Assembly: GCA_947446885.1 (NCBI GenBank)
Contig: CANFHZ010000016.1
Coordinates: 1 to 35,301 of the forward strand
Reading direction: 5' to 3'
Source: Comamonadaceae bacterium
GTDB taxonomy: Bacteria; Pseudomonadota; Gammaproteobacteria; Burkholderiales; Burkholderiaceae_C
Length of the DNA: 35,301 bases
In this document: one piece after another, positions 1-35,301 of the stretch
Position numbering within the stretch: the stretch's first letter is position 1
Layout of the letters: every line of letters begins with the position of its first letter
Position numbers and translations under genes: made by a program
Notes under the pieces: generated by a model
Seen by the model: the letters and a program-made list of their open reading frames with translations, nothing else
The model's database searches: none
What the model was told of the DNA's origin: nothing

Positions 1-676
1 GATCGGCCAGCGCCACAAAGACCTGAAAAACGGCCTGACCGCCCCGCCCCGCCCCACGATTGCCAACATCATCAACCTCATGACCAAGCCGCGCTGGTGC
101 CTGGGCATGGCGGGCACGCGCCGCCACACGTTTGGCAACCTGGTCGGCCATGTCAAGGAGGTGAGCGACATGAATTCGTTGGCGGCCTGGACCAACGAGC
201 AGTTTGACCCGCGCCTGTCCTGGGCCGACATCGCTTGGGTTAAGGAGCAATGGGGCGGCAAGCTGATCTTGAAAGGCATTCAAGACGTGGAAGACGCCCG
301 CCTGGCGGTGGCTAGCGGGGCCGACGCGCTGGTGGTGAGCAACCACGGCGGGCGGCAGCTGGACGGCGCGCAGTCAAGCATCGAGGCGCTGCCGGCCATC
401 GTCGCAGCCGTAGGCTCGGACATCGAGGTCTGGATGGACGGCGGCATCCGCAGCGGGCAGGACGTGCTCAAAGCCTGGGCGCTGGGCGCACGCGGCACGC
501 TGATCGGCCGCGCCATGGCCTACGGCCTGGGTGCGATGGGTGAAGCCGGCGTGACCAAGGCGCTGCAGATCATCCACAAAGAGCTGGACATCACCATGGC
601 GTTTTGCGGGCACACCAACATCCAAAACGTGGACCGCAGCATCTTGCTGCCCGGAACCTTCCCGACTGCGGGCTAG
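1..676 (+). CDS. FMN-dependent alpha-hydroxy-acid dehydrogenase (LldD/glycolate-oxidase family), 5'-truncated by the window
   Basis: The reading frame is already open at base 2 and continues into the tracked ORF, so the ATG at 80 is internal and the true start lies left of the window. The visible C-terminal half has family hallmarks: a KGI lysine segment that contacts FMN, SNHGGRQLD with the catalytic histidine and arginine, and DGGIRSGQDV followed by GARGTLIGRA for phosphate and flavin binding. Members oxidise L-lactate, glycolate, mandelate or similar 2-hydroxyacids to 2-oxoacids, passing electrons to quinone or oxygen. The substrate cannot be fixed from this fragment; L-lactate dehydrogenase (lldD) is the likeliest label. 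It ends 42 bases before dinB. Confidence 0.93.
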   Translation, partial: IGQRHKDLKNGLTAPPRPTIANIINLMTKPRWCLGMAGTRRHTFGNLVGHVKEVSDMNSLAAWTNEQFDPRLSWADIAWVKEQWGGKLILKGIQDVEDARLAVASGADALVVSNHGGRQLDGAQSSIEALPAIVAAVGSDIEVWMDGGIRSGQDVLKAWALGARGTLIGRAMAYGLGAMGEAGVTKALQIIHKELDITMAFCGHTNIQNVDRSILLPGTFPTAG

Positions 677-718
677 ACCCCGAACACCGAACCCAGCGCA
701 GCACGGGGAGCCGCTGGC

Positions 719-1975
719 GTGACAGATCTGCCTTTGCGCCGCATCGCGCACCTGGACATGGATGCGTTTTACGCGTCGGTGGAGTTGCTGCGCTACCCGC
801 AGCTCAAGGGCTTGCCGGTGGTGATTGGCGGCGGGCGGCGCAAGGCTGACGAGGACCTGATGCTGGGTGACACCAGCCGGGCGCTGCACGAGATTCCTGT
901 GGCTGAATTTCCGCTGCTGCGCGACTACACCGGGCGCGGCGTGATCACCACCGCCACCTATGCGGCACGCCAGTTCGGCGTGGGCTCGGCCATGGGGCTG
1001 ATGAAAGCCGCGCAGCTCTGCCCGCAGGCGGTGCTGCTGCCGGTGGACTTTGCGCAGTACCGGCACTATTCGCAGCGCTTCAAGGCCATCATCACGGACA
1101 TCGCACCGGTCATGGAAAACCGGGGCGTGGACGAGGTCTACATCGATTTCACCGAGGTGCCCGGCGGTCAGCGCGAAGGCGGACGGGTGCTGGCGCGGCT
1201 CATCCAAAAAGCGATTTTTGAGGACACGGGACTGACCTGTTCGGTGGGCGTGGCACCCAACAAGCTGCTGGCCAAAATGGCCAGCGAATTCAACAAGCCC
1301 AAGGGCATTTCGGTGGTCATGGACGAGGATTTACAAAGCGCCATCTGGCCGCTGGCCTGCCGCAAGATCAACGGCATAGGCCCCAAAGCCGACGCCCGCT
1401 TGCAGGCTCTGGGCATACACACCATAGGCCAGCTTGCCGCCGCCGAACCAGCCCTGCTGGCGCAGCATTTCGGGCCGCGCACCAGCGCCTGGCTGCACGC
1501 CGCCGCGCACGGGCGCGACAACAGCGCGGTGCACACCAGCAGCGAGCCGGTGAGCATGAGCCGCGAAACCACATTTGACCGTGACCTGCACGCGGTGCGC
1601 GACCGTGCCGCACTCGGCGCGGTGTTCACCCGGCTGTGTGAACAGGTAGCGGCCGATTTGCAGCGCAAGGGTTATATGGGCCGCACCATCGGCGTGAAGC
1701 TGCGCTTTGCGGACTTTCGCATTGCCACGCGCGACCACACCATTGGCGCTTACACCGACCAGGCCACCACCATCCGCCAGGCGGCGGGACAGGCGCTCAA
1801 ACGCGCGCCACTGGACCAGCGGCTGCGGCTGCTCGGCGTGCGGGTCGGAGGACTGCTGCCAGCCGCTGAGGCTGTAGCGTTGGCGGCCGGCACGCGCACA
1901 GCGGGAAGCGCCGCAACGCAGGACGAGCACAACAGTGACGCAGCCCAACAGGCGCCGCTTTTCTCGGACATTTGA
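719..1975 (+). CDS. dinB: DNA polymerase IV (Y-family translesion polymerase DinB)
   Basis: Error-prone Y-family polymerase that extends past lesions and misaligned primers. The 418-residue product begins with the metal-binding HLDMDAFYASVE segment (about residues 11-22). The second acidic motif is GVDEVYIDF, where many relatives have SIDE. A helix-hairpin-helix region (KINGIGPKADARL) lies in the thumb and a little-finger domain follows. The C-terminal tail QQAPLF resembles a beta-clamp binding motif. It is longer than E. coli DinB (351 aa), partly through an insert after the first beta strands that I associate with Burkholderiales homologues. The start is GTG, with GGGGAG about 7 bases upstream. 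No LexA box was found in the short upstream gap. Confidence 0.95.
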   Translation: MTDLPLRRIAHLDMDAFYASVELLRYPQLKGLPVVIGGGRRKADEDLMLGDTSRALHEIPVAEFPLLRDYTGRGVITTATYAARQFGVGSAMGLMKAAQLCPQAVLLPVDFAQYRHYSQRFKAIITDIAPVMENRGVDEVYIDFTEVPGGQREGGRVLARLIQKAIFEDTGLTCSVGVAPNKLLAKMASEFNKPKGISVVMDEDLQSAIWPLACRKINGIGPKADARLQALGIHTIGQLAAAEPALLAQHFGPRTSAWLHAAAHGRDNSAVHTSSEPVSMSRETTFDRDLHAVRDRAALGAVFTRLCEQVAADLQRKGYMGRTIGVKLRFADFRIATRDHTIGAYTDQATTIRQAAGQALKRAPLDQRLRLLGVRVGGLLPAAEAVALAAGTRTAGSAATQDEHNSDAAQQAPLFSDI

Positions 1976-2037
1976 AGTGCATCCCGGCCAGCCTCAGCCC
2001 GACTGAATGGGCGTAGGCCGCAAATACAGGCCGCCAG

Positions 2038-2688
2038 TTAGCGCACGGGAATCGCGGCCAGCGCCGCTTCGATGAGCGATGCCGAAGCGGTTTTTCCAAA
2101 ACCCTGGGCAAAGTCCAGGGCTGTGAGGCCTTTGGCGTTTTTGAGCGTGGGGTCGGCACCGGCTTCGAGCAAAGCGCGGGTGGCCTCAAGACTGCCGTAG
2201 CCCGCGGCCATCATCAACGGCGTGCTGCCGTTGGGCGATTCGGTATCAATGTAGGCGTAGTGTTCCAGTAGCAAGTTGATCAGTGCGACCTGGCCTTTTG
2301 AAGCCGCGTAATGCAGCGGTGCCCAACCGGGTTTGTTGACATCGGCGTCGCGGGCAATCAAAGCCTGCGCCAGCGGCAGGTCGCCGCGCAGCGCGGCCAA
2401 CATCAAGGGACTCTCGTCCACGGCGTTGCGGAATTCGACCTCGGTGTCCGGCGCACCCAGCAAGACCCGCGCAACCTTGGCCGAGCCCGTGCGCGCAGCC
2501 ATGAACAAGCCGCTCAGGCCGTCGGGCCCCAGGGTGTTGGGGTCGAAACCACGCGCCAGCAAGGCGGCGACAGCGGGGCCATCATCCTTGTTGACAGCCT
2601 GGAAAAAGTCTTCGTAACTGCCTGCATATACCAGGATAAATCCTGTTAAAACATAGAGATAAATGGTTTTTCTAAACGTATTTATCAC
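2038..2688 (-). CDS. Ankyrin-repeat protein with N-terminal signal/anchor segment
   Basis: 216 residues. A hydrophobic N-terminus (about residues 8-23) suggests export or membrane anchoring. It is followed by four to five ankyrin repeats carrying the usual marks (DGLSGLFMAARTG, ESPLMLAALRGD, WAPLHYAASKGQ, GSTPLMMAAGYG). Such repeats mediate protein-protein contacts; no enzymatic domain is visible. The GTG start overlaps the TGA stop of tatD (GTGA), so translation is probably coupled and the gene is the last member of the mltG-tmk-holB-pilZ-tatD operon. The partner and function are unknown. The family call is secure; export is inferred. Confidence 0.88.
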   Translation of the reverse strand: MINTFRKTIYLYVLTGFILVYAGSYEDFFQAVNKDDGPAVAALLARGFDPNTLGPDGLSGLFMAARTGSAKVARVLLGAPDTEVEFRNAVDESPLMLAALRGDLPLAQALIARDADVNKPGWAPLHYAASKGQVALINLLLEHYAYIDTESPNGSTPLMMAAGYGSLEATRALLEAGADPTLKNAKGLTALDFAQGFGKTASASLIEAALAAIPVR

Positions 2689-3476
2689 ATTAAAACTCCG
2701 GCAAAAAGCGCGTCGAAATTGCGGCTGGTCTGCTCGCCTATGGCCTCGGGGCTGCAGCCTTTGAGTTCTGCCAGCTGCCTGGCCACCCAGGGCACATAAG
2801 ACGGGTTATTGGTTTTTCCACGGTAGGGAACGGGCGCGAGGTAGGGGCTGTCGGTCTCAATCAGCAGCCGGTCCATGGGCACCAGGGCGGCCACATCGCG
2901 CAAATCCTGCGCCGTCTTAAAGGTAAGAATGCCCGAAAACGAGATGTAAAAGCCCATGTCCAGCGCCGCCGTGGCGACCATGCGGCTTTCGGTAAAGCAG
3001 TGGAACACGCCACCGGCCCCGCCGCCCGCGCCCTCACCTTCTTCCCGCAGGATCGCCAGGGTGTCGTCGCTGGCGCTACGGGTGTGTATGACCAGGGGCT
3101 TGGCCGTTGCCCGCGCTGCGCGGATATGCACGCGAAAGCGCTCCCGCTGCCACTCCATATCGGCCACACTGCGGCCATTGAGCCGGTAGTAATCCAACCC
3201 GGTCTCGCCGATGGCTACCACCCGGGGCAAGGCGGCGCGCTGCACCAGGTCATCGAAGCTGGGCTCGGCCACGTCCTCGCTGTCCGGATGCACGCCGACC
3301 GTGGCCCAGAAATTCGGGTAGTCCAGCGCCAGGCCGTGCACCTGTGGAAAGGCCTCCAGCGTGGTGGCAATGCACAAGGCCCGCGTCACCTGCGCCTGCG
3401 CCATGGCGGCGCGGATATCGGCGATCTGCGCGATCAGTTCCGGGAAATTCAGGTGGCAGTGGGAATCGGTGTACAT
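2685..3476 (-). CDS. tatD: TatD-family metal-dependent deoxyribonuclease/hydrolase
   Basis: Amidohydrolase-fold metal-dependent nuclease. The start is placed at the ATG giving MYTDSHCHLNF, because the HxH metal motif normally lies within the first ten residues. The tracked ORF adds 48 non-homologous residues. The 263-aa product also has GETGLDYY, a central histidine-containing strand (PLVIHTRSA), VFHCFTES and LIETDSPYLAP, the expected order of metal ligands. It sits 19 bases downstream of pilZ and overlaps the ankyrin gene by 4 nt. In E. coli the paralogue ycfH occupies the same place after holB, so this may be the YcfH-type member rather than TatD itself. Confidence 0.93.
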   Translation of the reverse strand: MYTDSHCHLNFPELIAQIADIRAAMAQAQVTRALCIATTLEAFPQVHGLALDYPNFWATVGVHPDSEDVAEPSFDDLVQRAALPRVVAIGETGLDYYRLNGRSVADMEWQRERFRVHIRAARATAKPLVIHTRSASDDTLAILREEGEGAGGGAGGVFHCFTESRMVATAALDMGFYISFSGILTFKTAQDLRDVAALVPMDRLLIETDSPYLAPVPYRGKTNNPSYVPWVARQLAELKGCSPEAIGEQTSRNFDALFAGVLM

Positions 3477-3495
3477 GCGGGGGGTGTTCAGGCGT

Positions 3496-3876
3496 TCAGA
3501 AGGTCTGGGTACCGCGCCCGGAGTGCAGCAAATCACCCAGGACGCCCGCAACCGCGTCGCGCACCGCCTTGGACTTGTCGTCGTCTTCAAACGCAATGCC
3601 CACGCCCTGGCTGCGCCCATACGGCGCTTTGGCGGGGGTTATCCAGGCCACGCGCCCACCCAGCGCGAACAGCTCGGGGCGTTGGGGCAGGGTCAGCGCC
3701 ACAATGACTTCGGCACCCATGTCAAAGTCGCGCGCGGTGGGCACAAAAATACCACCATAGGCGAATTTATTGATGTAGTGCGCATACAGCGTATTGACAT
3801 CTTTGGGGCTGAATTGCAGCAGGCTGGCGCGTGAAGCGCCAGGATCCAGGCTAGTGCTCGTATCGGTGTCGGCCAT
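3496..3876 (-). CDS. pilZ: PilZ-domain protein (type IV pilus assembly PilZ)
   Basis: 126 residues from the ATG giving MADTDTSTSL. A purine-rich GAAGGGAAG stretch precedes that ATG, and the tracked ORF start adds 35 unlikely residues. The core matches the PilZ beta barrel: a strand ending NKFAYGGIFVP, then ALTLPQRPELFALGGRVAW and GVGIAFEDDD. The canonical c-di-GMP motif (RxxxR plus D/NxSxxG) is not evident. This agrees with founding-type PilZ proteins, which act in type IV pilus biogenesis without binding the nucleotide. The position between holB and tatD is the same as in Pseudomonas aeruginosa. Function is taken from that orthology. Confidence 0.9.
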   Translation of the reverse strand: MADTDTSTSLDPGASRASLLQFSPKDVNTLYAHYINKFAYGGIFVPTARDFDMGAEVIVALTLPQRPELFALGGRVAWITPAKAPYGRSQGVGIAFEDDDKSKAVRDAVAGVLGDLLHSGRGTQTF

Positions 3877-3904
3877 ATTGTTTTCTTCCCTTCTCAAACC
3901 AGAA

Positions 3905-4969
3905 TCATCGTGCCGACCGGGCTCCCGGCGCACGCTGTGCGGAGCCGGGCCCGGCGGCGCGCAAAGCCATTTTGGCAGCACCCACCAACGCCTCGGTCAT
4001 CAGACCGGCGTTCCAGGGGTGGTCAACCACCTGCCGGGTCTGCCGCAACTCCCGCTCCCATGCGCCCAGCCCGCGCAGACCCACTGCTGGCGCAGTAGTT
4101 GGCAAATCGCCTGGCGCGAAAAAACGCGGCGGCGCGCCCACGGCCAGGGCGCATAGGTCGTGGCAGAGTTTCTGCAGGGCATCAACCAGCTGCGCTGCGC
4201 TCCAGTCTTTGACGAACAGCGCATCACCCGCCGCCATGGCGCGGGGGAAGCGGGCCCAGACCGCAGCGTCCTGCCCTGCTTGGGCCATCTGCACCACCAC
4301 ATCCGGACGCCCACCGCTGGCGCGCAGCAGGCCTGCCGCCTGGCTGGCGGGCACGCCATGCGCAGCCAGCCAGGCAGCCGACTCTTGGGCGTCTGGCCAA
4401 ACCAAGGTGTGGACCATGCAGCGGCTGCGCACGGTGGGTAGCAAACGGTGGGCGGCTTGGCTGGCCAGAATGAAGCGGGTGTCGCCGGGCGGCTCCTCCA
4501 GCGTCTTGAGCAAGGCGTTGGCGGTGATCCGGTTCATGTCTTCCGCCGGAAAAACCAGCACCACCTTGCCCCGGTTGCGCGCGTTGGTGCGCTGACAGAA
4601 CTCGACGGCCTCGCGCACGGCATCGACGCGGATTTCGCGGCTGGGCTTGCGCGCTTTGTCGTCGATTTCCTGCTGGGCTTTCTCACCCAGCGGCCAGCCC
4701 AGTTCCAGCAAATGCGTCTCAGGCATGAGGACGCGTAAATCCGCATGGGTGCGCACAGCAATGCTGTGGCAACTCGGGCAGTGGCCGCAGGCACCGTCCA
4801 CGCCGGGCGCTTCACACAACCATGCGCCGGCCAGGGACAGGGCCAGGGCGTAGTGGCCCAGCCCGGAGGGGCCTTGGAGCAGCCAGGCATGGCCGCGCTG
4901 GCGGATGAGCGTACGCGTTTGCGCGGCAATCCACGGTGCCACGGGCACTGCTTCAGAAGGCTCGCTCAT
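3905..4969 (-). CDS. holB: DNA polymerase III subunit delta'
   Basis: 354-residue clamp-loader subunit. The N-terminal AAA+ domain has a degenerate P-loop (GPSGLGHYA, lacking the usual lysine), as expected because delta' does not hydrolyse ATP. A four-cysteine zinc module (C-x8-C-x2-C-x2-C) follows. [17 protein letters not shown] and the VRSRC arginine-finger motif are present, then the helical collar. It works with gamma/tau and delta to load the beta sliding clamp. The ATG overlaps the tmk stop by 4 nt (ATGA), and pilZ begins 28 bases beyond its stop. Confidence 0.95.
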
Positions 4970-5601
4970 GTGCTTAGCAGCCCGCGCGCACGCAAAGCGG
5001 CCAGCACCTCGGCGCGTACACCGTCTGGTGGCTGGTCGGCGTGGATACGCACAAAGCGCTGCGGCTCCAAACGGGCGCGGCGGGCATAGCCCGCAATCAC
5101 CTTCTCAAAAAAAGCCTGCGGCTGCGCCTCAAACTTGTCCGGCACACGGGCCCCTGAGAGACGCTGCGCGGCGACCTGAGCGGGCAGGTCAAACCAGAGC
5201 GTGAGCGTCGGCTGCAGCAATGCAGACCCCGGCAAGGCCTGGACCCACTGCTCCAGCTGGGACAGCATGTCCAAATCAAAACCATGGCCACCGCCCTGGT
5301 ACGCAAATGTTGCGTCGGTGAAGCGGTCACACACCACCACCGCACCGCGCGCCAGAGCCGGCTGGATAACCTGGGTAATGTGGTCGCGCCGGGCGGCAAA
5401 AATCAGCAACGACTCAGTGAGCGCGTCCATGGACGTGTGCAGCACCATCTCGCGCAGCGCCTCGGCCAGCGGCGTACCTCCGGGCTCGCGGGTCTGGCAC
5501 ACGGTATGGCCGCTGTCGCGCAAGGCCTGCACCATCGCAGCGATATGGGTGGACTTGCCCGCGCCGTCAATGCCTTCCACGCTGATAAAGAGTCGGTTCA
5601 T
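4966..5601 (-). CDS. tmk: Thymidylate kinase
   Basis: Phosphorylates dTMP to dTDP for DNA synthesis. The 211-residue protein begins with the P-loop [13 protein letters not shown]. It has the TREPGGTPL segment, the DRF dTMP-contact motif ([15 protein letters not shown]), and a C-terminal LID region with ARVPDKFE. Length is typical. It starts 5 bases after the mltG stop and overlaps holB by 4 nt, so it is part of one transcript with mltG, holB, pilZ and tatD. Confidence 0.96.
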
Positions 5602-5606
5602 ACCTG

Positions 5607-6602
5607 CTATTTTTGCCGCTGGTAGGTGTTGACTGCGCGGTTGTGTTCTTCCAGCGTCGCGCTGAACTGGCTGCTGCCGTCGCCCCGGGCCACAAAGTAC
5701 AGCGCTTTGGAGGTGGCAGGCTGCACCGCCGCCAGCAAGGCGTCCCGCCCGGGCATGGCAATCGGGGTGGGCGGCAAACCGGCATGGGTGTAGGTGTTGA
5801 AGGGCGAGTCCTCTTGCAGATCGGCTTTGCGCAAATTGCCATCGAACTGAGGACCCAGGCCATAAATCACGGTCGGATCAGTTTGCAGCCGCATACCCAA
5901 AGCAAGGCGGTTATTGAACACCGCAGATATCAGGGGCTGATCCGCGCGGCGCCCGGTTTCCTTTTCAATGATGCTGGCCAGAATCAGTGCCTCCTCGGGC
6001 GAGGCCAGCACAGTCTTGCGGCTGCGCTGCGCCCATACGGCTTCCAATCGCCGGTCCATGGCACGCAGTGCACGCTGCAGCACTTTGATGTCCGAGGTAC
6101 CACGTGGGTAGGTGTAGGTGTCGGGGAAAAACCGCCCCTCGGGTGCGACGCCAGGACGCCCGAGCAAGGCCATCAACTCGGCATCACTCAGTGCTTTGAT
6201 GGTCGGCTTGAGGCCCTCGGAGTTTGCCAGTGCCTGGCGCACCTGGCGGAAATTCCAGCCTTCCACCAGGGTCACTGTGCGCATGGACACATCAGAGCCG
6301 ATCAGCCTGGCCAGCAACTGCCAGGGGGTTATCGTGTTCTCAAACCCGTAGCTGCCCGCCAGAATCCTGCGCGACTGGCCCGAGATCCGGAACCATGCGT
6401 ACAGCGCATCGGGATCCAGCGGCACGCCCGATTGCGCCACCAGCGACGCCACCTGGCGCGCGCCCATGCCGGGCTCCACTTCCATCTCTATACCGCCAGG
6501 CGGCAGCTCCACCACCCGCCCAACCCACCACACGCCCACGCCGCCACCGGCCAGAACGAGGCAAAACAACAGGGTCAAAGCCCGTAGGATCCATGTGCGC
6601 AC
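5607..6602 (-). CDS. mltG: Endolytic murein transglycosylase MltG
   Basis: Inner-membrane lytic transglycosylase that cleaves nascent glycan strands. There is one N-terminal transmembrane helix (about residues 8-28), then a LysM-like region (about 40-105). The catalytic YceG domain contains [10 protein letters not shown] (catalytic glutamate, E213 or E215) and the signature [14 protein letters not shown]. The 331-aa length is typical. The start is GTG, with GGGAG about 9 bases upstream. It appears to be the first gene of the tmk-holB-pilZ-tatD operon and is divergent from ygfZ across only 48 bases, which must hold both promoters. Confidence 0.95.
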
Positions 6603-6650
6603 CCGACGCCACTCCCGAAGAACGTGTGATGGGCCATCATAATTCCCCGC

Positions 6651-7571
6651 ATGATTCCATCCGCTTCCGTTCCCGCCGCAGGCGCGGCACCGCTAACGCA
6701 TCTGGGCGTGATCCGCATATTCGGAGCCGATGCCGCGTCCTTTATCCACAACCAGCTCACCCAGGACTTTTTGCTGCTTCCCGCTAACCAGGCCCGGCTG
6801 GCTGCTTTTTGTTCGGCCAAAGGGCGGATGCAGGCCAGTTTTGTTGGCTTCAAACCCGACGCCCAGACGGTGTTGCTGGTGTGCCACCGGGATTTGCTGG
6901 AAACCACACTCAAGCGTCTGCGCATGTTTGTGCTGCGGGCCAAAGCGGTGCTGGACGACGCCAGCGCGGACTTTGCGCTGTATGGCTGCCTGAGCCCCGG
7001 CACCGCACCAGCAGACGCGGCGGCCTGGAGTCTGGTCACCGCGGCGGGGGCCACACGCATCCAGCTCTACCCCGGTGCGGGCTACCGCCGGGAACTGTGG
7101 ATTGGCCCGGCTGGCAGCCGCCCGGACTTACCGGATATGGCAAGCAGCATCTGGCTGTATGCGGAAGTGATGTCCGGCGTTGCCACGATCAGCCAGGCCT
7201 TGTACGAGGCGCTGGTGCCGCAGATGCTCAATTACGAGTCCGTGGGCGGCGTGAACTTCAAGAAAGGCTGTTACCCCGGGCAAGAGGTGGTGGCGCGCAG
7301 CCAGTTCCGGGGGATTCTGAAGCGCCGCGCCTACATCCTGCGCGGCAATACACCTATGCAGGCAGGGCAGGAGATTTTTTCAGGCCTGGATCCAGACCAG
7401 GCCTGCGGCGTGGTGGTGCAGGCAGCGGCCGAGCCCGATGGCAGTGCCTGGGTCGCCATTGCGGCCTTGCAGGTACAGGCCGCCCAGGAATCGATCTTGA
7501 CGCTGGCAAGCGCCAGCGGGGCTGGTGTGGAGCTGCTGGCCCTGCCCTATGTGCTGCTCGATGACATCTGA
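6651..7571 (+). CDS. ygfZ: YgfZ/GcvT-type folate-binding protein (Fe-S cluster maintenance)
   Basis: 306-residue GcvT-like fold protein. The diagnostic YgfZ motif K-G-C-Y-x-G-Q-E occurs as KKGCYPGQEVVAR near residue 205, and the N-terminal region GADAASFIHNQLTQD is typical. In E. coli YgfZ is a tetrahydrofolate-dependent factor that supports certain Fe-S enzymes such as MiaB; this role is taken from the family. The start ATG has no strong Shine-Dalgarno sequence. It is divergent from mltG, an arrangement I also associate with other betaproteobacteria. Confidence 0.92.
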   Translation: MIPSASVPAAGAAPLTHLGVIRIFGADAASFIHNQLTQDFLLLPANQARLAAFCSAKGRMQASFVGFKPDAQTVLLVCHRDLLETTLKRLRMFVLRAKAVLDDASADFALYGCLSPGTAPADAAAWSLVTAAGATRIQLYPGAGYRRELWIGPAGSRPDLPDMASSIWLYAEVMSGVATISQALYEALVPQMLNYESVGGVNFKKGCYPGQEVVARSQFRGILKRRAYILRGNTPMQAGQEIFSGLDPDQACGVVVQAAAEPDGSAWVAIAALQVQAAQESILTLASASGAGVELLALPYVLLDDI

Positions 7572-7647
7572 CTGAGCAAGCCATCGCGGGGTGGTCGCGT
7601 GGCCTTTATTTGCATAGTTTTTGCAGACAGCGGGCTTATAGTGCGCC

Positions 7648-8805
7648 ATGGCCAACATTCTGTACATCACCTCTATCCAAATCGATTTCGGCATTCTCAG
7701 CACCCTGGCAGATGAGTGCGCAAAAGCCGGAATCCATCGTCCCTTGATCGTCACGGACCCGGGCGTCAAAGCCGTGGGCATTTTGCAAAAGGCACTCGAC
7801 GCGCTGCCGGGACTGGATGTGGCGGTTTTTGACCAAACGCCCTCCAACCCCAACGAGGCGGCCGTGCGCGCCGCGGTCTCGGTTTACCACGCCCACCAGT
7901 GCGACGGGCTGATTGCTGTGGGCGGCGGCTCATCGATCGACTGCGCCAAGGGTGTGGCGATTGCCGCCACCCACCCCGGCCCGCTCACCACCTACGCCAC
8001 CATTGAAGGCGGCTCGCCCAAAATCACGGCCGCTGTTGCCCCGCTAATCGCCGTACCCACCACCGCCGGAACCGGCAGCGAAGTCGCGCGCGGAGCCATC
8101 GTGATCGTGGACGATGGGCGTAAGCTGGGTTTCCATTCCTGGCATCTGGTGCCCAAGGTCGCCCTGCTGGACCCGGAACTCACCCTGGGCCTGCCGCCCG
8201 GCCTGACCGCTGCCACCGGCATGGATGCGATTGCGCATTGCATGGAAACCTTTATGGCCGCGCCCTTCAACCCGCCGGCTGACGGTATCGCGCTGGACGG
8301 GCTGACGCGCGGCTGGGCGCACATCGAACGCGCCACCACCAACGGGCAAGACCGGGACGCGCGCCTGAACATGATGAGCGCCTCGGCCCAGGGCGCGCTG
8401 GCGTTTCAAAAAGGCCTGGGCTGCGTGCATTCGCTCAGCCACAGCCTGGGCGGTGTCAACCCCCGCCTGCACCACGGCACCCTCAACGCCATGTTTTTAC
8501 CGGCGGTGGTCCGCTTCAACGCCCACGCCGAATCGGTACAGCGTGAACGCCGCCTGGAGCGCATGGCCTACGCCATGGGACTGGGTGCCATTGAGGGCGC
8601 AGCACCCGCCGCCGAAGCCATTGCGCAGGCCATCGTCGCCATGAACGCGCGCCTGGGCCTTCCCACAGGCCTGGGCGCCATGGACGTGGAGCGCGCCTGG
8701 TTCGACAAAATCGTCGAAGGCGCGCTGGCCGACCACTGCCACAAAACCAACCCCCGCATCGCCAGCCCGGCGGATTACCGGGGGATGCTGGAGGCGGCGA
8801 TGTAG
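7648..8805 (+). CDS. Iron-containing alcohol dehydrogenase
   Basis: 385-residue group III alcohol dehydrogenase. The N-terminal nucleotide-binding domain has VGGGSSIDCAKG (about residues 91-102) and PTTAGTGSEVAR. The C-terminal domain carries the metal ligands: D193 and H197 in GMDAIAHCMETF, and histidines around 261-265 and 275-276 in HSLSHSLGG...HHGTLNA. The family uses NAD(P)H to interconvert aldehydes or ketones and alcohols. The substrate is not deducible: ethanol, 4-hydroxybutyrate and lactaldehyde are all possible. No related pathway genes flank it. The ribosome-binding site is weak. An 11-bp hairpin lies just after the stop. Confidence 0.93.
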   Translation: MANILYITSIQIDFGILSTLADECAKAGIHRPLIVTDPGVKAVGILQKALDALPGLDVAVFDQTPSNPNEAAVRAAVSVYHAHQCDGLIAVGGGSSIDCAKGVAIAATHPGPLTTYATIEGGSPKITAAVAPLIAVPTTAGTGSEVARGAIVIVDDGRKLGFHSWHLVPKVALLDPELTLGLPPGLTAATGMDAIAHCMETFMAAPFNPPADGIALDGLTRGWAHIERATTNGQDRDARLNMMSASAQGALAFQKGLGCVHSLSHSLGGVNPRLHHGTLNAMFLPAVVRFNAHAESVQRERRLERMAYAMGLGAIEGAAPAAEAIAQAIVAMNARLGLPTGLGAMDVERAWFDKIVEGALADHCHKTNPRIASPADYRGMLEAAM

Positions 8806-8812
8806 GTTTCCG

Positions 8813-8840
8813 GCGCAGCTACCAAGTTGGGTAGCTGCGC
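8813..8840 (+). terminator. Perfect 11-bp hairpin after the alcohol dehydrogenase gene
   Basis: GCGCAGCTACC and GGTAGCTGCGC form an uninterrupted 11-bp stem with a 6-base loop, 7 bases beyond the stop codon. No U-run follows, so it may be a Rho-assisted or U-less terminator, or a 3'-end stabiliser, rather than a classical intrinsic terminator. Confidence 0.55.
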
Positions 8841-9010
8841 GAACCGCCTACGCGACAATCCCAAAGTGGCTAGTGTTCAAGCTGGCGTGCGTGGTGATGC
8901 CGATCAACGCAACCTCCACCGCAGCTTGGGCTGGACCCGAGCCATCTGCGACTGGTAACCTTTAACCCTGCAGGCTCGCCAACTGCCGCATAACTTACAC
9001 GGAAATTGAA
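8841..9010. other. Non-coding gap before the cysteine-rich secreted protein gene
   Basis: With the hairpin this is about 200 bases without a gene. I see no convincing ORF, tRNA or promoter of consensus quality. GGAAAT just before the ATG at 9011 is a plausible ribosome-binding site, so a promoter for that gene should lie here, but I could not assign its elements. Confidence 0.5.
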
Positions 9011-9325
9011 ATGAAACGACTGCTTTACGGCTTGGCGCTGTGCGCCTTATGGACCCTGACCCATGCTGCGAACAACGCGGGCCGATGGACCGCGCTGATG
9101 GCTGATGAATGGGCGACGCCACCGTTGGCCTGCGCTCTACCGTTTGCAAATTCTGAGGTAGGGGCAAGCCCACGGCCTCAGGTGCTGGCCGCCAACGCCA
9201 ACTGCGCATCCGACTGCGAATCCCGCCTGGAGTTGTGTTTGAAAGAAGCCAAGACCGACGCCATACGGGATAAGTGCAAGGTCTACTTCAAGGGCTGCAT
9301 CAAGACCTGCAGCCAGAGCAAATAA
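9011..9325 (+). CDS. Small secreted cysteine-rich protein with mirror-symmetric Cys spacing
   Basis: 104 residues. A clear Sec signal peptide (MKRLLYGLALCALWTLTHA) has a likely cleavage site after THA, so the product should be periplasmic or secreted. The C-terminal 40 residues hold six cysteines spaced C-x3-C-x6-C-x12-C-x6-C-x3-C, a palindromic pattern. It is predicted to be mostly helical and charged between the cysteines. I do not recognise the family. The spacing suggests an antiparallel helical hairpin clamped by disulfides, which is inference. A second small exported cysteine-containing protein is encoded convergently just beyond it. Confidence 0.8.
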   Translation: MKRLLYGLALCALWTLTHAANNAGRWTALMADEWATPPLACALPFANSEVGASPRPQVLAANANCASDCESRLELCLKEAKTDAIRDKCKVYFKGCIKTCSQSK

Positions 9326-9356
9326 GCGCCACTTGGGCTGAATGGCGTGGGGGGTT

Positions 9357-9384
9357 CGCTCCAAGCCGCATGCGGCTTGGAGCG
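9357..9384. terminator. Perfect 28-bp palindrome between convergent genes (bidirectional terminator candidate)
   Basis: The 14-base half CGCTCCAAGCCGCA is followed directly by its exact reverse complement. It lies 31 bases after the stop of the plus-strand secreted-protein gene and 34 bases after the stop of the minus-strand gene. RNA from either strand would fold into a long GC-rich hairpin. There is no U-run on either side. Confidence 0.65.
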
Positions 9385-9418
9385 GGTCCGGAGCATGGCT
9401 CAGGTACTGATCCACCGC

Positions 9419-9724
9419 TCAGCGGATCAATTGCTTGACTCTTTCTTCCACCGTTTTGGCGCACACCGCCGTAGACGACATGAACACGCGCGATATCTTG
9501 GTTTTGTCCGGGTCTTCGCAAACATAACGGCAAGCGGTCAGGCCCATGCCCGATTCGCTGGTCTCACGGGTGTCCAGATTGCATTTGGCTGAAACGATCC
9601 GGTAGTCTTTCTTGGCCTTGTCTTTATCAGCGGCCCAGGCAGCGCCTGACAACGCAAGAGCGAGGGCAGCGCCGCTCAACACCGTAGCGTGCCAGGGTCT
9701 TGCCAGGCCGATCCGCAAGGCCAT
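9419..9724 (-). CDS. Small exported hypothetical protein with four cysteines
   Basis: 101 residues from the ATG at 9724. GGAGGAG five bases upstream favours this ATG over the GTG one codon earlier. An Ala/Leu-rich signal peptide ends near AAWA-ADKDKAKK. The mature part has four cysteines (one, then a C-x3-C pair, then one) and a basic C-terminus. No family was recognised. The start overlaps the stop of the preceding 84-aa ORF (TGATG), so it is the last gene of the pepA-holC cluster. It converges on the other small secreted protein gene across the palindrome. Confidence 0.75.
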   Translation of the reverse strand: MALRIGLARPWHATVLSGAALALALSGAAWAADKDKAKKDYRIVSAKCNLDTRETSESGMGLTACRYVCEDPDKTKISRVFMSSTAVCAKTVEERVKQLIR

Positions 9725-9978
9725 CACAACTCCTCCGCAACGGCCGTCTTGGCGATCACACCGGGCAGGCGGGCGTACACGCGGCGGGTCATGCGCTGAA
9801 CTTCTTCCTGGATCACGGCCTGCACGGCATCGCTCAAACGTGCCTCAAAACCCGAGCCAGCCGCATCTACAGGGCGCATTGCCGCGCGGGGACGACGGGC
9901 TTTGCGCACGGCCCGCTTGAGCGTGGGTACCGCATCACTTGCAGGCAGAGCGGCGCGGTTCACAGGCGCATTCTTCAT
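9724..9978 (-). CDS. Hypothetical 84-aa protein downstream of holC
   Basis: Short basic, Ala/Arg-rich protein with a helical C-terminal half (GFEARLSDAVQAVIQEEVQRMTRR is too long to be chance helix only, by eye). No signal peptide or known domain was recognised. The ATG overlaps the holC stop by 4 nt (ATGA), and its stop overlaps the next start, so it is translated as part of the pepA-holC operon. A role with the replisome is suggested only by position. Confidence 0.7.
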   Translation of the reverse strand: MKNAPVNRAALPASDAVPTLKRAVRKARRPRAAMRPVDAAGSGFEARLSDAVQAVIQEEVQRMTRRVYARLPGVIAKTAVAEEL

Positions 9979-10418
9979 GCTGCGGTCTCCTGGCCTGCAC
10001 CCGCATCATGCATGGTCACAGCGCACCCAGCGGCGTCATAGGCCCGCTTGCGCGAGCGACCCGACTGGCGGTCATCCATGTCAGTCCCCACAATGTCGAG
10101 GATGCGTTGGCAGTGCTGCGCACCGCGGGGCAATTCGGCGCCCAGGTTCAGCACCAGCACGCGTTCGGGGTCGTGTGCAGCGTCCGGCTGCGACAGCAGG
10201 ACGGGGCTGCGCAACTGCACAGCAGCCGGCGCCCGGTCGTCGCAATGGGCCAGAAAAGCAGTCGGTGTCAGCGCCCACAGCCGGGCGCTCAAGGCGGATG
10301 CCTGCGCGGGATCGACCACCACCCGTGCCCGCTGGCCGCTGCGCGCCACCTTGCGCAGCAAACGGGCGGCGTAGTCCACCTTGTCGGCTACGCCGTAATG
10401 AAAAACCACCTCGGTCAT
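9975..10418 (-). CDS. holC: DNA polymerase III subunit chi
   Basis: 147-residue chi subunit, which links the clamp loader (through psi) to single-strand-binding protein. Visible family features are the N-terminal FHYGVADKVDYAARLLRKV, the internal LWALTPTAFLAHC and PVLLSQ segments, and the C-terminal GCAVTMHDAG. The ATG overlaps the pepA stop by 4 nt, the common pepA-holC arrangement of proteobacteria. The next small ORF overlaps its end in the same manner. Confidence 0.92.
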   Translation of the reverse strand: MTEVVFHYGVADKVDYAARLLRKVARSGQRARVVVDPAQASALSARLWALTPTAFLAHCDDRAPAAVQLRSPVLLSQPDAAHDPERVLVLNLGAELPRGAQHCQRILDIVGTDMDDRQSGRSRKRAYDAAGCAVTMHDAGAGQETAA

Positions 10419-11884
10419 GGATTCTCACTGCGGCTACAGACAAATTCCACCAGCATAGGCACGGGGCGACCGGTCGCACCTTTTTGCGCGCCCGACTTCC
10501 AGGCGGTTCCTGCAATATCCAAGTGGGCCCAGGCAAACTTGTCGGTGAAGCGTTGCAAAAACTTGGCTGCGGTGACCGCTCCAGCCATGCGGCCTGCGAT
10601 ATTGGCCACATCGGCAAAATTGCTTTTCAGGCCCTCTGCATAGTCATCGTCCAGCGGCATGCGCCAAACCGGATCCTGGGCGCGCTCGGAGGCCTCGGCC
10701 AAGGACTTGGCCAAGGCATCGTCAGGCGAAAACAAAGCGGATCGCACGCTGCCCAAAGCCACCACGCAGGCACCGGTTAGCGTGGCAATATCCACCACCA
10801 CCGCCGGTTTGAAACGTTCCGCATAGGTCAGCGCGTCGCACAGAATCAAGCGGCCTTCGGCGTCGGTGTTCAAAATTTCGATGGTCTGGCCGCTCATGCT
10901 GGTCACAACATCGCCGGGCTTGACCGCGTCGCCACTGATCAGGTTTTCGCAACTGGGGATCAGACCCACGACGTTGATTTTGGGTTTGAGCAGCGTCAAA
11001 GCTTTGAAGGTGCCGAGCACGCTGGCAGCACCGCACATATCGAATTTCATCTCATCCATCTCACCGGAGGGCTTGATGGAGATGCCGCCGCTGTCAAATG
11101 TGATGCCCTTCCCAACCAGCACCGTTGGGGCTGCCGATTTGGCCGCTCCGTTGTAGCGCAGCACGATAAAGCGCAAGGGCTGGCTTGAGCCCTGTGCCAC
11201 CGCCATGAACGCCCCCATGCCCAATTTGGCCACCTGGGCCGGACCCAGGACCTCGCAGGAAAAACGCGTCGAGCTGGCCGCCTTCACCAGATCGCGTGCG
11301 GCCTTGGCCAGATGGGTTGGGGTGGCGTGGTTTGCGGGGCGGTTGGCCCACTCTTTGGCGAACTCCATGCCCGCCACGGTGGCCTCCACCCGGCGCTGGA
11401 TGTCGGTGCGTCCTTGCACGGCAAATACGGGCGACTCCGGCGCACACAGGCGCACCGACGCCAGCGTACGCGGACTGGGTTTGGACTTGGTGTGGGTGAA
11501 TACATAGCTGCCATCCGCCACAGCCACCGCGGCGGCACGCAGGGCCGCATCCTGTGCCGGTGCCGCAAAGGCCACCACCAGGCGTTTAAGTTTGGGCGAC
11601 TTGACCTGGGCCAGCGCGGCCGCTACCGCCGCCCGGACCTGCACGGCAGTCCCTGCATGGATGCCCACCAGAACCAGTCGCTCAGCCTTGGTCTGGCTGG
11701 GGCGGTACGCGCACAGCGGCTTGGCGGCTTTGGTATCGAGGTCACCGTCTTTAATGGCCTGGGCCACGAGAAGCTCCAAGGGGCTGCGGCCGGCCCGGTG
11801 GCCATCGGGAACCAGCACAAGCAAGGCATCGCACTTTTCCTGTGCAGCGGCTGCCATATCCTGGGATTGAAAGTCAAAGTTCAT
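10415..11884 (-). CDS. pepA: Leucyl aminopeptidase (M17 family)
   Basis: 489-residue M17 metallo-aminopeptidase that releases N-terminal residues from peptides; E. coli PepA also binds DNA. The catalytic C-terminal domain has VGKGITFDSGGISIKPS, MKFDMCGAASVLG and the signature NTDAEGRL. These supply the two-metal ligands and the catalytic lysine and arginine. Length is typical. It is divergent from lptF with 23 bases between start codons, so the promoters must overlap coding sequence or each other. It leads the pepA-holC operon. Confidence 0.95.
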   Translation of the reverse strand: MNFDFQSQDMAAAAQEKCDALLVLVPDGHRAGRSPLELLVAQAIKDGDLDTKAAKPLCAYRPSQTKAERLVLVGIHAGTAVQVRAAVAAALAQVKSPKLKRLVVAFAAPAQDAALRAAAVAVADGSYVFTHTKSKPSPRTLASVRLCAPESPVFAVQGRTDIQRRVEATVAGMEFAKEWANRPANHATPTHLAKAARDLVKAASSTRFSCEVLGPAQVAKLGMGAFMAVAQGSSQPLRFIVLRYNGAAKSAAPTVLVGKGITFDSGGISIKPSGEMDEMKFDMCGAASVLGTFKALTLLKPKINVVGLIPSCENLISGDAVKPGDVVTSMSGQTIEILNTDAEGRLILCDALTYAERFKPAVVVDIATLTGACVVALGSVRSALFSPDDALAKSLAEASERAQDPVWRMPLDDDYAEGLKSNFADVANIAGRMAGAVTAAKFLQRFTDKFAWAHLDIAGTAWKSGAQKGATGRPVPMLVEFVCSRSENP

Positions 11885-11907
11885 AGGTAAGCCCTTATAT
11901 TCAGGAG

Positions 11908-12987
11908 ATGTTATTCGATTCCTCCCTGCGCCGAGAACTGGCGGGCAGCTTCAGCGCCACGCTGGTGGCGCTGGTCACGGTGGTGGTGACCATCACCCTG
12001 ATACGGGTCGTAGGTGATGCATCGCGCAATATCTTCAGCCCGGCGGACGTACTGGTCATCATGGCCTTTACCGTACTGGCGGATGCGCCAACTATTCTGT
12101 CGCTGAGCATGTTTATCGCCGTTACTGCAGTGATCACTCGCATGTACCGCGACAGCGAGATGGTGATTTGGCTGGGCACTGGCAAAAGCCCTCTGGGCCT
12201 GCTGCTCCCGGTGCTACGGTTTGCCTGGCCGGTTTTGCTCGCAATACTTGTTTTGGCAAGTCTGGTTTTGCCCTGGGCTTATGGCCGCATTGAAGACCTG
12301 CGTGACAGTTTTGAGAAACGCGGGGAAATCGCCCGTTTCGAGCCCGGCAAGTTCCAGGAGTCACCCAATGGAGACCAGGTTTTTTTCATCGAAACCGATG
12401 GGCGCAAAGAGGCCTCCGGTCGCAATGTGTTCCTGTTCAGCCGCAAGGCCGACATGGAAACCGTGGCTGCCGCGCAGTCCGGTCGCGTCCAAGTGATCGA
12501 GGACACCAAGTACTTGGTTCTGGAGAAGGGCCAGCGTTTGCAGAGCTCGGCGTCCGCGCTGTCGATCGCCAGCTTTGAGCGTATGGGCATACGCCTCAGC
12601 GGAGGCGACACCTCGGCCCGGGGCTACACGCCGACCAATGCCTTGTCGACCGCCAAGCTGTTGGCTGAGCCCAGTCAGCCCAACAACGCCGAGCTGATCT
12701 GGCGCGCGGGCATGCTGATTGCCGCCATCAACCTGCTGCTGGTTGCCCTGGCGGCGGCCGGCGCCAACCCGAGGGTGGGCAACTCGGCGAATTACGGCTT
12801 CGCCCTTCTGGCATTCGTTGTTTACTTCAACGCACTGATCCTGGCCAAAAATGCAGTCGAAAACGGCGGCTATTCGGTGTTGCAGGTGATGGCGGGGCTG
12901 CACGGAAGCGTTTTCGCCCTGTCCCTGCTGTGGCTGTTGCTGCGCTCTGGATACGGCAGCGCCGCGCGATGGAGCCAGAGCCGATGA
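11908..12987 (+). CDS. lptF: LPS export ABC transporter permease LptF
   Basis: 359-residue YjgP/YjgQ-family permease of the LptB2FG complex, which extracts lipopolysaccharide from the inner membrane. Transmembrane segments cluster at the N-terminus (about residues 15-130) and C-terminus (about 265-350). The middle is a periplasmic beta-jellyroll domain. AGGAG directly abuts the ATG with no spacer, which is unusual, but no later start suits the family's N-terminus. Its TGA overlaps the lptG ATG (ATGA). Confidence 0.93.
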   Translation: MLFDSSLRRELAGSFSATLVALVTVVVTITLIRVVGDASRNIFSPADVLVIMAFTVLADAPTILSLSMFIAVTAVITRMYRDSEMVIWLGTGKSPLGLLLPVLRFAWPVLLAILVLASLVLPWAYGRIEDLRDSFEKRGEIARFEPGKFQESPNGDQVFFIETDGRKEASGRNVFLFSRKADMETVAAAQSGRVQVIEDTKYLVLEKGQRLQSSASALSIASFERMGIRLSGGDTSARGYTPTNALSTAKLLAEPSQPNNAELIWRAGMLIAAINLLLVALAAAGANPRVGNSANYGFALLAFVVYFNALILAKNAVENGGYSVLQVMAGLHGSVFALSLLWLLLRSGYGSAARWSQSR

Positions 12988-14093
12988 AAACCGTCCGGCG
13001 TCTGCTTTACGCCGAAACCATCCGGGCGATCGGCTTTGTCAGCTTGGGCTTTATTGCCTTGTTTTTCTTTTTTGACTTTGTTGAAGAACTCAAGGCCGTC
13101 AACCAGATCCGGGCCTTGGGTTACCAGATTCCGCAGGCATTGCTGTTTGTGGGCCTGATGATTCCGACCCACGTATACGAGTTGCTGCCCATCACCGTGC
13201 TCATTGGAACGGTTTTCGTGATGGCGCGTTTTGCCAAAAGTTCCGAGTTCACGATTCTGCGAACCAGCGGCCTGGGCCCCTGGCTGGCCTTGAAAACTCT
13301 GCTGATATTGGGCCTCGGGTTTGTGTTGCTGACCTTTGTGGTGGGCGACTATGTGTCGCCCCTGGCGGACCGGTCCGCGCAATTTTTGAAGTCCGCATTC
13401 AAGGGCAAGTTGGCCCATGGAAAAACCGGTACATGGCTGAAAGAAAAGCAGGCTGGACACCACTTTGCGGTCAACGTTGGATCGGTTGCGCAGGACGGGA
13501 GCCTGCGGGAGGTGCGGATTTTTGAATTCGATGACAACAGCCGCTTTGTGTCCGTCACCACCAGCAAATGGGCCAGCGCGCAGGAGAATGCGCAGTGGAT
13601 CTTGCACGATGTGAAAAAAATGACCTTCTTGCCGGATAGCCAATCGGGCGCACAAACCGTGACCCACAGCCAAGCTGCGGCCCTGTCCTGGCCCAATTCC
13701 ATCAGCGCCGATATGGTGGCCGCAGCCATTTTGCGGCCCGAGAACATGGGCACAGTCGATTTGTTCAACTATGTTCAGCACCTGAGCGCCAACGGGCAAT
13801 CTGTGCAGAAATATGAATTGCAATTTTGGAAAAAAGTGTTTTACCCCCTGAGCTGTCTGGTGATGGTGGTGCTCGCCCTGCCCTTCGCCTACCTGCATTT
13901 CCGCAGCGGTGGCATCTCGGTCTACGTGTTTGGCGGAGTGATGGCGGGCATCAGCTTTTTGCTGCTGAACAATGTGCTCAGCGACATGGCAACCCTGCAA
14001 GGCTGGCAGCCCTGGCTGGCAGCCGCGCTGCCCGGTCTGATTTACAGCGTGGTGTCGCTGTCGGCGTTCACCTGGTTGGTTTTGAGGCGCTGA
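12984..14093 (+). CDS. lptG: LPS export ABC transporter permease LptG
   Basis: 369-residue partner permease of LptF. The start is set at MKTVRRLLYAE, which overlaps the lptF stop (ATGA) and has GGAG nine bases upstream. Earlier ATGs in the frame would only add lptF-overlapping residues. The N-terminal RRLLYAETIRAI and FVEELK segment, the periplasmic domain and the C-terminal transmembrane helices fit LptG. It bridges to LptB, LptC and LptA, which are not in this window. Confidence 0.93.
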   Translation: MKTVRRLLYAETIRAIGFVSLGFIALFFFFDFVEELKAVNQIRALGYQIPQALLFVGLMIPTHVYELLPITVLIGTVFVMARFAKSSEFTILRTSGLGPWLALKTLLILGLGFVLLTFVVGDYVSPLADRSAQFLKSAFKGKLAHGKTGTWLKEKQAGHHFAVNVGSVAQDGSLREVRIFEFDDNSRFVSVTTSKWASAQENAQWILHDVKKMTFLPDSQSGAQTVTHSQAAALSWPNSISADMVAAAILRPENMGTVDLFNYVQHLSANGQSVQKYELQFWKKVFYPLSCLVMVVLALPFAYLHFRSGGISVYVFGGVMAGISFLLLNNVLSDMATLQGWQPWLAAALPGLIYSVVSLSAFTWLVLRR

Positions 14094-14503
14094 TGGACAG
14101 CACCGCATCACAGGCAACATCGGACGGCGCTGAGCGGGCCCTGGTTTTGTTCGCCCATGGATCGCGGGATCCGCTGTGGCACCGCCCGATCCAAGCCGTT
14201 GCGCAGGCCATCTTGGCCCGCTCACCCTCCATACGCGTAGCGTGTGCATACCTGGAGCTGAGTCAGCCTGACCTGGTGCAGGTCACGGCAGAACTTGCCG
14301 CACAGGGTGTGCGCCACATCACCGTGGTCCCGATTTTTTTAGGGGTTGGCAAGCACGCGCGCGAGGACTTGCCGGTGCTGGTCGCGCAGTTGCAGGCCGA
14401 CTATCCCGGCTTGGTCTTCCGGCTGACGCCAGCCGTCGGAGAGGATGCCCAAGTCATTGACATGCTGGCGTCCGTAGCACTCAAGGCCATTTCACCCACT
14501 TGA
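14093..14503 (+). CDS. Short CbiX/SirB-type sirohydrochlorin chelatase
   Basis: 136-residue single-domain chelatase that starts inside the lptG stop (TGATG). The tracked ORF start at 13826 lies within lptG and is not used. It has the catalytic-histidine motif LFAHGSRDP near residue 20 and VVPIFLGVGKHAREDLP near residue 80, as in small CbiX proteins that insert Fe2+ or Co2+ into sirohydrochlorin. Iron insertion would give siroheme, the cofactor of the CysI encoded later in the window. Proximity to cysB supports a sulfur-assimilation role, by inference. Confidence 0.88.
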   Translation: MDSTASQATSDGAERALVLFAHGSRDPLWHRPIQAVAQAILARSPSIRVACAYLELSQPDLVQVTAELAAQGVRHITVVPIFLGVGKHAREDLPVLVAQLQADYPGLVFRLTPAVGEDAQVIDMLASVALKAISPT

Positions 14504-14530
14504 TATTGCATAATATTCAGCTTCTATAGT
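14500..14530 (+). promoter_or_regulatory. Candidate promoter of the cysB-type gene
   Basis: TTGATA (14500-14505) and TATAGT (14525-14530) are separated by 19 bases in a locally AT-rich stretch. The start would fall about 4 bases before the ATG at 14541, giving an almost leaderless mRNA. No Shine-Dalgarno sequence is visible. The spacing is longer than ideal. Confidence 0.4.
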
Positions 14531-14540
14531 TGAATTTGTT

Positions 14541-15494
14541 ATGAACATCCACCAATTCCGCTTTGTGCAGGAAGCCGTCAGGCGCAACCTCAACCTGACC
14601 GAAGCCGCCAAAGTCCTGCACACATCGCAGCCCGGTGTATCCAAAGCCATTCTGGAACTGGAAGCCGAGCTGGGAATCGAGATTTTTTCCCGCCATGGCA
14701 AGCGCCTCAAGCGGGTGACCGAGCCGGGCCAGCACGTACTGAAAAGCATTGACGTGATCCTGCGCGAAGTCGGCAACTTGCGCCGCATCGGAGAGCAATT
14801 CAGCCAGCAGGACAGCGGCACCCTGTCGATTGCCACCACGCACACCCAGGCGCGCTACGTTCTGCCGCCCGTCGTGGCCGCACTGCGCCAGCAGTTTCCC
14901 AAGGTCAACGTGAGCCTGCACCAGGCGGCACCGGAACAGGTGGCGCGCATGCTGATCGACGAAGTCGCCGAAATCGGCATTGCCACCGAGTCTCTGGCCG
15001 ACTTTGACCAGCTGGTCACCCTGCCCTGCTACAGCTGGCAGCACACGCTGGTTCTGCCCACTGACCATCCGCTGGCCAAGCAGGCGACCATCACCTTGGA
15101 AGACGTTGCCCGCGAACCCTTGATCACCTACCACCCCTCGTTTACCGGCCGCACCAAAATTGATGCCGCCTTTGCCGCAGCCAAACTCGCGCCGCGCATC
15201 GCCCTGGAGGCGATCGACTCCGACGTCATCAAAACCTATACCAAACTGGGTCTGGGCATTGGCATTGCGGCGGAAATGGCGGTGCGCGATATCGTGAGCG
15301 AAGGTCCGTCCAGTGGCCTGGTGGTACGCCCCGCCGGCTATTTGTTTGGCACCAACTCCGCCCGCGTGGCCTTCAAACGCAGCGCCTATCTGCGCAATTT
15401 TGTCTATACCTTCACCGAACTGCTCAGCCCCCGGCTGATCCGGGCGGTGGTTGAACGGTCCATGACCGGTTTTGTGCGGGACGATGATGTCTAA
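14541..15494 (+). CDS. cysB: CysB-family LysR-type transcriptional regulator
   Basis: 317-residue LysR regulator. The N-terminal winged helix (NLTEAAKVLHTSQPGVSKAILELE) and the effector domain starting GTLSIATTHTQARYVLPPVV closely resemble CysB/Cbl. These proteins activate sulfate-assimilation genes and respond to acetylserine, sulfate or thiosulfate. CysB versus Cbl cannot be separated by eye. The upstream neighbour encodes a siroheme-type chelatase and cysI lies about 18 kb away, consistent with a sulfur regulon. The gene ends inside the start of the aminotransferase gene. Confidence 0.92.
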   Translation: MNIHQFRFVQEAVRRNLNLTEAAKVLHTSQPGVSKAILELEAELGIEIFSRHGKRLKRVTEPGQHVLKSIDVILREVGNLRRIGEQFSQQDSGTLSIATTHTQARYVLPPVVAALRQQFPKVNVSLHQAAPEQVARMLIDEVAEIGIATESLADFDQLVTLPCYSWQHTLVLPTDHPLAKQATITLEDVAREPLITYHPSFTGRTKIDAAFAAAKLAPRIALEAIDSDVIKTYTKLGLGIGIAAEMAVRDIVSEGPSSGLVVRPAGYLFGTNSARVAFKRSAYLRNFVYTFTELLSPRLIRAVVERSMTGFVRDDDV

Positions 15495-16644
15495 GGCACT
15501 GCACAGCAAGCTGCCCCAGGTGGGCACCACCATCTTCACAGTGATGTCGGCGTTAGCCTCCGAGCACCAGGCGGTGAATCTGGGCCAGGGCTTTCCCGAC
15601 TTCCCCTGCGACCCCGCGCTGCTGGACGCCGTCACCCGCGCCATGCAGGCAGGCCACAACCAGTACCCACCCATGAGCGGCATCGCGCCACTGCGCGAAG
15701 CGGTTGCCCGCAAAGTGGCCGCGCTCTACGGCCGCAACTACGATCCGGGCTCGGACATCACCATTACCGCCGGAGCGACGCAAGCCATCCTCACCGCCCT
15801 GCTTGCAATAGTCCATCCTGGCGATGAAGTGATTGTTCTGGAGCCCTGCTATGACAGCTACCTGCCCGGTATCGCGCTGGCAGGTGGCGTGCCGGTCCTG
15901 GTGCCGCTGACGCCGGGCACCTTCCGTCCCGATTTCGCCCGGATTGCCGCAGCCATCACCCCGCGCACGCGGGCACTGCTTATCAACAGCCCGCATAACC
16001 CCAGCGGCACGGTCTGGAGCGATGCCGACATGCGCGCACTACAAGACCTGCTGGCACCGACCGGCATCTACCTGATCAGCGATGAGGTCTATGAGCACAT
16101 GACCTTCGCCGGCCACACCCACGCTAGCGCGGCGGCTTTTCCCGGTTTGGCTGAGCGGGCGTTCATCGTCTCCAGCTTTGGCAAAACCTACCATGTAACC
16201 GGCTGGAAAGTAGGCTACGTGGCTGCACCGGCCGACCTGACGGCCGAGTTCCGCAAGGTGCATCAATTTAATGTTTTCACGGTGAACACGCCCATGCAGT
16301 ACGGCTTGGCCGCCTTCATGGAGCAGCCAGAACCTTACCTGGGCCTGCCGGCTTTCTACCAGCGCAAGCGCGACCTGTTTCGCGCCGGTCTGGAACAGAC
16401 CGGTTTCAGGCTGTTGCCCAGCGAAGGCAGCTTCTTCCAGTGCGTGGAAATCGGCAAGGTGAGCACGCTGGGAGAAGCGGACTTCTGCCGCTGGTTGACC
16501 ACTGACATCGGCGTCACGGCGATTCCCCTCTCCGCTTTTTATGCCAGCGGTTTTGACCAGGGCATCGTGCGTTTTTGCTTTGCCAAACAAGACGAAACCC
16601 TTTACAAAGCCCTGGATCGCCTGCGCGCGCTACCCTCTGCCTGA
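15487..16644 (+). CDS. Class I/II aminotransferase, methionine aminotransferase (YbdL)-like
   Basis: PLP-dependent fold-type I aminotransferase of about 385 residues. It shows NLGQGFPDFPCDP, a GATQAI motif, NSPHNPSGTVW, the SDEVYEHM aspartate that binds PLP, and SFGKTYHVTGWKVGY with the Schiff-base lysine. This pattern fits the YbdL/kynurenine aminotransferase group, which uses methionine, phenylalanine or kynurenine. The start is ambiguous between adjacent ATGs at 15484 and 15487; GGGA at 15478-15481 spaces better with 15487. It overlaps the end of cysB, so the two are probably co-transcribed, compatible with sulfur amino-acid metabolism. Confidence 0.9.
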   Translation: MSKALHSKLPQVGTTIFTVMSALASEHQAVNLGQGFPDFPCDPALLDAVTRAMQAGHNQYPPMSGIAPLREAVARKVAALYGRNYDPGSDITITAGATQAILTALLAIVHPGDEVIVLEPCYDSYLPGIALAGGVPVLVPLTPGTFRPDFARIAAAITPRTRALLINSPHNPSGTVWSDADMRALQDLLAPTGIYLISDEVYEHMTFAGHTHASAAAFPGLAERAFIVSSFGKTYHVTGWKVGYVAAPADLTAEFRKVHQFNVFTVNTPMQYGLAAFMEQPEPYLGLPAFYQRKRDLFRAGLEQTGFRLLPSEGSFFQCVEIGKVSTLGEADFCRWLTTDIGVTAIPLSAFYASGFDQGIVRFCFAKQDETLYKALDRLRALPSA

Positions 16645-16674
16645 ACCATCCCGCACACCCCAAGGAGTGAACCC

Positions 16675-17010
16675 ATGTCCCTCTCAGTCACCCGGCACAC
16701 CCCCGACTTTTGCACGGCAGGCCAACTCGCACCCGAGGACATGGCCGCGCTAGCAGCGCACGGCATCTGCACCGTCATCAACAACCGCCCGGACGGCGAA
16801 GGCGGTCCAGGCCAGCCGACATCCGATGCCATCGCAGCGGCTGCGCGCGCCGCTGGCATGGACTACCACTACATTCCCGTGATCAGCGGTCAGGTGACGC
16901 AAGCCCAGGTCGATGCGATGGCATCCACCGTCGCTGCGGCCAAAGCCCCGGTCCTGGCCTTCTGTCGCAGCGGAGCGCGATCGACCAATCTGTGGGCGAT
17001 GGGACTCTGA
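16675..17010 (+). CDS. DUF442/TIGR01244-type phosphatase-like (beta-lactamase hydrolase-like) protein
   Basis: 111 residues, preceded by an AAGGAG ribosome-binding site. The order FCTAGQLAPEDM, VINNRPDGEGG and a C-terminal P-loop CRSGARS (C-x5-R) fits the BLH/DUF442 family. These dual-specificity-phosphatase-like domains are often found alone or fused to sulfur-metabolism domains such as persulfide dioxygenase-like hydrolases and rhodanese. The substrate is unknown. It lies 30 bases after the aminotransferase gene and is probably the last gene of the cysB transcript. Confidence 0.87.
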   Translation: MSLSVTRHTPDFCTAGQLAPEDMAALAAHGICTVINNRPDGEGGPGQPTSDAIAAAARAAGMDYHYIPVISGQVTQAQVDAMASTVAAAKAPVLAFCRSGARSTNLWAMGL

Positions 17011-17069
17011 GCACAGTCAGATGTCCGTAAGCAGCTTGGAAACCTAGGGAAAACCCCGAATTGGCGCGA

Positions 17070-17098
17070 TTGTCGGCACGGGCTGGCCTACCTATACT
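17070..17098 (+). promoter_or_regulatory. Sigma70-type promoter for the ABC importer operon
   Basis: TTGTCG (17070-17075) and TATACT (17093-17098) are separated by exactly 17 bases, placing the transcript start near 17105. A short hairpin, TGGACA-CCT-TGTCCA, follows in the leader at about 17115-17129. GAGGAA sits 7 bases before the ATG at 17159. Confidence 0.65.
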
Positions 17099-17158
17099 GG
17101 CTTCTCACCGCAGCTGGACACCTTGTCCAAAATTTTCCCCGTCAATTGAGGAACCCGC

Positions 17159-18490
17159 ATGACCATCTCTTCTCGCCGCAAAGCACTGAAATCGATCTCC
17201 GGCATCATGGCCAGTGCCAGCGCGCCAGCTTTCTACATTAAAAACGCTTCTGCAGCGACATTCCGCAACGATCCGGGCGACAGCAAGACTGTCACCATTG
17301 GCCTGACTCTGCCTTTGACCGGCGCCTACGCCGACGAAGGTAAAGACGAATTGCGCGCCTATGAACTGGCTGTCAAGCACATCAACGGTGAAGGCGATGG
17401 CGGCATGTTCAAAACCATGAAGCCGCTGGCCCTCAAAGGCAACGGCATTTTGGGTAAAAAACTGACATTCGTGCAGGGTGACACCCAGACCAAAGCCGAC
17501 GTGGCACGCGGTGTGGCACGCCGCATGATGGAGAAAGACGGCGCCATCATGTGCTCCGGCGGTTCTTCCTCCGCCGAGGCGATTGCCATGCAATCCCTGG
17601 CACAGGAAATGGGCGTGATTTTCATGAACTGCCTGACGCACTCCAACGACACCACCGGTAAAGACAAGCGTCGCTATGGTTTCCGCCACTTCTTCAACGC
17701 CTACATGTCAGGCCGTGCGCTCGGCCCGGTTCTGGGCAAAGAGTACGGCAAAGAGCGTGTGGCCTACCACCTGACCGCGGACTACACCTGGGGCTGGACC
17801 CAAGAGGAGTCCATGAAAAACTCCACCGAGGCATTGGGCTGGAAAACTGCCAACGCGGTCAAGACACCGCTTGGCACCCCTGACTTTTCCCAGTACATCA
17901 CGCCGGTGCTGAACTCGGGCGCTGACGTGCTGATCCTGAACCACTACGGCAAGGACATGATCAACTCGCTGACCCAGGCAGTCCAGTTTGGTCTGCGCGA
18001 CAAGATGGCCAACGGCAAGCGCTTCGAGGTGGTTGTGCCTTTGTTCTCCGAGCTGATGGCCCAAGGTGCAGGTTCTGCGATCAAAGGCATTTTCGGAACC
18101 TCCAACTGGGACTGGGGTCTGCCTGACGAGTCCACCAAAAACTTTGTCAAGTCTTTTGTGGCTGCGTACAAGGAGCCACCGTCGCAGGCTGCGCACACCG
18201 CCTACGTTCAAACCCTGTTGTGGGCCAATGCCTGCGAAACTGCGGGCACCTTCAACCCCGAGCAAGTGATCAAATCACTCGAAGGCTTCAAGTTCGACGG
18301 CATGGGCAACGGTCCGACCGAGTACCGCGCTGCTGATCACCAGTGTTTCAAAGACGTGCTGGTCGTTCGCGGCAAGGAAAAGCCTGCCGGCAAGTGGGAC
18401 CTGATGGACGTTCACCAGGTCGTTCCACGTGCCCAGGTGGAATACAAGCCCGAAATTTTCGGCGGCGAGTTGGGACCTTACAAGGTCTAA
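17159..18490 (+). CDS. ABC transporter periplasmic substrate-binding protein (branched-chain amino acid/amide, HAAT family)
   Basis: 443-residue type I periplasmic binding protein. The N-terminus SRRKALKSISG followed by a weakly hydrophobic stretch to AS-AAT resembles a twin-arginine signal, so Tat export is possible. The body has GLTLPLTGAYADEGKDELRAYELAVKHIN, typical of the LivJ/UrtA/amide-binding superfamily. A gene cluster with two permeases and two ATPases follows. The substrate is not deducible: amino acid, amide or another small carboxylated compound are candidates. A good promoter precedes it and a strong hairpin follows, suggesting expression higher than the downstream permease genes. 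Confidence 0.92.
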   Translation: MTISSRRKALKSISGIMASASAPAFYIKNASAATFRNDPGDSKTVTIGLTLPLTGAYADEGKDELRAYELAVKHINGEGDGGMFKTMKPLALKGNGILGKKLTFVQGDTQTKADVARGVARRMMEKDGAIMCSGGSSSAEAIAMQSLAQEMGVIFMNCLTHSNDTTGKDKRRYGFRHFFNAYMSGRALGPVLGKEYGKERVAYHLTADYTWGWTQEESMKNSTEALGWKTANAVKTPLGTPDFSQYITPVLNSGADVLILNHYGKDMINSLTQAVQFGLRDKMANGKRFEVVVPLFSELMAQGAGSAIKGIFGTSNWDWGLPDESTKNFVKSFVAAYKEPPSQAAHTAYVQTLLWANACETAGTFNPEQVIKSLEGFKFDGMGNGPTEYRAADHQCFKDVLVVRGKEKPAGKWDLMDVHQVVPRAQVEYKPEIFGGELGPYKV

Positions 18491-18501
18491 TCACCACCTT
18501 T

Positions 18502-18528
18502 CAGGGGGCTTGGCAATCAAGCCCCCTG
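18502..18528 (+). terminator. Intercistronic hairpin after the binding-protein gene
   Basis: CAGGGGGCTTG and CAAGCCCCCTG form a perfect 11-bp stem with a 5-base loop (GCAAT), starting 11 bases after the stop. No U-run follows. Such hairpins after binding-protein genes usually stabilise the upstream mRNA or partly terminate, giving excess binding protein over permease. That role here is inferred. Confidence 0.6.
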
Positions 18529-18629
18529 GTTCGCAAAGGTACTTTGCGGGTTCAAGCTAGTTGCAAAATTACGGAACCCGTTTCATTTTTTGATTGTCGC
18601 TGTGGCAACTGCCGCGGATAGGCGAACGC

Positions 18630-19646
18630 ATGGACGCTATTTTTCTCCAATTACTCAACGGCCTGGACAAGGGCAGCGCGTACGCGCTGATTGCCTTGGG
18701 TCTGACGCTTATTTTCGGCACACTCGGCGTGGTCAATTTTGCCCATGGGGCATTGTTCATGATTGGCGGGTTTTGCGCTGTTACGGTGCAAATGCTGCTC
18801 AAGCTGTCCACCCAGGTCAAAGACGAAAGCATCCCCGGCATGGAAATGATGGTGGATGTGCCCTATCTGCAAATGTGGTGGGGGGACCTGGGTCTGCAAA
18901 TCATCAGCTTCGCCGTTCCGCTGTCGATTATTCTGGCCATACCGCTCATGCTGGCCATTGGCGTTGTGATGGAACGCGGGCTCATCCGCCACTTCTACCA
19001 CCGCACCCATGCCGACCAGATTCTGGTGACTTTCGGTTTGGCCATCGTGCTGCAGGAGCTGGTCAAGAGTTTCTTTGGTGCGACGCCAATCCCGGTTCCT
19101 GCCCCTGAAATGTTTTCGGGTAGCGCCAACATTGGCGAGTGGCTGGGACTCGGGCCCACCGTCAGCTACCCCTGGTGGCGACTGGTGTATTTCTGCTTCT
19201 CCATGGCGGTGATCGCGATGGTTTTCGCCTTCTTGCAATTCACCACTTTCGGTATGGTCGTGCGCGCCGGTATGCGGGACCGCGAAACGGTCGGCCTGCT
19301 GGGCATTCATATTGAGCGCCGCTTCACCATCGTCTTCGGCATCGCCGTGGTGGTGGCCGGCATTGCGGGGGCCATGTACACACCCATCGTTTCGCCCAAT
19401 TACCGTATCGGCATGGACTTCCTGGTGCTGTCCTTCGTGGTGGTGGTGGTCGGCGGCATGGGTTCGCTGCCTGGCGCAGTGGCCTCCGGATTTTTGCTGG
19501 GCATCCTGCAATCTTTCGCATCCATGAATGAAATCAAACATCTGATTCCCGGCATTGACCAAGTCATTGTGTACCTGGTAGCGGTCGTGATTCTGCTAAC
19601 GCGCCCGCGTGGCTTACTGGGCCGCAAAGGCGTGATGGAGGATTGA
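18630..19646 (+). CDS. Branched-chain amino acid-type ABC transporter permease (LivH-like)
   Basis: 338-residue polytopic permease. The start is set at [12 protein letters not shown] because LivH proteins begin just before this helix; the tracked ORF adds 12 residues. It has the family segments [30 protein letters not shown] and the C-terminal [18 protein letters not shown] cytoplasmic loop that contacts the ATPases. A hydrophilic insert of about 45 residues lies between the second and third helices. It is shorter than UrtB-type permeases, which argues against a urea transporter. It overlaps the next permease gene. Confidence 0.92.
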
Positions 19647-20785
19647 TGATGAACACACTCGCCAAACAAGACCGCTGGATGCTGCTGGGCTTTGCCCTCG
19701 TGGTGCTGGCCGGCCCCGTATTGCTCAAACCCTTTGGCGCAGGCTACCCCGACTTGCTGCAAAAGTTTTGCATCTTCGGTATTTTTGCTATCGGATACAA
19801 CATCCTTTTCGGTCTGACGGGCTACCTGTCGTTCGGACACGCAGCGTTCCTGGGCTTGGGCTCGTACACCGCAGTGTGGAGCTTCAAGCTGCTGACCATG
19901 AACGTGGTACCTGCCATCATTTTTGCTGTAGCGCTGACGGCCTTATTCGCTTGGATGATTGGCTACGTAAGCCTGCGTCGCTCCGGTATCTACTTCTCTA
20001 TTCTCACGCTGGCCTTTGCACAAATGGCCTATAACTTGGCCTATTCGGTGCTGACGCCCCTGACCAACGGCGAGACCGGCTTGCAATTGGCCAAAGACGA
20101 TGCGCGGTCATGGGACCGGTTTTTCGGCGTCCCGGTTGCCGATGGACTTCCATCGACCAACTTTTTCGGCCATTCCATGGTGGGTTACAGCGGGTTTTAT
20201 TTCTGCGCGGTCTTGCTGATTGTGAGCTTTTACGTCTCCATCCGGATCACCCGCTCACCGTTCGGACTGATGCTCAAAGCCGTCAAGTCCAACCAGAACC
20301 GCCTCAAGTACACCGGCATCAACACACGCTCGTATGCCCTGACGGCTTTCGTCATCAGTGGTTGCTACGCGGGCTTGGCCGGCGCCTTGTTGGCTGTGAC
20401 CGACCCGCTGGCCGGGCCTGACCGTATGCACTGGTCTGCCTCTGGTGAGGTGGTGTTGATGACGATTCTGGGTGGCGTAGGCACCCTGCTTGGCCCGGTG
20501 ATGGGCGCTGGCGTGATCAAATACCTGGAGAATATTTTCTCGTCCTTCAACGAGCAGATTCTGCAAAGCGTTTTCGGCTTTCTGCCCGATCCGATCGAAC
20601 ACGTAGTGATCAAAATCGCCAGCCTGTTTGTGGGCGAAGGCTGGGAATTGACCCTGGGTGTGCTGTTCCTGGTACTGATTATTTTTGTTCCGGGTGGTTT
20701 GATGCAGGGTATTCAAAGTCTGCAACGCCGCCTGTTTCCGGCAACCGTACATGCTGCCGCTGATGCGACCCCAGGAGCACACTGA
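19646..20785 (+). CDS. Branched-chain amino acid-type ABC transporter permease (LivM-like)
   Basis: About 379 residues. It starts at ATG 19646 within the livH-like stop (TGATG), or at the next ATG (19649). GGAGG at 19637-19641 gives the better spacing to 19649. Typical segments are [42 protein letters not shown], and a late [16 protein letters not shown] loop. It forms the transmembrane heterodimer with the LivH-like protein. Its stop overlaps the ATPase start (TGATG). Confidence 0.93.
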
Positions 20786-21540
20786 TGGCTGCACTTGAAG
20801 TCTCTGGTCTGAAGAAAAGCTTTGGCGGCCTCAAGGCGCTGAACGACGTCAACCTCACGGTTCAGTTCGGTACCGTGCACGCCATCATCGGGCCGAACGG
20901 CGCGGGCAAATCGACCCTGCTCAATTCATTCGTAGGTCGCCTGATTCCCGATGAAGGCAGCGTGGTTTTCAATGGCATTTCACTGGTCGGCCTGCAACCG
21001 CATGAAATCAACCAGGCCGGTGTGGTGCGCGTGTTCCAGACCCCCGAAATCTTCGGCGAACTCAGCCTGCTGGATAACGTGCTGATTCCAGCCTTCTCGC
21101 ACCGTGATGGCCAGTTCCAGCTGAATGGCTGGTCGCACGCGGCGGAGCAGGCCTCGGTGCACGAAGTCGCCAAACACATGCTCGAGGACGTGGGGCTCTA
21201 CAGCAAGCGCAACATGATCGCCAACAGTCTTTCACGCGGTGACAAACGCCGGCTGGAGCTGGCCATGTGCCTTGCCCAGGAGCCCAAGTTGCTGCTGCTG
21301 GACGAGCCAACTGCCGGCATGTCGCGCGCCGACACCAACAGCACGATTGACCTGCTGCAACGCCTGGGCGATGGCAAGGTCACCAAAATCATCATTGAGC
21401 ACGATATGCATGTGGTCTTCTCGCTGGCAGAGAAAATCAGCGTGATGGCGCAGGGCGCCATCATTGCCGAGGGCGCGCCCGACGCCATCAAGACCGACCC
21501 GCGCGTGCAGGAAGCCTACCTCGGAGGAGCACATCTGTGA
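20785..21540 (+). CDS. ABC transporter ATP-binding protein (LivG-like)
   Basis: 251-residue ATPase with Walker A GPNGAGKST, signature NSLSRGDKRRLELA (a LivG-type LSxGxxRRLE variant), Walker B LLLLDEPTAG and the switch histidine in IIEHDMHVV. It energises the importer together with the LivF-like subunit. The ATG overlaps the permease stop. The TGA overlaps the GTG of the next gene (GTGA). Confidence 0.94.
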   Translation: MAALEVSGLKKSFGGLKALNDVNLTVQFGTVHAIIGPNGAGKSTLLNSFVGRLIPDEGSVVFNGISLVGLQPHEINQAGVVRVFQTPEIFGELSLLDNVLIPAFSHRDGQFQLNGWSHAAEQASVHEVAKHMLEDVGLYSKRNMIANSLSRGDKRRLELAMCLAQEPKLLLLDEPTAGMSRADTNSTIDLLQRLGDGKVTKIIIEHDMHVVFSLAEKISVMAQGAIIAEGAPDAIKTDPRVQEAYLGGAHL

Positions 21541-22253
21541 CCGCATCCAAAGCGTATTTCTCATGCAGCAACATGCATTCCTACTATGGCGAAAGCTATA
21601 TCGTGCAGGGTGTGGGCTTTGAGATACAAAAAGGTGAAATCGTTGCCCTGCTGGGCCGCAACGGCGCGGGCAAAACGTCCACGTTGCGCTCCATTGCCCG
21701 CCTTGACGCTCCGCATTTGCAGCGGGGCGAAATCTGGCTCGACGGCCAGCCTTTGCACACCATGAGCGCCTACCAGGCCTCGCGCCTGGGTGTGGGTCTG
21801 GTGCCCGAAGACCGCCGCATCATCCCCAGCCTGACGGTGGAAGAAAACCTGCAACTCGCCCAAATTGAAAAGCCCATTGGCTGGTCAATCGAGCGCATTT
21901 ACGAGCATTTTCCGCGCTTGGCCGAGCGGCGCAAGCAAGAGGCCGTGACCATGTCGGGCGGTGAGCAGCAAATGCTGGCTGTGGCCCGTGCGCTGGCGCG
22001 CGACGTCAAGCTGCTGCTGCTGGACGAGCCCTATGAAGGCCTGGCCCCGGTGATCGTGCGGGAAATCGAGAAGATCCTGGAAGAGATCAAAACCCTGGGC
22101 TTCACCACCATCATCGTCGAGCAAAACGCGATTGCAGCCCTGCACCTCTCGGATCGCGCGCTGATTCTGGACATGGGTGAAATCGTGTTCGATGGCACCG
22201 CCAAAGAAGTGATAGACAACGCCGAGCTGCGTCAGCAGTATTTGGCAATCTAA
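21537..22253 (+). CDS. ABC transporter ATP-binding protein (LivF-like)
   Basis: 238-residue ATPase with Walker A GRNGAGKTST, signature MSGGEQQMLAVARAL, Walker B LLLLDEPYEGLAP and IIVEQNA switch. The VPEDRRIIPSLTVEENL segment is typical of LivF. The start is GTG, with GGAGGAG upstream, overlapping the LivG-like stop. It closes the five-gene importer operon and converges on hrpA with only 18 bases between stops. Confidence 0.94.
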   Translation: MTASKAYFSCSNMHSYYGESYIVQGVGFEIQKGEIVALLGRNGAGKTSTLRSIARLDAPHLQRGEIWLDGQPLHTMSAYQASRLGVGLVPEDRRIIPSLTVEENLQLAQIEKPIGWSIERIYEHFPRLAERRKQEAVTMSGGEQQMLAVARALARDVKLLLLDEPYEGLAPVIVREIEKILEEIKTLGFTTIIVEQNAIAALHLSDRALILDMGEIVFDGTAKEVIDNAELRQQYLAI

Positions 22254-22271
22254 GGGATCTGGCCGCAGCGC

Positions 22272-25200
22272 TTATTGCAGCTGCGTCCAGGCCTTCTCCA
22301 GCCGCTTCACGCTCACCGGCTGGGGCGTGCGCAACTCCTGGGCAAAAAAGCTCACACGTAATTCTTCCAGCAACCAGCGGAATTCGACCATGCGCTCGTC
22401 CACCGCGCCCTTGCGCTCCGCCACCAAGCGCCAATAGCGCTGTTCCAGCGGCCGGAGTTCGGCCAAGCGGGCGGCGTCACGGGCAGGGTCGGCGCGGTAT
22501 TTGTCCAGCCGCAGGCTGACCGCCTTGCAATAGCGCGCCAGATGCTGCAAACGATCCCAGGGTGTGACCAGCAAAAACTGCTTGCCGATCAAGCGCTGCA
22601 ACTGCTGCTGCGCGTCGGCGCAGGCCTCGGCAGCGTTTTTGCTGTCCTTTATCTTGCGGGCTGCGGCCGCGTATTCCAGCAGGACGATGCCGGCCACTCG
22701 CGCAACTTCGTTGGCAATCAGCGTCAGCCGCCCCCGGCCTTCTTCCAAACGGCGCTTGAAAGCCAGCGCATCCGTAGGCAATGGGTCGAGCAGAAATGCC
22801 CGGTCCACCGCCAGCGCGATGATCTGCGTGCGCAACTCTTCCAGCGTACCGCCAGCCTGCGCAGCACCCTCGCCGCGCCCCACCTGCATGTAAGAGACGG
22901 CCATTTTTTGCAGATCCGGAATATTCTTTTCCAGGTACTTGAGCGCATCCTTGATCTGCAAGGCGAACAAACGACGCAGGCCGGCACGGTGTTTGGCCGC
23001 CGCCGCATCGGGCTCGTCAAACACCTCGATGGTGACGGCGTCACCCGCATCCATGAGCGCCGGAAAACCGATCAAGGTCTGTGCTCCCTTGCGAATCTCC
23101 AGGAGCTCGGGCAGTTCACCAAAAGTCCAGGCAGTGAATCGTTGGTCCACGATAGCCGCCGCGCTGGGCGGCGCAGCGCGTGCCGAGCCCTGGGCCGCTG
23201 CGGGGCCGGGCGCGCGCTGTGCCTGGCCCGACGCGGGCGCAACAAAGGCTGTGCCCGGTCCACTCGTAGCGGCAGCCCCGCCCTGCCCCAGCTTGATCGA
23301 TGCAAGGGCTTGAAACGCCCCGCGCGCCTGCTTGCCCAGTTCGGCTTTGAGCGCGCCCAGGTTGCGGCTTTGGCCCAGCTGGCGGCCATGTTCGTCCACC
23401 ACCTTGAAGTTCATGAAAAAGTGCGGGCTCAGCATGTCGGCTTTCAGGTCGGCGCGCACGATGTCCAGCGCGGTGGCCTCGCGCACCAGCTTGAGAAGCG
23501 CATCCACCAAACTACCCGCGCCAAAGCGCTCGTCGCACAGGCTTGCCGCCATGCGCGCCGCCGTCTCGGGCAGGGGCACCAGGCGCGAACGGGGCCGCTG
23601 GTGCAGGGTTTTGAGCAGGGCTTGCACCTTGTCTTTCAGCATGCCCGGCACCAGCCATTCACCGCGCTCATCGTTGACCTGGTTGAGCACAAAGAGTGGC
23701 ACGGTCACCGTCACACCATCCAGCGCGTCGCCCGGCGCGTGCAGGTAGCTTGCCGTGCAGTCCACGCCACCTAAGCGAATGGTCTTGGGGAACATGGCGG
23801 TGGTGATGCCTGCTGCCTCATGGCGCATCAGCTCTTCGCGGGTCAGCAGCAAAAGCTGGGGCTGCTTTTTGACCTCTTCGCGGTACCAGCGCTCGCAGCT
23901 AAATCCGCTGCACACGTCAGCGGGCAGCTGCTGGTCGTAAAAGGCGTAAATCAGCTCTTCGTCCACCAGCACGTCCTGGCGGCGCGCCTTGTGTTCCAGT
24001 TCTTCGACTTGTTTGATGAGTTTCAGGTTGGCGGCCAGAAACGGCACCGGGCTATCCCACTGACCGGCCACCAGCGCCTCGCGGATAAACACCTCGCGCG
24101 CACCCGCCAGATCCACCCGGCCATAGTTCACCCGCCGCCCGCTGTAGACCACGATGCCATAGAGCGTGGCGCGCTCCAGCGCCACCACTTCGGCGGCCTT
24201 CTTTTCCCAGTGCGGGTCCAGCAACTGTTTTTTCAGCAAATGCCCGCCCACTTGCTCGATCCACTGGGGGTCGATGTTGGCAATCCCCCGACCAAACAGG
24301 CGGGTGGTTTCGACCAGCTCGGCCGCGACTATCCAACGCCCCGGCTTTTTGGCCAGATGCGCACCTGGGTGGGCAAAAAACTTAATGCTGCGCGCGCCCA
24401 GGTATTCGCCCTGCTGCCCCTCGCTTTCCACCTTGCAGCCCACATTACCCAAGAGCCCGGCCAGCATGGACATGTGCAGCTGCTCGTACGAAGCCGGCGT
24501 GGTGTTCAGCCGCCACTTGTGTTCAGCCACCACGGTGTGGAGCTGGCTGTGGATGTCTTTCCATTCGCGCAGGCGGCGCACGTTGACGAAGTTCTGGCGC
24601 AGCAGCTGCTCGTATTGGCGGTTGCTGAGTTTGTGGGGCGCAGGAGACATCGCGGGAAAGGGGGTCGGACCCCGATTTTGCGCGGCGAAACTCGGGCTCT
24701 GATCGCTTTTGCGTCGACCGTTGGGCGAATCGGGGTCAGAGCCCGATACGCCGGGATCTGACCCCGATTCGCCCAACCCCACCTTCCGCTCACCGCGCGC
24801 GTCGCTGATCCACTTCCACAACTTCAAATACCCGCTGAACTCGCTTTTCTCGTCATCAAACTTGGCATGTGCCTGGTCGGCTTGGGCTTGCATGTCCATG
24901 GGGCGGTCGCGCACGTCTTGCACGCTCAGAGCCGAGGCGATCACCAGCACTTCGTCGAGGGCATTTCGGCTGCGCGCTTCCAAAATCATGCGGCCCACAC
25001 GCGGATCCAGCGGCAGGCGCGCCAGCTCCTGGCCCAGGGGCGTGAGTTCGTTGGCCTCGTCCACCGCGCCCAACTCGGTCAGCAGCTGGTAACCGTCGGC
25101 AATGGCACGCCCGGACGGCCGCTCCAAAAACGGGAAGTCTTCCACCGCGCCCAAGCGCAGCGACTTCATCCGCAAAATCACGCCCGCCAGCGATGACCGC

Positions 25201-26441
25201 AGGATCTCCGGGTCGGTAAAGCGGTCGCGCCCGTCAAAGTCTTTTTGGTCAAACAGGCGGATGCAAATGCCGTCCGCCACCCGCCCGCAACGCCCGGCAC
25301 GCTGGTTGGCCGAACTCTGGCTGATCGGCTCCACCAGCAACTGCTCCACCTTGCTGCGAAAGCTGTAGCGCTTGATGCGCGCCGTGCCCGCGTCGATCAC
25401 ATAGCGGATGCCCGGCACCGTGAGCGAGGTCTCGGCCACGTTGGTCGCCAGCACCACGCGCCGCCCGGTGTGGCCGTCAAAAATGCGGTCCTGCTCGGCC
25501 GGGCTCAGGCGCGCAAACAGCGGCAGCACCTCGCAGCCGCGCATCACCGGCTGGTGGCTCAGGTGGCGGCGCAGATGGTCTGCCGCCTCGCGGATCTCGC
25601 GCTCGCCGGGCAAGAAAACCAGAATGTCGCCGCCCACCCCACCGCGCCACAACTCGTCCACGCCATCGGCGATCGCGTCGTTCAGGTCGTATTCGCGGCT
25701 TTCCTCAAACGGGCGGTAGCGCTGCTCCACCGGAAACATGCGGCCCGAAACCATGATGACCGGCGCGGGCGTCAGCTTGCGACCCTCGGGCGTGGGCTGC
25801 AAGCTGGCAAAGTGGTCGGCAAACCGCTGCGCGTCAATCGTGGCCGAGGTGACGATGATTTTGAGATCAGGGCGGCGCGGCAGGATCTGGCGCAGGTAAC
25901 CCAGCAAAAAGTCAATGTTCAGGCTGCGCTCGTGCGCCTCGTCGATGATGATGGTGTCGTAGGCGTTCAGCAGCGGATCGGTCTGCGTTTCGGCCAACAA
26001 AATGCCGTCGGTCATCAGCTTCACCGACGCGTCGCGCGAGAGCCGGTCCTGGAACCGCACCTTAAAGCCCACCACCTCGCCCAGCGGCGCCTTCAACTCC
26101 TCGGCAATCCGCTTGGCCACGCTGCTGGCCGCAATGCGCCGCGGCTGCGTGTGCCCGATCAGCTTGCCGCGCGGCGCGGGTCGACCATCGGCCAGAGTGG
26201 TCGGGTAATTGCACAAGCCCCGGCCCATGGCCAGGGCAATCTTGGGCAACTGCGTGGTTTTGCCCGAACCGGTTTCACCGCACACGATGATGACCTGGTG
26301 CGCCGCCAGCGCGGCCATGATCTCCTCGCGCTTGGCGGAGACGGGGAGGTCTTCTGGGAATTCGATGTGCGGGGGGGGACGGGACGGAGGGGCGATCACG
26401 GGCGAATTATCACATGACACGACTTCACGTGCTACACTCAT
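22272..26441 (-). CDS. hrpA: DEAH-box ATP-dependent RNA helicase HrpA
   Basis: 1389 residues; E. coli HrpA has 1300. The helicase core has GETGSGKTTQLPKI (about residues 55-68), HTQPRRIAA, DEAH (167-170), VTSATID and QRAGRCGR. The HA2, OB-fold and long HrpA-specific C-terminal DUF3418 regions follow. HrpA acts on RNA; in E. coli it helps rescue stalled ribosomes and process fimbrial mRNA. Residues about 555-594 are encoded by an in-frame cluster of inverted repeats that lengthens a linker. The N-terminus is uncertain: the ATG at 26441 lacks a clear ribosome-binding site and lies in the vapBC promoter region, and a GTG at 26399 is an alternative. Confidence 0.94.
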   Translation of the reverse strand: MSVAREVVSCDNSPVIAPPSRPPPHIEFPEDLPVSAKREEIMAALAAHQVIIVCGETGSGKTTQLPKIALAMGRGLCNYPTTLADGRPAPRGKLIGHTQPRRIAASSVAKRIAEELKAPLGEVVGFKVRFQDRLSRDASVKLMTDGILLAETQTDPLLNAYDTIIIDEAHERSLNIDFLLGYLRQILPRRPDLKIIVTSATIDAQRFADHFASLQPTPEGRKLTPAPVIMVSGRMFPVEQRYRPFEESREYDLNDAIADGVDELWRGGVGGDILVFLPGEREIREAADHLRRHLSHQPVMRGCEVLPLFARLSPAEQDRIFDGHTGRRVVLATNVAETSLTVPGIRYVIDAGTARIKRYSFRSKVEQLLVEPISQSSANQRAGRCGRVADGICIRLFDQKDFDGRDRFTDPEILRSSLAGVILRMKSLRLGAVEDFPFLERPSGRAIADGYQLLTELGAVDEANELTPLGQELARLPLDPRVGRMILEARSRNALDEVLVIASALSVQDVRDRPMDMQAQADQAHAKFDDEKSEFSGYLKLWKWISDARGERKVGLGESGSDPGVSGSDPDSPNGRRKSDQSPSFAAQNRGPTPFPAMSPAPHKLSNRQYEQLLRQNFVNVRRLREWKDIHSQLHTVVAEHKWRLNTTPASYEQLHMSMLAGLLGNVGCKVESEGQQGEYLGARSIKFFAHPGAHLAKKPGRWIVAAELVETTRLFGRGIANIDPQWIEQVGGHLLKKQLLDPHWEKKAAEVVALERATLYGIVVYSGRRVNYGRVDLAGAREVFIREALVAGQWDSPVPFLAANLKLIKQVEELEHKARRQDVLVDEELIYAFYDQQLPADVCSGFSCERWYREEVKKQPQLLLLTREELMRHEAAGITTAMFPKTIRLGGVDCTASYLHAPGDALDGVTVTVPLFVLNQVNDERGEWLVPGMLKDKVQALLKTLHQRPRSRLVPLPETAARMAASLCDERFGAGSLVDALLKLVREATALDIVRADLKADMLSPHFFMNFKVVDEHGRQLGQSRNLGALKAELGKQARGAFQALASIKLGQGGAAATSGPGTAFVAPASGQAQRAPGPAAAQGSARAAPPSAAAIVDQRFTAWTFGELPELLEIRKGAQTLIGFPALMDAGDAVTIEVFDEPDAAAAKHRAGLRRLFALQIKDALKYLEKNIPDLQKMAVSYMQVGRGEGAAQAGGTLEELRTQIIALAVDRAFLLDPLPTDALAFKRRLEEGRGRLTLIANEVARVAGIVLLEYAAAARKIKDSKNAAEACADAQQQLQRLIGKQFLLVTPWDRLQHLARYCKAVSLRLDKYRADPARDAARLAELRPLEQRYWRLVAERKGAVDERMVEFRWLLEELRVSFFAQELRTPQPVSVKRLEKAWTQLQ
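24661..24777. repeat. REP-like inverted-repeat cluster inside hrpA
   Basis: Four copies of a GGGGTCAGAGCCCGAT-like core alternate in orientation: about 24661-24676 (+), 24691-24705 (-), 24731-24747 (+) and 24753-24769 (-). The last two sit within a perfect 21-bp inverted repeat (24720-24740 and 24757-24777) around a 16-base loop. The block from 24661 to 24777 is 117 bases, exactly 39 codons, and keeps the hrpA frame open. It encodes a low-complexity linker with SGSDP repeats. GGGGTC(A/G)GA-type palindromes resemble REP elements mobilised by RAYT transposases; that link is from memory. Confidence 0.75.
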
Positions 26442-26448
26442 TCACATA
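26410..26448 (+). promoter_or_regulatory. Candidate vapBC operator/promoter
   Basis: Three TCAC(A/G)T(G/A) heptamers occur at 26410, 26425 and 26442. The first two also form an imperfect inverted repeat (CACATGA...TCACGTG). TACACT at 26433-26438 could be a -10 element. VapB-type antitoxins bind such repeats to autoregulate. The region overlaps the proposed start of hrpA on the other strand. No good -35 was found. Confidence 0.35.
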
Positions 26449-26466
26449 TCTTTGTGGAGATGCCCA

Positions 26467-26733
26467 ATGACCAACCTAACCATTTCGCTGGACGAAGCCA
26501 TTGTCCGCAAAGCCCGTATCCGTGCTATCGAAGAAGGCACTTCTGTCAGCGCCAAGGTACGGGAGTTTCTGGCGCAGTACGCGAAGGTCGACAGCGCAAG
26601 CGCCAACGCCTTGCCTGAACTGCCCATCTTCCAGGGAAGCGGCGGTTTACAACCGGGCATTGACCCCAGTAGCAACAAATCCATGCTGCAGGCGGCTGAC
26701 GACCTTGCGGCCATTGACGAGATCAACATGTGA
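26467..26733 (+). CDS. VapB-type ribbon-helix-helix antitoxin
   Basis: 88 residues from the ATG at 26467, with GGAGA upstream. The tracked ORF start at 26209 is inside antisense hrpA. The N-terminus LTISLDEAIVRKARIRAIEEGTS reads as a beta strand then helix of a CopG/RHH DNA-binding domain. The C-terminal tail, with a Pro/Gly-rich stretch followed by a short helix, would wrap the toxin. Its TGA overlaps the GTG start of the PIN-domain gene, the usual antitoxin-toxin coupling. Confidence 0.85.
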   Translation: MTNLTISLDEAIVRKARIRAIEEGTSVSAKVREFLAQYAKVDSASANALPELPIFQGSGGLQPGIDPSSNKSMLQAADDLAAIDEINM

Positions 26734-27164
26734 CCCCCGATGTCAATGTTTTGGTATCGGCATCCAGAGCCGACCACGCGCACCACCACATAGCCAACGC
26801 GTGGCTGCATTCCGCGCTGGAAGATGCACGCACCGGCGTGTCGCTTGGACTACTGGCACCTGTGGTCGCCAGCTATTTGCGCCTCGTGACGCACCCAAAA
26901 GTTTTCACCCAACCCACCCCAATCGCCACCGCCATTGCTTTTATCGACGCACTGCTACAGCGACCCGGCGTCGCCATGCTCACACCGCAAAACGAATGGG
27001 GAAATCTGAAGAAACTGTGCATAGATTTGAATCTACGCGACAACAAGATCCCGGACGCTTGGATTGCCGCCTGCGTGCTTGAGCGGCTGGAAACACTGGC
27101 GACCTTCGACCGGGATTTTGTTCGGCTGTTACCGGCGCAGCGGCTGGTGTTGCTCTCCAGTTAG
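26730..27164 (+). CDS. VapC-type PIN-domain ribonuclease toxin
   Basis: 144-residue PIN domain, GTG start overlapping the antitoxin stop (GTGA). Catalytic-type acidic residues are seen in DVNVLVSA (residue 4), IPDAWIAA and TFDRDF. The stretch LVTHPKVF marks the subfamily. The acidic residue usually found just before that stretch (S-E/D-L) appears replaced in LLAPVVASYLRL, which may be a subfamily trait. VapC toxins cleave tRNA or rRNA and are neutralised by VapB. The target is unknown. Confidence 0.85.
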   Translation: MTPDVNVLVSASRADHAHHHIANAWLHSALEDARTGVSLGLLAPVVASYLRLVTHPKVFTQPTPIATAIAFIDALLQRPGVAMLTPQNEWGNLKKLCIDLNLRDNKIPDAWIAACVLERLETLATFDRDFVRLLPAQRLVLLSS

Positions 27165-27214
27165 GCCGACGGCAAGTATGTTGCTGAGACTATCCCTTGG
27201 GCCTCAAGCACAAA

Positions 27215-28156
27215 TTAGACATACAGAGCTTCCAGCGCGGCCAACTTTTTCATCCAGTTTTCTCTGTTATCCGGGTCATTCACGTAATATTCATTTACGA
27301 ACTCGATAAAAACGTCCTTGGAACGTTCTTTCAATTTCCGGTGAATAGAATTTATTGTGTAAATGCCGTCCCTCCGGTTCGTCTGCTCGATTGCACATAG
27401 CTGTATAGCCGCCATACATCCAAGGAATCCCCGAAAACCGAATGGCGCATTCCACTCGATTACGGTACACAGCTTAGAAACGTCAAGCGGCCTTTTCTTT
27501 TCTTCGGATAGGACGCATGCAAGGATCAGTAAATTCCAGCGCAGTGGAGCTCTTTTTAGAAATCGTTCGACCACGTCGTCTCCAATAACCGGCTGTGACA
27601 CAGTGTCCCCTTGCTGCGTTGAAGGTTTGTCCATTGACTTAGATACATCTTCAAATTTGTTTTCCAATTGATCCATCCTCCCGGGAAAGCTCTCCGCGAG
27701 GTTCTTCAAAATGTCATTTTGTGATGAAAGCGCCTCAAGCGTCTCGTCCAATGAACGCTTGGTTCCAGACATTTCAATGGAAGCAGCTTTGACAAGCTCG
27801 TTGTTTTCGGCAGCCGTTTCGGTGCTCGACCTAGTTTGCTGAGCAAACCTCTCGATGTCGCTTCTTACTTGACGGACCTCCTCTGTCACCGTGTGAATAC
27901 TGCCGAGGCTACGGGACATGCCGTCGTTTGAGATAAAAGAGTAAAAAATCGCCACGACCCCGAGTAACAAAGAAGTCATCGTTGCAGCATTGCTGAGGTA
28001 GGCAGTGAAATCGCCCTTATCAGTCCACCTATCGGTTACCACGAACACGACGATCATCACCGCGATCAGTCCGCAATACCAAAAATGAAGCATGAGCCGC
28101 TCGTAATCTTTCTCTACAGACCGTGCATCTGACGCGGGTTTTTCAGTGGTTCGCAT
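27215..28156 (-). CDS. Unrecognised two-transmembrane coiled-coil protein downstream of a GEMM riboswitch
   Basis: I do not recognise this family. From the preferred start (MRTTEKP, 28156) it has 313 residues: a short cytoplasmic N-terminus, TM helices at about 24-41 and 57-75, a heptad-rich coiled coil at about 85-175, and a C-terminal globular region (about 193-313). The C-terminal region has helix and beta-hairpin alternation suggestive of a winged helix. The tracked start at 28240 lies inside the riboswitch, so it is rejected. GGA seven bases before the ATG is a weak ribosome-binding site. Base composition is visibly AT-richer than the neighbours, suggesting acquisition. It converges on vapC and follows the parE-type gene on the same strand. 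Confidence 0.75.
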   Translation of the reverse strand: MRTTEKPASDARSVEKDYERLMLHFWYCGLIAVMIVVFVVTDRWTDKGDFTAYLSNAATMTSLLLGVVAIFYSFISNDGMSRSLGSIHTVTEEVRQVRSDIERFAQQTRSSTETAAENNELVKAASIEMSGTKRSLDETLEALSSQNDILKNLAESFPGRMDQLENKFEDVSKSMDKPSTQQGDTVSQPVIGDDVVERFLKRAPLRWNLLILACVLSEEKKRPLDVSKLCTVIEWNAPFGFRGFLGCMAAIQLCAIEQTNRRDGIYTINSIHRKLKERSKDVFIEFVNEYYVNDPDNRENWMKKLAALEALYV

Positions 28157-28215
28157 ATCGACGTCCAAATTGCGTTTCGCCAAATCAGGAAATAGCAGAC
28201 AAGTAATCTTGTCCG

Positions 28216-28307
28216 TCGAATCTGGCGGCCCCGCTGACATTGCGCTGTGGTTAGCACCTTAGTTCGGTGGCTTTGCGTCGCCGGTTTTCACCGGGTTTGC
28301 CCTTCAA
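28216..28307 (-). promoter_or_regulatory. GEMM-I (cyclic-di-GMP-I) riboswitch
   Basis: Read on the minus strand, the RNA contains GGGCAAACC, then CCGGT-GAAA-ACCGG (a hairpin with the conserved GNRA tetraloop), then GACGCAAAGCCACCG. Next comes ACUAAG...AAUGU, a tetraloop receptor with a compensating change relative to CCUAAG...UAUGG, closed by GUGCU/AGCGC. The 3' element is CAGCGGGGCCGCC. All three ligand-contact positions known from the Vibrio Vc2 structure appear kept: G20 as the third G of GGGC, A47 in GCAAAG, and C92 in GCC. G at position 20 favours c-di-GMP over cGAMP. UUGAA/UUCGA may close the domain. It lies 60 bases before the preferred start of the two-TM protein gene. Confidence 0.92.
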
Positions 28308-28345
28308 TTTTTTATCCATCGGTCAAGGGCTGAACCGACGGGAAA

Positions 28346-28354
28346 AGCATAGCA
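28346..28354 (-). promoter_or_regulatory. Candidate extended -10 promoter for the riboswitch transcript
   Basis: Minus-strand TGCTATGCT matches an extended -10 (TGn plus TATGCT) and would start RNA near 28339, about 30 bases before the riboswitch. No clear -35 is visible. Read-through from the upstream toxin-antitoxin pair is also possible. Confidence 0.35.
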
Positions 28355-28383
28355 CAGTGATGTCTGCGGCTTAGCTGCCTTTT

Positions 28384-28686
28384 TTAGATCTCACCCTCGG
28401 AGTATCCCGACTCCCGTTGATGGCGAATGCGCGCCACCAGAACCAGATCGCGTACTTGGTCGAATTCGTAGCGCGCCAAATAACCGCTGCGTCTGCGCGA
28501 AATGATGAGCTCGCGCAGCCCACCTTCCACCGGCCTTCCGATGCCGGGCTGGTGCGTCAAAACGTGCAAAGCGTCAAAGATGAAATCCAACAATCCACCG
28601 GCCATCGGGTCTTCTGATTCGGCCAGAAATTCCTCTAGCCGCAGCAAGTCGTCGAATGACGCTTGGCTCAGAAATACACGCGTCAT
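28384..28686 (-). CDS. RelE/ParE-superfamily toxin
   Basis: 100 residues with the ParE/RelE plan: N-terminal helical hairpin (FDDLLRLEEFLAES), a second helix with HVLTHQPGIGRP, and strands GLRELIISRRRSGYLARYEFD and LVLVARIRHQRESGY. The terminal RHQRE-type segment is the usual conserved end. ParE members poison gyrase and RelE members cleave mRNA; the target cannot be decided here. It starts 5 bases after the antitoxin stop on the minus strand. Confidence 0.88.
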   Translation of the reverse strand: MTRVFLSQASFDDLLRLEEFLAESEDPMAGGLLDFIFDALHVLTHQPGIGRPVEGGLRELIISRRRSGYLARYEFDQVRDLVLVARIRHQRESGYSEGEI

Positions 28687-28691
28687 AGCCC

Positions 28692-29009
28692 TTAGCCCAT
28701 CGGCGTTGGCACAAGGTTTTTGGGCTTGGTTTGCAAACCTTCGCGGTGTTTGGACATTTCGGAGAAATACGCACGGACACTGCCGAGTTCATAGCCCACA
28801 CCGCTGACTTTCATATCGCTCAATGCGGCTTGCGAGTCCTGCGCAAATGCCTCACGCAGCCGTGTGCGGTGAACCGACTCGGACAGCGTTTGCACCATGA
28901 ATGCATGAAGGCTGATGCCTGCTTTCTGCGCGTCCAATTCCAGCTGGGTTTTGAGCGCTGCGGGCAACTTCAAACTGGTGGGTTTGCTTTGCGGGACGGT
29001 GGTGGACAT
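28692..29009 (-). CDS. Ribbon-helix-helix (Arc/CopG-type) antitoxin
   Basis: 105 residues. SLKLPAALKTQLELDAQKAGISLHAFMVQ is a typical beta-helix-helix RHH DNA-binding domain near the N-terminus. A helical then unstructured C-terminal tail would bind the toxin. It precedes the ParE-type toxin gene in the same transcript. An inverted repeat GGTAGT...ACTACC lies about 20-40 bases upstream of its start and is a likely autoregulatory site. Confidence 0.85.
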   Translation of the reverse strand: MSTTVPQSKPTSLKLPAALKTQLELDAQKAGISLHAFMVQTLSESVHRTRLREAFAQDSQAALSDMKVSGVGYELGSVRAYFSEMSKHREGLQTKPKNLVPTPMG

Positions 29010-29028
29010 GTCATGCTCCGGCTGGAAA

Positions 29029-29048
29029 GGTAGTCAAATATCACTACC
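29029..29048 (-). promoter_or_regulatory. Inverted-repeat operator for the ParE-type module
   Basis: GGTAGT and ACTACC form a perfect 6-bp inverted repeat separated by 8 A/T-rich bases. On the minus strand, TGATATTTG between the arms could be an extended -10, so antitoxin binding would block transcription. argA starts 58 bases away on the other strand. Confidence 0.5.
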
Positions 29049-29105
29049 AATGAAATTTACCATACCGCTTTCGCTACATTAGCCCCTGAACAACCCACCC
29101 CACCC

Positions 29106-30455
29106 ATGACCTCTGTCTTCAACTTCACGTTCGTGCCTTGGTTCCGTTCCGTGGCGCCGTACATCCACAAGTTCCGCAACCAGACCTTTGTGGTGGGCAT
29201 GGCGGGCGAGGCGATTGCGGCGGGGAAGCTGGCGCATATTGCGCAAGACCTGGCGATGATCCAGGCCATGGGCGTGAAGATTGTGCTGGTGCACGGCTTC
29301 AGGCCGCAGGTCAACGAGCAGTTGCAGGCCAAAGGCCATGTGCCCAAGTATTCGCACGGCATCCGCATCACCGACGAGGTGGCGCTGGACTGCGCGCAAG
29401 AGGCTGCCGGGCAGCTGCGCTACGAGATTGAAGCCGCCTTCAGCCAGGGCCTGCCCAACACGCCCATGGCCGATTCCACGGTGCGGGTAATCAGCGGCAA
29501 CTTCCTGACCGCACGGCCGGTGGGCATTGTGGACGGCGTGGATTTTCAGCACTCGGGCGTGGTACGCAAGGTGGACACGGCGGGCATCAGCAAGCTGCTG
29601 GACATGGGCGCCATGCCCCTGCTCTCGCCCTTTGGCTTCTCGCCCACCGGCGAGGCCTTCAATCTGGCGATGGAAGAGGTGGCGACCTCGGTGGCCGTGG
29701 CGCTGCAGGCGGACAAGCTGATTTTTCTGACCGAGGTGCCCGGCATCCGCACCCGCGCGCTCGAAGCCGAGTCAGAAGACAACCCGATTGACACCGAGCT
29801 GCCCCTGGCCGCCGCCGAAGAGCTGCTGGCCGAAATCCCCCCGGCCAAACTGCCCAGTGACCCGGGCTTTTACCTGCAGCACTGCGTCAAAGCCTGCAAG
29901 GAAGGCGTGGAGCGCAGCCACATCATTCCGTTTGCGGTGGACGGTGCGATTCTGCTGGAGGTGTATGTGCACGACGGCATCGGCACCATGGTCGTGGACG
30001 AAAAACTCGAAGAATTGCGCGAAGCGGGTGAGGACGACGTGGGCGGCATCTTGCAACTGATTGCGCCGTTTGAGGAAGACGGTACGCTGGTCAAACGCAG
30101 CCGCACCGAGATCGAGCGCGATATCGGCAACTACACGGTGATTGAGCACGACGGCGTCATCTTCGCCTGCGCTGCGCTCTACCCCTACCCCGAAACCCGG
30201 ACTGCCGAGATGGCCGCGCTCACCGTCAGCCCCGACGTGCAGGGCCAGGGTGATGGCGAACGGGTACTCAAGCGCATAGAACAACGGGCGCGCGCCGCCG
30301 GGCTGGACAGTATTTTTGTGCTCAGCACCCGCACCAGCCATTGGTTCATCAAACGCGGCTTCATCCAGGCCGACCCCGACTGGCTGCCCGAGGCCCGCAA
30401 GCGCAAATACAACTGGGACCGCAAGAGTTTGGTGCTGGTGAAGAAGTTGGGCTGA
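29106..30455 (+). CDS. argA: Amino-acid N-acetyltransferase (N-acetylglutamate synthase)
   Basis: First step of arginine synthesis: acetyl-CoA plus glutamate gives N-acetylglutamate. The 449-residue protein has an N-terminal amino-acid-kinase-like domain (about 20-290, with VGMAGEAI and VLVHGFRPQVN). A C-terminal GNAT domain (about 310-440, with AALTVSPDVQGQGDGERVL) follows. The kinase-like domain normally carries arginine feedback inhibition. It ends one base before the convergent dsbB stop. The start follows directly after the toxin-antitoxin island, so the promoter is in the 96-base gap. Confidence 0.95.
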   Translation: MTSVFNFTFVPWFRSVAPYIHKFRNQTFVVGMAGEAIAAGKLAHIAQDLAMIQAMGVKIVLVHGFRPQVNEQLQAKGHVPKYSHGIRITDEVALDCAQEAAGQLRYEIEAAFSQGLPNTPMADSTVRVISGNFLTARPVGIVDGVDFQHSGVVRKVDTAGISKLLDMGAMPLLSPFGFSPTGEAFNLAMEEVATSVAVALQADKLIFLTEVPGIRTRALEAESEDNPIDTELPLAAAEELLAEIPPAKLPSDPGFYLQHCVKACKEGVERSHIIPFAVDGAILLEVYVHDGIGTMVVDEKLEELREAGEDDVGGILQLIAPFEEDGTLVKRSRTEIERDIGNYTVIEHDGVIFACAALYPYPETRTAEMAALTVSPDVQGQGDGERVLKRIEQRARAAGLDSIFVLSTRTSHWFIKRGFIQADPDWLPEARKRKYNWDRKSLVLVKKLG

Positions 30456-30456
30456 T

Positions 30457-30993
30457 TCAGACCTGCGGGTCGGCTGATTGGGGCAGGCTGCGCCACCGCG
30501 CCAGTACAAAAACCAGCGCCGCTATGGCCAAAGCGCAAAAGGCCAGAAATGACCAGTTCGCTACCGAACCGCCGAGCAAGGTCCAATCGACCTTGGTGCA
30601 GTCGCCACTGCCGCGAAAAATCATGGGAATGGCCCGCTGCAGCGGGAAGTTCTCGACCATGCCGTAAAAGTCGCGTCCGCAGCTGGCGACCTCGGGCGGG
30701 TACCACTGCAACCAGCTTTGGCGCGCCGCCACAAACGCGCCACCTGCTGCGAATAGCACCACGCCCAAGCCCGCAGCCAGGTGCGCCCCGCGTTTTCTGG
30801 AAGCAGCGCCCAAGGCGGCGCATGCCGCCAGCAGCACCATGGCGTAGCGCTGCACGATGCACATGGGGCACGGAACCAGACCGACAAGTTCTTGCAAATA
30901 CAAGCCGTAGAGCAGCAAACCGGCCACCGCCGCCACACAAGCCAGCAACACACGGCGCGGCGCGTTATTGCATAGAGCGAAAACAAGATCCAC
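30457..30993 (-). CDS. dsbB: Disulfide bond formation protein B
   Basis: Inner-membrane quinone reductase that reoxidises DsbA. The start is placed at GTG 30993 because AAAGGA lies 7 bases upstream and the family begins just before NNAPRRV; the tracked ATG adds 22 residues. The 178-aa product has four transmembrane helices, the first periplasmic CxxC (VPCPMCIVQRY) and the second cysteine pair (VASCGRDF and GSGDC). It could help oxidise the small cysteine-rich exported proteins in this window, which is speculation. Confidence 0.92.
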   Translation of the reverse strand: MDLVFALCNNAPRRVLLACVAAVAGLLLYGLYLQELVGLVPCPMCIVQRYAMVLLAACAALGAASRKRGAHLAAGLGVVLFAAGGAFVAARQSWLQWYPPEVASCGRDFYGMVENFPLQRAIPMIFRGSGDCTKVDWTLLGGSVANWSFLAFCALAIAALVFVLARWRSLPQSADPQV

Positions 30994-31082
30994 GGGAATA
31001 TCCTTTGAAAGATGCGTCGGCAGCGTGCTGCGCAACGCTGGCGCTATTATCAGCAGCACTGGTTATCACGAGGTAAAGACTT

Positions 31083-31355
31083 ATGGCACGCACTGTTCAA
31101 TGCATCAAACTTGGCACCGAGGCGGAGGGGCTGGACTTCCCGCCCTACCCCGGCGAGCTGGGTAAACGCATCTGGCAAAGCGTCAGCAAAGAAGCCTGGG
31201 CCGCCTGGCTCAAGCACCAGACCATGCTGGTCAATGAAAACCGCCTGAACCTGGCGGACTTGCGGGCCCGCCAGTACCTGGCGCGGCAGATGGAAAACCA
31301 CTTCTTCGGCGATGGTGCCGACGCCGCGCAGGGCTACGTTCCCCCCAGCGCCTGA
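31083..31355 (+). CDS. yggX: YggX-type oxidative damage protection / Fe(2+)-trafficking protein
   Basis: 90 residues, the family's standard size. It has [17 protein letters not shown] and [22 protein letters not shown], followed by a C-terminal helix ending MENHFFG. It protects Fe-S proteins and is proposed to handle Fe(II). A GAGG ribosome-binding site precedes the ATG, and TATTAT at 31045-31050 is a possible -10. It is divergent from dsbB and 11 bases upstream of mnmC. Confidence 0.94.
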
Positions 31356-31366
31356 ACCGCCCACCC

Positions 31367-33037
31367 ATGTCCGGCACAGCGGCCCGGACGGTCTTGGACA
31401 CCGCGTTCGGTGACGGCGCGCGGCTAAGGGCACTGATCGAGGCACGGCGGGTTTCCAACCCGTCCGGCGCCAACGCGTGGCTGCATTACGTGGCCGTGGT
31501 GCCGACCGGTTGGGACAGCCGCAGCGGCCCGTTAATCCTCCGGGACAACCCTCCTGTGCGTTTAGCGCCTGCAGGCGACTTTCACCGCTGGAACATGGAG
31601 AACGCCCGCCTGCGTCTGACGCTGTGCGCGGGTGAGAGCGCCGAGGTGCTGGAGCAGTTGCACATCCAGCCCGACGAGGTCTGGTGGTTTCACCCGATCT
31701 CCTCCCCCTCCCCGAACTTGGGCACCAAGACGCTTGCCGGTCTGTGCCAGCGCGGCGCAATCGTGCACACCACCGCAAACTGGGCCGCGCTGGGGGACTG
31801 GCAAGCAGCCGGATTCGTCGTCATTGACCGGGACGAACCGACCCCATATGGGCCATCTGCCGCCCCGTCCGTCAGCGAGGTCCAGCTTGCGTTCATACCC
31901 CCGTGGGCGGTCCGCCGCACCCGCCACGTTCGGCGCACCGCCTGGGTCACACCGGCCCGCTGCGCCATCGTGGGTGCAGGCGTGAGTGGTGCCGCACTCG
32001 CCGACGCAATGGCGCGCAGGGGCTGGACCGTGACGGTGCTGGATACGCACCCGCAGCCCGCACAGGGCGGCTCCGGCGTGCCCGCGGCCCTGGTCGCGCC
32101 GCTGCCCAGCGCGGACGACAACGCCACCTCGCGTCTCAGCCGGCACGGCCTGCGCTACATGCTGCAAACCTTGCATGCACTCAGCGCCCGGGGTCGGCTG
32201 CGCCGGGGGCTAGATTGGGAAGCCAGCGGTGTCACCCGTGTGCTGGATTCGGGTGCGCAGGTGTGGCAGAGCGATGGGCTGTGGCTGCGGCCCGATGCCT
32301 TGGTACGCGCCTGGCTGACGCATCCGCATATTCAGTTTCGCGGTGGCTCTCGTGTGGCACGCATCTCCCGACAAGAGGCGGTCTGGCAACTCGATGGCGC
32401 AGACGGCACGCTGCTGGCCCGGGCTGAGGTAGTGGTGCTTGCGGGCGCGCTGGGCAGTAAGCAACTACTGTCACCGCTGGAGATAGACCCGCGCGCAGCC
32501 AATGCCCTGTCGGCGCTGCACGCCGCCTACGGCACGGTCAGCATGGGCTCGGCAAACAGTTCGATCGCCTTGCCCACTGCCCCTGTCAATGGCGCGGGCA
32601 GTTTGATTCCCTCGCTCTCAGGCGCAACAGAGGCCCAAGCCCGGCGCTGGTTGGTCGGAGCGGATTTTTCGGCTCAGCCCATACCCATCGACCAGGCCCA
32701 CGCGGCCAACCTGCTGCGCATGCGGGCACTGGCGCCGGATATGCATGCTGCGTGGCTGGCTGAAGCGGCCCACAAACTCCCCGGCGCACTGGCGCACTGG
32801 CAGGGCCAGCGCTGTGTCAGCCACGACCGGATGCCCCTGGTCGGGCCGCTCTTGGCTGCACCAGATGCTTCGTTGTGGATCAGCGCCGGGATGGGCGCGC
32901 GTGGCATGGCCTGGGCGGGTGTGTGTGCAGAACTGCTGGCCTCGCAAATCAGCGGCGAACCTTGGCCCCTGGCGCGCAATCTGAGCCGCCATATCGACAG
33001 CCAGCGCCGCCTGCCCTACATACGAAATTCGGCATAA
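31367..33037 (+). CDS. mnmC: MnmC-like tRNA modification protein with degenerate methyltransferase half
   Basis: 556 residues; full MnmC is about 620-670. The C-terminal FAD-dependent DAO domain is intact: IVGAGVSGAALA at about 201-212, GSGVPAALVAPLPS, HDRMPLVGPLL and GMGARGMAWAG near the end. This half converts cmnm5(s2)U34 to nm5(s2)U34 in tRNA. The N-terminal methyltransferase half is short, lacks about 55 leading residues, and has DTAFGDG for GFGTG. It also has WWFHPISSPSPN where the family has the catalytic-type FLDGFAPAKNP. The oxidoreductase activity is likely; the methyltransferase activity is doubtful. It follows yggX by 11 bases. Confidence 0.85.
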   Translation: MSGTAARTVLDTAFGDGARLRALIEARRVSNPSGANAWLHYVAVVPTGWDSRSGPLILRDNPPVRLAPAGDFHRWNMENARLRLTLCAGESAEVLEQLHIQPDEVWWFHPISSPSPNLGTKTLAGLCQRGAIVHTTANWAALGDWQAAGFVVIDRDEPTPYGPSAAPSVSEVQLAFIPPWAVRRTRHVRRTAWVTPARCAIVGAGVSGAALADAMARRGWTVTVLDTHPQPAQGGSGVPAALVAPLPSADDNATSRLSRHGLRYMLQTLHALSARGRLRRGLDWEASGVTRVLDSGAQVWQSDGLWLRPDALVRAWLTHPHIQFRGGSRVARISRQEAVWQLDGADGTLLARAEVVVLAGALGSKQLLSPLEIDPRAANALSALHAAYGTVSMGSANSSIALPTAPVNGAGSLIPSLSGATEAQARRWLVGADFSAQPIPIDQAHAANLLRMRALAPDMHAAWLAEAAHKLPGALAHWQGQRCVSHDRMPLVGPLLAAPDASLWISAGMGARGMAWAGVCAELLASQISGEPWPLARNLSRHIDSQRRLPYIRNSA

Positions 33038-33137
33038 GCAAATACAGAGTCAGCCGTTACGCTCGAATAAGCTCGGCCCTTGGCCGCCGCTTGCACTGCG
33101 AACAACGGCCCGCTACTTCACGACTTTGGGATTTTGG

Positions 33138-34940
33138 ATGTACCACTACACGGCTTTTGACCAGCAATTTATACGCGCCCGCGCGGCCCAGTACCGGGAC
33201 CAACTGGAGCGCAATTTGGCAGGAAAGTTGGGCGACGATGAATTCCGTCCCCTGCGGCTGCAAAACGGCTGGTACATCCAGCGCTATGCGCCCATGCTCC
33301 GGGTGGCGGTGCCTTACGGCGAACTCAATAGCGCGCAGCTGCGGGTGCTAGCCACCATCGCCCGCGACTACGACCGCCCAGCCCCCACGCTGCTGGCACA
33401 GGCCCAGAAAACCCAGGACAAAATCGACCAGCAGGCGGGGAGCGAACCCGCGCCGCGCCTGACCACCCAATACGGCCACTTCACCACGCGCCAGAACGTG
33501 CAGTTCAACTGGATCAAGTTGGAGGATAGCGCCGACGTGATGGACCTGCTGGCCAGCGTGAACCTGCACGGCATCCAGACCAGCGGCAACTGCATACGCA
33601 ACATCACCAGCGACGAGCGCGCTGGAATTGCGGTGGACGAAGTGGTCGACCCGCGCCCCTACGCCGAAGTGCTGCGCCAGTGGAGCACGCTGCACCCCGA
33701 GTTCGCCTACCTGCCGCGCAAATTCAAGATCGCCATCACCGGCGCGGTCGAAGACCGGGCGGCAATTTTGTGGCACGACGTGGGTTTACGTGTTCTTTCT
33801 AATGCACAGGGCGAGGTCGGTTTTCAGGTTTTCGTGGGCGGCGGCATGGGCCGCACGCCTGTCATCGGCACGGAAATCCGCGCCTTTTTGCCCTGGGATC
33901 AGATCATCAACTACCTTGAAGCGGTGGTTCGGGTCTACAACGCCTGGGGCAGGCGCGACAACATGTACAAGGCCCGGATCAAGATTCTGGTCAAAGCCGA
34001 GGGCCAGCGCTATATCGACGAAGTGGAGGCCGAATACCAGCGCATCCTGGCCGCAGGCGCCCAGCACACCATTCCGCAGACCGAACTTGACCGGGTGCGC
34101 GCCTGCTTTGTAGCCCCGCCGGTTGACCTGGTGCCGGAGGCGGTGCAGCGCGTGGCGGAGCAAAGTTTGCTGGGACAGGCACGCGAGGACAAGGGCTTTG
34201 CCCGCTGGTTGCAGCAAAACGTGACCAGCCACCAAAACCCCGGCTTGCGGGTGGCCACCCTCTCTTTCAAACGCCTGGGCCAAGCCCCGGGCGACGCCAC
34301 GGCCCATCAATTGCAGACCGCGGCCGATCTGGCTGACACCTTCAGTGCGGGCGAAGTGCGCGTCAACCACGACCAGAATCTGGTGCTGCCCTGGGTGCGG
34401 GTGGACCAGCTCTTCGCGCTGTGGAAAGCCGCCAGCGCAGCCGGGCTGGCGCGGGCCAATATCCATTTGCTCAGCGACATGATTGCCTGCCCCGGCGGCG
34501 ACTACTGCGCCCTGGCCAATGCCCGCTCGCTGCCGATTGCTGCGGCCATCACCGCGCGCTACCAGGACCTGGATGAGCTGTTTGACCTGGGGGATATTGA
34601 CCTGCACATCAGCGGCTGCATCAACTCCTGCGGCCACCACCACAGCGGCCATATCGGCATTTTGGGCGTGGACAAAGACGGCCAGGAGTGGTACCAGGTG
34701 ACCCTGGGCGGCTCGGACGGCTCGGCCTTGAGCGGCGTGGCCAAACCCGGCAAAGTAGTCGGGCCCTCGTTTGCGGCTGCCGAGGTGGTGGATGTAATCG
34801 AAGCGGTCTTAGATGTCTACAAAGACCAGCGTACCAGCGGCGAGCACTTTGCCCGCACGCTGGAGCGCGTCGGTATGGAGCCCTTTAAAACCGCAGCCAA
34901 TGCCGCGCGCCAGGCCACCGCCCGCGCGGCCACCGTATGA
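33138..34940 (+). CDS. cysI: Assimilatory sulfite reductase hemoprotein (nitrite/sulfite reductase family, CysI)
   Basis: 600 residues from the ATG giving MYHYTAFDQQF; the tracked TTG start adds four residues. Two ferredoxin-like/NIR-SIR halves are visible. The siroheme and 4Fe-4S ligand cysteines are present as CPGGDYC (C451, C457) and SGCINSC (C494, C498). It reduces sulfite to sulfide with six electrons. The close relation to nitrite reductase means the substrate rests on context: the next gene is DUF934, the usual partner in betaproteobacterial cysI-DUF934-cysH clusters. The cbiX gene at 14.1 kb could supply siroheme. Confidence 0.92.
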   Translation: MYHYTAFDQQFIRARAAQYRDQLERNLAGKLGDDEFRPLRLQNGWYIQRYAPMLRVAVPYGELNSAQLRVLATIARDYDRPAPTLLAQAQKTQDKIDQQAGSEPAPRLTTQYGHFTTRQNVQFNWIKLEDSADVMDLLASVNLHGIQTSGNCIRNITSDERAGIAVDEVVDPRPYAEVLRQWSTLHPEFAYLPRKFKIAITGAVEDRAAILWHDVGLRVLSNAQGEVGFQVFVGGGMGRTPVIGTEIRAFLPWDQIINYLEAVVRVYNAWGRRDNMYKARIKILVKAEGQRYIDEVEAEYQRILAAGAQHTIPQTELDRVRACFVAPPVDLVPEAVQRVAEQSLLGQAREDKGFARWLQQNVTSHQNPGLRVATLSFKRLGQAPGDATAHQLQTAADLADTFSAGEVRVNHDQNLVLPWVRVDQLFALWKAASAAGLARANIHLLSDMIACPGGDYCALANARSLPIAAAITARYQDLDELFDLGDIDLHISGCINSCGHHHSGHIGILGVDKDGQEWYQVTLGGSDGSALSGVAKPGKVVGPSFAAAEVVDVIEAVLDVYKDQRTSGEHFARTLERVGMEPFKTAANAARQATARAATV

Positions 34941-35301
34941 GCGACTCCATGAATCCTGCATTCCACATCCTGAGCGCCGACACCCCCTTGGGCGAGGCGC
35001 ATTGGCTGACCCTGGGCAACGACGCGGACGCCCATTCCGCCGAGATCGATGCCATTGACGGCATCACCCTGCACTTCCCCAAATTCAGCGATGGCCGCGC
35101 TTTCAGCCAGGCCGTGATCTTGCGCCGGCGCGGCTTTACGGGCGACATCCGCGCCGTTGGTGACGTGCTGATTGACCAGCTCACGCAAATGCAGCGCTGC
35201 GGCTTCAGCAGCGCGGTCCTGCGCGCTGACCAGGACGCCGCGCACGGGCAGCACCTGATGCAGCATTACAGCAGCTTCTACCAGGGCGATGTGCGCCCGA
35301 C
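34937..35301 (+). CDS. DUF934 protein, 3'-truncated by the window
   Basis: The ATG overlaps the cysI stop (ATGA), and the frame stays open for 121 codons to the window edge, so it is missing from the ORF track. The segment ITLHFPKFSDGRAFSQAVILRR and GFTGDIRAVGDVLIDQL are typical of DUF934, a small protein of sulfite/oxidoreduction operons whose biochemical role is not established. The usual next gene would be cysH; it is not visible here. Confidence 0.93.
   Translation, partial: MSDSMNPAFHILSADTPLGEAHWLTLGNDADAHSAEIDAIDGITLHFPKFSDGRAFSQAVILRRRGFTGDIRAVGDVLIDQLTQMQRCGFSSAVLRADQDAAHGQHLMQHYSSFYQGDVRP

Follow-up and report, generated by a model that had tools for sequence, protein, structure and literature searches.

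Plant alpha-hairpinins are antiparallel helix-loop-helix peptides of 30-50 residues in which a CXXXC...CXXXC pattern is closed by nested C1-C4 and C2-C3 disulfides (PMC7191063). Mitochondrial CHCH (twin CX9C) proteins and the small Tims likewise form a helical hairpin with nested disulfides, which a dedicated oxidation relay introduces once the protein is outside the reducing compartment (PMC7909247, PMC3759932). The Csp copper proteins (DUF326, Csp1/Csp3) are four-helix bundles with more than a dozen reduced thiols per monomer (PMC10155185, PMC12510493); their cysteines bind Cu(I) and form no disulfides (PMC10155185), and the exported members (Csp1) carry a predicted Tat signal (PMC12510493, PMC10155185). 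Here, we describe a gene encoding a small cysteine-patterned protein, predicted to be exported, in a 35,301-nucleotide stretch of a Comamonadaceae genome (the window; contig CANFHZ010000016.1) and compare it with these systems.

The open reading frame begins with ATG and encodes a product of 104 amino acids, consisting of the predicted signal peptide MKRLLYGLALCALWTLTHA followed by ANNAG...LAANANCASDCESRLELCLKEAKTDAIRDKCKVYFKGCIKTCSQSK (Table 1). The sequence-only reading had described an exported protein with mirror-symmetric cysteine spacing, and the translation reproduces that pattern exactly, as C65-x3-C69-x6-C76-x12-C89-x6-C96-x3-C100. The count of six holds for the spaced set and fails as a total, since the protein has eight cysteines overall; the two that had gone unmentioned are C11, which belongs to the signal peptide, and C41, located in the mature linker. 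Given six cysteines in a 36-residue span, the naive probability of a palindromic order is about 0.003, a post hoc figure; the evidence that the pattern matters is its conservation rather than this probability.

Table 1. Features of the window at and around the six-cysteine gene (positions are those of the window)
Feature	Position	Strand	Basis
Iron-containing alcohol dehydrogenase (ADH)	7648-8805	+	Pfam; synteny; adjacency alone
Gene for six-cysteine protein, predicted exported helical hairpin	9011-9325	+	Translation; homologues with kept cysteines; dN/dS
Predicted Sec signal peptide, cleavage after THA	9011-9067	+	Sequence; similar N-termini of homologues
Linker with extra C41, poorly conserved, low confidence	9068-9202	+	Missing from L003-L005 (65 aa); pLDDT 37-48 over most of it
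Six-cysteine hairpin domain, C65 to C100, spacing 3-6-12-6-3	9203-9310	+	Sequence; conservation; dN/dS; AlphaFold2; geometry fit
Predicted helix 1 (residues 65-79) with C65, C69, C76	9203-9247	+	AlphaFold2
Predicted helix 2 (residues 83-102) with C89, C96, C100, basic stripe K90/K94/K98 and Y92	9257-9316	+	AlphaFold2; conservation
Inverted repeat, perfect 2 x 14 bp, no spacer, between convergent genes	9357-9384	.	Sequence
Convergent small exported protein, 102 aa, four cysteines	9419-9727	-	No Pfam match
DsbB	30511-30957	-	Match on window contig

Within the genus of the window, 7 of the 103 genomes searched carry a homologue of the hairpin gene, counting the window itself (the other six being loci L002, L003, L004, L005, L006 and L007), and a profile built from the seven sequences recovers those seven and no further ones in the 103 genomes. 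One homologue (L061) comes from a public MAG that bears the label 'Comamonas sp. lk', a name assigned to Comamonadaceae in the NCBI taxonomy. Profile searches found no relatives in 350 genomes of the class and only weak, scattered matches, with E values above 0.029, in 401 genomes of the family; ten of the latter were translated and proved to be non-relatives, most of them being frames that overlap another gene or run antisense to one. No match was found in viral contigs or plasmids. The family thus appears confined to one lineage, although the homologues of so short a protein are easily missed.

All seven homologues keep the six cysteines in identical register while identity to the window domain drops to 46%, so that the loss of cysteines in homologues, which had been set as a test of the pattern, did not occur. 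Further invariant positions (window numbering) are K78, A80, T82, K90, Y92 and K94, and the N-terminal part of the protein is unconserved. Across the six-cysteine segment, dN/dS is 0.053 for the window and L062, 0.024 for L063 and L064, and 0.049 for L064 and L065, indicating strong purifying selection on the reading frame and on its cysteines. These low ratios in close pairs, together with conserved synteny, rule out a spurious open reading frame, and by such comparative measures the gene represents a real, strongly conserved family. With respect to known families, a Pfam search of the protein returned none, its match to MNNL being non-significant (E 0.31).

The protein is predicted to be exported via Sec. 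Its signal peptide lacks a twin-arginine motif when read by eye, the cysteine within it does not appear to lie in any proper lipobox, and the homologues have equivalent hydrophobic N-termini that end in A-x-A or similar. Three homologues (L003-L005) are predicted to mature to just 44 amino acids, barely more than the hairpin itself, with a pI of 8.6 and a net charge of +3. These short forms carry exactly six cysteines, which means that all of them can pair. The window protein has an additional, unpaired C41, a point against the disulfide reading.

AlphaFold2 predicts a helical hairpin both from the full-length single sequence, with helices at residues 65-79 and 83-102 and a pLDDT of 77-84 over these blocks, and from the 44-residue domain together with one relative (pLDDT 89, about 96 in the helix blocks, pTM 0.63); the input is shallow, the domain model resting on two sequences, and oxidation is not modelled. 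Helix 2 is predicted to be N-capped at the invariant T82. The helical hairpin proposed from the letters is therefore what the predictions return, and a non-helical fold was not seen. A two-helix hairpin is an easy default outcome for structure predictors, and for this reason the conserved phase of the cysteines is a stronger argument than the models. A Foldseek search of the hairpin model against the PDB gave nothing significant (best E 3.7), which we attribute to the shortness of the query.

On a helical wheel (100 degrees per residue), C1-C3 fall at 0, 40 and 20 degrees and C4-C6 at 0, 340 and 20 degrees, so that all six lie within 20 degrees of one helix face, in agreement with the earlier claim that the first three and the last three cysteines each share a face. 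When two ideal antiparallel helices are fitted, only the pairing C1-C6/C2-C5/C3-C4 places three Cb pairs at 3.9 A each (fit score 0.00, compared to 9.3 for the runner-up pairing and at least 73 for the remaining ones). For the rungs of a ladder to line up between antiparallel helices, helix 2 must repeat the offsets of helix 1 in reverse order, which yields the mirror symmetry. However, randomising the position of only the middle cysteine in each helix gave an equally good fit in 31 of 150 cases; in this idealized model, the geometry is compatible with the ladder and discriminates between pairings, yet it does not single out the 3-6-12-6-3 spacing. Of the three rung-like disulfides suggested previously, the pairing thus stands as the sole one to fit an ideal hairpin, and the rungs themselves, C65-C100, C69-C96 and C76-C89, are what we infer from the fit.

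The 3-6-12-6-3 cysteine pattern was also scanned for in 399 genomes of the same order. The hits were mostly CTG/GTT repeats read in the wrong frame, and the genuine cysteine-frame matches recognised among the fetched loci, the window aside, were Csp3-type proteins (L054, L055, L056 and L058), which match solved Csp3 structures with E 1e-14. Helices 3 and 4 of these proteins contain the 3-6-12-6-3 subset, plus further cysteines of their own. Since Csp proteins share the spacing without forming disulfides, the spacing alone is no proof of rungs. Unlike the Csp bundle, the hairpin family has six conserved cysteines and two helices per chain; the protein has no DUF326 match in Pfam, and comparison of the hairpin profile with Csp helices 3-4 gave an hhalign probability of 1.3%, i.e., no similarity.

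Among the disulfide-stapled hairpins, alpha-hairpinins share the antiparallel two-helix architecture that AlphaFold2 predicts here, but they are a plant family with four cysteines and two disulfides, compared to six and, by our inference, three in the bacterial hairpin. Two CX3C motifs are present in the bacterial protein, yet two more invariant cysteines lie between them, so it is not an alpha-hairpinin, and no sequence similarity to solved alpha-hairpinins was found. The resemblance to CHCH proteins that had been pointed out, with different spacing, holds for the logic only. CHCH proteins and small Tims are built on CX9C/CX10C or CX3C twin pairs and mitochondrial import, whereas the present family is bacterial, predicted to be Sec-exported, and patterned as CX3CX6C-x12-CX6CX3C; twin CX9C motifs are absent, CX3CX6C and CX6CX3C occur in all homologues, and no CHCH-type Pfam profile matches the protein even at E 10. 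The helical cysteine domains of GDNF receptor alpha show a weak resemblance around C-x12-C (E 0.31); kinship was rejected, as the match is non-significant, the full spacing is missing, and these are eukaryotic multidomain receptors.

The window contig has a match to DsbB, and three DsbA-family matches are found elsewhere in the genome. From what is established about the Dsb pathway, a cell equipped in this way would be expected to oxidise an exported protein whose invariant cysteines are even in number, as they are here. We favor, as the moderately probable reading, a Sec-exported, Dsb-oxidised, three-rung hairpin that presents a conserved stripe to an envelope ligand or partner. Such a small envelope protein would have as its functional unit an antiparallel alpha-helical hairpin of about 40 residues, in which periplasmic DsbA/DsbB would oxidise the six cysteines to the three rungs named above, with the ascending offsets 0, 4 and 11 of helix 1 meeting the descending offsets 0, 7 and 11 of helix 2. 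The rungs would stand in for a hydrophobic core, a substitution by which a 44-residue chain could stay stable outside the cytoplasm. K90 and K94, both invariant, and K/R98 point outward in the predicted hairpin. Flanked by Y92, which is invariant as well, they would form a stripe on helix 2 that the rigid hairpin offers to a protein partner or to an anionic ligand in the envelope. Use of this lysine stripe as a rigid binding scaffold is a speculative and doubtful element of the reading, drawn from conserved residues.

The main rival is a minimal Cu(I) hairpin, in which the thiols would stay reduced and two hairpins would associate into a cysteine-lined four-helix bundle with a copper core, each amounting to half a Csp. 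That Csp3-type proteins of the same order bear exactly this subset on helices 3 and 4, and that the six hairpin cysteines all lie on one side, speaks for it. We nevertheless consider it unlikely, as the profile comparison with Csp helices finds no relationship, the hairpin has neither a Csp-like His motif nor Met ligands nor extra CxxC cysteines on the face, the twin-arginine signal of exported Csp1 is lacking, a Sec-exported protein exposed to DsbA should be oxidised, and no copper genes adjoin the hairpin gene. Csp is thus best seen as a parallel in structure, and the copper mechanism as live yet less likely. Very unlikely, in our view, is a secreted antimicrobial or inhibitor peptide resembling the alpha-hairpinins, i.e., a stapled cationic hairpin directed against competitors or proteases. 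The architecture is the same in miniature (two antiparallel helices, nested pairing, short length; PMC7191063), and the pI and net charge of the 44-residue forms would fit, but the charge is just mildly positive, the domain shows strong purifying rather than diversifying selection, and no exporter or immunity gene was recognised nearby, the neighbors being housekeeping genes in conserved synteny.

The gene neighborhood raises another explanation, a two-gene unit with the upstream ADH, in which the hairpin might, for instance, act as a sensor in the envelope or as a protective factor co-expressed with aldehyde/alcohol metabolism. The ADH gene lies immediately upstream of the hairpin gene in all five syntenic genomes (the window and L062-L065). 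In the window, L062, L064 and L065, the hairpin gene is followed by the convergent small exported protein, HolC, PepA, LptF and LptG; the contig of L063 stops shortly past the hairpin gene. The locus copy of ADH (window 7648-8805 and loci L125-L129; 84-100% identity) is confined to these five genomes, and no other genome of the genus has a copy that exceeds 80% identity along its length; the next full-length match in the genus reaches at most 79%, and a common copy of 74% identity is also present in three of the five. This distribution suggests that the two genes may form a two-gene insertion. At the corresponding site in G344, where the neighbors are related, both ADH and hairpin gene are missing. 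From the ADH stop to the hairpin start there are about 45 bp in L063-L065, so that co-transcription is possible there. Against such a unit, the gap in the window is 205 bp and holds a perfect 11-bp stem, the diverged homologues L006 and L007 adjoin a nitroreductase, indicating that ADH is no obligatory partner, and the co-occurrence may simply be common descent; we regard a functional unit with ADH as quite unlikely. The stem (8813-8840, with a 6-nt loop) sits right behind the ADH stop codon and has no T run. Downstream of the hairpin gene, the perfect inverted repeat between the convergent genes is a possible bidirectional terminator. That the hairpin protein works together with the convergent exported protein was considered and set aside, as relatives of the latter turn up in 35 of the 103 genomes of the genus (twice in some of them), and most of these genomes lack the hairpin gene.

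Returning to the stapled, Dsb-oxidised hairpin, we consider it an even call that this is a new bacterial family in which a palindromic cysteine order gives a three-rung ladder on an antiparallel hairpin with almost no hydrophobic core. In bacteria it would have arisen independently of its counterparts, the plant alpha-hairpinins and the mitochondrial CHCH proteins, and as a folded protein exported by a Gram-negative bacterium it would be very small. If the ladder is true, bacteria would have independently reached the stapled helical hairpin of the mitochondrial intermembrane space and of plant defence peptides, with one rung more than those hairpins and a spacing set by simple geometry. In that case, the 44-residue forms would be useful as model substrates for DsbA/DsbB and DsbC, with three nested disulfides in one hairpin, and usable as rigid scaffolds in protein design. 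Furthermore, since the Csp copper bundles have the same spacing in reduced form, a clean comparison could be drawn of the roles that compartment and context play in the choice between thiolate and disulfide.

Follow-up and report, generated by a model that had tools for sequence, protein, structure and literature searches.

Exchangeable, probably defensive cargo behind a resident c-di-GMP riboswitch leader in a Comamonadaceae chromosome

Results

Architecture of the argA-hrpA island

The window, the whole stretch of 35,301 nucleotides analysed here (positions 1 to 35,301 of contig CANFHZ010000016.1, assembly GCA_947446885.1), comes from a Comamonadaceae bacterium. Between a hrpA-type helicase gene and argA it carries a small island, in which the gene for a 313-aa protein, P0001, stands directly behind a riboswitch-bearing leader. 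The features of this region are:

22272-26441, (-), hrpA-type helicase, a conserved flank of the slot (open reading frame)
26467-26733, (+), VapB-like (RHH/DUF6364) antitoxin in the island (Pfam DUF6364, E 7e-7)
26730-27164, (+), VapC-family PIN toxin in the island (TIGR00028, E 2e-27, above cut-off)
27215-28156, (-), P0001, the cargo gene, 313 aa, two-TM, coiled-coil and winged-helix-like (open reading frame)
27218-27589, (-), C-terminal winged-helix-like domain of P0001, residues 190-313 (AF2; weak Foldseek matches)
27635-27910, (-), coiled coil of P0001, residues 83-174 (single long predicted helix; heptad periodicity)
27932-28093, (-), two TM helices of P0001, residues about 22-41 and 53-75 (hydropathy, with peaks near 21-41 and 53-75; predicted helices 9-44 and 50-75)
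28154-28156, (-), leader start codon, identical with the ATG of P0001 (homology to the same site of genome G443, which holds a different cargo, ends exactly there)
28196-28215, (-), terminator-like hairpin of the expression platform (paired in 95% of cells over 30 leaders)
28221-28311, (-), c-di-GMP-I riboswitch aptamer (RF01051, 70.6 bits, E 4.5e-12)
28316-28341, (-), 5' leader hairpin, helix 1 (alignment columns 23-30/40-47, 93% paired, three pairs changed on both sides)
28346-28354, (-), putative extended -10 element TGCTATGCT (conserved at the leader 5' end; from the leader alignment)
28384-28686, (-), ParE toxin of a resident toxin-antitoxin pair (Pfam ParE_toxin, E 2e-9; at the site in most leader-bearing genomes)
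28692-29009, (-), small antitoxin-like protein (HicB/RHH-like), partner of ParE (weak HicB match only; conserved with ParE at the site)
29106-30455, (+), argA, the other conserved flank (open reading frame; 86-98% identical across the genus; name from sequence reading)

P0001 thus lies between two toxin-antitoxin modules, VapBC on one side and an RHH protein with ParE on the other, and is AT-richer than its surroundings (47.7% GC versus 61.9% for the window, 64.3% for hrpA and 63.2% for argA), both as the initial annotation had described. An in-frame 341-aa open reading frame from 28240 was rejected as the gene: its start falls within the aptamer, and it is the leader start codon that is conserved instead. 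By inspection, an indel in the genome's other leader copy disrupts the frame upstream of this codon. Within hrpA, at window positions 24700-24800, there is a low-complexity, repeat-like insertion (GESGSDP...GSDPDSP).

The predicted architecture of two TM helices, a long coiled coil and a compact C-terminal domain was borne out by hydropathy, by the predicted helix 83-174 and by AF2 (pLDDT 89.7). The coil is 92 residues long with a strong hydrophobic period of 3.5 residues, and one of its heptad positions reads IVITAVMLLLFLV. AF2 modelling of residues 187-313 by themselves, with two homologues included, gave the element order H-H-H-H-b-b-H-H (pLDDT 89.7, pTM 0.84). This contains the H-H-H-b-b topology of a winged helix and agrees with the earlier guess at such a fold; the top Foldseek matches were likewise MarR/ArsR winged helices, although weak ones (best TM-score by target about 0.55-0.60, no E <0.001).

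As had been anticipated, P0001 matched no family above cut-off in Pfam, NCBIfam or PADLOC. Among the PADLOC defence profiles the best match (E 0.003) covered the coil only, and no recognised defence domain was found; a sequence search of the PDB returned coiled coils only. Weak Pfam matches to Prominin, tape measure and exocyst proteins were discarded as coiled-coil noise. The sole sub-threshold link of note was to phrog_32514 (residues 19-137, E 2e-7). Like ZorA of the Zorya system, P0001 has a long coiled coil behind a membrane anchor, but it aligns with ZorA by the coil only (residues 86-185, 18.4 bits versus a cut-off of 190) and the MotA/ExbB channel domain is absent.

P0001 was found in its own genome only among 300 genomes of the order and 103 of the genus, and in no plasmid, phage or viral contig searched. 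Only two distinct relatives were found, one in Rubrivivax albus (L003, 50-51% identity) and one in a Comamonas metagenome-assembled genome (L004, 31%); a further hit, in G334, lies on a contig equal in length to the Rubrivivax one (4223 bases) and probably represents that genome again. The Rubrivivax homologue (L003:1-4223) sits within an integron-type cassette array of attC-type repeats, with repeat families D1-D6 and boundaries GCCTAAC...CGTTAGGC, as expected of an integron cassette. Neither homologue is adjacent to the toxin-antitoxin pairs of the window. A frame beside the Comamonas homologue (SCSFAFFACTSKKR..., L004:6001-6739) resembles what we take to be a dispersed Comamonadaceae repeat.

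A c-di-GMP-I riboswitch upstream of P0001

The riboswitch that had been suspected upstream of P0001 was recovered as a full-length match to RF01051 (model positions 1-87), scoring 70.6 bits where the cut-off is 35. Across 30 aligned leaders the 5' hairpin covaries, the aptamer is intact, and both a hairpin platform and an RBS region can be recognised; the proposed pairs fit in 94% of cells, compared with at most 47% when the partners are slid. The ligand-contact G at alignment column 65 is a G in 30 of 30 leaders; from the Rfam alignment we take it to be the equivalent of Vc2 G20. A consensus promoter scan of the window leader gave no full promoter. Three GGDEF genes are present in the genome, so c-di-GMP is plausibly made. 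By these marks the window leader is a genuine c-di-GMP-I riboswitch, with ligand binding predicted. It shares with the RF01051 (GEMM) class a full-length aptamer, the conserved ligand-contact core and a position 5' of a coding gene.

A leader family at fixed chromosomal sites

A DNA search with the leader across 103 genomes of the genus gave long matches in 24 of them, with up to six per genome. Altogether this leader of ~200 nt occurs in ~50 copies at several fixed chromosomal sites, and it accounts for nearly all c-di-GMP-I riboswitches in those 24 genomes. The only other c-di-GMP-I riboswitch of the window's own genome has a leader 86% identical to that of the window over 199 nt. No copy was found in plasmids or phages. 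The recurrent sites, whose flanking genes are named from sequence reading, are the argA/hrpA interval and positions beside dusA, uvrA, a PfkB-type kinase gene and a histidine-kinase gene. Some loci (L115, L125, L141, L148 and L149) have tandem leaders 0.8-2.1 kb apart; at the uvrA site, several tandem-leader loci hold a VOC/glyoxalase and GNAT pair between the leaders.

In eight genomes of the genus without a leader between argA and hrpA the gap is 86-98 bp, and with a leader it is 1.7-3.3 kb. This interval has the conserved flanks, the empty site in relatives and the variable defence cargo of a defence hotspot. In genome G463 the same site (L153:6777-6831) holds a leader remnant, the 5' 55 nt only at 96% identity, from which aptamer and cargo are gone and which is followed by a PIN toxin.

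To compare alleles of one site, we used pairwise blastn and counted positions from the aptamer start. Homology between alleles is lost in the stretch from the end of the aptamer (+92) to shortly after the start codon, in most cases at +127 to +160; two allele pairs break later, at +169 and +204. Beyond the breakpoint there is a differing gene, and then homology again from the flanking gene. Between the window and G443, homology runs from -1497 to +157, where +157 is the G of the ATG, and several cargo genes, P0001 among them, are joined to the leader precisely at its start codon. Across 28 leaders from five sites, the nearest relative of a leader was one from the same site in 27 cases, whatever gene followed, and the within-site excess of leader identity was matched by none of 5000 permutations. 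This clustering by site rejects a leader that travels with its cargo, as do leaders that head DUF2971 genes at three sites and are only 73-77% identical. Overall, these comparisons show a leader that remains at its site and a gene behind it that is replaced.

Cargo of the leader

The second leader of the window's genome, on contig C23 (L009:7641-9656) beside dusA, heads a complete PD-T4-2 system, with subunits A and B at E 3e-135 and 3e-39, which starts about 200 nt beyond the leader start codon. PD-T4-2 is an anti-phage system from a functional selection in E. coli (PMC9519451); it has no sequence family in common with P0001. Depending on the genome, the dusA site carries PD-T4-2, an MTase-Mrr fusion or DUF2971, and the argA-hrpA site carries P0001, DUF2971, BrnT/BrnA, a 181-aa protein that matches PDC-S48 weakly, or membrane or unknown proteins.

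Strong PADLOC matches among the leader cargo include a DRT-type reverse transcriptase (RT_UG14, E 2e-195), PDC-S19/DUF3644 (2e-119), bSEFIR (3e-77), an MTase (8e-68), PDC-S20/KAP NTPase (9e-59), an NsnB/AriA/OLD-like AAA protein (4e-33) and PDC-S31/DUF2971 (3e-26 and 2e-22); further domains are BrnT, Mrr_cat and Schlafen AlbA_2. An E value of 1e-20 was reached by 10 of 30 cargo open reading frames, from nine loci, in three scans of which the first ten frames were chosen as defensive-looking, so that this share is biased. Since two thirds of the scanned cargo (20 of 30) had no strong match and some of it looks metabolic (VOC/glyoxalase, GNAT), the slot is not exclusively defensive. As a control, we took the 30 top-scoring genes behind c-di-GMP-I riboswitches in other genera of the family. 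These encode S8 proteases, Ig-like proteins, GGDEF/EAL and PilZ proteins and spore-coat-U-like (SCPU) proteins, and their PADLOC matches were to subtilase and weak IetS models only. Judged by these profile matches, the leader cargo is rich in known or candidate anti-phage genes. Whereas the known and control targets of RF01051 are surface, secreted or c-di-GMP-turnover genes, those found here are exchangeable and often defensive.

Discussion

P0001 as the current occupant of a riboswitch slot

We read P0001 as the current, exchangeable cargo of a resident c-di-GMP-riboswitch slot, and probably as a defensive one, an activity that we infer; we give this reading a probability of about 0.62. Because neither homologue has a riboswitch, we assign the riboswitch to the slot rather than to the P0001 protein family. 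The initial annotation had proposed to test homologues for co-occurrence with GEMM riboswitches or with defence genes, and had named homologues scattered without any riboswitch as evidence against its view. Taken literally, the two homologues are such a case. The partner of the riboswitch is instead the chromosomal slot with its changing defence cargo, a pattern that a single window could not reveal. Of the roles then suggested, namely a signalling adaptor, a defence effector or a surface-lifestyle factor, the defence effector is best supported, because of the cargo that the riboswitch leader keeps and not because of the homologues of P0001.

The main competing account is that these are ordinary defence hotspots, whose islands exchange by homologous recombination in the flanks, with the leader merely the innermost conserved flank and c-di-GMP control incidental. 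Conserved flanks with cargo turnover are typical of hotspots, part of the cargo is non-defensive, and some of it begins well past the leader start codon, as PD-T4-2 does. However, the same leader occurs at several unrelated sites with its aptamer intact and its ligand-contact G invariant in all 30 leaders, and several cargo genes join it at the start codon to the nucleotide, which makes this account unlikely, if still a serious one. We think it less probable again that c-di-GMP regulates P0001 as a surface or lifestyle factor, such as a membrane-bound regulator of attachment or motility, and that it is not a defence protein. Most c-di-GMP-I riboswitch targets are surface or lifestyle factors, the riboswitches elsewhere in the family head secreted protease, fimbrial, GGDEF and PilZ genes, and a winged helix suggests DNA binding. 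Yet at these same sites the genus has defence genes behind leaders of this family, and P0001, being rare, AT-rich, patchy and housed in an integron-type array in Rubrivivax, behaves like an accessory gene.

The position of P0001 between two toxin-antitoxin pairs, together with BrnT as cargo of the same site in another genome, could also mean that it is a toxin-antitoxin or island-stabilising component working with the neighbouring VapBC or ParE pairs. P0001 is, however, on the strand opposite to VapBC and transcribed separately from a leader of its own; whatever the cargo, ParE and its partner remain in place, and the pairs are missing beside both homologues. We therefore regard this as improbable, the least likely of the three alternatives.

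A possible mechanism

In the reading that we prefer, P0001 occupies a slot whose leader would act as one unit of a putative -10 element, a hairpin, a c-di-GMP-I aptamer, a terminator-like hairpin, an RBS and a start codon, and the slot would place newly acquired defence genes under c-di-GMP control. In the RNAalifold structure, the 5' strand of the aptamer, including the ligand-contact G, pairs with a conserved CUUUC tract, which alternatively pairs with the Shine-Dalgarno sequence in 86% of cells of the leader alignment. Ligand binding could free the CUUUC tract and so mask the Shine-Dalgarno sequence, such that c-di-GMP would repress the cargo. From this platform pairing we lean slightly towards cargo being off at high and on at low c-di-GMP. 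We put this direction at barely better than even because the window copy retains only part of the helix (4 of 6 pairs, by inspection); the helix also shows little covariation.

With less assurance than for c-di-GMP control, P0001 may be a membrane-anchored defence effector. Its two TM helices would tether it and its coil would oligomerise, while the cytoplasmic winged-helix domain might sense a phage cue, DNA or a phage protein, and trigger membrane damage or growth arrest. More tentatively, and at somewhat under even odds, we propose that incoming defence genes without a promoter enter the slot at the start codon of the leader, through recombination in the leader and in the flanking gene, and would gain second-messenger control at once. 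The slot would then be the counterpart of an integron, RNA-gated and without an integrase, and P0001 would be a new defence effector with a membrane anchor and a winged helix.

Relation to known systems

The slot resembles an integron in pairing a resident expression leader with interchangeable promoterless cargo. An integron origin of the window slot was nonetheless rejected, since there is no intI above cut-off in its genome (2 of the 24 leader genomes have one) and there are no attC-like direct repeats in the island (26300-29200). With chromosomal defence hotspots it shares small islands of changing defence genes at argA/hrpA, dusA, uvrA and other fixed genes. It differs in that a resident riboswitch leader supplies a putative promoter, RBS and start codon, and in that homology breaks at the platform or the start codon.

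The nearest precedent is the set of type I toxin-antitoxin modules in C. difficile prophages that are associated with the c-di-GMP riboswitches cdi1_4 and cdi1_5 (PMC6563280). In both cases c-di-GMP-I riboswitches stand beside survival genes of mobile elements, but there the riboswitch is tied to an antitoxin RNA in prophages, whereas in the present case it serves many different chromosomal defence genes as their 5' leader. Searches of open-access full text turned up no report that connects a c-di-GMP riboswitch with antiphage genes.

Most of the costly defence genes of bacteria have no known regulator. If our reading is correct, a leader common to PD-T4-2, a DRT-type reverse transcriptase, bSEFIR and others would be direct evidence of defence wired to the c-di-GMP lifestyle signal, and thereby a new bacterial route linking phage defence to such a signal. 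One leader with many cargo genes would make a simple test system. The leader may also serve as a search handle, by which the orphan genes behind it, P0001 and several others included, become defence candidates. A recurrent 215-aa frame (MSAQAT...PFLRALVAGGW), which may not be a protein, follows four leaders (L125, L126, L128 and L131). At L139:7059-7721 the gene behind the leader encodes a LuxR-type regulator (GerE, E 2e-18), which may have a control function rather than an effector one.

Follow-up and report, generated by a model that had tools for sequence, protein, structure and literature searches.

In C. difficile, the c-di-GMP-I riboswitches cdi1_4 and cdi1_5 have been linked to type I toxin-antitoxin RNAs within prophages (PMC6563280). 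This prophage case is the closest precedent found for the locus described here. Defence genes behind a c-di-GMP riboswitch were not found in the literature searched (open-licence PMC). Little is known of how bacteria decide when immunity is worth its cost, and the locus raises the possibility that c-di-GMP may control bacterial immunity.

For the analysis we used a window of 35,301 nucleotides from a Comamonadaceae bacterium, whose genome comprises 2.6 Mb in 161 contigs and contains three GGDEF genes. The only Rfam match identified in the window by cmscan is RF01051 (c-di-GMP-I or GEMM-I), located at 28221..28311 on the minus strand. It covers the full-length model (1-87) and scores 70.6 bits (E 4.5e-12; gathering cut-off 35). 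A GEMM-I riboswitch on the minus strand had been called before in a sequence-only reading of this DNA, which named the RF01051 covariance model as its check, and the match bears out the call. The span given at that time, 28216-28307, is offset by about 4 nt. The conserved core, the GAAA-capped hairpin, GACGCAAAGCC and the 3' AGCGGGG...GCC element listed there are all present. The aptamer has a GNRA tetraloop (GAAA) and its receptor, which reads ACUAAG...AAUGU in the window and CCUAAG...UAUGG in the consensus. This agrees with the earlier observation that the outer C-G pair is replaced by A-U. The specificity position G20, at which cGAMP-type variants have an A, was mapped by the numbering of Vc2. 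All three bases ahead of CAAA are G (GGGCAAA, read directly), so position 20 is a G, as had been proposed, whichever of them maps to it. Judged from its sequence, the window RNA is a genuine c-di-GMP-I riboswitch, which would bind c-di-GMP.

A second RF01051 match was found in the same genome on contig C23. Identity between the two copies extends well past the aptamer, ahead of unrelated genes. With a profile of this 200-nt module, 47 copies of 95-201 bits (threshold >90 bits) were detected. They come from 23 genomes of a single genus, Rhodoferax-type MAGs from freshwater that were picked by their RF01051 matches. The same profile gives the ordinary aptamers of family and genus no more than 80 bits. 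The module consists of an extended -10 element, a leader hairpin, the aptamer, a terminator-like hairpin and a Shine-Dalgarno/ATG region, in this order. The extended -10 element, with the consensus TGnTAAGAT or TGCTATnCT, marks the start of the module (columns 1-9 in an alignment of 33 modules) and is TGCTATGCT in the window (28346..28354, minus strand). A sigma-70 scan found no full consensus promoter at the window leader. The 5' leader hairpin CGTCGGTT...GACCGATGG (28317..28340, minus strand; RNAalifold columns 15-22/32-39) covaries in the 33 modules, several of its pairs showing compensatory changes. These modules hardly vary in the aptamer core, and compensatory changes are found elsewhere; leader and platform are both conserved in this way. 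In 12 of the 33 the tetraloop is UAAA or CAAA, not GAAA (columns 69-72), which should weaken the loop-receptor contact. The terminator-like hairpin has 8 bp and is followed by CTTTCC...GAGGAAGTCGATATG. In the window it reads CGGACAAG-ATTA-CTTGTCTG with a CTATTTCC tail (28196..28215, minus strand; columns 145-152/158-165 in 33 modules). The CTTTCC of the module is able to pair with the Shine-Dalgarno region, which reads GAGGAAGTCGAT in most copies. The window copy, assigned by sequence and module alignment, is weak (TTTGGACGTCGAT, with the ATG start at 28154..28174, minus strand). When the leader was folded under an enforced aptamer structure, there was no consistent or clear ligand-driven change at the ribosome-binding site. 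In a sub-branch (L060, L090, L097 and L103) the hairpin is of another kind and the U-run behind it is clearer (CUUUUU), which suggests a true intrinsic terminator in these copies.

In some module copies the cargo begins at the ATG of the module itself and in others it does not. In L070 (about 5639-5935) and L087 (about 3686-3980) this ATG opens a small conserved ORF (MRQTF...RLAWDFQDRRSATSR*; about 96 aa), and remnants of it precede later cargo in L066, L071-L073, L076 and L081. It is possibly the ancestral cargo of the slot. A motif TTGGGAATTCCAAG...CACGTTAGGC was considered as an integron attC site, but this reading was rejected; the motif reads as the conserved end of the small ORF (RLAWDFQDRRSATSR*), is present at 11 loci only and is unlike the genuine attC sites found in this genus. 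Roughly one in five genus genomes has integron integrases with attC arrays (L139-L147), which are unrelated to the slots as far as seen.

The distribution of the module is narrow. An exact pattern for its 3' part was found in 25 stretches among 85,462 GTDB species, all of them beta-proteobacterial MAGs and mostly labelled Rhodoferax or Comamonadaceae, and in none of the viral contigs. With three mismatches allowed, the pattern is present in 15 of 103 genus genomes, and a sample of 401 family genomes, with about 396 from other genera, gave no match outside the genus. In the samples searched, the module is confined to one genus.

Within this genus, modules occupy more than 10 chromosomal sites, including argA-hrpA (the site in the window), uvrA and dusC, and are always oriented on the cargo strand. 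The tree of the leaders tracks the chromosomal site: for 9 groups it needs 8 changes, which is the minimum, and shuffles average 24.7. At the argA-hrpA site of the relative G239 (L085), 2.3 kb match the window with 90% identity, up to the start codon, and a DUF2971 gene is present in place of P0001, the window's cargo gene. In the pairs L054/L088 and L079/L083, too, homology is lost after the terminator-like hairpin and before the start codon. Two relatives with 91-94% identity (L210 and L211) have an empty argA-hrpA interval of 74 nt, and in G280 (L225) a truncated copy retains the leader hairpin alone. The site-following leader tree, the breaks at the start region and the empty sites together indicate that cargo is swapped behind a leader that remains in place; replacement, descent along the sites and empty sites can all be read from the sequences. 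Homologous recombination, acting between flanks and leaders, is the best-fitting candidate for the exchange itself.

The cargo was identified with Pfam and PADLOC, several of the PADLOC matches being to "candidate" PDC families. Defence families were detected by PADLOC at 13 of the 26 module loci scanned. The strongest match is RT_UG14 (2e-195), a UG14-type defence reverse transcriptase (DRT UG14) of 504 aa that is matched over its full length behind the leader (L062, 6071-7585). The second module of the source genome is followed by a complete PD-T4-2 A+B pair and then dusC (L106, 8656-10656, contig C23), with PD-T4-2_A (3e-135, 9055-10143) and PD-T4-2_B (3e-39, 10147-10656) encoded by adjacent genes. 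Further cargo matches are PDC-S19/DUF3644 (2e-119), bSEFIR (3e-77), dGTPase (5e-73) and PDC-S20/KAP (9e-59), as well as a DNA methyltransferase with an Mrr domain, an OLD/AriA-type ATPase, PDC-S05 and PDC-S48. PDC-S31/DUF2971 was found in three slots. BrnT/BrnA cargo was also found and was left out of the defence score. In L056, L063, L064 and L081 the defence gene is not the nearest gene. About half of the scanned cargos have no defence match; they are mostly orphans, with a few other genes (LuxR regulator, VOC, GNAT). The control comprised 52 genes that follow ordinary GEMM-I aptamers in the same family. These aptamers lack the 200-nt leader and head lipoproteins, secreted proteases and similar genes, and no defence families were found there except subtilase/IetS (subtilase) matches. 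Two such aptamers lie 2-3 kb apart in larger-genome relatives (L104 and L105; G255:C79 and G215:C98). Defence families are enriched at module loci over this control (Fisher exact 5e-8; 8e-6 when unscanned slots are taken as negatives, which gives a conservative denominator of 42), although the loci are incompletely independent, the control takes in other genera and insertion hotspots attract defence genes anyway.

The window cargo, P0001, is an orphan of 313 aa (27215..28156, minus strand; ORF and profile searches). Its likely start is the ATG at 28156, about 65 nt past the aptamer; the listed ORF starting at 28240 overlaps the aptamer. P0001 has two predicted transmembrane segments (about 20-45 and 57-76) and a coiled coil (about 85-180), and profile searches gave no family match for its C-terminal domain. 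Against the PADLOC, Pfam and NCBIfam defence models only weak coiled-coil matches were obtained, and phrog_32514 matches at 2e-7 in the transmembrane and coil part only. No convincing relatives were found in phage, plasmid, viral-contig, family and genus searches, a search of solved structures gave nothing useful, and the AlphaFold model (mean pLDDT 44) is unusable. We agree with the sequence-only reading that the product has no known pilus, flagellum or matrix identity. Plausibly, P0001 is a membrane-acting, hitherto unrecognised defence effector. Upstream of the module and outside the cargo slot lie a ParE-type toxin (28384..28686, minus strand; PF05016, E 1.9e-9) and the probable antitoxin of the pair (28692..29009, minus strand), assigned from its ORF and position with only a weak HicB-like match. 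Downstream and convergent with P0001, a PIN-domain (VapC-type) toxin is encoded (26730..27164, plus strand; PF01850, E 1.5e-7). It forms part of a VapBC-like pair at 26467-27164 on the plus strand, whose antitoxin was read by eye. In relatives (L219-L221 and L223) the PIN toxin is present at the argA-hrpA site without the module.

The RF01051 match and the predicted transmembrane segments of P0001 could also come from an ordinary c-di-GMP-I riboswitch that serves one lineage-specific membrane or adhesion-type protein, the other copies being just paralogous riboswitches. This is very unlikely, as the shared leader and the cargo replacement contradict it: conservation extends far past the aptamer in 47 copies ahead of unrelated genes, syntenic copies carry different genes, and the ordinary aptamers of the family, heading lipoproteins and proteases, do so without this leader. 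A rather doubtful alternative regards the sites as general insertion hotspots with the leader as an old local promoter, giving constitutive or incidental expression and no c-di-GMP control of immunity. Toxin-antitoxin genes do lie in the hotspots outside leader control, folding gave no clear switch, the copy in L225 is truncated, and the platform is absent from L067, L076 and L077. However, an old promoter does not fit well with an aptamer core kept nearly invariant in 33 modules amid compensatory changes elsewhere, nor with a module that lies at more than 10 unrelated sites, each time on the same strand as its cargo.

The module might also be a mobile recombination site or an integron-like cassette end, its DNA being conserved for the sake of site-specific recombination and the aptamer being a passenger. 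Tandem module-cargo units occur in L070, L076, L077 and L067, the comparison of L070 with L065 reveals gain or loss of a unit, and integron integrases were found in 21 of 100 genus genomes. From the tandem units in L070, L076 and L077 it follows that units can be added too. Nevertheless, we consider such a site quite unlikely. The modules track their site and do not move, the attC-like motif is better explained as the conserved small-ORF end at a subset of loci, and genuine attC sites of the genus look different. A profile search did not support an attC-like motif at the 3' end of P0001, and no integron integrase above the cut-off was found in the source genome (best IntI match to TIGR02249 partial, 83.7 bits against 265).

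We favour, with a probability of roughly 70%, a c-di-GMP-controlled cargo slot for exchangeable, defence-enriched genes, in which P0001 is likely another effector. The 200-nt leader, kept at more than 10 sites in these freshwater Rhodoferax-type bacteria, would be the fixed part of the slot. The gene behind it is exchanged, with homology ending past the terminator-like hairpin but ahead of the start codon. Most of the cargo is accessory, anti-phage systems of one or two genes being enriched in it, and c-di-GMP may set the expression of whichever gene fills the slot, defence genes included. Ligand binding, regulation, its direction and the defence function are inferred. The "new c-di-GMP output" suggested before points in the right direction but was too small in scope, since in relatives the leader stands before dozens of unrelated genes that are exchangeable and in which anti-phage defence families are enriched. 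A broader proposal, which may equally well prove right or wrong, is an exchangeable immune repertoire under one second messenger. The leader would then act as a standard socket, and defence would be adjusted to whether the cells are planktonic or surface-attached. Every unknown socket gene, including P0001, would be a candidate new defence system. If true, phage defence would be linked, through a riboswitch at the head of many defence genes, to c-di-GMP as the messenger of attachment and biofilm life, and a single leader with a single reporter would suffice to test this link. The slots would also provide a guilt-by-association filter for new defence genes.

Compared with other RF01051 riboswitches, the window copy is alike in its full-length aptamer, its conserved core and a score of twice the cut-off, but here the aptamer is part of a stereotyped 200-nt leader ahead of unrelated, exchangeable, defence-rich genes. 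The C. difficile riboswitches cdi1_4 and cdi1_5 likewise tie a c-di-GMP-I riboswitch to toxin-antitoxin and phage biology (PMC6563280). There the riboswitch is found with the antitoxin RNA of two homologous prophage loci, whereas here the cargo is protein-coding, occupies many chromosomal sites and is rapidly replaced. Chromosomal integrons resemble the slots in their tandem units, their diverse accessory cargo and the replacement behind a fixed promoter, but the slots are dispersed and single, with no attC at the window cargo and no integrase in the source genome. PD-T4-2 and other single-locus systems of defence hotspots (PADLOC models) are found as full-length cargo matches in several slots, and here they stand behind a c-di-GMP riboswitch leader.
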